A stretch of DNA of 45,872 nucleotides from Candidatus Gastranaerophilales bacterium (GTDB lineage Bacteria; Cyanobacteriota; Vampirovibrionia; Gastranaerophilales; Gastranaerophilaceae). Shown here in pieces: positions 1 through 45,872 of the stretch. Each line of letters starts with the position of its first letter. The first letter of the stretch is position 1. The notes beneath the pieces are model-generated. The model was not told the DNA's origin and searched no databases. It worked only from the letters and a program-made list of their open reading frames with translations. A program made the translations under genes and the position numbers. The stretch covers positions 1 through 45,872 of the forward strand of contig CALUVX010000170.1 in the NCBI GenBank assembly GCA_944324295.1, written 5' to 3'.

Positions 1-26
1 CTCAACAAGTGTGCAATGACATATTC

Positions 27-45
27 TTTTTTTTTTTTTTTTTTT
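27..45. repeat. T19 homopolymer
   Basis: Nineteen consecutive T on the plus strand, upstream of the first terminator hairpin. Nothing in the first 60 bases can be assigned to a gene. A tract this long is prone to length change in the cell and to miscounting in assembly, so the exact number should not be trusted. Confidence 0.8.
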
Positions 46-67
46 GAAAAACAAAATGTCCTGTCAT

Positions 68-89
68 CGCGGATTTAGCCCGCGTTTTT
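68..89 (+). terminator. Rho-independent terminator of an upstream gene
   Basis: CGCGG pairs with CCGCG around a 7-nt loop and is followed directly by five T. It would end a plus-strand transcript entering from outside the window, before the rsfS promoter. Confidence 0.65.
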
Positions 90-106
90 ATTGCAACTTA
101 CTAAGG

Positions 107-134
107 TTGCATATTCAGCTTTATATGTTATACT
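107..134 (+). promoter_or_regulatory. Sigma70-type promoter of rsfS
   Basis: TTGCAT (107-112) and TATACT (129-134) are separated by 16 nt. They lie about 28 nt ahead of the rsfS ATG and just after a terminator, so rsfS and the following TPR gene probably start a transcript here. Confidence 0.6.
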
Positions 135-161
135 CGGCGTAAAACTAATAAGGAAAATTTT

Positions 162-554
162 ATGACAGAAGAACTTGATTCAAAAAAACTTGCCTGTGTA
201 ATTGCACGCACACTTGACGAAAAATTGGGGAAAGATATTACAATCCTAAATATAAGTAATGTATCATCACTTGCTGATTATTTCGTAATAGTAACAGGTG
301 ATTCAACTCCGCAGGTTAAAGCTTTGATGAATAATACAAAAGACCGTATTAAAGAACTTTTTTCACGCTCGCCAATGAGGATGGAAAATGATGCCAAAAA
401 CCGCTGGAATCTTCTTGATTATGGCGATGTTGTTGTTCATATTCTGCACAAAGAAGAACGGGAAATGTATGCAATAGAAAAATTTTGGAGCAACGCTTTT
501 AGTATTCCGGAAGAAGAATGGAAAAAAATATCTGAAGAATATAAACAGTATTAG
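162..554 (+). CDS. rsfS: Ribosomal silencing factor RsfS
   Basis: A 130-residue protein of the RsfS/Iojap (DUF143) family. It shows the family core ADYFVIVTGDS near residue 40 and WNLLDYGDVVVHI near residue 83, followed by the R-x-x-Y-x-x-E-x-x-W end. Family members bind ribosomal protein uL14 on the large subunit and block subunit joining during starvation. The ATG follows an AAGGA sequence at normal spacing, and the length is typical. In many bacteria rsfS sits directly after nadD and yqeK. Here those two genes lie about 40 kb away at 40.5-41.6 kb, so the usual cluster is split. The function call is secure; regulation is not visible beyond the upstream promoter. Confidence 0.95.
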   Translation: MTEELDSKKLACVIARTLDEKLGKDITILNISNVSSLADYFVIVTGDSTPQVKALMNNTKDRIKELFSRSPMRMENDAKNRWNLLDYGDVVVHILHKEEREMYAIEKFWSNAFSIPEEEWKKISEEYKQY

Positions 555-619
555 AATTAGTCCGTTACAAATCTAAATACTATTGCAAAATATTAAAAAT
601 CGTGTAGAATAAAGGTATT

Positions 620-1681
620 ATGAATAGAGAAGAGATAGATAAAAAAATTAATGAATTAGTCTTAGCTATGGCTAAAGACCCTACAAATACAGAAAATTAC
701 CATAGATTGTCTGAACTTTACCTTCAAATTGAAGATTACGATAAAGTAATGTCTGTTTTAGACAGCCTTCTGGCAATAAAGCCAGATGATGTTCAGGCAT
801 TGGTCGGAATGGGGACAATGTGGTTTTATGAAAAAGATTTCAGAAAATCTTTATCTTATTACAACAGAGCTCTTGAAATTAACCCCAAAAATTTTCTTAT
901 TTACTACAATATAGGAAATGTATTTGCCGAATGGAAAAATTTTCCAAAAGCTCTTTTCTATTACAATAGAGCTATTGATTTGAATTCCACAAATCCGGAA
1001 ATTTATAATGCTATTGCCCTTTTATATCAGGACAATGAAGATTACGTAGAATCAAAAGCATATTATGAAAAAGCCTTATCACTTGACCCTGAAAATATTA
1101 CGGCACTCGTTGATATGGGTAATGTATGTTTCAAATTATTTGACTATGAAACTGCTCTTGAGCTTTACAAAAAAGTATTTGTCCTGAACCCAGATAATAA
1201 AATAGTGTGTATTTGTATTGGAAATACTCTTACATTAATGAGAGAACGGGAAAAGGCCTATAATTATTTTGAAAAGGCTCTTAAAATGGAAGGGGATAAT
1301 TATAAGGCTTATATTTGCTATGCTATTGCGCTTTCTGAATTCGGCGAATATGATATGGCTGTAGAAATGTATAAGAGAGCAGAACAAATTAAACCAAAAG
1401 AAATTGAGGCTCAAATTCTGCTTGCAAATCTTTATACAAACTTTAATCATCTTGATTTGGCAATGGATTTGTATAAATCATCGCTCAGAATTAAACCTAA
1501 CAGTGCAATGACATATATGCTTCTGGGGAACGCACATTATCTGAATGGTGAAATTGAACAAGCAATTGCATCTTATAGAGCTTCTATTAATATTGCTCCT
1601 GAAAATGATGAATATAGACTTGTTTATACACAGGTGCTTGATGAATATATAGATAAAAAACGAAACGGAGAACCCGTATAA
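620..1681 (+). CDS. Tetratricopeptide repeat protein
   Basis: A 353-residue protein made almost entirely of about nine tandem 34-residue TPR units, with the usual spacing of small and aromatic residues (for example A-x-x-x-Y-x-x-A-L-x-x-x-P). There is no signal peptide or membrane segment, so it is probably a cytosolic scaffold for protein contacts. No enzymatic domain is visible and the partner cannot be named. It lies 65 nt after rsfS and ends one base before the Tic20-like gene, so the latter two are almost certainly co-transcribed and perhaps translationally coupled. The family is too general for a precise role. Confidence 0.88.
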   Translation: MNREEIDKKINELVLAMAKDPTNTENYHRLSELYLQIEDYDKVMSVLDSLLAIKPDDVQALVGMGTMWFYEKDFRKSLSYYNRALEINPKNFLIYYNIGNVFAEWKNFPKALFYYNRAIDLNSTNPEIYNAIALLYQDNEDYVESKAYYEKALSLDPENITALVDMGNVCFKLFDYETALELYKKVFVLNPDNKIVCICIGNTLTLMREREKAYNYFEKALKMEGDNYKAYICYAIALSEFGEYDMAVEMYKRAEQIKPKEIEAQILLANLYTNFNHLDLAMDLYKSSLRIKPNSAMTYMLLGNAHYLNGEIEQAIASYRASINIAPENDEYRLVYTQVLDEYIDKKRNGEPV

Positions 1682-1682
1682 A

Positions 1683-2090
1683 ATGCGTGAAGATACCCCG
1701 TTTATGGTAGAAAGAATTGTAGCAGCCCTTACATATCTTACAATGGGTATGGTAGGATTTATTTGGCTGATTATAGGTTTATTTACAAAAGCACGTTTAA
1801 AGCCTTTTTTACAATATCACATATTCCAATCAATTTTTATTTCTCTTGGCTTTGCTGTGCTTTCAATACTTATTGGATGGATTTCAAATCTTTTAAGCTT
1901 TATCCCGATAATCAACCAAATTGTTGCCCAAATCACATTTTGGCTGAATATGCCGTTAATTTTTGATTACTCTTTAATCCAGGCTGTAATTTACCTGTTT
2001 TTGATTTATCTTGCAATAACATCATTTATCGGGAAATACAGTTATATTCCTTGGGTTTCTGATATAATAGATCAAAATATAAGCAGATAA
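1683..2090 (+). CDS. Tic20/Ycf60-like membrane protein
   Basis: A 135-residue protein with three or four hydrophobic helices. Two features recall the cyanobacterial Tic20-like family: a KPFLQYHIFQSIF segment near residue 40 (compare the family's FIRFNxxQAI) and the C-terminal GKYSYIPWVSDIIDQNI (compare GRYAEIPxxSDAxYMQV). Plastid Tic20 forms part of the protein import channel, while the role of free-living bacterial members is not settled. DUF4870 proteins are a looser alternative. The ATG begins one base after the TPR stop codon, which argues for joint expression. The call rests on motif resemblance alone. Confidence 0.6.
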   Translation: MREDTPFMVERIVAALTYLTMGMVGFIWLIIGLFTKARLKPFLQYHIFQSIFISLGFAVLSILIGWISNLLSFIPIINQIVAQITFWLNMPLIFDYSLIQAVIYLFLIYLAITSFIGKYSYIPWVSDIIDQNISR

Positions 2091-2156
2091 AAGAAAACCC
2101 CGCGCATAGCGCAGGATGAGTGCAAGTATGAAAAGATTATGAGAAGAAGTTTGGGC

Positions 2157-3416
2157 TTATGACTCTGTTTTAGATAAAACAATTGCGTTAGAAAGCGGAA
2201 TTCCTCCGTTCATCTGCGGTTTATTAACAACTTTTCCGTTTACATACATAACGGTTGAACCGCCTCCATCCAAATTAATAGCTCCGACACAACCGATAGA
2301 CTGCATGAAGTTTGCAAGTTCCATTAATGTCATTCCGATAGAACTGCCTTCACGCCCGTCAACAGCGACAAGTATAACATTATTATCGGCAGTATAACCA
2401 ATCGCACTTCTTGGGTTTCGTCCGCCTATTGCCTGAAGTTTCTGTGCTGTCATATCCACAAAAACTTCACCATCTTTTACAAGATAAGGACCACCGCTTA
2501 TAATATGCTTAACACCTTTCCACTCCGGAGTTGTTTTTACGTCAAGCAAAGCATCTTTTTTATCCAGTAAAGCATACAAAATACTTTTAGGGCCTGAAAT
2601 TACATAGCCATTTTGAGGAATTTCAACAGCATTTGCAGATGCTTTTGTAATTTTATCATCAGTAACCTGCAGGCCTACACCATATTTAGGTGCAGCAGGT
2701 GAATATTTTCCCCATTCAGGGGTATAAACAATAACATGTGTAGAAAGCATTCTCGGTTGATTAATATTATCGACCTTAATTGTTTTGCCGCTTCCCGTTA
2801 CAGATGCATTAAGGCTTATTCTTGCAATATCAAATCCGTCATCAAAAATTCCCATAGCTACCCTGTCATATACAGGACCTGTGTACATCTTTTCGTTAAT
2901 CATCAAAGTTCCAAGCGGAACGCCCGTCTGAGGCTTAAAATATGTACCGTTTAAAGCAACTATTGCATTATTATTTTTAGCTATTGTACTTATTGACCTT
3001 CTGCTTTTAAGTGTTGAATTTGAGGAGAGCGCGGGAGTTAACTCTAAATTTTTTGCAAGCTGCATATCAACTTCTACAACATTTATTCTTACTGGTCTCC
3101 CGCTATAATGTTTCGTAAGTTTAATATGCTTTACCCCGCTCGTTACGTCAGTTATAAGAGCCTTAGGATATTTTTGACGAATTAAATTATCAAAATTTTT
3201 CTGCTGAACCTCGGGAGAAATTTTATTAAGAATTTTGGTCTTTATCTGACTTGTATCAAAGTCAGGTGCTGTAACCTGTGCGACTTTCATATTGCTTGCA
3301 TGAATTGGCAGCAGCACCTGACACAAACATAAAACCCCTATTATTGAAACATTAACAGCAATCTCTGCTATTTTTTTCAACTCATAATTTTCAGCATGAT
3401 AAATCAACGTATCCAT
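2157..3416 (-). CDS. Phosphodiester glycosidase (NAGPA/DUF2233) family protein
   Basis: A 419-residue protein with one hydrophobic N-terminal segment (about residues 17-40), acting as a signal or anchor, and then an extracytoplasmic catalytic region. The C-terminal two thirds show the family landmarks: ALNGTYF, the GGPYLVKDG segment, RNPRSAIG, VDGREGSSIGMTL and NLDGGGSTVM. The DGGGST motif and the R-x-x-R-x-A-I-G motif are diagnostic. Relatives remove sugars or sugar phosphates from glycans and occur near exopolysaccharide genes, but the substrate here is unknown. The gene is preceded by a promoter and a roughly 110-nt leader, and the start is supported by AGAGGTG eight bases upstream of the ATG. 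Confidence 0.85.
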   Translation of the reverse strand: MDTLIYHAENYELKKIAEIAVNVSIIGVLCLCQVLLPIHASNMKVAQVTAPDFDTSQIKTKILNKISPEVQQKNFDNLIRQKYPKALITDVTSGVKHIKLTKHYSGRPVRINVVEVDMQLAKNLELTPALSSNSTLKSRRSISTIAKNNNAIVALNGTYFKPQTGVPLGTLMINEKMYTGPVYDRVAMGIFDDGFDIARISLNASVTGSGKTIKVDNINQPRMLSTHVIVYTPEWGKYSPAAPKYGVGLQVTDDKITKASANAVEIPQNGYVISGPKSILYALLDKKDALLDVKTTPEWKGVKHIISGGPYLVKDGEVFVDMTAQKLQAIGGRNPRSAIGYTADNNVILVAVDGREGSSIGMTLMELANFMQSIGCVGAINLDGGGSTVMYVNGKVVNKPQMNGGIPLSNAIVLSKTES

Positions 3417-3420
3417 AATG

Positions 3421-3567
3421 TCACCTCTAAGGTTTGAGTAACCGGATACCTTTTTGATTTAAGAGTGGGGTGGGGAATAACACTCATCGGAAACCTGATT
3501 TTTTACGATAAACCATTTATCAGGATCTTCCTACTACTATTGTAACATATTTTAACAAATACTTCAA
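3421..3567 (-). promoter_or_regulatory. Promoter and foldable leader of the glycosidase gene
   Basis: On the minus strand, TTGAAG (3562-3567) and TACAAT (3539-3544) are spaced 17 nt apart. The transcript would carry a leader of about 110 nt. It can form two hairpins: CCTGAT with ATCAGG (3494-3499 with 3519-3524) and GAGTG with CACTC (3463-3467 with 3481-3485), the second enclosing a run rich in C on the minus strand. I could not match it to a riboswitch class. Confidence 0.5.
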
Positions 3568-3625
3568 TCCCTTTTATAGCAAGGGTTTTACAAAACTTAA
3601 TATAGTATTTTTCACACTAAAAAGC

Positions 3626-4477
3626 CTATTTTCGGACTCTATATTCACTTAAAATTTTTGCGATTTTTCCCGCTAAATTTTCATCAAGCGGATTAACCTG
3701 ACCTGTCAGCCTGCAGTATTCACTTTTCTGAGCAAGTTCTTGCCAAAATTTGCTTTTTTGTTGTTTTGCAAGTTGTTCATCTGTCATCACTATTAAGTGT
3801 AAATGCCACATTGTTGTCTCACCTGTTGAACCCACATAACCTATTTCATCCCCCCTTTTTAAAATTGTTCCAACAACAGGCAGGGGTATTGAATCTGTAT
3901 AATCAGTGGAACGCGCCAAATGGTCAAATGAATATCTTCGGCCGTCAACACCAAGCATAGTTACACAATTTGATATTACATTATCCTCTTTTCTTGCTCT
4001 TTTATGCGAAATTACAACACCATCTAAAGGAGCCTTTACAACAACAGGCTCTTTAGGCTTTCTTGAATATGGCGAAACAAAAATATCCAGCCCAAGATGC
4101 GGGCGGACATTCTTGCCTTGAGGTCTGTTTGCAAAAAACATACCAAAAGACTCAAGATAAACATTATTTTTATTTTCAATAGGTGCAGAATAAGAAATTA
4201 AAGCATCAGGTTTTCTTATACGCTTTTTCAAAATTTTAACTGAAGCAGAATCAAACATATAAGAAATACCGCCTTTAAAATTTACAGATTTTACAATTTT
4301 CAAACCTTCTAAATCTTTTATGGAAGGGGTGTTTATTATAGGAAAACTATTTACGCATTTGGACAAATCTACAAGGCCAGTGTTTCCTAATTTCACAGGA
4401 TAAGCGAGTGATACTGCAGTTAAAAGTGGCATTAATCTTTTTTGAAAAAATGAAATTGCAGATATTTTCATACCCAT
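3626..4477 (-). CDS. M23-family (LytM-type) metallopeptidase
   Basis: A 283-residue protein with a hydrophobic N-terminus (about residues 7-28), placing the rest outside the membrane. The C-terminal half is an M23 zinc peptidase domain: HLGLD supplies the first His and Asp ligands near residue 127, followed by VKAPLDGVV, and the closing HLHL motif near residue 223. Members cut peptide cross-bridges in peptidoglycan, or regulate amidases when the site is lost; here the ligands look intact. The start is uncertain between two ATG codons two codons apart, and neither has a good Shine-Dalgarno sequence. It lies 31 nt after the RNA helicase gene on the same strand. Confidence 0.85.
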   Translation of the reverse strand: MGMKISAISFFQKRLMPLLTAVSLAYPVKLGNTGLVDLSKCVNSFPIINTPSIKDLEGLKIVKSVNFKGGISYMFDSASVKILKKRIRKPDALISYSAPIENKNNVYLESFGMFFANRPQGKNVRPHLGLDIFVSPYSRKPKEPVVVKAPLDGVVISHKRARKEDNVISNCVTMLGVDGRRYSFDHLARSTDYTDSIPLPVVGTILKRGDEIGYVGSTGETTMWHLHLIVMTDEQLAKQQKSKFWQELAQKSEYCRLTGQVNPLDENLAGKIAKILSEYRVRK

Positions 4478-4508
4478 AGCAAAAACTATAAAAAAAATTT
4501 TTGTCAGC

Positions 4509-6794
4509 CTAATCTATATTTACAGGTTCACGCTGAATCTTATCAATGGCCTCACGAGCAGTGAAAACAAGAGCCTCCGGCACATTGTCTATAGTAGTAA
4601 ACTGTCTTAAAACATCAACAACACGCTTAAATGAACGAACAATATCACCTTCGCCCATATCAATTTGTTCAGTTATAGACTCCCATTCGGCACCACCAAC
4701 CCACAATTCAATTAAAGAGCTGAAGTATGGATTAATATACATTGGAGCGTCAACAGAATATCTGTTTTGCACCTTTTCAACTTTACGTCTTATATTTCTG
4801 ATTAAATTTAATGTTTTTCTAACAGGTTGTGAAATTGGGAGGTAAGGAATATCAATACGTAAATCCTCTGTTGTAATAGCACAAACTACAGAAGCCAGCT
4901 GCGCCGGAGTAAGCCCGTCTAAAACATTTGAAAATATTATTTCAGCGATAAATAATTCATTTTCTGAACGAATTTGTGAAGTCGTTATACCCTGTTCGGT
5001 AGGATAATCATCTCTTAGGTACCCCATATCAATTAAAACGCTTCTATGAGCAAGGAATTTATTCCAGAATATGTCTCTCTGTTTTTCAATTTCTTTGTCA
5101 ATTTTAGATAGACGAACAGAAAAACGTGCAAGAACTTCAACATTTTTAGAATGTTTTTTATAAAGCTTGCAGGTATCACACCTGAATGAATGCATTTTTT
5201 CTAACATCGCTTTTGTTTCTTTTCCGAATTTTACGGCCTCAGTGGATAATGGCCTATTTTTAGAACGTTCCTGCTTGCATATTTTCTTATAAGTCTGTCT
5301 GTTTTGAACATAAATATGTCTTATTTTGTCGTATTCATGTAATTTTTCATCACATAATTTATAAGGACATACAAATTCCCTTGATTTTACCTCATTTTCA
5401 AGCTGTTCACGCATTTTTAAAAGCGGCTGAAGTCTTGAACCGGAAGAAAAATAGCCAAAACTTTTCAAAATTAATTCTTTTGCCTCATCCAAACTAAAGC
5501 GCTGCAAAAGATTGAGCACCATTGAATAACTCGGAGAAAATCGACTTTCTAAAGGATTTGCATCACTTAATACAAGTTCTGCGACTTCTTCAGGAGACTG
5601 GAATTGAGTGCCTACAATTGTAACATAACCGACCTCATCCATTCCACGCCTTCCGGCACGACCGGACATCTGCAAAAATTCACTTGCAGTAAGCATTCTA
5701 TGACCGCTATCGGTACGTTTACTCGTTGAACTTATAACAGTAGAGCGGGCAGGCATATTTATTCCAGCTGCAAGAGTTTCCGTAGCAAATACAACTTTAA
5801 TGAGTCCCTTTTGAAAAAGTTTTTCAACAAGATTTTTCCAGGCAGGTAAAAGTCCTGCATGATGAGATGCCACACCGCAAAGAAGATACTCAATATGTTT
5901 ATTATTGTATAAATGAGGATTTTCAGCAATATATTCATCTATAAATTGCTGTATCTGTGCTCTTTCACCTTTTGTAATCAAATCAAGCGAGGCACATTTT
6001 TCCATCTGCTCATCACACTTTTTGCGAGAAAAAGTGAAATAAATAGCAGGCAGCATATCATTTTCTTGTAAATTTTTTATAATTTCTTTAACATAAGATT
6101 TTTTGTTTTGAAGTTTGCGGCCAAAAACACGCTTTTCCGGTTTTATCTTTTTATTTAACTGTCCGCTTGGAGTTAAAAGCGGTAACAGTTTTGTCGGCTG
6201 AGAGCTGTCAAAATAATAAAATCTTAAAGGAACAGGTCTGAAATCCGTATCTACAAGCTCAGTTTTTGAATGAACAGTATTAATCCAGTCAGTAAGCTCC
6301 CTCGCATTTGCAACAGTCGCAGAAAGAGCTATAATCTGAACATTAGTCGGGCAGTAAATAATACTTTCCTCCCAAACAGTTCCGCGCTGTTCATCATTCA
6401 TATAATGAACTTCATCTAAAACTACATATTTAACATCCTTCAAATTATCCTTTACAGAGCCGAAATTTGTACCGTAAAGCATATTTCGGAAAACTTCTGT
6501 TGTCATAACAACAATTTGAGCATTACGATTTATAGAGGTATCCCCGGTTAAAAGACCAACCTTCTCATTACCGTATTGTTCTCCAAAGTCATAATATTTT
6601 TGGTTAGAAAGAGCTTTTAAAGGCGTAGTATAAAAAATTCTTGTTCCCTCTTTTAAAGCCCTGTTAATAGCGTGCTGGGCGATAACGGTTTTTCCTGCAC
6701 CTGTAGGTGCACACACGACAACACTTTTACCATCGTCAATAAATTGACAGGCTTCCTTTTGAAAATCATCCAATTCAAATGGAAATTCGCTCAT
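4509..6794 (-). CDS. Ski2/Mtr4-like DEAD/DEAH-box RNA helicase with DSHCT-type C-terminus
   Basis: A 761-residue superfamily 2 helicase. Landmarks in order: Q-like FQKEA near residue 11, Walker A APTGAGKT at 29-36, TTPLKALSNQK, the DEVH box near residue 128, SATVAN, and motif VI QMSGRAGRRG near residue 380. A cysteine cluster (CPYKLC, then CDTCKLYKKH) sits around residues 475-560. The C-terminal 170 residues resemble the DSHCT region of Mtr4 and Ski2. Relatives in cyanobacteria and actinobacteria (HelY) unwind structured RNA, probably with nucleases. The protein is shorter than many cyanobacterial members, mainly in the insert region. It is upstream of the M23 gene in a possible operon. Confidence 0.9.
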   Translation of the reverse strand: MSEFPFELDDFQKEACQFIDDGKSVVVCAPTGAGKTVIAQHAINRALKEGTRIFYTTPLKALSNQKYYDFGEQYGNEKVGLLTGDTSINRNAQIVVMTTEVFRNMLYGTNFGSVKDNLKDVKYVVLDEVHYMNDEQRGTVWEESIIYCPTNVQIIALSATVANARELTDWINTVHSKTELVDTDFRPVPLRFYYFDSSQPTKLLPLLTPSGQLNKKIKPEKRVFGRKLQNKKSYVKEIIKNLQENDMLPAIYFTFSRKKCDEQMEKCASLDLITKGERAQIQQFIDEYIAENPHLYNNKHIEYLLCGVASHHAGLLPAWKNLVEKLFQKGLIKVVFATETLAAGINMPARSTVISSTSKRTDSGHRMLTASEFLQMSGRAGRRGMDEVGYVTIVGTQFQSPEEVAELVLSDANPLESRFSPSYSMVLNLLQRFSLDEAKELILKSFGYFSSGSRLQPLLKMREQLENEVKSREFVCPYKLCDEKLHEYDKIRHIYVQNRQTYKKICKQERSKNRPLSTEAVKFGKETKAMLEKMHSFRCDTCKLYKKHSKNVEVLARFSVRLSKIDKEIEKQRDIFWNKFLAHRSVLIDMGYLRDDYPTEQGITTSQIRSENELFIAEIIFSNVLDGLTPAQLASVVCAITTEDLRIDIPYLPISQPVRKTLNLIRNIRRKVEKVQNRYSVDAPMYINPYFSSLIELWVGGAEWESITEQIDMGEGDIVRSFKRVVDVLRQFTTIDNVPEALVFTAREAIDKIQREPVNID

Positions 6795-6865
6795 TCATAC
6801 TCCCATATCTGTATTAATTATATTATTCCACAAAATAAGTATTTTTTAAAATCTGTTAAAAATTT

Positions 6866-7459
6866 TTAATAAAAAGTCAAAAATAATCTACGTTCGTCAT
6901 AAGTATAATTGCATTCTTTCCCAAATTTTTCACAAAATTTCGTAAGTAATTCAAGTGCCTTTTCAGAACATACATAAAAACTTATATCACCATATTGAGT
7001 ATTTATAGAAACTATGGACTTTTTATATCCGGAAAAATTAAAGGCAGGACAATCCCCAAAACGCCAGGTAGAGTGATAAGGCTTAATTTCTACTATATCC
7101 ATTTTCTTTATTCTATCTACCGAAAGAGGTTTATCATTAACGGAGATTAATCCGTTATCAAAATCAAGCTTGACTCTGGGTGCAAATAATGAATTAAAAA
7201 AGATTTTTAAATTCGGCCACCCTATAGCATATAATAAAAAATAATCCCAGAAAACACTATGGTGTCTGCGATAATATCTGTGTCTTGAATAACCTGATGG
7301 CTCATAATTTATTAATATAAAGAATACATATACAACAAGCAGTGCATATATAAACGACGAAATAATCTGAAAATAGTAAGTTATACTAGTCCAATTTGAA
7401 CTATTCTGGTTAGCAGTTGATTCTTCAACATAGCATTTGTTTGGATTAAAATTACTCAT
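6866..7459 (-). CDS. Hypothetical membrane protein
   Basis: A 197-residue protein I do not recognise. A short polar N-terminus is followed by a hydrophobic helix (about residues 31-49), a basic aromatic loop with SRHRYYRRHH, and a second hydrophobic stretch. The C-terminal 100 residues look like a compact beta-rich cytosolic domain, possibly PH-like in the way of bacterial membrane-anchored PH domains, but without a diagnostic motif. It is transcribed away from the gene at 7552 and lies 71 bases upstream of the helicase gene. Confidence 0.7.
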   Translation of the reverse strand: MSNFNPNKCYVEESTANQNSSNWTSITYYFQIISSFIYALLVVYVFFILINYEPSGYSRHRYYRRHHSVFWDYFLLYAIGWPNLKIFFNSLFAPRVKLDFDNGLISVNDKPLSVDRIKKMDIVEIKPYHSTWRFGDCPAFNFSGYKKSIVSINTQYGDISFYVCSEKALELLTKFCEKFGKECNYTYDERRLFLTFY

Positions 7460-7551
7460 GTAAAATAATATAGACTAAAAACAGATAAATAGCAAAAAAA
7501 TATATTTACACTTTTTATATAAACGAATTTATAAATAATAAAGGAGAATAC

Positions 7552-7959
7552 ATGCAGGTAAATTTGAACACACAGAAAAACAATAGACCAAATTTCGGAA
7601 TGGCTATTCATTCAAACGAAGTTGTTAATAAAGCTCTCAAAGCAAGGATAAAAAAGCCTTCTGAATTAGAAAAACTTAACAGAATAGTTAATCAGCAGGC
7701 AAAAAATGATAAAATAGATATAAATCTTATGATTATGCCTGATGGTAAAACTTTAAGTGCTAATGTATATTCAATAGATAAAGAGGATGCTCTAAGCTTT
7801 GCATTCTTTAAAAATTATAGTGAGAATGCTTTTACAAAATTGTTTCAAGGTCCTGTAGGATTTATTGAAAAAGTTGCAAAAATTGCAGATAAACAGGCCG
7901 CAAAAATGCGACAATTTGAAGCTGATACGTATGAAGACATTTTCAGCAAAATGAAATAA
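7552..7959 (+). CDS. Hypothetical protein with NFGM N-terminal tag
   Basis: A 135-residue soluble protein with no known domain. The N-terminus (Q-rich, then RPNFGM at residues 12-17) resembles short N-terminal tags common to many lineage-type proteins of these gut cyanobacterial relatives; that resemblance is from memory, not a search. It has a strong AAAGGAG Shine-Dalgarno sequence and is closed by a hairpin terminator, so it is a well-formed single-gene unit. The remainder is mixed alpha/beta with several lysine-rich helices. Function unknown. Confidence 0.75.
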   Translation: MQVNLNTQKNNRPNFGMAIHSNEVVNKALKARIKKPSELEKLNRIVNQQAKNDKIDINLMIMPDGKTLSANVYSIDKEDALSFAFFKNYSENAFTKLFQGPVGFIEKVAKIADKQAAKMRQFEADTYEDIFSKMK

Positions 7960-7964
7960 AAAAG

Positions 7965-7988
7965 AACTCCCTTTCGGGAGTTTTTTTA
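7965..7988 (+). terminator. Terminator between the 7552 gene and serS
   Basis: AACTCCC pairs with GGGAGTT around TTTC, followed by seven T on the plus strand. A-rich sequence on the other side lets it also serve the converging serS transcript, whose stop codon overlaps it. Confidence 0.8.
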
Positions 7989-9251
7989 TATCTTATCAAA
8001 CCCTGTATATTTTCTTAGGACTTCCGGAATAATAATAGATCCGTCTTCCTGCTGGTAATTTTCCACAATTGCTGCAAAAGTTCTACCAACAGCTAATCCC
8101 GAACCATTGATTGTATGAACAAACTGAGTTTTTCCGGTTGCTTTATCACGATATCTTATATTAGCACGTCTTGCCTGATAATCTCCGTAATTTGAACAAC
8201 TAGAAATTTCTTTATAAGTACCGTAAGATGGCATCCAAACTTCTAAATCCCAGCATTTATTAGCAGAAAAACCTATATCCCCGGTTGACAAAGCCTCACG
8301 GCGGTAAGGAAGTTCAAGCAATTGAAGCATTTTTTCTGCATCTTCAGTCAATTTTTCATGTTCATCTTTACTAGTCTGAGGTGTACAAAGTTTTACAAGT
8401 TCAACCTTATTAAACTGATGAACCCTGATAAGTCCTCTGGTATCTTTTCCTGCAGAACCCGATTCTCGTCTGAAACACGGAGTGTAAGCAGTCATATATT
8501 TAGGTAAATCATCTTCCGATAAAATTTCATTTGCATAAATATTAGTAACAGGAACTTCAGCAGTCGGAATTAAGTACAAGTCTTCATCAACACATTTATA
8601 CATATCTTCCTTAAACTTTGGAAGCTGGCCTGTACCGGTCATTGTTGCAGCATTTGCCATAAAAGGAGGTAAAACTTCTTCATATCCTTGTTCCTGAGTA
8701 TGATAATCTAAGAAAAAGTTTATAATTGCACGTTCTAATTTAGCACCTTTTCCCCTATACAAAATAAATCTGCTCTGGGAAATTTTTACACCGCGTTCAA
8801 AGTCAACAAGCCCTTTTTCTTCACACAAATCCCAGTGAGCCTTAAATTCAAAATCGAATTTTCTTGGTTCACCCCATTTGTAAACTTCAACATTGTCATC
8901 TTCTGACAAGCCTATAGGTGTAGTTTCATCAGGGATATTAGGAGTATGGAGCAAAATATCTCTTTGTTTATTATCTAATTCAGCCTGTTTTTCTTCCAAT
9001 GCTTTAATATCATCACCGAGTTTACGGACTTCCTCCTGAACAGCATCAGTATTTTCTCCGTTTTTTTTCATCTGGCCTATTTTTTGTGAATCATTTTTTC
9101 TTTTTGCACGAAGTTCATCAACCTGAGTTTGAATTTTTCTTCTTTCAACATCTATTTCCAAAACTTCATCAATTGATAATTCGGGGTTTCTTCTCTTCAA
9201 AAGTTCATTTACCTTATCAGGGCATTCTCTTATCATTTTGATATCAAGCAT
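7986..9251 (-). CDS. serS: Seryl-tRNA synthetase
   Basis: A 421-residue class II aminoacyl-tRNA synthetase of normal SerRS length. Residues 1-105 form the long N-terminal antiparallel coiled-coil arm, rich in K, E and Q. The catalytic core shows TAEVP near residue 231, the motif 2 region [15 protein letters not shown] followed by [10 protein letters not shown], and motif 3 [19 protein letters not shown] near the end. It charges tRNA-Ser (and tRNA-Sec where present). The ATG lies downstream of AAGGTGGTAAG. No T-box features are visible upstream. Secure assignment. Confidence 0.97.
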
Positions 9252-9424
9252 CTTCTTACCACCTTTATAGATTTCTGTTCTAATTATTTTACGTTTTTAT
9301 GCCAATATTCTAATTTAAATAAAAGTTATAATCAAGAAAAAAATTATACTGTTATAATTGTTAAGAATTGTAGATTTTCTTGACAAATAGTGTATAATAA
9401 AAAATAAGGGGATAATGTGTAAAT

Positions 9425-9751
9425 ATGATGTTTAAAAAGTTAGCTCAAAAACTTAAATTAGAAAAGACAAAACGCCATTGTGCCGCGATTAATCCGCTTG
9501 ACGTTGATTTTGATGGAAGAAAAAGTGTATTTCTCGACAAATTAACAAGAACTGCTGTCAATATGTATGAGCGGAAATGCGACATCAAAAATTTTACCAA
9601 ACTGGCACTATCCAATCCTGAAAATGAATCTCACAATGAAATTATGGATGAGCTCTTTTCTAAAGGTGTAATTGACCCGACCGAAGATGAAAAACTTCTT
9701 GAACTGTCAGATAATACAAGATTTTTAAGAGATTTGGGCCTGATTGATTAA
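9425..9751 (+). CDS. Hypothetical protein
   Basis: A 108-residue basic-to-acidic protein without a recognised domain. The first 30 residues are rich in K and R, then come INPLDVDFDGRKS and a helical tail. Two adjacent ATG codons could start it; the GGGGAT upstream fits either. A TATAAT-like box lies at about 9393-9398. The stop codon TAA overlaps no neighbour but is one base from the stop of the converging isocitrate dehydrogenase gene. Confidence 0.65.
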   Translation: MMFKKLAQKLKLEKTKRHCAAINPLDVDFDGRKSVFLDKLTRTAVNMYERKCDIKNFTKLALSNPENESHNEIMDELFSKGVIDPTEDEKLLELSDNTRFLRDLGLID

Positions 9752-9752
9752 G

Positions 9753-10751
9753 TTAAGCCAGCAAATTTGTAATTATCGCATCTGTAAATTCAGATGTTGA
9801 CAAATTTCCACCTAAATCCTTTGTATATTTACCTTGAGACAATGTTTTGAACAAAGCATTTTCAATTTTTTCAGCATAAAAAGTTTGTCCTATATATTTA
9901 AGCATTTCTATAGCAGAGAGCAATAATGCTGTCGGATTTGCTTTATTTTGTCCCTTTATATCAGGTGCAGAACCATGAACAGGCTCAAATACCGCATAAT
10001 CCAAGCCGATATTTGCCCCCTGAGCGACTCCTAATCCTCCGATTAATCCTGCACACAAATCAGATACTATATCTCCGTAAAGATTTGGAAGAACAAGAAC
10101 ATCAAATTGTGAAGGATTTTGAACTAACTGCATGCATAAATTATCAACAAGAATTTCTCGTTTTTTAATTTGGGGATAATTTTGTGAAACTTGCCTGTAA
10201 CAATCCAAAAACAACCCGTCAGAAAGCTTCATAATATTTGCTTTAGTAACAACGCAAACCTCTTGTCTGTTATTTTTAACCGCATAATCAAAAGCAAATT
10301 TACAAATTCTCTCTGATGCTTTACGGGTTATAATTTTTATACTTTCTGCAGTGTCAGCATCAACCTGACGTTCAATTCCGGCATACAGATCTTCGGTATT
10401 TTCTCTTACAACAACAATATCTACATTATTAAACTTTGTTTTTATATCTGGCAAATTTTTGCAAGGACGCAAATTGGCGAACAAATCAAGAGATTTTCGA
10501 AGCTGAACGTTTACAGAACGAAACCCTTTACCGATAGGGGTTGTAACCGGAGCCTTAAGAGCCACTTTATTTTCCTTTATAGAATTTAAGACTCTCTCGG
10601 GCAAAGGAGTGCCTTCTGTCTCAATAACATCTTCTCCGGCAGTTTGAATGTCCCAATCAATTTTAAGCCCTGAAGCTTCAATAATTTTTACAACGGCATC
10701 AGAAATCTCAGGGCCTATACCGTCTCCGTTAATCAATGTTATTCGTGTCAT
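9753..10751 (-). CDS. Isocitrate/isopropylmalate dehydrogenase family, probable NAD-dependent isocitrate dehydrogenase
   Basis: A 332-residue beta-decarboxylating dehydrogenase. It opens with ITLINGDGIGPEI, has the substrate loop SVNVQLRKSLDLFANLRP (the serine and asparagine suit isocitrate better than isopropylmalate), VVRENTEDLYAGIE, KANIMKLSDGLF, the metal-binding LYGDIVSDL and a GSAPDIKGQNKANP coenzyme loop. Length and loop point to the short NAD-linked isocitrate or homoisocitrate dehydrogenases rather than the long NADP enzyme. It would make 2-oxoglutarate for glutamate synthesis. Its start lies inside the 3' end of the small Cys protein gene, a 23-nt overlap that suggests coupled translation. 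Confidence 0.85.
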   Translation of the reverse strand: MTRITLINGDGIGPEISDAVVKIIEASGLKIDWDIQTAGEDVIETEGTPLPERVLNSIKENKVALKAPVTTPIGKGFRSVNVQLRKSLDLFANLRPCKNLPDIKTKFNNVDIVVVRENTEDLYAGIERQVDADTAESIKIITRKASERICKFAFDYAVKNNRQEVCVVTKANIMKLSDGLFLDCYRQVSQNYPQIKKREILVDNLCMQLVQNPSQFDVLVLPNLYGDIVSDLCAGLIGGLGVAQGANIGLDYAVFEPVHGSAPDIKGQNKANPTALLLSAIEMLKYIGQTFYAEKIENALFKTLSQGKYTKDLGGNLSTSEFTDAIITNLLA

Positions 10752-10947
10752 TGTTCCTCACAATATGTAATTTTCTTTCAAATTTTTCAAAAAAACCGCA
10801 ATTTGTAACAGTCAAACTATCTTCAAGATAAACAACTCCAAGTCCCAAAGCAGTTAGTAAAGGACATGAAACACCTTCTGCATAATTCTTGCAGTCCATA
10901 CACTGGTCATCATCCTCTATGAAAATTTTACCGTCTTCACAATACAT
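10729..10947 (-). CDS. Small cysteine-containing protein, probably leaderless
   Basis: A 72-residue acidic protein with cysteines at positions 3, 17, 20, 28 and 50 (YC, CMDC, SCP, NCG), suggesting metal or disulfide chemistry. I do not recognise the family. It precedes isocitrate dehydrogenase on the same strand and overlaps its start by 23 nt in another frame, so the two are likely one transcript. A good promoter places the -10 box only six bases before the ATG and there is no Shine-Dalgarno sequence, so the message is probably leaderless. Confidence 0.65.
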   Translation of the reverse strand: MYCEDGKIFIEDDDQCMDCKNYAEGVSCPLLTALGLGVVYLEDSLTVTNCGFFEKFERKLHIVRNNDTNNID

Positions 10948-10953
10948 AGTCTA

Positions 10954-10982
10954 ATTATACAACTTATTGGCAGGTTTGTAAA
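10954..10982 (-). promoter_or_regulatory. Promoter giving a leaderless transcript
   Basis: On the minus strand, TTTACA (10977-10982), a 17-nt spacer and a perfect TATAAT (10954-10959) are followed by six bases and then the ATG at 10947. Normal initiation about seven bases after the -10 box falls on the start codon. Confidence 0.65.
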
Positions 10983-11014
10983 TATTAACAAATCTTAACA
11001 AAATAAAACTTAAG

Positions 11015-11040
11015 GGCAATTTTTTCAAACAAAAATTTTT
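11015..11040 (+). promoter_or_regulatory. GGCAAT upstream element, copy A
   Basis: GGCAATTTT begins here, with AAAAATTTTT ten bases after GGCAAT. The same two blocks at the same spacing occur ahead of the paralogous gene at 12106, and a related form lies upstream of the minus-strand gene ending at 38816. It probably marks a shared promoter or operator. Confidence 0.45.
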
Positions 11041-11081
11041 TATGTAATTAAGGTAGGTTATAAAAAATTAGGTAGGTAAAT

Positions 11082-11981
11082 ATGGGAATAAGTTCCATTG
11101 CATCAAAAGGTTGGAATTATTTTAAACGCGCCGGTAAATTGTACCCAGACTTTGTACTTGGTACGGGTAATGAAAAATTTACACAGGCTGTTCGTGAAAC
11201 AGTTAGAGGACGCAAAACAGCCGGTCAATCCTATATGGAATCCGTTTGGTCAGGCATAAAAAAGGGGACACAAGAGGCAGAAAAACACAATGACAAAATG
11301 ATTAAACAGCATGGAAATTTCTGGAAAAGTACCTGGCATTCTATAAAAAGCACCCCTAATGTTGTTAAAGCGGGATGGAGATATGGTACAATCCAAGCAA
11401 CAAAAGCAGGTAAAACAGGATTTTCAAAATTCTGGTCTCAATTTAAAGGCTCTATGAAAGGCTTAGGCAAAAGAATGCCTTTAATAGGAACATTAATGAT
11501 TGCAGTAACAGAACTTCCCAATATATTCTCAGCATTTAAAGATAAAGGTATAGTCGGCGGCATAACAGAAACAGGCAAAGCCGGATTAAGACTCGGTGCC
11601 GGAATAACAGGTGCAGCCATAGGTCAGGCATTAATACCTATTCCTATTGTCGGAGGTATCGTAGGTTATATAGCAGGCGACTGGTTAATGAGTAAGTTCA
11701 CCGGAAAAAGCCACTCTGAAAAGAAAGCAGAAGCAGAAGAAGCACAAAAACAACAGCAGGCAATGATGCAGCAATATGGTATGAATCCGTTTGGAGTTGG
11801 TATGGGAATTCCGAATACAACAGCAGCTCAACAAATGCCAAATATTCCTCAACCAACAATGACTCCACAGCAATTAATGGCAATGCAGCAGATGTTGTAT
11901 GCAGGCGGAATGACAAATCCAATGGATCAAGATTTTATGGCTATGACCTCCGGTATGAACAGACTTAATTATCAATGTTAA
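11082..11981 (+). CDS. Hypothetical glycine-zipper protein (paralogue 1)
   Basis: A 299-residue protein of no known family. The N-terminal 130 residues are basic and tryptophan-rich (residues 1-125), followed by LIGTLMIAVTELPNIFSAF and a Gly/Ala-rich stretch (about 160-200) with repeated GxxxG spacing, typical of membrane-inserting glycine zippers. The tail from residue 210 is rich in Gln, Met and Pro. The middle region matches the gene at 12106 in order and spacing, so they are tandem paralogues. The Shine-Dalgarno sequence is AGGTAGG. The protein probably associates with a membrane; a role in the envelope is a guess. Confidence 0.75.
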   Translation: MGISSIASKGWNYFKRAGKLYPDFVLGTGNEKFTQAVRETVRGRKTAGQSYMESVWSGIKKGTQEAEKHNDKMIKQHGNFWKSTWHSIKSTPNVVKAGWRYGTIQATKAGKTGFSKFWSQFKGSMKGLGKRMPLIGTLMIAVTELPNIFSAFKDKGIVGGITETGKAGLRLGAGITGAAIGQALIPIPIVGGIVGYIAGDWLMSKFTGKSHSEKKAEAEEAQKQQQAMMQQYGMNPFGVGMGIPNTTAAQQMPNIPQPTMTPQQLMAMQQMLYAGGMTNPMDQDFMAMTSGMNRLNYQC

Positions 11982-12034
11982 AATCGCGGCGCTATTTTAT
12001 AATGTGCCGCATTTTAACAATTCTTTACAAAATA

Positions 12035-12077
12035 GGCAATTTTATTAAATAAAAATTTTTATATTAAATATACGGGG
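12035..12077 (+). promoter_or_regulatory. GGCAAT upstream element, copy B
   Basis: GGCAAT (12035-12040), then ten bases, AAAAATTTTT, ATATT and GGGG at 12074-12077. It matches copy A through the AT block and the minus-strand copy C (38831-38872) through the GGGG end, and is preceded by TTCTTTACAAA, as copy C is. Confidence 0.45.
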
Positions 12078-12105
12078 AAATTATAAATAAATAAGGGAAA
12101 AGAAA

Positions 12106-13479
12106 ATGACAGATGTTAATTCAGTGCAAAACCAAAATTTAGCGCTTGCAAACTGGCTCTATGGAGTACAAAATGTGCAAACTCCACAACATAGTATAAC
12201 AAACGAACTGGGTACAAATATAGCTTTCGGGGTTCCTTTAATAGCTGGGGCACCTGTAGCTATTAAATATGGTTCTAAGCCTTATCAGGTATACAAGGAA
12301 ATGAAAGGTTCATCAAACGTAAATTACTTTCAAGCCTGGAAAAATCTTAACGAAAAAAATAAAGCATTAACAGCGCATCTTAAAGATGATAAAAGCTTTA
12401 TACAGACAATGAAAAATAAACATGAGTACAAAAATCTAATAAACTACGAAAAAGAACTTCCATCATATAATGCCAAAACAGACGTTAGCAAATTAAACGC
12501 CAAACAGCTTGCAAAACTTGAGAATACAAAAATTAAAAGCGGCTATTATGATGAGGCCAAAAGACTTATACAAGAAGCTAAAGATAAAAAAATGACAGGG
12601 GCAGAATTAAAAGAACAGCTCAAAAAAATCAGGGCAGCAATTCAAAAGGGAGATTTAAAGGTTAATGAAGCTCTTCAAAACGGAACAATTAAACCAACCT
12701 CAAAAACCGGTAAAGCATCACACTGGCTAAAAACAAAAACAGGGGTATATAAAGCTGAAAGCAAACTTTTGCAGACCTCAAAAGGGGCATCAGCCCTTAA
12801 ATTAGCAAAAAAAGGTGTAAAAGGAACCTGGATTATGGCAGCTATTGAAGGTGTTCTGGAAATTCCGGATGTTATTAAAGCATATAATATCGATAAAGAA
12901 GAAAAGAAACAAGGAATAAGTAACAACAGAGGTAATAAACAACTTGCTAAATCGGCAACAAAAGTTGGAGCAAGTGTCCTTGGATATGCTGCGGGTGCAG
13001 CCGCTGCAGGCGCAATAGCCGGTACAGTAGTTCCGGGTATAGGAAACGTTGCAGGTGCAGTTATTGGATTTGTCGGTGGTTTGATAGGCGGAGCAATAGC
13101 GAGCTGGGGAGCTGGAAAAGTTATGGATGCCGCACTTGGCGAAAAAGACTCACTAAATAAATCAGAAGCCGAGATATACGCAGAAGAACAAAATAATAAA
13201 AAACAGGAAGCAGCAAAACAACTTGCCCAAAATGCATCAGAATCAGCAGATGTACAAGAAGAACTTCTTTTAGCGACAGCCCAAAAGGCACAAGAAGAAG
13301 GCGGATTTGATGATGAAGAAACTCTTAACGCATTCAATGAGCTTGTAGCACAACGGGAAAGTACAGTAGAAGAATCTGAAAGTTTAAACAATTATAATCA
13401 ATATTTAGATAACACATCACAGTATGATCCTGTAGTAAGTCAACTTGAAACAATAGCAAACTTAAATTATGCAGCATAA
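12106..13479 (+). CDS. Hypothetical glycine-zipper protein (paralogue 2)
   Basis: A 457-residue protein without a named domain. Residues 1-210 are lysine-rich and helical. A segment around 240-260 (GTWIMAAIEGVLEIPDVIKAY) corresponds to the equivalent segment of the preceding gene, and residues 285-335 form a dense Gly/Ala zipper with several GxxxG steps that could span a membrane. The C-terminal 110 residues are acidic and Gln/Glu-rich, like a coiled coil or disordered tail. It is followed by a strong terminator. The antisense open frame inside it arises from Ala/Gly codons and is not real. Confidence 0.75.
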   Translation: MTDVNSVQNQNLALANWLYGVQNVQTPQHSITNELGTNIAFGVPLIAGAPVAIKYGSKPYQVYKEMKGSSNVNYFQAWKNLNEKNKALTAHLKDDKSFIQTMKNKHEYKNLINYEKELPSYNAKTDVSKLNAKQLAKLENTKIKSGYYDEAKRLIQEAKDKKMTGAELKEQLKKIRAAIQKGDLKVNEALQNGTIKPTSKTGKASHWLKTKTGVYKAESKLLQTSKGASALKLAKKGVKGTWIMAAIEGVLEIPDVIKAYNIDKEEKKQGISNNRGNKQLAKSATKVGASVLGYAAGAAAAGAIAGTVVPGIGNVAGAVIGFVGGLIGGAIASWGAGKVMDAALGEKDSLNKSEAEIYAEEQNNKKQEAAKQLAQNASESADVQEELLLATAQKAQEEGGFDDEETLNAFNELVAQRESTVEESESLNNYNQYLDNTSQYDPVVSQLETIANLNYAA

Positions 13480-13482
13480 AAA

Positions 13483-13507
13483 AAGAACCGTAATACGGTT
13501 CTTTTTC
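13483..13507. terminator. Bidirectional terminator
   Basis: AAGAACCGTA pairs with TACGGTTCTT around one base, with T-rich sequence on the plus side and A-rich sequence before it. It can close both the 12106 gene and the converging small gene at 13511-13684. Confidence 0.8.
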
Positions 13508-13510
13508 TTT

Positions 13511-13684
13511 CTAAAATGATGAAACGTTAAAATCTCGTTCGGATTTACTTGTGGTGCACTCTAACACATTTTTAAAAAATCGTTCAATTGCTGACTCCAT
13601 TGAAAAAATTTCTTCTTTCAATGCCTTGTAACTTTCTTCCCTAACATCTCTTAGGGCTGTTTCAAAAATTTCATCATGATACAT
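13511..13684 (-). CDS. Small acidic helical protein, 57 residues
   Basis: A short gene beginning MYHDEIFETALRDV and ending DFNVSSF. It has a clear AAGGAG Shine-Dalgarno sequence eight bases ahead of the ATG and stops just before a terminator hairpin. The sequence is highly charged and predicted helical, with a single Cys. No family is recognised. The start signal plus terminator make it a believable gene despite its size. Confidence 0.6.
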   Translation of the reverse strand: MYHDEIFETALRDVREESYKALKEEIFSMESAIERFFKNVLECTTSKSERDFNVSSF

Positions 13685-13885
13685 GACTATCTCCTTAAAA
13701 AATTAACTCCCGTAGACTTTATTTGGTAATTTTAAATTACTATAAAAGGCTACTTCACTTATTCCCATAACGGCATTTTTTCGAACAATCTTTAAGGAAA
13801 ATAATAATATTGTTACAAAATTTATTATTCCTACAAAATAAAAAAAGTTTAATGTAAAATATTATAATATTATAGGGGAAGTAGA

Positions 13886-14722
13886 ATGGTAACAGATTTT
13901 CTAACAAGTTATGATTATTATTCAAGCAGGCGTGATATGGAAGTTATATCACAAATCGTTGAATCTCTGAAAAAGATTCTTGAAGAAGATAAACTTCAAT
14001 CGCAGCCGCTATTTTTAAAAACATCAGAAAATCTTATCTTGAACATCGCAAGAAAAGTTGTTCAGGAAAAAAAGAAAACTTTTCTTATAGGTATTACAGG
14101 AGAAAGCGCATCAGGCAAAACTGTCTTTGTTGACAATACAATTAAGGCCTGTGTAAAAGAGAAAAAAGAAGGTATTTACACAGTAATCAGGTGCGATGAT
14201 TACTATAAAGACACATCTAAAGAATTACTAGAAGCCGGCAGTTATGAAGCATTATTCAAAACTGGTTTCAGTTTCGACACTCCGGATGCAATTGATTTAG
14301 ATTTAATGAAAAAACATCTTATGAAACTTAAAACAGGAAAAGAAATCACATCTCCAAAATATGATTTTGTAACCTGTGTCTCAAACCCCGAAGGAGATCC
14401 TAAAAAACCTGCAAAAGTAGTTTTAACGGAAGGCTTATATGTATTAAATGAAGGTTTAAGAGACATTATGGATGTAAAAGTCTATGTCTATACACCTCTT
14501 GAAGTTATTAAAGACAGATGGTACAGAAGAGCTGCATTAAGAGGTAAAACAGGAAAAGCCGCAGATTTACAGTTCCAAGATGTAAACAAGACAGCACAAC
14601 AATACATTAGACCTGCTTATCAAATATCAGATGCAGTTATTAACGGTATGGTGTCTCAGGAATATATCCAAGAAATAACAGATAATATATTTAACACTCT
14701 TAAAAATATAGTTGAATATTAA
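13886..14722 (+). CDS. Uridine kinase-like nucleoside kinase
   Basis: A 278-residue P-loop kinase of the uridine kinase/phosphoribulokinase family. After a 65-residue N-terminal extension, the Walker A motif GITGESASGKT lies at about residues 70-80, followed by VIRCDDYYKD (the conserved DDYY/DDFY acceptor-site motif), the F-D-x-P-D-A-I-D-L-D segment, LTEGLYVLNE as the Walker B region and a lid segment DRWYRRAALRG. Uridine kinases phosphorylate uridine and cytidine in pyrimidine salvage. The N-terminal extension and the poor match to the canonical Udk lid mean the true substrate could differ. Single-gene unit with its own terminator. Confidence 0.75.
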   Translation: MVTDFLTSYDYYSSRRDMEVISQIVESLKKILEEDKLQSQPLFLKTSENLILNIARKVVQEKKKTFLIGITGESASGKTVFVDNTIKACVKEKKEGIYTVIRCDDYYKDTSKELLEAGSYEALFKTGFSFDTPDAIDLDLMKKHLMKLKTGKEITSPKYDFVTCVSNPEGDPKKPAKVVLTEGLYVLNEGLRDIMDVKVYVYTPLEVIKDRWYRRAALRGKTGKAADLQFQDVNKTAQQYIRPAYQISDAVINGMVSQEYIQEITDNIFNTLKNIVEY

Positions 14723-14723
14723 A

Positions 14724-14749
14724 AAAGAGCCATAAAGGCTCTTTTTTTT
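14724..14749. terminator. Terminator of the nucleoside kinase gene
   Basis: AAAGAGCC pairs with GGCTCTTT around ATAAA, followed by a run of T on the plus strand and preceded by A on the other. It can also serve the converging CxxC protein gene. Confidence 0.8.
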
Positions 14750-15107
14750 AATGCCCGCAGGATGTGCAGCGCGGTTGTATTGTTTCTATATAAATTCTAT
14801 CACAGGTATTGCAGTTTTCTTCAGCAAATGCCTTCCTGCAAGTAGGACAAGGCTGCATTTTTATTCTGGTACACTCATCACATTTTACCTTTTTAACTTT
14901 ACACTTGTTGCAATTTTTAAATCCCGTAAACGGATTCAGACTAAAATTTGTTTTATTTTCGCCAATACCCATATATGGCAGCGGGTTAAGATAAGAAAGA
15001 TACGGCAAAGGATTTAAAGATTGTGCTCCTTCCCAAGCTGCAAAGGCTCCCTGAGTTGAAAATGATATAGCACCAATTAATGCTAATGTAATACATAAAT
15101 TTTTCAT
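14748..15107 (-). CDS. Secreted cysteine-rich protein with five CxxC motifs
   Basis: A 119-residue protein with a classical signal peptide (about residues 1-23, cleavage after AFA). The mature part first repeats a Leu-Asn-Pro-Leu-Pro-Tyr unit, and the C-terminal half contains CNKC, CDEC, CPTC, CNTC and CTSC plus one further Cys. The pairs are evenly spaced, like zinc ribbons or a disulfide-rich knot; no catalytic thioredoxin fold is apparent. Outside the cytoplasm these could bind metal or form disulfides. I know no named family. Confidence 0.7.
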   Translation of the reverse strand: MKNLCITLALIGAISFSTQGAFAAWEGAQSLNPLPYLSYLNPLPYMGIGENKTNFSLNPFTGFKNCNKCKVKKVKCDECTRIKMQPCPTCRKAFAEENCNTCDRIYIETIQPRCTSCGH

Positions 15108-15201
15108 AAAATACTCCCATTTTAAAATTATAAATATATAAACTTTGTTTACATATTTATAATAAACTTTTTAAATACTCTTTACCATATCCTAAATAAT
15201 A

Positions 15202-15227
15202 AGAGGACTGCCCGAAAGCAGTCCTCT
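15202..15227 (-). terminator. Terminator of the SLH-domain gene
   Basis: A perfect 10-bp stem, AGAGGACTGC with GCAGTCCTCT, around a 6-nt loop. On the minus strand it is followed by the T-rich TTATTATTT. It lies 33 nt past the SLH gene stop codon. Confidence 0.75.
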
Positions 15228-15259
15228 AAAAGTTTAATATTTATCCTTACAATTTATTA

Positions 15260-16534
15260 TTATAAAGATTGGTTTACTCTGTCTAAAGCAGCGTCATCTA
15301 ACAAGATAACATATACTGTTTCACCGTCTTTTGCATGGTATTGAAGACCTTTAGTAATAAGACCGGTTGCAAGACCAACTGCAGCACCTACAGGAAGACC
15401 GATTGCAACACCAGTACCTATAACATCCGGGCTAGGAATAAAAGCAAAGCCTACACCTGCACCGGTACCAACAGCGCCGCCAGTTAAAGTGCATAAAACC
15501 AATTTACCTGTAGTCATCCAAGGACCTTCTTTTAAAGAATAATCTTTAGAAAATGGTTTTGCATTAAATGCAGCTTCCTTACCGTTAGGTAAAATTATTT
15601 TTTGCAATTGAGGATAAACTCTTGCATTTTTGTTAAACCATTTTGGATCTTTAATTTCATTAATTTGAGCTACGAATTTAGTGTTAGCAGGAATAATAAG
15701 TGTTCCTTCTTCTGTAAATATATCTTCATTAGCTACAAAATTAACGATATCACCTGCTTTGTGATCTTCAGATTTGAATTTTTCGTCAAAAGCGACAACC
15801 AAAACGTTACCTTCACCGATAACACTCTGAACATTGTTCACTTTTACTTCATTGTTCGGAGCATTTCTTTTAACATCAAGGTGTTCAATTCTTGTTTCAC
15901 CGAGATATTGCTGCTTAACAAGGTCTAATTTTTCTTTAAGTCTAGCTAAAAGAACTGCAGCTTCAGCTCTTGACAAATTATCATTCGGTCTCAACTCTCT
16001 TGAATCAGGATAGTTTACGTAAATACCATAATTAATGGTTTTTGCATAAACATTTTTAGCCCAAGCAGGTACAGCTGAAGCATCTTTAAATTGATTTAAG
16101 ATAGATTTATCAGCATCCATATCTTTAGTAATATGGCTGATAACAGATTGAGCTTCTGATCTCAAAACAGCCTTATTCGGTTTAAAAGTTTTGTCCGGGT
16201 AACCGTAAACCAAACCTAACTGTTGAGAACGTAAAATATTGTCATAGTTAGGGTTTGATTTTGATACATCTGAAAATTGATTAGAAATAGTAACATTCAA
16301 ATTTTCATCAGATAAAACTTTTAATAAAGCATTAACAAATTCAACCCTTGTCATATCACCTTCAGGGTTGAAACGATTACCGGAAAGAGTCATAATATTA
16401 TTGTCTACAACAATATTAATTTCTTTACTAGCCCAGTAATTTTGTCCGACATCAGCAATAGAGGCTGCCAAGGCCGGGACTACATTAAATGACAACAAAC
16501 ATAGAGTCATCAATCCCGCAATAAATTTTTTCAT
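15260..16534 (-). CDS. S-layer homology (SLH) domain envelope protein
   Basis: A 424-residue exported protein. The signal peptide occupies residues 1-23. Three SLH modules follow (about 24-85, 86-145 and 150-200), with markers such as FNPEGDMTRVEFVNAL, YGYPDKTFKPNKAVLRSEA and RPNDNLSRAEAAVLLARL. SLH modules bind pyruvylated or other secondary wall polymers, and in cyanobacteria anchor outer-membrane proteins to peptidoglycan. The C-terminal half is beta-rich and then has a Gly-rich hydrophobic segment (about 360-400) that could insert into a membrane. It has its own promoter and terminator. Confidence 0.85.
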   Translation of the reverse strand: MKKFIAGLMTLCLLSFNVVPALAASIADVGQNYWASKEINIVVDNNIMTLSGNRFNPEGDMTRVEFVNALLKVLSDENLNVTISNQFSDVSKSNPNYDNILRSQQLGLVYGYPDKTFKPNKAVLRSEAQSVISHITKDMDADKSILNQFKDASAVPAWAKNVYAKTINYGIYVNYPDSRELRPNDNLSRAEAAVLLARLKEKLDLVKQQYLGETRIEHLDVKRNAPNNEVKVNNVQSVIGEGNVLVVAFDEKFKSEDHKAGDIVNFVANEDIFTEEGTLIIPANTKFVAQINEIKDPKWFNKNARVYPQLQKIILPNGKEAAFNAKPFSKDYSLKEGPWMTTGKLVLCTLTGGAVGTGAGVGFAFIPSPDVIGTGVAIGLPVGAAVGLATGLITKGLQYHAKDGETVYVILLDDAALDRVNQSL

Positions 16535-16549
16535 CTTTAATTCCTCATA

Positions 16550-16561
16550 TTTACTAGTAAA
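16550..16561. promoter_or_regulatory. Palindrome in the SLH gene leader
   Basis: The 12-base perfect palindrome TTTACTAGTAAA lies between the SLH promoter and its start codon, in a position suitable for an operator. No regulator can be named, and a palindrome of AT-rich bases this short can occur by chance. Confidence 0.3.
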
Positions 16562-16576
16562 CCTTTTTCGTGTATT

Positions 16577-16605
16577 ATTATATCGTAATTATTATTTTTT
16601 GTAAA
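16577..16605 (-). promoter_or_regulatory. Promoter of the SLH-domain gene
   Basis: On the minus strand, TTTACA (16600-16605) and a perfect TATAAT (16577-16582) are separated by 17 nt. It is divergent from pyruvate kinase. Confidence 0.65.
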
Positions 16606-16654
16606 CATGTAATTATAATTTTAATAAATTTTACCCAATATAGAAAGGAAGAAT

Positions 16655-18097
16655 ATGGATAATTACACTATGACCAAAATCGTTGCAACACTAGGTCCTG
16701 CAACGTAAACAAAAGAAAAAATCAGAGAGCTTTTAAAAGCTGTCGTAACCATGTTCAGATTAAATTCTTCGCATGGCGATGTTGAAATGCACAAGACAAA
16801 TTTGTCTTACATCAGAGAAATTGAAAAGGAAGAAAAAACTTTAATTCCGGTACTTCTGGATCTTCAGGGACCCAAAATCAGAATAGGAAATTTGCCTGAA
16901 TCAATAGAAATTCATAAAGGGGAAATACTAAAATTCCGCCACCAGCCGGAAATTACAGGAGATATTTTACCTGTAGACTATAAAGGCATGGCAGATGATG
17001 TTACTCCCGGCGAAAAAATAATGATTGACGACGGAAAAATCCAGCTTGAAGTCAAAAAAGTCGAAGACAGAGTTATCTTTGCAGAAGTTTTAACAGACGG
17101 ATTGTTGAAACAAAGAAAAGGTATTAATATCCCTGGCTCTCAAGGCAGCCTTGATGTTTTAACAGAAAGAGATATTAAATTTGTAGAATTTGCAGCACAC
17201 AATGATATTGACTACTTGGGCTTATCATTTGTAAGACAGGCTTCTGATGTAGTAAAATTGAGAGAATTATTGCATGAAAACGGCAACACAACAGCAAGAA
17301 TTATCTCTAAAATAGAAAAACCGCAAGCCGTTGAAAACATTGATTCTATAATTGAAGTTTCAGACGGTATAATGGTTGCAAGAGGCGATTTAGGAATTGA
17401 AATTTCAAACGAAAAAGTACCTATCGTACAAAAAACTATTATCAGAAAAGCTAATGCAAAAAGAAAAGTTGTAATAGTTGCAACACAGATGTTAGACAGT
17501 ATGATTGAAAATCCTATCCCGACACGTGCAGAAACTTCAGACGTTGCGAATGCTATTTTGGACGGGACAGATGCAATCATGTTATCAGGCGAAACTGCTG
17601 CCGGCGCATACCCTGTTGAAGCAGTTGCAATGATGAAAAAAATCGCGGATAATGTAGAATCTTCTCCATTTATGAGAAAAAACAAATTCCCGAGAAAAAT
17701 GATAGAAGAAGAAAAAGATTCTCAAGCAATGGCTATTGGTATGTCTATTGCTGATATGACTAGAAAAATGGATGTTAAAGCCGCAATTGCATTGACAGGA
17801 AGCGGTTTTACAGCATCAATGCTTGCAGAAGCAAAATTGAGCGTACCAATTTTTGCTTGCTGTCCGCACAGACACATTTGCCGTGATATTAAACTTTACA
17901 GAGGGGTTTATCCTATTCCTGTAGATTTCCAGGCATCTATTGATAAAAAATCATTATTAGAACTTGATAAATTTCTTATAGATGGTTTAGGACTTGAAAA
18001 GGGTGATTATGTCGTAATTACAGGTTCAGTTCCTGAGCTTCTGGTTGGCGGCACAAACTTTATCAAAATCCACAAAATCGGACTACTTGGAGAATAA
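16655..18097 (+). pseudogene. pyk: Pyruvate kinase interrupted by an in-frame TAA at codon 18
   Basis: From ATG 16655 (behind AGAAAGGAAG) the frame reads like a normal pyruvate kinase N-terminus, with TKIVATLGPAT, then TAA at 16706-16708 where relatives have serine, then TKEKIRELLKA. The frame then stays open to 18097, giving 480 codons, the full family length. It keeps MFRLNSSHG, the KIEKPQAVENID region, MVARGDLGIE and GTDAIMLSGETA. The largest intact piece would start at ATG 16751 (448 residues) and lack the first strand of the barrel, so it is unlikely to be fully active. A conserved Gly just before VTMFRLN is also Val here (GTC). It could be a real null allele or a sequence error. Confidence 0.85.
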
Positions 18098-18104
18098 CAA
18101 AAAA

Positions 18105-18129
18105 ATCCCCGCTAAGCGGGGATTTTTTT
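18105..18129 (+). terminator. Terminator of pyruvate kinase
   Basis: ATCCCCGC pairs with GCGGGGAT around TAA, followed by a T run, starting eight bases past the stop codon. Confidence 0.85.
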
Positions 18130-18230
18130 AATTAAACAAAATTATAGGCCCTTATAAATTTAAACCGCCCTTCTCTAATAAGCAGGACGTATTTCGACAT
18201 ATTTGGAGTAAACACAATATAAACCCATAT

Positions 18231-18354
18231 AAAAAAAATCCCCTGTTTATAACAGGGGAAAAATTTTGTTTTTTAGGAAGGTAGGAATAGGAATTTAATA
18301 GTCTCTCTCTTATTTAAATACTCTCTCTTTTAATATCGCTCGTATTTATTTGAG
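18231..18354 (-). ncRNA. Candidate small RNA
   Basis: The minus strand has TTGAAC (18383-18388), a 17-nt spacer and TATATA (18360-18365), then about 120 nt with no reading frame, ending in a strong terminator: CCCCTGTT with AACAGGGG (18240-18247 with 18251-18258) followed by eight T. The 5' end can fold as GCTC/GAGC. The middle reads TCCTATTCCTACCTTCCT, complementary to Shine-Dalgarno-like sequence. Apart from this, the 389-base gap between pyruvate kinase and the 18487 gene holds only the pyk terminator and the next promoter. Confidence 0.45.
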
Positions 18355-18425
18355 CAACATATATATAAAGTATATACTCAAAGTTCAATTTCAAAGATTA
18401 CCCAATTTGTTACAAAAATTAATAC

Positions 18426-18454
18426 TTGATTTTATACTTATGTTGAGATATACT
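18426..18454 (+). promoter_or_regulatory. Promoter of the 18487 gene
   Basis: TTGATT (18426-18431), a 17-nt spacer and TATACT (18449-18454). The leader contains GGTAGGAG and, close to the ATG, AGGAG and TAGGA. Confidence 0.6.
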
Positions 18455-18486
18455 AAATCAGGTAGGAGATTATACAGGAGTTAGGA

Positions 18487-18765
18487 ATGTTAGTTTCATC
18501 CATAGCCCGATTTAATGCACTAAATACAATGAATAACGCATCGTTTGCATCAATGCAGGCTGCAAATTCCATGCTTAACGGCGTAAATAATGCACATACA
18601 TTCGGTGGTGAACATGATTTAAGCATGCTTAACAAAATGGATAAAAAACTCAGTCTTGATTTATTGACTAATAAATTACTCTACAATGTAGCTTATCTGC
18701 AAGAAAAAATGGCATCAAAAAACCAAACTCATAAAATTAACAAATCATTAAACATTTTAGCTTAA
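18487..18765 (+). CDS. Hypothetical small helical protein
   Basis: A 92-residue protein rich in Asn, Met, Ala and Leu, with no recognised family. It has a good promoter and several Shine-Dalgarno-like sequences upstream, and ends four bases inside the converging transporter gene. The leader's GGTAGGA could pair with the candidate small RNA encoded on the opposite strand about 100 bases upstream, which is an inference only. Confidence 0.65.
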   Translation: MLVSSIARFNALNTMNNASFASMQAANSMLNGVNNAHTFGGEHDLSMLNKMDKKLSLDLLTNKLLYNVAYLQEKMASKNQTHKINKSLNILA

Positions 18766-19934
18766 TCGTTTTCTTTTTTAAATAACTCTTTTACAAGAAT
18801 GGAACATACAGCAGGGATTATTGAAACAAATAAAAGTACATTTGTTATTCCGAATTTTTCGGCAACAAACCCCAGCATTGACATAACAATCGCAACTATG
18901 CCCCAAGAAAATCCGTTTATAAAACCTGAAATTATACTTTTATATTCAGGTAAAACATTCTGAGCCATAATCATGGTTACGGGAGTTGCCATCATTGTTA
19001 TAAATCCCATTACTACAAATACTAAGAGAGAAAGTGTCGGATGAGAAGAATATAACAAAATAAACAATATCATTAAAGGTAATGTAGATATCATTGAAAT
19101 ATAAAATACGTTTGCGGCCCCGATTTTCTTTTCAACAAAACTACTAACCAATGAACCTATTCCGCCGGCAAAAATAAACAGAAAAAGGGCCATACCAATA
19201 TAAAACGGCTTATACCCCATATTTTTCCACAAAAACGGTAATAATATAAAACAGGCCGACATAATCATGGTCTTAAGCATTGCAATAATATTTAAAATAT
19301 TAAGTTTTCTATTTGTTAAAATTCTTCTAAATGCCGTTTTGAAATCAATTTTTGAAATTACCGGTTCAACCAGAGATAATTTTGGAACGCAACTAAACAT
19401 TACAAAAGCCCAGAAAAATCCAAATATAGTCATTAAGGGCATTTTAGGCATACCCAAAAATTGAGTTATTGCGGAAGAAACAACAGGACCGCAAGAATAT
19501 CCTAAAGTTCCCATAGCGACAAAAACTGCCATCGATTTTCCTGCATTTTCTTTATCAGCAAACCTGGAGGCAAATCCCAAGGCCTGAGGATGAAAAAGAC
19601 TTGAGCCTATACTGCCGATTATTATAAATAATACTAAAATAAAAGGATTATGTGCTAAAGCTGATAACGGGATAAATATTGAAGATAAAATTAGTCCCCA
19701 GAATATAAAAGAACGTTTTACAATATTGTCAGCAAAATAACCAAACAAAGGCTGAAGCAAAGATGAAAAAATATGAGAAATTGTCAATATAATTGTAGCA
19801 GCAGCCATTGATATACTGATTTTTGCAGCAATAAACGGCATAATTGGATTTAATACGCCGGTATATATATCATTTATAAAATGTGCTCCGCTTAACCATA
19901 CCAGAGCCTTTTTATTTTGGGGCAATTTAGTCAT
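18762..19934 (-). CDS. MFS transporter, fosmidomycin-resistance (Fsr) type
   Basis: A 390-residue inner-membrane protein with about twelve transmembrane helices. The start HFINDIYTGVLNPIMPFI matches the H-x-x-N-D-x-Y signature of Fsr-type major facilitator proteins, and GSSLFHPQALGFASR matches their conserved loop between helices 4 and 5. Relatives export fosmidomycin and other small compounds by proton antiport. The substrate here is unknown. It follows lgt on the same strand with a 37-base gap, so it may be read from the same transcript. Confidence 0.85.
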   Translation of the reverse strand: MTKLPQNKKALVWLSGAHFINDIYTGVLNPIMPFIAAKISISMAAATIILTISHIFSSLLQPLFGYFADNIVKRSFIFWGLILSSIFIPLSALAHNPFILVLFIIIGSIGSSLFHPQALGFASRFADKENAGKSMAVFVAMGTLGYSCGPVVSSAITQFLGMPKMPLMTIFGFFWAFVMFSCVPKLSLVEPVISKIDFKTAFRRILTNRKLNILNIIAMLKTMIMSACFILLPFLWKNMGYKPFYIGMALFLFIFAGGIGSLVSSFVEKKIGAANVFYISMISTLPLMILFILLYSSHPTLSLLVFVVMGFITMMATPVTMIMAQNVLPEYKSIISGFINGFSWGIVAIVMSMLGFVAEKFGITNVLLFVSIIPAVCSILVKELFKKEND

Positions 19935-19971
19935 ATTCAGATTTAATGATAAACAGAGTTAAAAATCAATA

Positions 19972-20760
19972 TCAAACGGCTTTATCTTTGTAAATAATAA
20001 CAATCATAAATAATGCGGCAAATACAATTAAAGCAAGAGACATTATCTGGGCAACCGGAATACCGTTAATATTAAGAACGCTGTCTATTCTTAAATGTTC
20101 AACAAAAATTCTTACAAAAGAATATAAAATTAAGTAAACACAGGCAATCATACCGGGATGTTTTGACAACTTTTTAAACGTACAAAAGAGAAGTATAAAA
20201 ATTACTAAATCCAAAACACTCTCATACAAAAAAGCCGGATGAAAATATTCATAATTAATGAATTGTATTGGTCTGTGCTGAATTGGAATATACAATTTCC
20301 ACGGCAAATTAGTCGGAGTTCCGAAAGCTTCCGAATTAAAGAAATTTCCCCAACGACCTATGCATTGGCCAAGAGCTGTCCCGCACAAAAAAACATCAAT
20401 TAGCTTTAAAAAAGACATTTTATAAATTTTTGAAAAAACAAATAAAGATACAATTCCAACAATAATCATTCCATGGATAGACAGCCCGCCTTGTCTTATA
20501 TAAAAAATTTCCAGAGGATGATTTAAATAATAAGAATAATTAACACAACAATAGTATAATCTTGCACCGATTATACCAATAATTATAATAAAAGGAGCAA
20601 AGTCTATAATTTTTTTTGCATTTACATTATCATAAAATGTTTTATACAAAAAATATGCAGTATAAACACCTGTTAAAATAGCAAATGCAAGAATAATTCC
20701 ATAATAATATACAGGAAAACCCAAAATACTAAACGCAACATCACCCGGTGATTGAAACAT
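19972..20760 (-). CDS. lgt: Prolipoprotein diacylglyceryl transferase
   Basis: A 262-residue polytopic inner-membrane enzyme with about seven helices. The Lgt signature region is present: RQGGLSIHGMI (conserved His and Gly) and GQCIGRWGNFFNSEAFG (the Arg and Asn of the catalytic signature). It moves diacylglycerol from phosphatidylglycerol to the lipobox cysteine of preprolipoproteins, the first step of lipoprotein maturation. It starts two bases after the upstream TPR lipoprotein candidate, forming a tight two-gene unit. Secure assignment. Confidence 0.96.
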   Translation of the reverse strand: MFQSPGDVAFSILGFPVYYYGIILAFAILTGVYTAYFLYKTFYDNVNAKKIIDFAPFIIIIGIIGARLYYCCVNYSYYLNHPLEIFYIRQGGLSIHGMIIVGIVSLFVFSKIYKMSFLKLIDVFLCGTALGQCIGRWGNFFNSEAFGTPTNLPWKLYIPIQHRPIQFINYEYFHPAFLYESVLDLVIFILLFCTFKKLSKHPGMIACVYLILYSFVRIFVEHLRIDSVLNINGIPVAQIMSLALIVFAALFMIVIIYKDKAV

Positions 20761-20762
20761 AC

Positions 20763-21353
20763 TTATCTCACCGTGTGTTTAGCCAAAAGCATTTCAAGCT
20801 CTTTTATTTTATCTTCAACATAAGACTTATCATCAGGGGTTCCGCTCTTATCAAGATAAATTCTGTAATCGGAAATTGCATTGCCCAAAAGAGAAGTCAG
20901 CATTTTTAAACTATTTTCAGAAAGTTTACGCTCCTCCAATTCAGAAACAGTATCATCGTCTTCATTTTCATCAGGCTTTTTCAGAGTGTCGTCATCATTA
21001 ACAACTATATCCCCGGATATAATATCTTTTGCAAGATTTTCCTCACAAACAGCAAGAGAATAGTAAGCATCCGGGAAATCCGGATTTAATTTTATCGCAT
21101 CATTATAAGCTTGAATAGCATTTGCATAATCTTCTGCCTTTGTGTAGGCAACAGCAAGATTATAACGAGTTTCAAAAACACTTCCGTCTAAATCAACACT
21201 TGATTTCAAACGTTCTATAGCAGATATGTAATCTCCTTTATCCATAAAATCTTTTGCTTTATTGTTAAGTTCCTGAACCGCAAAGTTATTTATGCATGCT
21301 GTAGAAACAACAGAAATAAACAAAATAGCTGCTAGTAAAAAAGCTTTTTTCAT
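20763..21353 (-). CDS. TPR-repeat protein, possible lipoprotein
   Basis: A 196-residue protein with a hydrophobic signal segment (1-20) ending VVSTAC. The Cys could be a lipidation site, though Ser at -3 departs from the usual lipobox. Two or three TPR units follow (about 25-110) with AIERLKSSVDLD and AIQAYNDAIKLNP, then an acidic linker with an EDDD run and a helical C-terminus. Its position immediately before lgt supports lipoprotein status. It probably acts at the cell envelope as a protein-binding scaffold. Confidence 0.75.
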   Translation of the reverse strand: MKKAFLLAAILFISVVSTACINNFAVQELNNKAKDFMDKGDYISAIERLKSSVDLDGSVFETRYNLAVAYTKAEDYANAIQAYNDAIKLNPDFPDAYYSLAVCEENLAKDIISGDIVVNDDDTLKKPDENEDDDTVSELEERKLSENSLKMLTSLLGNAISDYRIYLDKSGTPDDKSYVEDKIKELEMLLAKHTVR

Positions 21354-21465
21354 GCTATAATCAACCTCATAAAATTATTTGTGATTTTTATTATAAAATA
21401 ATCCGAAAATTTTGGCAAATATTTATATAAATAAAAGTTACAAATATGAACATGCGAGGTTAAAT

Positions 21466-21729
21466 ATGTCAGAAGACAAAGTTATTAAATTAGGAGCAAA
21501 ACGGGAAAAATCTGCAGAACATCACCACCACGAAGAAGATGATCTTGTTTATTGCAGTTTTTTCGGCAGACCAAATACACAGGTGCTAAAAATGGTGCAA
21601 GGCCCCGGAGTTAATATATGTTCGGAATGTGCTATGATTGCCGTCCAATATTTAATTTTAAATGACAGAATGCCGTCCGCCGAAGCACAGGCAATATTAG
21701 ACGCTTTCTGGGGAAAGGCTCGTAAATGA
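21466..21729 (+). CDS. Stand-alone ClpX-type zinc-finger protein
   Basis: An 87-residue protein carrying only the N-terminal domain type of ClpX (zf-C4_ClpX): CSFFGRPNTQVLKMVQGP, then VNICSECAMIAVQYL. The domain in ClpX dimerises and binds substrates and adaptors. One of the four zinc-binding Cys is replaced: the first CxxC reads CSFF (Cys30 kept, Phe33 instead of Cys), while Cys52 and Cys55 remain. A run of four His at 19-22 just upstream could help bind metal. I chose the ATG at 21466 with GCGAGG upstream over a TTG 54 bases earlier. It overlaps the next gene by four bases (ATGA). Confidence 0.75.
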   Translation: MSEDKVIKLGAKREKSAEHHHHEEDDLVYCSFFGRPNTQVLKMVQGPGVNICSECAMIAVQYLILNDRMPSAEAQAILDAFWGKARK

Positions 21730-23240
21730 GAGAAATTCAGGGACTTAATCCGTTTGAGATTAAAGCTGAAATGGCCAGAATATTTGAGACTCTAAAGGGT
21801 GTCAGCGATTTTGAAAATTATGAAGTTCATTTCCGCACACTTGACGCACAAAATGACAAAACTATAATTATTAAACTGCTTTTTAAAGAAATAAATAATA
21901 AAAACCACAATGCGCTGCTTTTAAAGTTTTTGCTTCTACGGTATGGCAAAAAAGAAGAATTAAGCGAGCACATGTGGAGTATTATAAAAAGCAATATGAG
22001 TTCAAATCAGGCCAAAATTTTTGCACTTGATTTGCTTAGAGATATTGATACTAACTGGTCATACGAGGAATGCGGGAAATATTTGGATAACCCTGATGAG
22101 CTTATTGATTCGGATACAAAAAGAATTCTGGATAATGCCATAATTAATCCCGAAGTTCAAATTGATTTTCTTGATTTTTTAAGTTCGCTTTCAGAAGACG
22201 ACAGAGTAATTCTTTTGAAATCATTAGGTAATGACTATAGTAAAGATGAACTTGCTAATATGCTTGTTCCTGTATTTTTGTCAATGCCAGAAACAGAAAC
22301 CGGCAAAACTGCTCTTGAAATTCTGGGGAATTCAAAGTCCCAGCTTGCATATCACGCATTAAACAGTGCGCTTGATTTTGTTGATGAAAATCTTATACCG
22401 GCAATACGAAAAAATTTATCTGTTCTCAAACTTGCAGGAATACGAGAAGATAACTCTCTTGAATTTTACAAAGATATTTTAAAAAATTCAAAACCTTATA
22501 AATTTTGCATAACATACCCTGACGGACACGGAAATCAGGCAATAATAATTTCAAGAATTAACAAATCCGGAAAGGTTCAATTTGTCGCAATTGTAATAGA
22601 TGATTACAAGGGTATCAGGGACTGTTTCGGATTTAACGAAATTTCCAAGTTTGAATGTAATGCAATTATAGAACGCTTTTATAGAGGCCAGAGAGCACTT
22701 GAGCTTGAACCGGGAATTTTAAAATCAATACTTGAAAATGCAGAAAAATTATCTCATCACAAAATTCCCTATGAATATATATGCTGGAGAAATCTTCTTG
22801 CAGATATTGAGGCTCTGCCTTTAAAATTAAATTATAAAATAAAACAGCTTTCACAAAAAGAATTTGAAAATATATTAAAATACGACTTTACCGATTACTG
22901 GTTCTTAAACAGCAGTTATAGCGATGAGTTTGAGGAATTTATAAAGAATATTGATAAAATTTCAACAGATAAATTCGAGCAGTTTATTGACGAAAATCTT
23001 GAAAAAGTATTTTTTCCGGAAGAATACAGGATTTGGACTGAAAGAATCTTAAACTGCGCATTACTCAAACATCTTGCCGGAGATGAAAAATCTGCACAAA
23101 ATTTATATTCTTTATATAATGATAAAAAACTCGTAAGAGAATTATTCAAAAATATTCTGAGAAAAAGCATATACGAACACTATTTTGCTGTAAAGGATAA
23201 TGTTCGTGTTCAACAAATAGAAGATATGTGGGTAAAATAA
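21726..23240 (+). CDS. Hypothetical protein, all-helical, possibly HEAT-like
   Basis: A 504-residue soluble protein. The first 240 residues look like paired helices reminiscent of HEAT repeats. Residues 255-300 hold a beta-like segment (CITYPDGHGNQAIIISR, then VQFVAIVIDDYKGIRDCFG), and the rest is helical and acidic. No catalytic motif is evident. The start overlaps the stop of the zinc-finger gene in ATGA, and the stop is one base before ruvX, so it is translationally embedded in the operon. The partner or role is unknown. Confidence 0.75.
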   Translation: MREIQGLNPFEIKAEMARIFETLKGVSDFENYEVHFRTLDAQNDKTIIIKLLFKEINNKNHNALLLKFLLLRYGKKEELSEHMWSIIKSNMSSNQAKIFALDLLRDIDTNWSYEECGKYLDNPDELIDSDTKRILDNAIINPEVQIDFLDFLSSLSEDDRVILLKSLGNDYSKDELANMLVPVFLSMPETETGKTALEILGNSKSQLAYHALNSALDFVDENLIPAIRKNLSVLKLAGIREDNSLEFYKDILKNSKPYKFCITYPDGHGNQAIIISRINKSGKVQFVAIVIDDYKGIRDCFGFNEISKFECNAIIERFYRGQRALELEPGILKSILENAEKLSHHKIPYEYICWRNLLADIEALPLKLNYKIKQLSQKEFENILKYDFTDYWFLNSSYSDEFEEFIKNIDKISTDKFEQFIDENLEKVFFPEEYRIWTERILNCALLKHLAGDEKSAQNLYSLYNDKKLVRELFKNILRKSIYEHYFAVKDNVRVQQIEDMWVK

Positions 23241-23241
23241 G

Positions 23242-23646
23242 ATGTATAAAGTAATGGCACTTGATATTGGGACAAAAAGAATAGGAGTTGCACTGAGCGA
23301 CTACCTTCTTATGCTTGCAAACGGCCATTCCTGCATACAGCGCCACCCAGAAGATAAAGCTATTGAAGAAATTCAAAAAATAATAAAAGAAAATAATGTA
23401 AAAAAATTAGTTGTCGGAATTCCCTACAATATGGACGGAACTCTGGGAGAACAAGCTAAGGATTGTAAAGATTTTGCATCAAAAATTCAAGGAATTGAAA
23501 CATCTTTTGAAGACGAAAGATTAACGTCTGACACGGCAGAGGAGAATTTACGAGCAAAAAAAATAGACTTTAGAAAAAACAAAGGACTGGTTGATATTGA
23601 AAGTGCTTGTATTATACTGGAACAGTACCTTACAAGAATAAAATAA
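23242..23646 (+). CDS. ruvX: Putative Holliday junction resolvase / pre-16S rRNA nuclease YqgF
   Basis: A 134-residue RNase H-fold protein of the YqgF family. It begins with ALDIGTKRIGVALSD, which carries the first catalytic Asp, has KLVVGIPYNMDGTLGEQA near residue 55 and DERLTSDTAEE near residue 93, and ends with the conserved D-x-E-S-A-x-x-I-L region that supplies the last acidic ligand. YqgF matures the 5' end of 16S rRNA in E. coli and resembles RuvC resolvases. It is followed by a DUF1292 gene, the same neighbour as in many Firmicutes. Confidence 0.93.
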   Translation: MYKVMALDIGTKRIGVALSDYLLMLANGHSCIQRHPEDKAIEEIQKIIKENNVKKLVVGIPYNMDGTLGEQAKDCKDFASKIQGIETSFEDERLTSDTAEENLRAKKIDFRKNKGLVDIESACIILEQYLTRIK

Positions 23647-23662
23647 AGAAAGGAAAATAAAA

Positions 23663-23923
23663 ATGGCAGATGAAGATCAAATAATTGAAACGATTGACGA
23701 AAACGGTAACGTAATTAAATTTGAATTATTCGACATTGTAGAAGTTGATGAACAGGAATATGCTCTTTTACTTCCTGTAGAGGAAGAAGAAGGTGATGAA
23801 GTCGTTCTTATGAGATTGTCAAAAGATGGAGATGAATACTTATTTGAGACAATTGATGACGATGAAGAATTCGACAAAGTCGCAGAATACGTAGAAAATA
23901 TGGAAGATGAAGACGAGGAATAA
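23663..23923 (+). CDS. DUF1292 (YrzB-like) protein
   Basis: An 86-residue very acidic protein matching DUF1292: IIETIDENGNVIKFELFDIVEVDEQEYALLLP followed by VVLMRLSKDGDEYLFETI (described here in two pieces). Family members sit beside ruvX in Firmicutes and have no established activity. The Shine-Dalgarno sequence AAAGGA is clear. The next gene starts four bases after the stop and uses GAGGAA inside this gene as its own ribosome-binding site. Confidence 0.85.
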   Translation: MADEDQIIETIDENGNVIKFELFDIVEVDEQEYALLLPVEEEEGDEVVLMRLSKDGDEYLFETIDDDEEFDKVAEYVENMEDEDEE

Positions 23924-23926
23924 ATT

Positions 23927-25291
23927 TTGTTTGAAAAATTCACGGAAAAAGCAATAAATGTCGTAAGTACTTCTCAAAGACTGGCAAAAGAAGCCGGAGC
24001 TTCTAAAGTTGCTCCGGAATATCTTCTGCTTGCACTTTTTGATGAAGCTAAAGGAATTTCACTGAAAATCTTTAAATCTTATGATATAACTCATGAAAAA
24101 CTGAATACGGAAATACAAAAATATTTGGTTTTAAATCAACAAAGAGGTCCGCAGCCGGCCAATTTGCCCTTTGATAACGAATATAAAGAGATATTGAAAA
24201 AAACTCTTGATTTGGCAAATAAATCCGGTCATCAGACAATTTTGTATGAACATCTGTTTCTTTCCGTGATTTCTGACAAAAAATCCAATAATGTCAAAAT
24301 TTTGGAAGATCTTGGATTTGATATTTACAAGTCAAAATCTCTTCTTGAAAAACTGGTTCAGAAAAAAATCAAACGGCTTTATCACCCTGAAATAGATGAA
24401 AATAAACCGTCAGAAGAAAATAAAGCTCAGGAAACGGATAATATATTTAACAGCAAAGAATCAGAAAAAGTATTTGAACGTGCCGTCGCAAAATTGTCTA
24501 CATCAAATTATGAAATACTGGGGACTGAACAGATAATATCTTCAATTCTGGAAGACAAGGACTCAGAATTAACAAAAATATTCGCACAATATGGTGTTAC
24601 AAGCGAAAATTTTGAAGAAAAACTTGCTAAGATTCAGTCAAGACAGGCGGAATACGAAGGACGGCAAATTATATTTACGCCAAATGCTTTTACAACAATG
24701 AACATGGCTTTGCAAACAGCAAAAGAACTCGGTTCATCAGTAGTTCTTCCGGAACATATCGTCCTTGGTTTATTAAAAACAAAACGCGGGATTGCATACG
24801 AAATTTTAAAAGAACTGAAAATCCAGGATGATGATCTTGCACACAGTATCATTAAACCGATTGAAAAACAAATGCCCGAAACTCTTACGATTTTACGTCT
24901 TGCCAAAGAAGAAGCACGAAGACTAGGACGTAATATTGTCGGTACTGAGATGTTTCTTCTGGGCATTATTGGAGAAGGCACAGGAATCGGCGGCCAGGTG
25001 CTTGCAGAACTTGAAATAACAATAAAAGATGCAAGAACTATTGTCGAAAATATGATAGGTTTCGGTAATGAATATTATGACAGGGAAATTATTTTTACCG
25101 AACGGGCTAAAAGAGTCCTTGAAAAAGCTTGGGAGCTTGCGAAAAAAGATAACAAAGAAAAAATCGAATCAGCACACATGCTTCTGGCTTTGACAACAGA
25201 ACCGGATTCACTGGCAATGAAAGTTCTTGAACAACTTGGAGTCGATGCTGTAGAAATTAAAGAAGGAGTAAAAAAATTTCAGGAAGCATAA
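23927..25291 (+). CDS. Stand-alone Clp N-terminal (Clp R) domain repeat protein
   Basis: A 454-residue protein built from three Clp-N double-repeat domains (about 1-150, 175-300 and 310-454), with no AAA+ ATPase. Clp-N markers include MFEKFTEKAINVVSTSQRLAKE, the recurring E-x-L-L-L-A-L motif and VLPEHIVLGLL. In ClpC and ClpA the single copy of this domain binds adaptors and substrates. The start is TTG at 23927 with GAGGAA upstream. The gene's end carries the ribosome-binding site and start of tilS. The lack of an ATPase suggests an adaptor, scaffold or decoy for a Clp machine encoded elsewhere. Confidence 0.85.
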   Translation: MFEKFTEKAINVVSTSQRLAKEAGASKVAPEYLLLALFDEAKGISLKIFKSYDITHEKLNTEIQKYLVLNQQRGPQPANLPFDNEYKEILKKTLDLANKSGHQTILYEHLFLSVISDKKSNNVKILEDLGFDIYKSKSLLEKLVQKKIKRLYHPEIDENKPSEENKAQETDNIFNSKESEKVFERAVAKLSTSNYEILGTEQIISSILEDKDSELTKIFAQYGVTSENFEEKLAKIQSRQAEYEGRQIIFTPNAFTTMNMALQTAKELGSSVVLPEHIVLGLLKTKRGIAYEILKELKIQDDDLAHSIIKPIEKQMPETLTILRLAKEEARRLGRNIVGTEMFLLGIIGEGTGIGGQVLAELEITIKDARTIVENMIGFGNEYYDREIIFTERAKRVLEKAWELAKKDNKEKIESAHMLLALTTEPDSLAMKVLEQLGVDAVEIKEGVKKFQEA

Positions 25292-26553
25292 TTACCCGAA
25301 GAGTCAAACATTTTATTGAAAAATATAACTTATCAGGCACATTTATCATTGCATTTTCAGGCGGATATGATTCAATGTGCCTGTTAGATATTTTGTATAA
25401 ACTCGGATATGATATAGCAGCTGTGCATTTAAACCATAACTGGCGCGGGAAAGAAAGCCTTAAAGAAGCGCAAAATTGTGAAAATTTCGCAAAATCACGC
25501 AACATAAAATATTATTCAGAAATCCTGCCTGATGATGTTGAAAAAACAGAAACGGCTGCAAGAGAAGCACGATATAAATTTTTTAAAAGATGCGCCGAAA
25601 AATTTAATTCAAAAGTAGTTTTTACCGCACATAATTATGATGACAATGCAGAAACAGTTTTGTATAGAATTATTAAAGGTACCGGAACTATAGGACTTCA
25701 GGGTATTAGTGAACATCGCGATATTTTTTACAGACCGCTTTTAAAAACATTAAGAAGTGAAATTGAAGAATATATTAAAACTAACAATTTAAGCCCAAAT
25801 GTTGACAGCTCTAATTATAATTCTAAATACAAAAGAAATCTGATAAGAAATGAAATTATGCCGATTTTACAAAATATTAATCCGAAAGTTAAACAAGCGC
25901 TAAATTCACTTTCAGAGCTGGCTGTTGAGGAAAATGAATTAATAAACTCCTATCTTCCGGAAAATATTTTGAAAGCCTCTGCAGGCGAACAAAAAAGACT
26001 TATTTACAAGCTTCTTGCGGATAACAATATAGAATATGACCGTAAAAAAATTGAGAATATTCAAAAATTTATTGAAGAAAATAAAAATTCAAAATCAGGA
26101 AAAACAATTTCATTAAATGAAAACCTATGGTTTTTCGTAAATAATAAAAAAACAGAAATTGTAACAAAAAATATCAAAAATACCGATTACATAAGAATTA
26201 ACAAATGCGGAAATTATAAATTTGAAGATTACACCTTTTCAATAGCCCCTTTTGAGGGAGATATACAAAAATTTCCTTCTGATAACGAATTTAAAGCTTA
26301 TGTGAGTCTTAAAAATATTAATTTTGAACTGCGCCACAGACTTGACGGGGACAGAATCCAGCCGCTTGGACTTTCCGGCAGCCAAAAACTAAAAAAATAT
26401 CTTAACGAAAAAAAAATTCCTGCACATGAAAAAGACAAACTGATATTTTTATGCCAAAAGAATGAAGTATTGTGGGCCGCAGGATTAGGATTGAATGACA
26501 AAATCAAGGTTGTAAATACTCCTACACATGTGTTAACATTAAAAAGAGGTTAG
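25276..26553 (+). CDS. tilS: tRNA(Ile)-lysidine synthase with probable AUU start
   Basis: The frame contains the PP-loop FSGGYDS, which lies upstream of the first ATG (25375), so the true start must be earlier. In-frame stops at 25228 and 25258 confine it to 25261-25350, which has no ATG, GTG or TTG ahead of the PP-loop. AAGGAG at 25263-25268 sits seven bases before ATT at 25276, giving 425 residues. TilS attaches lysine to C34 of tRNA-Ile (CAU) using ATP. Further landmarks are HNYDDNAETVLYRIIKGTG and the C-terminal RHRLDGDRIQPLG. It overlaps the end of the Clp-N gene by 16 bases. tilS followed by hpt is a common pairing. Confidence 0.9.
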   Translation: MSGSIITRRVKHFIEKYNLSGTFIIAFSGGYDSMCLLDILYKLGYDIAAVHLNHNWRGKESLKEAQNCENFAKSRNIKYYSEILPDDVEKTETAAREARYKFFKRCAEKFNSKVVFTAHNYDDNAETVLYRIIKGTGTIGLQGISEHRDIFYRPLLKTLRSEIEEYIKTNNLSPNVDSSNYNSKYKRNLIRNEIMPILQNINPKVKQALNSLSELAVEENELINSYLPENILKASAGEQKRLIYKLLADNNIEYDRKKIENIQKFIEENKNSKSGKTISLNENLWFFVNNKKTEIVTKNIKNTDYIRINKCGNYKFEDYTFSIAPFEGDIQKFPSDNEFKAYVSLKNINFELRHRLDGDRIQPLGLSGSQKLKKYLNEKKIPAHEKDKLIFLCQKNEVLWAAGLGLNDKIKVVNTPTHVLTLKRG

Positions 26554-26556
26554 GTT

Positions 26557-27096
26557 ATGGATATAAACAAATTAAAAATACTTTTTGATGAAAATCAAAT
26601 ACAAACAAGAATTAAAACTTTAGGAGATGAATTAAACGAGCTGTACGGTAATGAAGAGGTTATTGCAATATGTGTACTGAAAGGTGCTGTTATGTTTGCA
26701 GTTGATCTTGTAAAACATTTAAACATGCCATTAAAAATGGAATTTATCAGGTTATCAAGCTATAACGGAGGAACAACTACATCGGGCAAAGTCAATGCCG
26801 TAAATATAGCATTACCCGATTTAAACGGGAAAAATGTACTTATTATAGAAGATATTGTAGATACCGGACTTACCGCAAAATTTCTTCTTGACTTTATAAG
26901 TTGTAACTTTCATACCAAATCAACTAAATTTTGTTCTCTTCTTGATAAAAAAATCACAAGGGTAACTGATGTTGATCCTGATTATTACGGTTTTGAAGTT
27001 GATGATAAATTTCTTATAGGCTACGGGCTTGACTATGACGGTCTTTACAGAAATCTAAAATATATAGGGTATATCGAAAAATCCGATCTGGAGTAA
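26557..27096 (+). CDS. hpt: Hypoxanthine phosphoribosyltransferase
   Basis: A 179-residue PRTase of typical length. The PRPP-binding motif VLIIEDIVDTGLTAKFL lies near residues 91-107, preceded by MEFIRLSSYNGGTTTSG with the flexible catalytic loop, and followed by the purine-binding end DDKFLIGYGLDYDG. It converts hypoxanthine (and usually guanine) to the nucleotide using PRPP. It begins three bases after tilS and ends three bases before the histidine kinase, firmly inside the operon. Confidence 0.95.
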   Translation: MDINKLKILFDENQIQTRIKTLGDELNELYGNEEVIAICVLKGAVMFAVDLVKHLNMPLKMEFIRLSSYNGGTTTSGKVNAVNIALPDLNGKNVLIIEDIVDTGLTAKFLLDFISCNFHTKSTKFCSLLDKKITRVTDVDPDYYGFEVDDKFLIGYGLDYDGLYRNLKYIGYIEKSDLE

Positions 27097-27099
27097 AAA

Positions 27100-28191
27100 T
27101 TGAACAGCTTTGAAAATGCACTTGATAAAATAAATGAATTTTACCGGATAAAAATGTCTGATGACTTCGGTATAGAGTTATTTAAAATTCTGAAAACAAT
27201 AATACAATTTGATACCGGCTGTATAATTTTTACCAATTCGACAAAACCGTCATACCTTTTCAATACAAAAACTTTTAACGTTAATGATATAAAAACTGAT
27301 TGCCTTAAAGAAGATTTAAGATTAAAAAATGTAAGCTTCGGCAAAATTTATATAACGGGGAAATTTTTTAGCAGTGCTGATAAAAAAATATTCAAAACTT
27401 GTACAGCAATAATTTCTGATATTATAAAAGATAAAGAAATTTCACAAATAACCAAGATGCAGATAAAAGCTCTACAGGAAGGCTACGTAAAGATACAAAA
27501 AAACAGTAAAAAAATAAAGGCATCAGAAGAAGAAAAAACAAAATTTATTTCACACATATCACATGAATTGAGGACTCCGATAAATTCAATTCTTGGATTT
27601 TCAGATATTCTTGAAAATGAGTTCACCGGAAAATTAAATACTAAACAAAAAGAGTATGTAAATGATATAAAAATCTCCGCACTTCATCTTCTTGAAATGG
27701 TTAACGAAATTTTAGATATTTCTAAAATTGAAGCCGGCGCGCTTAAATTAAATTTAAGCGACTTTGATGTATCAATATGTATTTATGAAGTAATAAATAT
27801 CATTAAACCTTTAATTATTCAAAAAAAACTTACTCTAACTCAAAATATTGAAAAATTTCAAATAACAGCCGATTACCAAAAATTCCAGCAAATATTGTTA
27901 AATCTTTTAAGTAATGCAATAAAATATACTCCGGAAAAAGGGGAAATAAATCTTACTTGTGAGCGCAAAAACGGCCAAACCTTAATATCAATAGAAGATA
28001 ACGGCGTTGGCATAGAAAAAAAGGATTTCAAAAAAATATTTAAAAAATTTGAGCAGAGCGGAAATATTCAGGGAAATTCAACAGGATTAGGGCTTGCCAT
28101 AACAGATGAATTTGTAAAATTACATAAAGGGACAATTATACTTGACAGCACGAAAGGAAAAGGGAGCAGATTTACTGTTATATTGCCATAA
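27100..28191 (+). CDS. Sensor histidine kinase (HisKA-HATPase_c)
   Basis: A 363-residue kinase starting at TTG behind CTGGAG. Residues 1-115 form an N-terminal sensory region, probably a GAF-like fold, with no membrane segment, so it is cytosolic. The H box SHISHELRTPINSILGF places the phosphorylated His at residue 155. The N box LLNLLSNAIKYTPEKGEI, G1 DNGVGI and G2 STGLGLAI are all intact. No response regulator lies next to it, so its partner must be elsewhere. It is the last gene of the operon that begins at 21466. Confidence 0.9.
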   Translation: MNSFENALDKINEFYRIKMSDDFGIELFKILKTIIQFDTGCIIFTNSTKPSYLFNTKTFNVNDIKTDCLKEDLRLKNVSFGKIYITGKFFSSADKKIFKTCTAIISDIIKDKEISQITKMQIKALQEGYVKIQKNSKKIKASEEEKTKFISHISHELRTPINSILGFSDILENEFTGKLNTKQKEYVNDIKISALHLLEMVNEILDISKIEAGALKLNLSDFDVSICIYEVINIIKPLIIQKKLTLTQNIEKFQITADYQKFQQILLNLLSNAIKYTPEKGEINLTCERKNGQTLISIEDNGVGIEKKDFKKIFKKFEQSGNIQGNSTGLGLAITDEFVKLHKGTIILDSTKGKGSRFTVILP

Positions 28192-28198
28192 ACAAATA

Positions 28199-28227
28199 TT
28201 GTCTTTTACACATCAACATGCTATATT
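28199..28227 (+). promoter_or_regulatory. Promoter of the 28261 gene
   Basis: TTGTCT (28199-28204), a 17-nt spacer and TATATT (28222-28227), followed by GAGAGGAAG as ribosome-binding site. Confidence 0.5.
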
Positions 28228-28260
28228 AAAAATAAAAGAGAGTAGAGAGGAAGTTAAATT

Positions 28261-28986
28261 ATGGCATCTATTAAAGACGCATTTGAAGAGGCTATACAGG
28301 ATCATGGAGCTTTGACAAAGTATTTCATATTTGCAATACCGGTTTTTTATTGTACATCTTTATACACAAATGCAGATAAAAATGGATTGTCAGCTTTTTG
28401 GGCAGTAAGTGCCATAACCTTTTTACTTCTTTTCGGTTTCTTGATAGAATGTACCACTAATGTACGCAACGGAAAGGATTATGTACTCCCTTCTTATAAT
28501 ATTTTTAGCATATTCTGGGCAGGCATAAAAGGTACAGTAGCATTAGGCCCGTCAATTGCTATAAACTGTGTACTTGCGACTTTAATATGCAATTTAATAT
28601 CTAATTATATCCCGGAACCAAATACTTTAATGGTGTTCAAATTTATTATATGGGCTGTATTTGGCTCAATTATATTGACAGGATACCTCTGTTACGCCAA
28701 GACTTTTAAAATAATAGATGCATATAACTTTAAGGCTATTTCTGAATCTAGCATGGATATTCTAATAGCTGTTCTATTTATGATTCCTCAGGTATTAATT
28801 GCAAATGCCCTGCTTATTGCTCCCGTAACTTATGTAATATGGGTATTTTTTGGAATACCTCATCCAATTGCGACTTTTTATTGGAGCATGGTATTGATAT
28901 TTAATCTGGCAATGTGCGGACATTATCTGGCACAGGTTGGATATGAAGCAATTGCTGCTAAAGAAAATTCAGATAAAATTATTTAA
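28261..28986 (+). CDS. Hypothetical polytopic membrane protein
   Basis: A 241-residue integral membrane protein with about six helices (roughly 20-36, 45-65, 85-110, 122-145, 165-195 and 200-222). Polar loops are short, with [13 protein letters not shown] between helices 2 and 3. It recalls DUF4013-type proteins in size and layout, but no motif settles this. It has its own promoter and ends four bases inside the converging uvrB gene. Confidence 0.7.
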
Positions 28987-30971
28987 TTATTTAACATTTC
29001 ACGCATTTTTTTGAGTTTATCTCTTATTTCAGCAGCACGTTCAAAGTCAAGTATTTTAGCAGCTTTATGCATATCTTTTTCAAGCTTATCAATAAGTTTG
29101 GGAAGATCCTTCTTATCAATTCCCATATCAACCATTTCCTCTGCAACAATATCTTCCAAATCTCTGTAACTTGCGACAAGAGAAAGAAGATTATTTTCAA
29201 TCGGCTTTTTGATTGTTTGTGGAATAATTCCGTATTTTTTATTGTATTCAAGCTGAATTTTACGTCTGCGTTCCGTTTCGGAAATTGCTTTTTCCATTGA
29301 TTCTGTTATTCGGTCTGCATACATTATAACCTCACCGCATGCATTACGGGCGGCACGCCCGATTGTCTGGATTAAACTAGTTTCCGAACGCAAAAATCCC
29401 TCTTTATCAGCATCCATAATTGCCACAAGAGAAACTTCCGGGATATCAAGCCCCTCTCTTAAAAGATTAACACCTATTAAAACGTCAAATTCACCGAGCC
29501 TCAAATCCCTCAATATTTCAACACGTTCCAGAGATTGAATTTCACTATGCAGATATCTTACCCTGATACCTTCCTGAACAAAGAAATCGGTTAAATCTTC
29601 TGCCATACGCTTTGTTAGGGTAGTAATCAAAACACGTTCATCCTTTTCAGCACGCTTTTTAATTTCTTCTTTAAGGTCATTAATTTGTGATTCAATTGGC
29701 CTTACCGAAACTTTAGGATCAACAAGACCTGTAGGACGAATAATCTGCTCTACAAGCTGGGCAGAAGTTTTTCGCTCAAATTCGCCCGGTGTTGCAGAAA
29801 TATAAATTTTTTGATGCACCTTCTTAAAAAATTCTTCATTCTTTAATGGTCTGTTATCACGTGCACAAGGAAGTCTAAAACCATATTCAATTAAGGTATT
29901 TTTTCTTGAGGAATCACCATGATACATTCCCTTTAACTGCGGTAAGGTAACGTGAGATTCATCAATAACAGTTAAAAAATCTCCTCTGAAATAATCCAAA
30001 AGAGTTGCAGGTGCAGAGCCGGGGGGACGGCGTTCTATAATTCTTGAATAATTTTCAATTCCCGAACAATATCCCATCTCCTTAATCATTTCAATATCAT
30101 ATTTTACACGCTGTTCCAATCTTTGAGCTTCAACAAGCTTATTTTCATTATGAAGTTCAGTAAGTCTTTGCTGCAACTCTGCACGTATTAGAGAAATTGT
30201 TTCATCAACGTTTTCATCATAGGAAAGATAATGGACAGCCGGATAAATAACTACTTTTTGCGGAGTTTCAAGGATTTCGCCCGTTACATTATCAATTCTC
30301 ACAATTTTTTCAATCTCATCACCAAAGAAATAAATTCTTGTAATAATCTTTTCATAAGCGGGCATAATTTCAACAATATCGCCCCGCGCACGAAAAGATG
30401 AACGCTCAAGAACAAGATCATTCCGTGTATATTGAACGCTTATCAGATGTCTCAATAAATCATCGCGAGCGATTTCATCCCCAACATTAAGCTCTACAGA
30501 GCCTTTAAAATAATTTTCAGGAAGGCCCAAACCATAAATACAACTGACAGAAGCTACAATTATTACATCATTTCTTTCATAAAGGCATCTTGTTGCATTA
30601 TGGCGCAGTCTGTCGATTTCTTCATTAATAGATGCAGATTTTTCTATAAATGTATCAGTACGGGGTATATAAGCCTCAGGCTGATAATAATCGTAATAGC
30701 TTATAAAATATTCAACCGCGTTATCAGGAAAAAGCTCTTTAAATTCATTATATAACTGTGCTGCAAGCGTTTTATTATGAGCAATAATCAAAGTCGGCTT
30801 TTGAACACGCTCAATAACGTTCGCAATGGTAAAAGTCTTACCCGAGCCAGTAATACCAAGCAATGTTTGAGCATCATCACCTTCTTCAATACCCTTCACA
30901 AGTTGTTCTATTGCTTTTGGCTGATCCCCTGCCGGTTTATATTTAGAACAAATTTTAAACCTATTTTTCAT
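28983..30971 (-). CDS. uvrB: Excinuclease ABC subunit B
   Basis: A 662-residue UvrB of normal length. It has Walker A GITGSGKT near residue 39-46, the beta-hairpin region [22 protein letters not shown] near 95, the helicase motifs [12 protein letters not shown] and [12 protein letters not shown], and the C-terminal UVR/UvrC-binding motif ([21 protein letters not shown]). UvrB holds damaged DNA delivered by UvrA and recruits UvrC for dual incision. It stands alone, convergent with the 28261 gene. Secure assignment. Confidence 0.98.
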
Positions 30972-31065
30972 ACTAAAATTATACCTGAAGAATAAATACT
31001 GGCAAAAAAAATTTTTAGGTGTTTATATATAATGTAAGAACAACTTCCATGGGAAAAATACACAT

Positions 31066-32124
31066 TTGGTAAACGCAATACAAAATTCAGATATGCAAAA
31101 TAAAAAATACCGCGATCCGCTAAACAGACCGGTACCCGTTTTAATGTCATATTCAAATGAAATAGGTACAGCAATATCTGAAATTGCGCCAAAACTCGGG
31201 GCAGCACTTTGGGCACCTACATTTATGTATCTTGGCGCAGACATTTACGATAAATATAAAAATGACAAGGACAGCTATAATCCTAGCGGCAAAAGAGCTT
31301 TAAAAAGGGCAATTTTTCAGGGGCTGACATCTTTAATAGCCATGCCTGCAATAATCTTTGCCGGCCAATGTGCTGTTTCTCCTCTTGGGAAAATGGACAA
31401 ATCCGGAATTAGCGGAAATGCAAAAGAGGCAATATACAAACATACAAAAAGCGTTATTGAACAGGCTCATGGAACATCTCTTGACAGTTATGAACACTTT
31501 AAAGACACAATTATAACCACGCTGAACAATAAAATTAATTCTCGAAACAACGAAAAACATACAATTAATATATTCAAACGCATTTATAATAAGCTTTTTA
31601 CCAAAAGGTATATTCTTTTAAATAATGATAAAACAAAGGTTGAAAAATTTGCACAGGAAAATGCCAAAAAAACTTTCAACATAATGAAAGCACTAAAAGA
31701 AGGCGACAAAAAAAATATTCCGCATAAAATTTATAAAAAATACAATGAAATATTGCCTGCAATGAAGGAGACATATAAAGAGGGCGACTATTCATATCAG
31801 GCTACACGCAACGCTCTGAAAGAATATCAAAATTCACTTATATTCAGAAACAAGCTTTTGAAAACTTTTGGAGGCTTTACAGCGCTGTTTTTATTTGCAA
31901 ATCCCGTTAGCAGCTTTATTGAAAAAAATGTAATGAAAAAATATATCAACCCGGGCATTGACCAAATAAGCACAGGCTTCGTAAACCAATCAAGGATGAA
32001 AAATATATTTAACACAATGAATGAAAAAGCTAATTTTGTTTCAGAAAACGTGCAGACATCGAACCTACTTCAGAGATTAAAGATTCAGCACGAATTGAAG
32101 TCAAAGGCTGCGGAATCTCAGTAA
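31066..32124 (+). CDS. Hypothetical three-helix membrane protein (paralogue of the 38816 gene)
   Basis: A 352-residue protein with three hydrophobic segments at about 45-65, 78-100 and 268-290, separated by a long basic helical region. The segments read LGAALWAPTFMYLGADIYD, GLTSLIAMPAIIFAG and GGFTALFLFANPVSSFIE, and correspond in order to three segments of the protein at 36642-38816. The start is weak: TTG at 31066, or ATG at 31093, with no good Shine-Dalgarno sequence. A TATAAT box lies near 31026-31031. Its last 95 bases overlap the end of the CpaF-like gene on the opposite strand. Confidence 0.65.
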   Translation: MVNAIQNSDMQNKKYRDPLNRPVPVLMSYSNEIGTAISEIAPKLGAALWAPTFMYLGADIYDKYKNDKDSYNPSGKRALKRAIFQGLTSLIAMPAIIFAGQCAVSPLGKMDKSGISGNAKEAIYKHTKSVIEQAHGTSLDSYEHFKDTIITTLNNKINSRNNEKHTINIFKRIYNKLFTKRYILLNNDKTKVEKFAQENAKKTFNIMKALKEGDKKNIPHKIYKKYNEILPAMKETYKEGDYSYQATRNALKEYQNSLIFRNKLLKTFGGFTALFLFANPVSSFIEKNVMKKYINPGIDQISTGFVNQSRMKNIFNTMNEKANFVSENVQTSNLLQRLKIQHELKSKAAESQ

Positions 32125-33400
32125 CATAATCTCCGTCATCAACAAATTTTGCAATTACTTTAACAGATAAAGCAGCAGTACGCGCCGGTTTGAGCTCAAC
32201 TATAGATGTTATACGCTTAACACCGTCTTTTGTCTGATTAATCTGCACAATATAATCATAGCTTGAATACACTCTAGCTTTCGCATATTTTTCCGGCAAA
32301 TGCTCCTCAGAAATAAACCCGGCTGTAAGTTTTGAAATTGCAGCCTCTATGGAAGAAGCTCTTAATGTAAAAATACAACCGCTTAATTCAGATGTCTCCG
32401 GCACCGGCACATTAAAATCCGAAATAACATAATCTGGAACCGTTTTCAATATATCAGACAAAAGTTCTTTGTAATCAGGAGAACATCTGTCTGTCAAAAA
32501 TTTCATAAAAGCCGAACCTTCACAAGTAAAATAAGGGGTATTCTCAAATAAAGCTACACGTTTATTTAACAGTGTAGAACTTATTAATGTATCTAAGAGA
32601 GTTGTTTTACCTGAATTTATTTCGCCCGATATAACAACATTTTTCTTTGCATCGACAATTGAGACAAGAAAATCAAATATTTCCCTTGTCATCATATTTT
32701 TTTCAAATAATTTGCTCATAGAACAGGGGAGCTGTTTTCTAATCGTAAGATTATAACCACCCTGGGACAAAGAAGGCATGATAACAGTAATACATAAATT
32801 ATTAAACCTTAAATCCCAAATGTTTTTGCTGTTATCTATCTTAACACCGGACATAGCGGAAATGTTATTAATTATAAAACACATTTGTTTTTCATTAATA
32901 TTCATTTCCGTATTCAAGACTCTTCCGCCAATTTCTATATGAACACTGCTTGTTCCGTTCACAAAAACGGCATCAACATTATCCTGTACAATAAGATAAT
33001 CCAGAGGTCCAAAGCCCATAATTGATGTAAAAAGTTTATCAATCAATGTTTCTTTTTCTTCAGTATTCAAGATAATATTTTCGGAATCAAGTTTATTATC
33101 TACAAAACTCTTTATCAGATTTTTTTGCTGTTCAGAGTTATAATCAAACCAAACAGGAATTGAATCTATTTTTTCCAATAATGTTTTTTTTAAATCAGCT
33201 TCCATATCATCCGGAATATCAGATTTTTCCGCATTTTGGGAGATTTCAGGCTGATTAATATTATCTTCTGATTGTTGAATAGATTTTACAGACTGTAAAA
33301 CAGATTTGGAAAGCATAAATTTCTTAGGCTTTTCTTTTGCTAAATCTGAATTTTCATCACTTTTTTCAAATCTGCTGCTTAATTTAATACTATGTAACAC
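32030..33400 (-). CDS. CpaF/TadA-like secretion ATPase with degenerate motifs
   Basis: A 456-residue protein of the CpaF branch of type II/IV secretion ATPases. The N-terminal domain has IMGFGPLDYLIVQDNVDAVFVNG near residue 127, matching the CpaF signature, and Walker A GEINSGKTT lies at 259-267. Past this it diverges: the usual Asp-box, the G-E-x-R-G-x-E Walker B segment and the T-G-H-x-G motif are replaced by DYVISDFNV and unrelated sequence, so ATP hydrolysis may be reduced or different. The start is GTG two bases after the stop of the CpaE-like gene, so both are translated together. The protein is likely to belong to a Tad-type pilus or secretion apparatus. Confidence 0.75.
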   Translation of the reverse strand: MLHSIKLSSRFEKSDENSDLAKEKPKKFMLSKSVLQSVKSIQQSEDNINQPEISQNAEKSDIPDDMEADLKKTLLEKIDSIPVWFDYNSEQQKNLIKSFVDNKLDSENIILNTEEKETLIDKLFTSIMGFGPLDYLIVQDNVDAVFVNGTSSVHIEIGGRVLNTEMNINEKQMCFIINNISAMSGVKIDNSKNIWDLRFNNLCITVIMPSLSQGGYNLTIRKQLPCSMSKLFEKNMMTREIFDFLVSIVDAKKNVVISGEINSGKTTLLDTLISSTLLNKRVALFENTPYFTCEGSAFMKFLTDRCSPDYKELLSDILKTVPDYVISDFNVPVPETSELSGCIFTLRASSIEAAISKLTAGFISEEHLPEKYAKARVYSSYDYIVQINQTKDGVKRITSIVELKPARTAALSVKVIAKFVDDGDYVTEIPQPLTSIRAESLISEVGSMSARFLKQN

Positions 33401-33402
33401 TT

Positions 33403-34572
33403 CTATACCTTTCCAAGCTTATTACCGAATTTTTTACGATAAACACTGTCAGAAACCATTAATGCCAAGTTTTTATAACTCAAAGCCACATTTGAATCCG
33501 GATTAACATCACAAACCGGGACGCCCTTGTTAATTGCGGACATCATAGTAAAATAGTTGTTCGGGATTTTCCAATACAATTTTTTACCAAGAACCTCTTC
33601 AACATCTTCTGCCTTAATCTCATCATTTTCCATATAACGATTAATCAACACCTGAACTTTATCTTCTTCAAACCCTAGTTTTTCAAACAATTCCAGACAG
33701 CGTTGACAATTTCTTATGGCCGGAAGATTTACAATAGTAGCCAAAAATATTAAATCGGAATTTTCCAATGCAGTCATTGCCTTGCTGTCAAAACCTCCGG
33801 AAGTATCGACAACAACGTAAGAAAATGTATCTCTTAATATGTTAAAAAGTTTGGTTATATCTTTTGACGGAACATCATCAACTTGTTTGAAATAAGGAGG
33901 ATCTGCAAGAACATACAAACTTGTATCCTTATACTTTTCTAACGTTGAAAGAAGAAAGTCCTCATTTATCTTATCAAGATTTTGAAGCATATAAGAAATA
34001 TTGAAAGATGGTTTTAAATCCAAAAAAGTCGTAATATCTCCGAGCTGAAAATTCAAATCAATAAGAGCGACATTTTCTTTTGTTATTTTTGCAAGTTCAA
34101 GGGCAAGATTTGTAGCAATAGAAGTTTTACCGACGCCTCCCTTGTTTGAATAAACCGTAATAACACGACATTTAGACTTTTTAGGTTTTATAAGATTCAA
34201 ATCACAATAAATTTTATTCAAAACTTCAAAAAATTCTTCTTTTATCAACGGTAAAGCGAGAAAATCGGACGCACCAACTCTCATTGCTCTAATAACCAAA
34301 TCCACATCTGGCTTGTCAGACAGAGCTATTACCCTGCAATAATTAAATTCCAAAGTTATTTTAGAAATAAAATTTAATCCCTGTTCCTGATAATCCGAAA
34401 CATCAGCAATAACAAGAACCTTGGACAGCTCTTTTATTGCATTATAAGCCTTTGATAAATCAGAAGTTTGAGCAAGAAATGAAAAAGTATCACACTCCTG
34501 AATATACCGTTTCAAAAGTTCTGATGTATATTCACGTTCAGATATAACAATTATAGGAACAGACTGTTTCAT
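33403..34572 (-). CDS. CpaE/TadZ-like protein: pseudo-receiver plus ParA/MinD-type ATPase
   Basis: A 389-residue protein. Residues 1-125 resemble a response-regulator receiver domain, with ALSDKPDVDLVIRAMRVGASDFLALPL as its last third, but lack the usual acidic pocket, as in TadZ/CpaE proteins. Residues 136-389 form a ParA/MinD-type ATPase with the deviant Walker A KGGVGKTS at 144-151, VALIDLNFQLGDITTFLDL and VVVDTSGGFD. In Tad systems this protein localises the pilus machinery at a pole. It lies 46 bases downstream of the first pseudopilin and immediately before the CpaF-like gene, forming one operon. Confidence 0.85.
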   Translation of the reverse strand: MKQSVPIIVISEREYTSELLKRYIQECDTFSFLAQTSDLSKAYNAIKELSKVLVIADVSDYQEQGLNFISKITLEFNYCRVIALSDKPDVDLVIRAMRVGASDFLALPLIKEEFFEVLNKIYCDLNLIKPKKSKCRVITVYSNKGGVGKTSIATNLALELAKITKENVALIDLNFQLGDITTFLDLKPSFNISYMLQNLDKINEDFLLSTLEKYKDTSLYVLADPPYFKQVDDVPSKDITKLFNILRDTFSYVVVDTSGGFDSKAMTALENSDLIFLATIVNLPAIRNCQRCLELFEKLGFEEDKVQVLINRYMENDEIKAEDVEEVLGKKLYWKIPNNYFTMMSAINKGVPVCDVNPDSNVALSYKNLALMVSDSVYRKKFGNKLGKV

Positions 34573-34617
34573 AACCTGATTGTAGCATATTTAATATAAA
34601 GAGGCAATAAAATAACA

Positions 34618-35520
34618 CTAAAATCTAAATGGATAATCTTTAGGAATTTTCCAGCCGTTATATTGTATCAATGCGGTACAATAATGTCTTGAATCGTCAT
34701 TATTTAAACGGCAGCCGTATTGTCCATTTATCAAACCGTTTTCCGTTCCATCCCAGCTAAATTTGTAAGGTTCTACAATGTTTCTGTTTTCATTTGTTGC
34801 AGCACTCATAAAAAATGTAAAAAAATCTTTTCCCATAATATTAGTTATATTATTTGATTTGGGATAAAAATAAATATGAGTAGCCGTACTTGTTGTAGTA
34901 TCAGTTGCAGTTTCAGAATTAAAATAATTAAACATATCAAGCTTTGTGCCATCAGCAAGATAAACCCATATATGCTTACTGTTAGACTTATCTTTTTCAA
35001 CCTTTAAAGTTTTTACATAAGGTGCAAAATAGGTATTCCAAAAGTTTATCATTCCGTCAGCATCATTATAACTTGTTGCTCTGTCCCAATACTCAAACTC
35101 TCCATAATCAACCTCAGCCTGCTTAGCAGCCTGATTCATTATTGAATAAAATTTTTCCAAACGAGTTTCAACTACATGACGGTTATAATTTGATATTAAT
35201 GCCGGCAGTGTCAGAGCTGCAACAACACCAATTATTCCAAGAGTTATTAATACTTCCGCCAATGTAAATGCAATTTTTGATTTTAGTGAAGTGTGAAAGG
35301 TGAAGAGTGAAGCGATGTTATCTCCCTCCCAGATTAGGGAGGGACTAAGGGGCAATCTTCTATTGTTTGATTGATTGAAACCCATCCTAACCTTCCCTAT
35401 AAAGGGAAGGAACTTGTTTTTATTTATAACAAAACGTGAGAAAGAAACACTATTATTCCTGATAATAGCATATCTTCCTACCCTCTTACCTTCTAACCTT
35501 CCGGTGATAAGCTTGCGCAA
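34618..35520 (-). CDS. Type IV pseudopilin-like protein with long repeat-derived leader (locus 1)
   Basis: The open frame from TTG 35520 gives 300 residues. Residues 85-115 carry the class III signal FTLAEVLITLGIIGVVAA (Phe +1 at 85, Glu +5 at 89, Ala at -1), followed by a helix and a globular part ending GWKIPKDYPF. Prepilin peptidase would cut before Phe85 and discard an 84-residue leader, far longer than the usual 6-30. That leader is encoded by a repeat also present at 39.4-39.7 kb. The best start signal is further upstream: ATG 35627 behind AGAGGAG, but a G10 tract puts it one base out of frame. With G11 or G8 the whole would be one frame of about 336 residues. It heads the operon with the CpaE- and CpaF-like genes. 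Confidence 0.8.
   Translation of the reverse strand: MRKLITGRLEGKRVGRYAIIRNNSVSFSRFVINKNKFLPFIGKVRMGFNQSNNRRLPLSPSLIWEGDNIASLFTFHTSLKSKIAFTLAEVLITLGIIGVVAALTLPALISNYNRHVVETRLEKFYSIMNQAAKQAEVDYGEFEYWDRATSYNDADGMINFWNTYFAPYVKTLKVEKDKSNSKHIWVYLADGTKLDMFNYFNSETATDTTTSTATHIYFYPKSNNITNIMGKDFFTFFMSAATNENRNIVEPYKFSWDGTENGLINGQYGCRLNNDDSRHYCTALIQYNGWKIPKDYPFRF
35260..35505 (-). repeat. Pseudopilin leader repeat, copy 1
   Basis: About 245 bases that align with 39440-39731. Shared pieces include ACCGGAAGRTTAGAA, a hairpin CTATTAT/ATAATAG, CCTTCCC/GGGAAGG, the segment coding for QSNNRRL and TCCCTCCC/GGGAGGGA. It is coding in the pseudopilin frame and ends exactly at the AFTLAE codons. The string of small palindromes looks like mobile or extragenic repeat material placed inside a gene. 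Confidence 0.75.
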
Positions 35521-35576
35521 TAAATGCGCAATTATATGAAAACAAACGACTTGACATCCGGCCTTATTGACCTCTG

Positions 35577-35627
35577 CTAGCTGAAAATGCCCCCCCCCCG
35601 AAGTTTCAGGTTAATTAACTTTTTCAT
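35577..35627 (-). CDS. Truncated upstream frame of pseudopilin locus 1 (out-of-frame state)
   Basis: Starting at ATG 35627 with AGAGGAG six bases upstream, the frame reads MKKLINLKLRGGG and, with the G10 tract as given, ends after 16 residues at TAG. One additional G gives HFQLAEVNKAG and then joins the pseudopilin leader without a stop. This is probably the authentic start of the gene in a phase-off form, or else a short leader peptide. Confidence 0.5.
   Translation of the reverse strand: MKKLINLKLRGGGIFS
35590..35599. repeat. C10 (G10 on the coding strand) homopolymer
   Basis: Ten C on the plus strand, ten G in the minus-strand message, 10 codons into the upstream frame of pseudopilin locus 1. 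Runs of this length are exceptional in such an AT-rich sequence; the only other one is in the matching place of the second pseudopilin locus. Confidence 0.9.
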
Positions 35628-35641
35628 AAACAACTCCTCTC

Positions 35642-35779
35642 TGACTCTTAATAAACAGCCCTATACAGATGTGATTTTGTTGCCTGCGTGGTCTCGCAAG
35701 TGGGTGAACGCCCCGGATTATCCGTTTCCCGCTGGCGATAAAAATATCGGCGGGTATACTTCACATCCCGACAGAGTCA
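35642..35779 (-). ncRNA. Structured 5' leader RNA of the pseudopilin operon, class unknown
   Basis: This 138-base patch is much richer in G and C than its surroundings and folds in nested fashion. TGACTCT pairs with AGAGTCA (35642-35648 with 35773-35779), GATGTGA with TCACATC (35668-35674 with 35761-35767), and inside are the hairpins CCCGC/GCGGG plus CGATA/TATCG (35728-35754), CGGA/TCCG (35714-35724) and TGCG/CGCA (35685-35698). It lies between a good minus-strand promoter and the ATG at 35627, so it would be a 5' untranslated element such as a riboswitch; an independent RNA with 6S-like shape is an alternative. Confidence 0.5.
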
Positions 35780-35837
35780 ATTCTCCCTTTTAAAATAAAT
35801 GTAGGAACAAAATGAGCACCTGTACAGAGCTAATATT

Positions 35838-35865
35838 ATTATAACATATTTTTTAACAAATTCAA
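35838..35865 (-). promoter_or_regulatory. Promoter of the pseudopilin-cpaE-cpaF operon
   Basis: On the minus strand, TTGAAT (35860-35865) and a perfect TATAAT (35838-35843) are spaced 16 nt apart. Initiation near 35831 gives a leader of about 200 nt containing the structured RNA. Confidence 0.65.
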
Positions 35866-35880
35866 GATTATCTGATTAGA

Positions 35881-36570
35881 CTATTTCCCGAAAATCTGAG
35901 CACCTATATAAATACCAACATAAACAGATAACAACACCAGCATTATGGTATTAATAATAACCAAATTAGGTGCATCTGTGTACATAATATTTAACAAAAC
36001 CGTTATAAGACCAAATATTAAGGCCGTTACAGTATATGGAAAGGTTGATTTAGTCCTTTTTGTGATTTTTACATTGTGCACAAGTTTGCTTGAATAATCA
36101 TCAACATTTGAAAGGTTTAAAGCTTTATCATAAGCCGCTTTACTTATCTGACCGTTATCCAAAAGTTTTTTGCATGCTTTTTCGTAGGCTCTTTTAGTCT
36201 GAAGTTCAACAAGCGTAAGCATTTGCTCTTGAGTTAATCTACTGAATTCAGATTCTTTTCCCATTTCAAAAGCTACATAAGCAACTTTTTGCAAAATACT
36301 TTCATGGTAAATATCCGGGATATCAGAACGAAGCAAATCAACATATTTATGGAAGGTCCATTCCGAAATCATCTGGGTTAATATCTTAGCCGTATCAGAA
36401 TTTTCAATAGAATCATCATTAGAAAATGCTTCCCCGGCTATATAAGTAAAATCATAAATTCTGTCCAAAAATTCTTTTTTATGCTTAAGAGCAATATCTT
36501 CAGGCATAACACTTTCAGCCTGTTTAGTCAAATCTTTTGCAAAACCCTTATAATCAAATGTTGCAGTCAT
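35881..36570 (-). CDS. Hypothetical membrane-anchored helical protein
   Basis: A 229-residue protein with a helical cytosolic part (1-165), including a short region near residue 150 that recalls an SHOCT-like segment (LLDNGQISKAAYDKAL), and two C-terminal membrane helices (about 173-195 and 203-226). No catalytic motif. It lies between the large membrane protein gene and the pseudopilin operon on the same strand, with the operon promoter starting immediately after it. Confidence 0.7.
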   Translation of the reverse strand: MTATFDYKGFAKDLTKQAESVMPEDIALKHKKEFLDRIYDFTYIAGEAFSNDDSIENSDTAKILTQMISEWTFHKYVDLLRSDIPDIYHESILQKVAYVAFEMGKESEFSRLTQEQMLTLVELQTKRAYEKACKKLLDNGQISKAAYDKALNLSNVDDYSSKLVHNVKITKRTKSTFPYTVTALIFGLITVLLNIMYTDAPNLVIINTIMLVLLSVYVGIYIGAQIFGK

Positions 36571-36641
36571 AAAACCCTCCGAAAGATATTATAACATGCC
36601 TGTTATATTAGGGCAAGCAAAAATTCAGCACAATTGATATT

Positions 36642-38816
36642 TTAATTCATTTTTAATGTTTGTAAAGCCAGTTGTTCGGCAGAATCTGCACGTTTCAATG
36701 CCACATCAGCCGAGGTCAAATCTTCATTTCCCGGCTGAAGTTGAACACCGACCGGAGAAGGGATATAAGTTCTTACAGGCTCTTGAGGATTTTGATTATT
36801 ATTAATGTTTGTTTGTGCCTGCGAAGAAGACTGAGCCGTACCATTTTTGTACTGATTTAGTAAATTTGTCGGACTGTTATTAACAGGTGCATTATTAGCC
36901 TGAGTTGGCTTAGATATATTCTGAGGCTGTTGTACCTGCTGCTGTTGAAGCTGCGGCGGAATCTGTGTTTGCTGATTTAACTGTGCATTTTGTTCAGGTT
37001 CTTTTCCCTCATCAAGAACTGATTTTTTAGGTTTACCAAATACCAGATGAGATCCCTTAACTGCGATTTTACTCAAGAATGGTAAAATTATCATCATACC
37101 TAAAATAATTCTCATCGGATAACCGGCCATCTGTTTCATTCCGAATTTAGGATGTCTGAACAAATCTTTAATTTTGCTAAAGACACCTTTTCTATAAGTT
37201 TTTGTCCCGTCTTTTGCAATATCTGCGATGTCTTTTTTATCATAAGGTCTTATTTGCTCAAGACCAACTGTTACAATTCGTCCAACAGCTTTAAAAAGTT
37301 TTGTTATAGGATTTTTAACACCCGCATTAAGCATTTGTTTTAAGTTATCTTTGGAAGCTTTCCATGCAGCTTTATCCTTAAACAAACCTGCCATAGCCGT
37401 ATCATTGTGAACCTTCAAAGCTTTTCTGTATGCTTCAACCTGTTGTTTATCCATACCTGCATACTGCAAACCGCCAATTCGGTGCATCAACTGAATAGAA
37501 AGCGGCATAGCAACGAAGAAGGCAACCATTTCCGTGAAACGTTCAGCGAATGTTTTAACTTTTTCACTTGCACCTTCTGTTTTAGCAGTTTTATATAAAA
37601 CGTCTGCTAAATAAGCTGCCTGCATTAAAGCGACAAACTTTCCGCCAGCAACCCTGTTTGTTGCACCTTCTAAAATAAGGTTGTTATATTTGGCAAAGAA
37701 TTTTCCAAGAACAGATTTGGGAATTTTGGCATCCAATCCGGTCTTTTTAAGCACATTTGCAAGTTCCGGGTTTTCTTTTAAATTTACATTACCCAAAGAA
37801 CCTGCGAGTTTGTTAGCCGTTTCAGATGCATAAACTTCACGTCCGAACAACCAGGTTTTTATCCTGCCCCATTTGCTGTGATTTGTTCCCCAAATTCTTG
37901 CAAACATTTTTGGGTTAGCATCATGACAGGCCTCAAGAACTCTGGGCATTTTCTCCTGAATATTCTTTTGAACGACTTCCATTTCAGCAAAGTTATTATA
38001 CCCCCATTCAAAAGCTTTCATATCTCTTAATTTAAGCATTTTATCGCCCATATTAAGAGCTTTAAAATCACTAATTTCTTTTGCTATTTGAGCAGGAGTT
38101 CTCTTTAATCTTGAATTTTGTAATATTGTTTCAAGCTCTGCGCGCTGTAAAATTTCATTTTTTACCTTCGCTGTAGGAGCTTTATCAATAAGTGCCTTCC
38201 ACTTTTTAATATCAGCTTTCGAAGCGCCATAACAATCTAAATCTTCTATATGTTTAAGAGGTTTAACAAACTGTTCGCCTTGCTGCGGATAATCAAACAG
38301 TTGCATGCCGCACATTCCGTTTGCCTGGCCTTTTACCATATCAAGCTCCGGCCTTGACGGAGTATAGGCAAATGCTCTTGTAACCCTAAATTTATCAACA
38401 ACATTATTTTTCAAAAAGCTTTTAAAACGATTAAATCCGTTATTTAAAGAATGCGCAAAACTTGACTTGCCAAGTCTGCTGTTTTTTGCATGGCTTGTAA
38501 TATCATCGCCGAATTGACCGACTTTATGATGAACAGTTTTTTCAAAATCCCCTCTTGATTTTTTTGCATAATAATCCATTCCTTTTGCAATTGCAAACCA
38601 TGTAGGAACGGCCAAAGCACCTGTATAAAGCATTGCTTTCGGATCATCAGAGTTTTCTGATAACCTGTTTGCAACATAACTGTCCTGAACATTTTGCTTT
38701 AAAAGTTCAGGATTAACCGCCTGCATTGCTACCTGCTGCTGACCTCCAGGCTGCTGCGGATTAACAGCCTTAAATTGAGGAGTTTGTTGATTATTTATAT
38801 AATTTTTGTCAAGCAT
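36642..38816 (-). CDS. Large hypothetical membrane protein
   Basis: A 724-residue protein starting at ATG 38816 behind AGGGGAAAA. The open frame extends to 39032, but that extension is AT-rich, lacks a start signal and overlaps an opposite gene. Hydrophobic segments lie at about 66-85 (ALAVPTWFAIAKGM), 440-460 (MVAFFVAMPLSIQLM) and 590-610 (IILGMMIILPFLSKIAV), with basic helical regions between and a Gln/Asn/Pro-rich C-terminal tail of about 110 residues. The three segments match the order found in the 31066 protein. N-terminus is Gln-rich. No enzymatic domain recognised. Confidence 0.75.
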   Translation of the reverse strand: MLDKNYINNQQTPQFKAVNPQQPGGQQQVAMQAVNPELLKQNVQDSYVANRLSENSDDPKAMLYTGALAVPTWFAIAKGMDYYAKKSRGDFEKTVHHKVGQFGDDITSHAKNSRLGKSSFAHSLNNGFNRFKSFLKNNVVDKFRVTRAFAYTPSRPELDMVKGQANGMCGMQLFDYPQQGEQFVKPLKHIEDLDCYGASKADIKKWKALIDKAPTAKVKNEILQRAELETILQNSRLKRTPAQIAKEISDFKALNMGDKMLKLRDMKAFEWGYNNFAEMEVVQKNIQEKMPRVLEACHDANPKMFARIWGTNHSKWGRIKTWLFGREVYASETANKLAGSLGNVNLKENPELANVLKKTGLDAKIPKSVLGKFFAKYNNLILEGATNRVAGGKFVALMQAAYLADVLYKTAKTEGASEKVKTFAERFTEMVAFFVAMPLSIQLMHRIGGLQYAGMDKQQVEAYRKALKVHNDTAMAGLFKDKAAWKASKDNLKQMLNAGVKNPITKLFKAVGRIVTVGLEQIRPYDKKDIADIAKDGTKTYRKGVFSKIKDLFRHPKFGMKQMAGYPMRIILGMMIILPFLSKIAVKGSHLVFGKPKKSVLDEGKEPEQNAQLNQQTQIPPQLQQQQVQQPQNISKPTQANNAPVNNSPTNLLNQYKNGTAQSSSQAQTNINNNQNPQEPVRTYIPSPVGVQLQPGNEDLTSADVALKRADSAEQLALQTLKMN

Positions 38817-38830
38817 AGTTTTTCTATTTT

Positions 38831-38872
38831 CCCCTATATAAATATAAAAACAAAACATATACAAATATTGCC
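38831..38872 (-). promoter_or_regulatory. GGCAAT upstream element, copy C
   Basis: On the minus strand, GGCAAT (38867-38872) is followed by a T-rich block, TTTTTATATT and GGGG (38831-38834), total 42 bases against 43 in copy B. Like copy B it is preceded by TTCTTTACAAA. It precedes the large membrane protein gene. Confidence 0.4.
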
Positions 38873-38985
38873 TTTTAAAATTCTTTGTAAAGAAATGTAA
38901 CAAGTTAAGTGTTTTGTGAAATTTTAAAAGTTGTATATACTTTATATATACACAAGCGATAAATAAGAAGATTGAGAGGCATAAA

Positions 38986-39150
38986 ATGGCAGTTGCAAAT
39001 TTGAAAAAAATTGATGACAAATTAAAAAACATCTATGAAAATCAAGTTACAGTCAACAATAATCAGCCGTTTGAAGATCGTTCCGAATTACTTTTTGCAC
39101 AGATGAATTTCATCGCAATGGCAAATAAACAAGCTTTACATTTAATCTAA
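38986..39150 (+). CDS. Small helical protein, 54 residues
   Basis: A short gene beginning MAVANLKKIDDKLKN and ending NKQALHLI, with GAGAGG ahead of the ATG and a strong terminator 40 bases after its stop. It is charged and helical with no recognised family. It is divergent from the large membrane protein gene. Start signal and terminator support it as real. Confidence 0.6.
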   Translation: MAVANLKKIDDKLKNIYENQVTVNNNQPFEDRSELLFAQMNFIAMANKQALHLI

Positions 39151-39190
39151 CATTTTAACTCCAATTAATTTTTCCCCTACAAATTTTGTA

Positions 39191-39221
39191 CCTGATTTTT
39201 TCACAAAATCAGGTTTTTTTT
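39191..39221 (+). terminator. Terminator of the 38986 gene
   Basis: CCTGATTTT pairs with AAAATCAGG, followed by eight T. Confidence 0.85.
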
Positions 39222-39231
39222 ATATACAATA

Positions 39232-39260
39232 TTGACAAATTCCTAAAAATAGTAAATAAT
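39232..39260 (+). promoter_or_regulatory. Promoter of pseudopilin locus 2
   Basis: A perfect TTGACA (39232-39237), a 17-nt spacer and AATAAT (39255-39260). AGGAGG (39272-39277) and ATG (39285) follow. Confidence 0.7.
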
Positions 39261-39284
39261 GGGAAAAAGTCAGGAGGATTAACA

Positions 39285-39338
39285 ATGTTTAATAGAGACG
39301 CTTTGAAACTGCCCCCCCCCCGCAAAACTCAAGTGTAG
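39285..39338 (+). CDS. Truncated upstream frame of pseudopilin locus 2 (out-of-frame state)
   Basis: ATG 39285 with AGGAGG seven bases upstream reads MFNRDALKLPPP through the C10 tract and stops at TAG after 17 residues. With one more C (or two fewer) the frame stays open to TGA 39725-39727, giving about 147 residues that include the repeat-encoded leader. The start signals are the best in the region, which makes this the likely true start. Confidence 0.5.
   Translation: MFNRDALKLPPPRKTQV
39312..39321. repeat. C10 homopolymer
   Basis: Ten C on the coding strand, nine codons after the ATG of pseudopilin locus 2. It has the same length as the tract at locus 1 and leaves the frame wrong by the same single base. 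Confidence 0.9.
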
Positions 39339-39727
39339 AGTGGATTTATAGATTTTTAATTAGAAGACCGGAGGGCAAGAAGACAAGAGGGCAAGCCGGT
39401 ATCATTAGTGTCATCCCGAACTTGTTTCGGGATCTCGTTACCGGAAGATTAGAAAGTAAGAGGGCAGGAAGATATGCTATTATCAGTAATAATAATAGCG
39501 TTTCTTTATCACAGTTTGATATAAATAAAAATATGTTCCTTCCCTGTATAGGACTCTGCCGACCAAAACGATTGAGTATCGTTTTGGGAGAGGCAGTTAG
39601 GAAGGGTTTTGATCAATCAAACAATAGAAGATTGCTACCCACCCCTATCCCCTCCCTAATCAGGGAGGGAGATAACCTCGTTTCACTCTTCACCCTTCAC
39701 TTAAATCAAAGATTGCATTTACATTGA
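39339..39727 (+). other. Leader frame of pseudopilin locus 2, separated from its start
   Basis: In the frame that an eleventh C would open, this stretch has no stop until TGA 39725-39727. It encodes a CCCGAA/TTCGGG palindrome product (VIPNLFRDL), then VTGRLESKRAGRYAII and QSNNRRL as in locus 1. Seven bases are missing relative to locus 1 just before the end, so it does not fuse to the pseudopilin. Its stop codon instead overlaps the TTG start at 39724 (TTGA), an arrangement suited to translational coupling. Confidence 0.5.
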
Positions 39728-39731
39728 CAGA
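39440..39731 (+). repeat. Pseudopilin leader repeat, copy 2
   Basis: This copy aligns with 35260-35505 and carries an additional nested inverted repeat at 39556-39596: CTGCC/GGCAG and CCAAAACGAT/ATCGTTTTGG around TGAGT. Upstream is ATCCCGAA/TTCGGGAT (39413-39433), an inverted repeat of a kind widespread in bacterial intergenic DNA. The copy ends at codons for AFTLTE, after which a second AFTLAE follows about 15 codons later, so the insertion site looks duplicated. Confidence 0.75.
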
Positions 39732-40437
39732 AGGTGCTACGCACGTAGTCCTGCCGAATAGTCAACGTAAAGTCGCATTTACTCTGGCTGAGGTTTTGAT
39801 AACCCTTGGTATTATCGGTGTTGTTGCAGCTATGACAATGCCTTCAATAGTCGGGCATTATAAAAGGCAGGAAACTTTATCCAGACTTAAAAAAGCTTAC
39901 ACAACCATTAATCAGGCACTGAAATTATCTGAAGCTGACAACGGAGAATATGAATACTGGGACAGCGGATTTGATTTAGGTGCAGAAGAATATTTGAATA
40001 AATACTGGCTGCCATACTTTAATGTTTTAAAAATTTGTAATACTTATTCAGAATGTAATTATAACAATGCATATCCATGGACAAGATTAAACGGACAAGA
40101 TTACACTCTTACATTTAGCAGTTCAGGTCTCCGCATACCATTTATTACAACAGACGGTATTCTTTACTCAATATCGAGCGCAGGAGCAGGTACTGATGGC
40201 AATCTTGTTGAAAGCTTCAGTATTTATATTGACATAAACGGCTCCAGAGGCCCAAATACAATAGGTAAAGATTTTTTTATATTTGAGCGTGTCAAAGGTA
40301 AAGGAATATTACCAACCTGTTACAACTATAACACAAGTGCTATAGAAGCAAATTGCAGTAAAACAGGGGTCGGTGTTTGCTGCGCACAATGGATAATAAT
40401 GAGTGGCTGGCAGTTTCCTAAAGATTATCCGTATTAA
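39724..40437 (+). CDS. Type IV pseudopilin-like protein (locus 2)
   Basis: From TTG 39724 the frame gives 237 residues. The class III signal FTLAEVLITLGIIGVVAA starts at Phe19 with Ala at -1 and Glu +5, so the leader would be 18 residues (EGATHVVLPNSQRKVA). The globular part is about 200 residues, contains several Cys and ends GWQFPKDYPY, like locus 1. It probably assembles into a type II secretion or pilus-like filament, or is a minor pilin. No Shine-Dalgarno sequence precedes TTG 39724; translation may rely on coupling to the upstream leader frame, whose stop overlaps it. Confidence 0.75.
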   Translation: MTEGATHVVLPNSQRKVAFTLAEVLITLGIIGVVAAMTMPSIVGHYKRQETLSRLKKAYTTINQALKLSEADNGEYEYWDSGFDLGAEEYLNKYWLPYFNVLKICNTYSECNYNNAYPWTRLNGQDYTLTFSSSGLRIPFITTDGILYSISSAGAGTDGNLVESFSIYIDINGSRGPNTIGKDFFIFERVKGKGILPTCYNYNTSAIEANCSKTGVGVCCAQWIIMSGWQFPKDYPY

Positions 40438-40444
40438 TCAAACT

Positions 40445-40488
40445 ATAGTCTCATAAATTTTTTTAGTATAATAAATTTATGAGACTAT
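40445..40488 (+). promoter_or_regulatory. Perfect 16-bp inverted repeat with embedded -10 box at nadD
   Basis: ATAGTCTCATAAATTT (40445-40460) is the exact reverse complement of 40473-40488, with a 12-nt loop between. The loop holds TATAAT (40467-40472), and the right arm contains the nadD ATG (40479-40481). DNA binding by a repressor, or an mRNA hairpin hiding the start if transcription begins upstream, would both shut nadD off. Confidence 0.6.
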
Positions 40489-41066
40489 GTATTTTTTCCG
40501 GAACTTTTAACCCGATACATAAAGCACACCTAAAGATGGCCGAATATGTGCTTTCTAACTACGGGTTTGATAAAATTCTTTTTATTCCGGCATACAAACC
40601 GCCCCATAAAAATTATGATACTACAATGTGCGCTCACAGATTTAATATGGTAAAACTGGCGATTAAAAATAATCCGCACTTTGAAATTTCGGATATTGAA
40701 TATAAAAATGAGGGCAAATCCTACTCGTATCTCACTGCACTGGAATTATACAAACAATATAATGTAGATGGGAAAATCCACTTCATTATAGGTACAGATG
40801 CCTTCAAACAGATTGAAACGTGGTATGAAACGGAAAAATTTAAAAAACTTGTTGATTTTATTGTTTTTATAAGGGAAAATGAAAAAGTCAATCTTGATTA
40901 TTTAAAAGACAAGGGCTATAACTTTGAAATTGCTCAAATGCCTTTTACTGATATATCGTCAACGGATTTAAGAGAGAGAATTGCTACAGGTAAACCAATT
41001 GACAATCTTGTAACAAAAGAAGTAGAGGATTATATACACAAACATGGATTATACAAAAATACTTGA
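40479..41066 (+). CDS. nadD: Nicotinate-nucleotide adenylyltransferase
   Basis: A 195-residue nucleotidyltransferase of typical NadD length. It opens RLCIFSGTFNPIHKAHLKMAE with the H-x-x-H nucleotide-binding motif (HKAH), has FIPAYKPPHK near residue 36 and ends with ISSTDLRERI, the conserved ISST-x-x-R phosphate site. It makes deamido-NAD from nicotinate mononucleotide. There is no Shine-Dalgarno sequence; the -10 box is six bases from the ATG, suggesting a leaderless message. It overlaps yqeK by 23 bases. Confidence 0.95.
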   Translation: MRLCIFSGTFNPIHKAHLKMAEYVLSNYGFDKILFIPAYKPPHKNYDTTMCAHRFNMVKLAIKNNPHFEISDIEYKNEGKSYSYLTALELYKQYNVDGKIHFIIGTDAFKQIETWYETEKFKKLVDFIVFIRENEKVNLDYLKDKGYNFEIAQMPFTDISSTDLRERIATGKPIDNLVTKEVEDYIHKHGLYKNT

Positions 41067-41619
41067 ATGGTTAAAAAATAACCTTAATGAAGAACGATAC
41101 CTTCATACACTCGGGACAGCAGAATGTGCAAAGGAATTAGCCGAAAAATACGGATTAAATATAGAAAAAGCATATTTATCAGGTTTGCTGCACGATTGTG
41201 CCAAATGTTTTTCAAATGAAAAATTATTGGATATAATTCATAAAAATTTACATGTTGAAGAATGTGAAATGCTTAACTATAAAACACTTCACGCTCCTGT
41301 AAGTGCATATATAGCTGAAAAGGAGTTTAATGTAACCGATAAAGAAATTCTTTCTGCAATAAGATGGCATACTCTCGGAAAACTTGATATGAGCGATTTT
41401 GAAAAAATTGTTTTTTTGGCTGACAAAATTGAACCAAATACAAGGAATAAAGATTATTCGGCTCAAATACGTATGCTTTTAGAGGAAGATAACGGGTTGA
41501 ATAAAGCTCTTTTACGCTGCTACAAAGAAACCATTAAAAGCCTTGTTAAAAGAGATTTAAAAATATGTCTTTTAACTATTGAAATCTATAACAAACTTCA
41601 AGATATATTACAAAATTAG
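41044..41619 (+). CDS. yqeK: YqeK-like HD-domain hydrolase
   Basis: A 191-residue HD-superfamily protein. HTLGTAECAKELAEKYG supplies the first His, LSGLLHDCAK the HD pair near residue 47, then HAPVSAYIAE, IRWHTLG and LADKIEPNTR. YqeK enzymes split diadenosine tetraphosphate symmetrically to two ADP. The usual order nadD-yqeK is kept, with a 23-base overlap, but rsfS, commonly third, is elsewhere in this window (162-554). Confidence 0.92.
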   Translation: MDYTKILEWLKNNLNEERYLHTLGTAECAKELAEKYGLNIEKAYLSGLLHDCAKCFSNEKLLDIIHKNLHVEECEMLNYKTLHAPVSAYIAEKEFNVTDKEILSAIRWHTLGKLDMSDFEKIVFLADKIEPNTRNKDYSAQIRMLLEEDNGLNKALLRCYKETIKSLVKRDLKICLLTIEIYNKLQDILQN

Positions 41620-41660
41620 CATGTTCATGGTAAAATAATTTTCAAGGTGAGGAAGTTCAG

Positions 41661-43856
41661 ATGAAGGTATTGGAAATTAAGAACAATTTAGTAAAAATAG
41701 CGTATGATGTAAAAGACAATCTTGCACTTTCAGGCTTTGTCATAATAGAAGACACCAATACACCTTATGTTGCTCAAGTTGTTAACATAAAAGCCGATAC
41801 CACAACTAATTATGCGATAGTAAAGTTGTTGTTTACATTTAATGAAGAAGGTATTCTTAAAAACTACGATGGCACTATACCTTCACTTAAAGCTGTTGTT
41901 TCTGCTTTGCCATCCAAAGAACTTATAGATATAATTCCAGTAGAAAATCCACTGGTCTTAGGACAGCTGGCACAACAAGACGTGCAAATAAAGGTTGACA
42001 ATACAATACTCGATAATAATCTGCTTGTTTGCTCTAATAACCTTGAAAATACCAATATTCTTTTGGGTAACATAATAAAACAAATTAATAAAAAAGTTGT
42101 GGTCTTTGATACAGACGGTTTATTCGAAAGTGAGCAAAAAATCGTTTTCGGCAAAGATTTTAAACTTCCGCTGAACTACGATACAATTAACTTTATATAT
42201 GATAATGACCTTGAAGATGTTGATGCTACAAGCAAGGCTATTATTCAGGATATTTTTATAGAAGTACAAGAATATACTAAAACTTTACCGGAAGGCTATC
42301 TGCCGTTTGAAACATTCTTGAATGTCGTAGATCAACAATATAGAGAAACTCAAATTACACAGCTTATACTTCTTAAGAATAAATTGTTAAAATATAAAGA
42401 ATTAAATGTATTTGCCGAAAATTTAAAAGATGTTCTAAATCTCAGTATCGCAATTGATAATAATGATATTACCGTTATAGATATTTCTGATATGAATCCG
42501 GTACTTCAAAAAGAAATTGTTTCCTATGCCTATAATACAATGCAGACAAATAATGAAACAATATATTCTTTTGTAAAAATTCAAAATGAAAATTCAGATA
42601 AAAAACTGCTCAAAAAATTGATAGAACGTACAAATATTTTTACTACAATCGTTTGTCCGCATGCTTTCAAGTATGTTCCTGAATTAAAAGAAATCGCACA
42701 AAATTTAATCCTTTTTGCTCCGCTTACTCTCCAACATGATTTTGCGTCCTATAATACCTTCTTAAATAAGCTTAATCAGGACGAATTCATCATATATGGC
42801 GCACATACACAAAATATACCGTTTATAGTTGAGTTGGACGAACTAAATATTGAAGATATTAAAGAAGTTGAAATTGAAACTAAAGAAGAAGAAATTACTG
42901 CGCCAAATGACCCTGTTCCGATGCCAACGAGTGTAAAGCAGGAAGCTGAAGTACAGATTGAGCCACAACCTCAACCTCAACCTCAAACTCAAACTCAAAA
43001 TCAAGCAGAACCGGCTCAAAATGACGATAAAGACTTACAAGTAACCTTAGAAGAACCGCAAATAGAAACTCCTACTGTTGAATACCCTGATATTACAATA
43101 GATGAAACACCTGTTGAATCAGAAAATAATTCAAATAATGATACTGAATTCATATCTGTAGATGAAAATATACAAATAGTAACAGAACCAGAAAATATTG
43201 AAGAACCTATAATATCAGAGCCGGATCTAAGTAATAAAGAATCGGAAACTGAAACAAAAATTGAAGATATTAGTATTGAAGAAACCGATGATAACAATAC
43301 AATCTACAATATACTTGAATCTGAAGATGATGGTGAAAATGAAGAACCTGTTTCTCTTGAGGAACCTGAAATAGATTATTCAATAGATGACATTGATGTC
43401 AGTGAAGAACTTCAAGAACCTCAAATAATAGAAAACAATAATGAGGACATCATTAATCAGGCCGCAAAAGATATTGATAAATTAATGTATGAAAAACTGC
43501 CTGAAGAAGAAATTTCAATTGAAGAAGAACCTATAGATCTTACATCAGATGAATTAACAGAAGATGATCTGAATCTTATAGGAGATTTGAACGCAGAGAA
43601 TATTAACGCTCCTAATTTTCAGGATATTCCGGATGATCAACCGCCAGTAGTACCTATTTACACGGCAGATGACATTCAAGCTGCGGATGCTCAAACATTT
43701 GAACCCGGCGATAAAGTCAATACAGCCAAGTATGGAGAGGGTGTTGTCTCAAAAATGACTAAATATGGCAATAAACTACTCTGTCTCATAGAATTTCCCA
43801 AAATAGGAAGAAGATTGTTAGATCCTTCAGTTACGGAAATTACAAAATTATCTTAA
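41661..43856 (+). CDS. HerA-like P-loop relic with acidic linker and PcrA-type C-terminal domain
   Basis: A 731-residue protein. Residues 1-95 resemble the HAS-barrel of HerA-type ATPases. Residues 98-400 follow the HerA order, with LGQLAQQDVQIKVD, LLVCSNNLENTNILLGNII where a Walker A loop should be, and KKVVVFDTDGLF, but the GxxGxGK(S/T) loop is missing. Residues 400-670 are very acidic and low in complexity, including alternating Gln-Pro. The last 55 residues (FEPGDKVNTAKYGEGVVSKM, then LIEFPKIGRRLLDP) resemble the tudor-like C-terminus of PcrA/UvrD, which binds RNA polymerase. It is probably a non-catalytic scaffold. Its last nine bases overlap aroH on the other strand. Confidence 0.6.
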   Translation: MKVLEIKNNLVKIAYDVKDNLALSGFVIIEDTNTPYVAQVVNIKADTTTNYAIVKLLFTFNEEGILKNYDGTIPSLKAVVSALPSKELIDIIPVENPLVLGQLAQQDVQIKVDNTILDNNLLVCSNNLENTNILLGNIIKQINKKVVVFDTDGLFESEQKIVFGKDFKLPLNYDTINFIYDNDLEDVDATSKAIIQDIFIEVQEYTKTLPEGYLPFETFLNVVDQQYRETQITQLILLKNKLLKYKELNVFAENLKDVLNLSIAIDNNDITVIDISDMNPVLQKEIVSYAYNTMQTNNETIYSFVKIQNENSDKKLLKKLIERTNIFTTIVCPHAFKYVPELKEIAQNLILFAPLTLQHDFASYNTFLNKLNQDEFIIYGAHTQNIPFIVELDELNIEDIKEVEIETKEEEITAPNDPVPMPTSVKQEAEVQIEPQPQPQPQTQTQNQAEPAQNDDKDLQVTLEEPQIETPTVEYPDITIDETPVESENNSNNDTEFISVDENIQIVTEPENIEEPIISEPDLSNKESETETKIEDISIEETDDNNTIYNILESEDDGENEEPVSLEEPEIDYSIDDIDVSEELQEPQIIENNNEDIINQAAKDIDKLMYEKLPEEEISIEEEPIDLTSDELTEDDLNLIGDLNAENINAPNFQDIPDDQPPVVPIYTADDIQAADAQTFEPGDKVNTAKYGEGVVSKMTKYGNKLLCLIEFPKIGRRLLDPSVTEITKLS

Positions 43857-44195
43857 ACAAGAGGCGCCTTTTAAATAAACAAACTTGGGCTTAAAATCTG
43901 ACTCACAGTTTAAAACTATCAACACTCTGAGGCATTTTTCAAGGGAAGCAGGAACGTTTAGCTCATGAAAACACATCATTGCGGTATCATTCCAACCCAA
44001 ATCTATACGAGCGAATTTTGCAGGAAACGCAGCATTTAAATCATCCGTTAATGTAAAAATAACATGGGAAACCATTGCTATATCAATATTATTTTGATCA
44101 ACTAAGGCGCTCAAAAGTTCCAATGTAGCATTTTTTATAGAATCTACAGAATTTTCATCAACGGTAATTGCACCTCTGATACCCTTTGTAATCAT
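43848..44195 (-). CDS. aroH: Chorismate mutase, AroH type
   Basis: A 115-residue protein matching the monofunctional AroH fold. It begins with KGIRGAITVDENS (the conserved RGA-x-T start), continues with LLSALVDQNNID, VIFTLTDDLNAAFPAKFAR and WNDTAMMCFHELNVPASLEKCLRVLI. The conserved Arg and Cys residues of the trimer-interface active site are visible. It converts chorismate to prephenate for Phe and Tyr synthesis. It lies 18 bases after fmt with AAGGTGGG as ribosome-binding site. Confidence 0.93.
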   Translation of the reverse strand: MITKGIRGAITVDENSVDSIKNATLELLSALVDQNNIDIAMVSHVIFTLTDDLNAAFPAKFARIDLGWNDTAMMCFHELNVPASLEKCLRVLIVLNCESDFKPKFVYLKGASCLR

Positions 44196-44213
44196 TATTA
44201 CCCACCTTATTAT

Positions 44214-45140
44214 TTATTTTATTCCACAGAGAATATGCTGTCCGTTCGCCCAATCTCTAGCAGACATTTCACCTTTTCCCTCAGGTTTAACCCTGACAAG
44301 CAATACACAATCCTTGCCGCAGCCAACAACTATACCTTCTTTAGATATATTTATAAACTCACCGCATTCACCTTTCTCTTTTAATACACGGGTTTCAAGA
44401 ACTTTTATAATTTTTCCGTTATGCATAAAATAAGCAGAAGGAGATTTATAAATTCCACGCACAAGGTTATGAATATCCTCCGCAGATTTTGACCAGTCAA
44501 TAAGCGCTTCTTCTTTTGTGAGCTTATTTGCCATACAAACGCCATCTTCACACTGTTTTTGAGGAATAATTGTTTTATCAACCAACCCGACTAATGTTTT
44601 TGCGATTAATTCCGGAGATTTTTCACTAATTTCTTCAAACAGATCAACGCAGGTCATATTATCAGGAATATCAATAATCTCTTTCATGCATACATCCCCG
44701 CAGTCAAGACCTAATTCAGTTATCATGGTACAAATACCGGTTTGCTTATCTCCGTTTATTATTGCACGCTGTATAGGATTAGCACCACGATATTTAGGCA
44801 GCAATGAAGCATGAAGATTAATAGTTGCATATTTGGGAATATCCAGAACTTCCTGAGACAAAATCTGCCCGAAAGCAAAAGTTACAAAGAAGTCAGGATT
44901 TAATTTTTTTAATTCATTTTGTATCTCAGGCTCTTTTCTTATTGATTTAGGTTGAAAAACAGCAATATTATTCTCAAGAGCAAACTTTTTTACAGGAGAC
45001 ATAGTAAGTTTGTGTCCTCGTCCTGCAGGCTTATCAGGTTGAGTAACAACAGCCTGAACATTAAATTTATCGGAATTATACAAATATTCCAAAGATTTCA
45101 AACCTATAGCAGGTGTTCCGAAAAAAACAATATTTATCAC
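44214..45140 (-). CDS. fmt: Methionyl-tRNA formyltransferase
   Basis: A 308-residue protein of normal Fmt length. It begins INIVFFGTPAIGL, has VTQPDKPAGRGHKL, NLHASLLPKYRGANPIQRAI with the folate-site Asn and His, and TELGLDCGDV with the catalytic Asp. The C-terminal OB-like domain includes NGKIIKVLETRV. It formylates Met-tRNA for initiation. The start is GTG overlapping the TGA of def, so the two are coupled. Confidence 0.97.
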   Translation of the reverse strand: MINIVFFGTPAIGLKSLEYLYNSDKFNVQAVVTQPDKPAGRGHKLTMSPVKKFALENNIAVFQPKSIRKEPEIQNELKKLNPDFFVTFAFGQILSQEVLDIPKYATINLHASLLPKYRGANPIQRAIINGDKQTGICTMITELGLDCGDVCMKEIIDIPDNMTCVDLFEEISEKSPELIAKTLVGLVDKTIIPQKQCEDGVCMANKLTKEEALIDWSKSAEDIHNLVRGIYKSPSAYFMHNGKIIKVLETRVLKEKGECGEFINISKEGIVVGCGKDCVLLVRVKPEGKGEMSARDWANGQHILCGIK

Positions 45141-45697
45141 TTACCAAGTTCCTCATCAAGTTCAGGTTCTTCCAATAACCTATCAGGCTCTACCGGCGGA
45201 AGATTATGCTTTGCCAAAATTTCATCAGTTTCAAAACGATTAACACAATGGTCTATAAACAAAATACCGTCAAGATGGTCATTTTCATGCTGAATAGCAC
45301 GTGCAAGAAGACATCCATCCTTTGCCTCAAGAACAAAAGGACGCCCATGACGGTCAAGTGCTTTTACCATAATATCCTTATAACGTTTAACATCCGTATA
45401 GGCCTCCGGAAAACTTATACACCCTTCCTGAGCAACAATTGCTCCTGATTTTTTAATAATTTTCGGGTTTATAAAAACAATAGGGTTTAATGGTTCATCA
45501 TTTTTAGATACATCAACAACAAAAACCCTGTAATTAACACCTAATTGCGGGGCCGCCATACCAACACCGTTTTTGGCATACATTGTATCAAGCAAATCTT
45601 GAACAAGTTCCTGAATTTTTCTGGAAACTTTGTGAACTTCCTTTGAAGGCTCTCTTAAACTTTTTTCACCATATTGTAAAACTCTTTTTACAGACAT
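45137..45697 (-). CDS. def: Peptide deformylase
   Basis: A 186-residue metalloprotease. The three motifs are present: GVGMAAPQLGV (motif 1), EGCISFPEAY with the metal-binding Cys (motif 2) and QHENDHLDGILFID with the H-E-x-x-H ligands (motif 3). It removes the N-formyl group from new proteins. def followed by fmt and aroH forms an operon. The ATG has AGGTAGG upstream. Confidence 0.97.
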   Translation of the reverse strand: MSVKRVLQYGEKSLREPSKEVHKVSRKIQELVQDLLDTMYAKNGVGMAAPQLGVNYRVFVVDVSKNDEPLNPIVFINPKIIKKSGAIVAQEGCISFPEAYTDVKRYKDIMVKALDRHGRPFVLEAKDGCLLARAIQHENDHLDGILFIDHCVNRFETDEILAKHNLPPVEPDRLLEEPELDEELGK

Positions 45698-45800
45698 ACC
45701 TACCTCACTTAATAAAAAGTATAATTCAAAATATTAAGTTTTGCAAACATGAAAACTTATATAAAGGCAAATATTCAATATTTATATACTTAATATATAT

Positions 45801-45872
45801 ATGAATTCTATAAATAGCATTAATATAAATAAAATAAATATGTTTAACAGTGGAACTATAAAAGTTCCAAAT
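45801..45872 (+). CDS. Start of a hypothetical gene running off the window
   Basis: ATG 45801 opens a frame of 24 codons with no stop before the window ends, reading MNSINSINI and ending NSGTIKVPN. The Asn/Ile-rich start followed by GTIKVP resembles N-terminal tags of lineage-type proteins. No Shine-Dalgarno sequence is present. GGCAAATATT at 45765-45774 faintly recalls the upstream elements of other such genes. Confidence 0.4.
   Translation, partial: MNSINSININKINMFNSGTIKVPN

Follow-up and report, generated by a model that had tools for sequence, protein, structure and literature searches.

A ten-G tract one base short of the pseudopilin frame in Candidatus Gastranaerophilales: a probable, strand-locked replication-slippage phase switch

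The window analysed here is a stretch of 45,872 nt from a 1.78 Mb metagenome-assembled genome (MAG) of Candidatus Gastranaerophilales in 170 contigs. On its minus strand lies a pseudopilin locus that begins with a promoter-like element, TTGAAT-16-TATAAT with the TG of an extended -10 (35838..35865), followed by the Shine-Dalgarno motif AGAGGAG (35634..35640) and an ATG at 35627 that opens the first 28 nt of a prepilin leader (35600..35627, MKKLINLKL..). A G10 tract with a C on both sides (35590..35599) then separates this start from the prepilin frame by one base, and a TAG in the 0 frame (35577..35579) follows. Beyond it come a long, repeat-bearing leader (35269..35589) that is open solely in the frame reached with eleven Gs and has 57 partial DNA matches in the genome, and a predicted mature pseudopilin, FTLAEVLITLGIIG... 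(34618..35268). Two genes on the same strand continue the locus: a CpaE-like ATPase with a receiver domain and a ParA/MinD-type domain (33403..34572), 45 nt downstream of the pseudopilin, and a CpaF-like T2SSE ATPase (32030..33400).

All coordinates given for the start site and tract in the preliminary description were reproduced, as was the distance of 107 nt between the ATG and the in-frame TTG at 35520. With ten Gs the frame from the ATG is closed after 16 codons by the TAG at 35579-35577, and tracts of 9 or 12 lead to stops after 20 and 21 aa, respectively. One G more or two fewer does open the frame into FTLAEV, as had been proposed, with products of 336 aa (G11) or 335 aa (G8); FTLAEV begins at residue 121 of the G11 product. 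This product has the leader, cleavage site and F-T-L-A-E hydrophobic N-terminus of a prepilin, and scores above the cut-off for PF20318 (DUF6613) and below it for N_methyl (E 0.0024, 17.8 bits against a cut-off of 21.2). The TTG at 35520 was discarded as a start, having no good Shine-Dalgarno motif, while the ATG leaders of relatives are ordinary prepilin leaders. Comparison of the translated leaders indicates that the ATG is the real start: where relatives have short leaders (G003, G026), the G11 frame encodes an ordinary prepilin whose cleavage site lies about 20-22 residues after the ATG.

The promoter of the preliminary description stands as a candidate with 10 of 12 matches, but promoter matches generally lie near the shuffle mean. 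A TATAAT is found within 90 nt upstream of the ATG at 99 of 172 tract loci, against 0.11 expected per 90 nt. Its "leader RNA" is no more than the stretch of roughly 200 nt that runs from the promoter to the ATG, and an Rfam search of it gave no match. Leaders in the host genome have a median length of 107 residues and a maximum of 211, and many have been enlarged by repeats without stop codons in the G11 frame. The repeats between tract and cleavage site are interspersed and partly palindromic, recalling Rickettsia palindromic elements. At one locus (L127, contig C54 of G003) the tract and its flank are tandemly duplicated, giving G11, 18 nt and G10 within a single leader. An anti-Shine-Dalgarno hairpin, pairing the AGGAGC of the ribosome binding site with AGCTCCT after the tract, was suggestive in G003-type loci and was dropped, since on visual inspection it is not conserved at the host-genome loci.

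The window holds a second such locus on the plus strand, where an ATG at 39285 is followed by C10 at 39312-39321 (39285..39321), so that the G-run again lies on the minus strand. Here too the leader frame is interrupted before the frame of the second pseudopilin (39724..40437). Setting the tract to 8 or 11 does not remedy this, as the leader frame then ends at 39727, 4 bases inside the pilin frame starting at TTG 39724; from its sequence, this copy looks interrupted, or coupled through the TTGA overlap.

It had been suggested that the first pseudopilin heads the operon with the two ATPases and that loss of its translation could lower them by polarity. This may hold at the window locus, but it is weak as a general proposition: orthologs of the CpaE-like protein occur in nearly all relatives, and a pilin lies upstream of CpaE in only 9 of 22 assessable relatives, so the ATPases normally manage without that pilin. 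Eight of these nine loci have a G10 tract needing 11; a CpaE-linked pilin in G006 (L158) lacks the tract and has its start in frame. The pilin is a lineage-specific gene upstream of CpaE/CpaF, and polarity is not a conserved design.

The window arrangement is not due to chance, because near-complete relatives are almost devoid of G7 or G9 runs and because the arrangement recurs at 57 places in the host genome. That genome carries more than 60 tracts of G9 or longer. At 57 loci a Shine-Dalgarno motif and an ATG precede a G or C tract, and 56 of these need a length of 8 or 11; the majority stand at 10 and some at 9, three (L020, L021, L040) have the in-frame length of 11, and L044 is interrupted. 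Among the 58 relatives searched, all Candidatus Gastranaerophilales MAGs and all consensus assemblies, the pattern was present in 30 of the 33 genomes of the genus and in two other genera of the family, and was nearly absent outside the family. Exact counts over the 33 genomes are 148 G9, 1621 G10 and 150 G11. The host genome and its relatives hold from dozens to about 170 copies of the exact ten-G stretch, mainly at pilin gene starts, and at least 1437 of the 1621 G10s (hand sums) have C on both sides.

After removal of duplicates, 174 distinct pilin loci could be compared, and the requirement proved uniform: 161 need 8 or 11, and only two need 9 or 12. Of the 142 loci at length 10, 135 lack a single G, 7 are already in frame and no locus has one G too many; all 13 loci at length 9 need 8 or 11, and at length 11 there are 9 in-frame loci. 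ATG-to-tract distances span all three phases, in G and C types alike, and the requirement is still 8/11. On the pilin tree we counted at least 70 phase changes against 13 changes of required length, a contrast that overstates compensation because leader modules may shift between genes as a unit (orientation changes 26 times too). Among 138 one-short loci, 126 have a stop in the assembled frame within 5 codons after the tract; in the other off frame the stop distances are scattered.

Length 10 with a +1 offset is found in most species. Consensus lengths in G026 are 169 at ten, none at nine and 6 at eleven. In G029 the length is 9 at 4 of the 5 loci read, with the requirement still 8/11. G002 resembles a classical phasome: its pilin and sugar-type enzyme genes have tracts of 11 in mixed phases. 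In this genome, four loci (L281, L276, L277, L278) concern a sugar-nucleotide epimerase-like gene and other likely surface-carbohydrate genes, with G11 tracts in mixed frames, and one of these tracts encodes a glycine-rich nucleotide-binding loop. C-G10-C also occurs in frame near the N-termini of non-pilin proteins (L142 in G032; G026 C1 at 67056 and 262382), including a long protein and an AAA-type ATPase.

The lengths do differ at the DNA level. About 16% of tracts deviate from 10, as 9s and 11s, and some of these are ON; identical 28-nt leaders carry G9 in L022 and G10 in L041. ON alleles at 11 (L020, L021, L040, L151, L153, in G000 and G013) coexist with OFF alleles at 10 in the same genomes. 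As in contingency loci, the repeat tract lies within the coding sequence and its length sets the frame, and both ON and OFF lengths are found among close relatives. The preliminary description had looked to tract lengths in relatives for support, and the outcome is mixed: variation exists, yet the length is otherwise nearly uniform, close to the single shared length that it regarded as contrary to phase variation. Loss of mismatch repair was rejected as a cause, MutS being present at full length, and viral contigs were dropped as an extra source of variants, their matches looking like chance.

Such uniformity raises the question whether length 10 is real. The true tracts could be G11, with the pilins in frame and one G systematically lost in sequencing or assembly: database G-tract lengths have been wrong in one published case (PMC9187656), the named relatives checked are all short-read style MAGs, and a single rule of 11 would tidy most loci. 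General undercalling is nevertheless unlikely, because a glycosyltransferase of the host genome, whose PF00535 (Glycos_transf_2) domain spans a G10 tract, requires exactly 10 to be in frame, as do several non-pilin genes of G026, and because lengths of 11, 12 and 13 are also called, including the 150 G11. Different assemblers, told apart by their contig names (NODE, k141/k127, idba), agree on 10 as well. We consider a systematic undercall highly improbable as the explanation of the pilin loci.

The second regularity is one of orientation. The G-run is confined to one chromosome strand, so that genes on that strand have G10 and opposed genes C10. A 396-kb contig of G026 has 47 runs of at least 8, 45 of which measure exactly 10, and in every one the G lies on the minus strand; pilins encoded on that strand carry G10 and those on the plus strand C10. 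In three near-complete genomes (G025, G006, G018) the exact-10 tracts form 127 adjacent pairs, among which the orientation switches only 5 times and never more than once in a contig (P about 1e-30 under random orientation). Every host-genome contig with several listed tracts, the window included, is uniform in polarity, and G3-G6 runs in the same DNA show no such polarity, against 57:0 for G10. The G-run strand is the G-rich strand wherever tested (window, G026, G006, G031), and on contig C1 of G025 a polarity switch (35-212 kb) brackets a change of GC-skew sign near 50 kb. From GC skew and general knowledge, the G-run strand is probably the leading strand. The origin marker dnaA was absent from the polarity switch points. 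In G025, G006 and G018, G10 tracts appear sparse around one polarity switch, which likely marks the origin side, and dense over the other chromosome half. Both the strand lock and the nearly uniform default length are observations new over the preliminary description.

KOPS- and Chi-type motifs are strongly co-oriented with replication and act as protein recognition sites. The tracts share this strong co-orientation, on a leading-strand assignment made by GC skew, and C-G10-C might accordingly be a polar chromosome motif, comparable to KOPS, Chi or uptake/recombination signals, that a DNA-binding protein recognises, with pilin leaders as its usual host and perhaps a role in pilin gene conversion. 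Its exact length, the conserved C on both sides, a polarity exceeding that of shorter G-runs and its occurrence in non-pilin genes would all fit. However, unlike such motifs, the tract here also decides the reading frame; the frame arithmetic, with 135 of 142 loci one short and none two short, would have no role in a recognition site, and most copies lie 19-60 nt after a pilin start codon. We regard this alternative as very unlikely.

The strand lock also bears on programmed frameshifting at the RNA level, in which RNA polymerase would slip on G10/C10 and add one base in some transcripts, making G10 a functional, constitutive allele. The exact length of 10 would suit this, as would a needed change at ten-tract loci that is always +1 and never -1, the lack of gene decay, the conserved early 0-frame stop, and deviating tracts such as L087 (G12) and L120 (G11) that retain the +1 offset. 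Yet the tract tracks the chromosome strand and not the mRNA, opposed genes having C10 with the same length and offset; non-pilin genes carry the tract in frame at length 10, and slippage there could only be harmful; and G9 tracts with an unchanged downstream frame exist. An earlier argument of ours, that exactly 10 everywhere means programmed frameshifting, was dropped given the strand lock and the genes in frame at 10. Slippage during transcription is thus in our view unlikely, and slippage during replication is favoured because the tract is a duplex-level, replication-oriented feature that acts alike in genes with G10 and C10 mRNAs.

The slipped-strand phase variation proposed in the preliminary description is still the best reading, though not as an isolated, freely varying contingency locus, since nearly all loci stand at 10; we retain it despite this uniformity because about 16% of lengths differ, the tracts are locked to a replication strand and the reading frames are intact. 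In our judgement the G10 tract is probably a replication-slippage phase switch, one of many serving a large pilin repertoire, with 10 as the off length and 11 as the on length. The switch would sit inside the cleaved leader of the prepilin. With the tract at its equilibrium length, 10, translation would run into a stop a few codons past it, and gain of one base in the DNA (8 being the other in-frame length) would join the start to the pilin frame. Each genome would carry this switch at dozens to more than 100 pilin genes, all of them OFF at the default of 10; each cell would then express few pilins, and populations would differ in which. The strand lock may equalise slippage at all loci, perhaps leaning towards insertion, so that one default length serves all; with the requirement one above this attractor, pilins would be OFF by default and ON transiently. 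We suggest that the fixed orientation biases slippage, which might explain a requirement that is +1 throughout. Campylobacter G tracts mostly gain bases at G8-G9 and mostly lose them at G10-G11 (work cited in PMC4085013), which makes an attractor near 10 plausible. A MAG consensus would read 10 nearly everywhere even if single cells differ.

Several points weigh against the replication switch. If it were symmetric, loci requiring 9 or 12 should be in use as well, yet these are nearly absent; the intact MutS does not favour slippage; the consensus lengths are tighter than single-cell contingency loci predict, unless the MAG consensus is the population mode; and G029 stands mostly at 9. A fuller version, in which each genome has a homopolymer phasome of 50 to about 170 sites, with its default of 10 and its +1 direction set by the strand lock, the repertoire being silent with a random few ON per cell and C-G10-C possibly served by a dedicated factor, is put forward only tentatively.

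Neisseria pilC, present as one or two copies of a gene for a tip/assembly protein, has a poly-G switch in its signal peptide. Likewise, a poly-G tract within the leader here sets a pilus component by frame, but for dozens of pilin subunits (for the Neisseria phasome see PMC5953494). By analogy, the closest known system appears to be the pilus switch of another gut commensal, Bifidobacterium breve UCC2003, a precedent for replication slippage at a pilus G-tract, where the sortase-dependent pilus clusters bbr_0113 and bbr_1889 have a G10/G11 tract early in the first pilus gene and an annotated default that is OFF by one base; the in-frame length is enriched in vivo, and downstream polarity is discussed (PMC9187656). 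That system differs from ours: the genome has two such loci, the pili are sortase-dependent and not made of type IV-like pilins, loss of one G turns them ON, and no strand lock is reported in the paper (PMC9187656). Campylobacter jejuni, whose poly-G phasome comprises 29 loci (PMC4965091), resembles our genomes in its intragenic poly-G tracts of 8-11 in surface genes, acting as independent switches genome-wide (PMC4965091, PMC4085013). Far more loci are involved here, with a nearly uniform default length and OFF state, in a pilin family instead of mixed surface genes, and with G and C forms fixed by chromosome strand. In the open-licence literature we found no paper on phase variation in Gastranaerophilales, and none treating poly-G, leading strand, orientation and phase variation jointly.

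Gene callers will miss or split most pilins in these genomes, and the uniform one-short design predicts rare 11-G molecules at every locus. The strand lock offers a natural way into the effect of replication direction on G-tract slippage. If the switch is real, these would be gut bacteria with a very large set of poly-G switches, mostly in one surface-protein family and OFF by default, and uncultured gut cyanobacteria would possess a homopolymer-based system for expressing few of many pilins.
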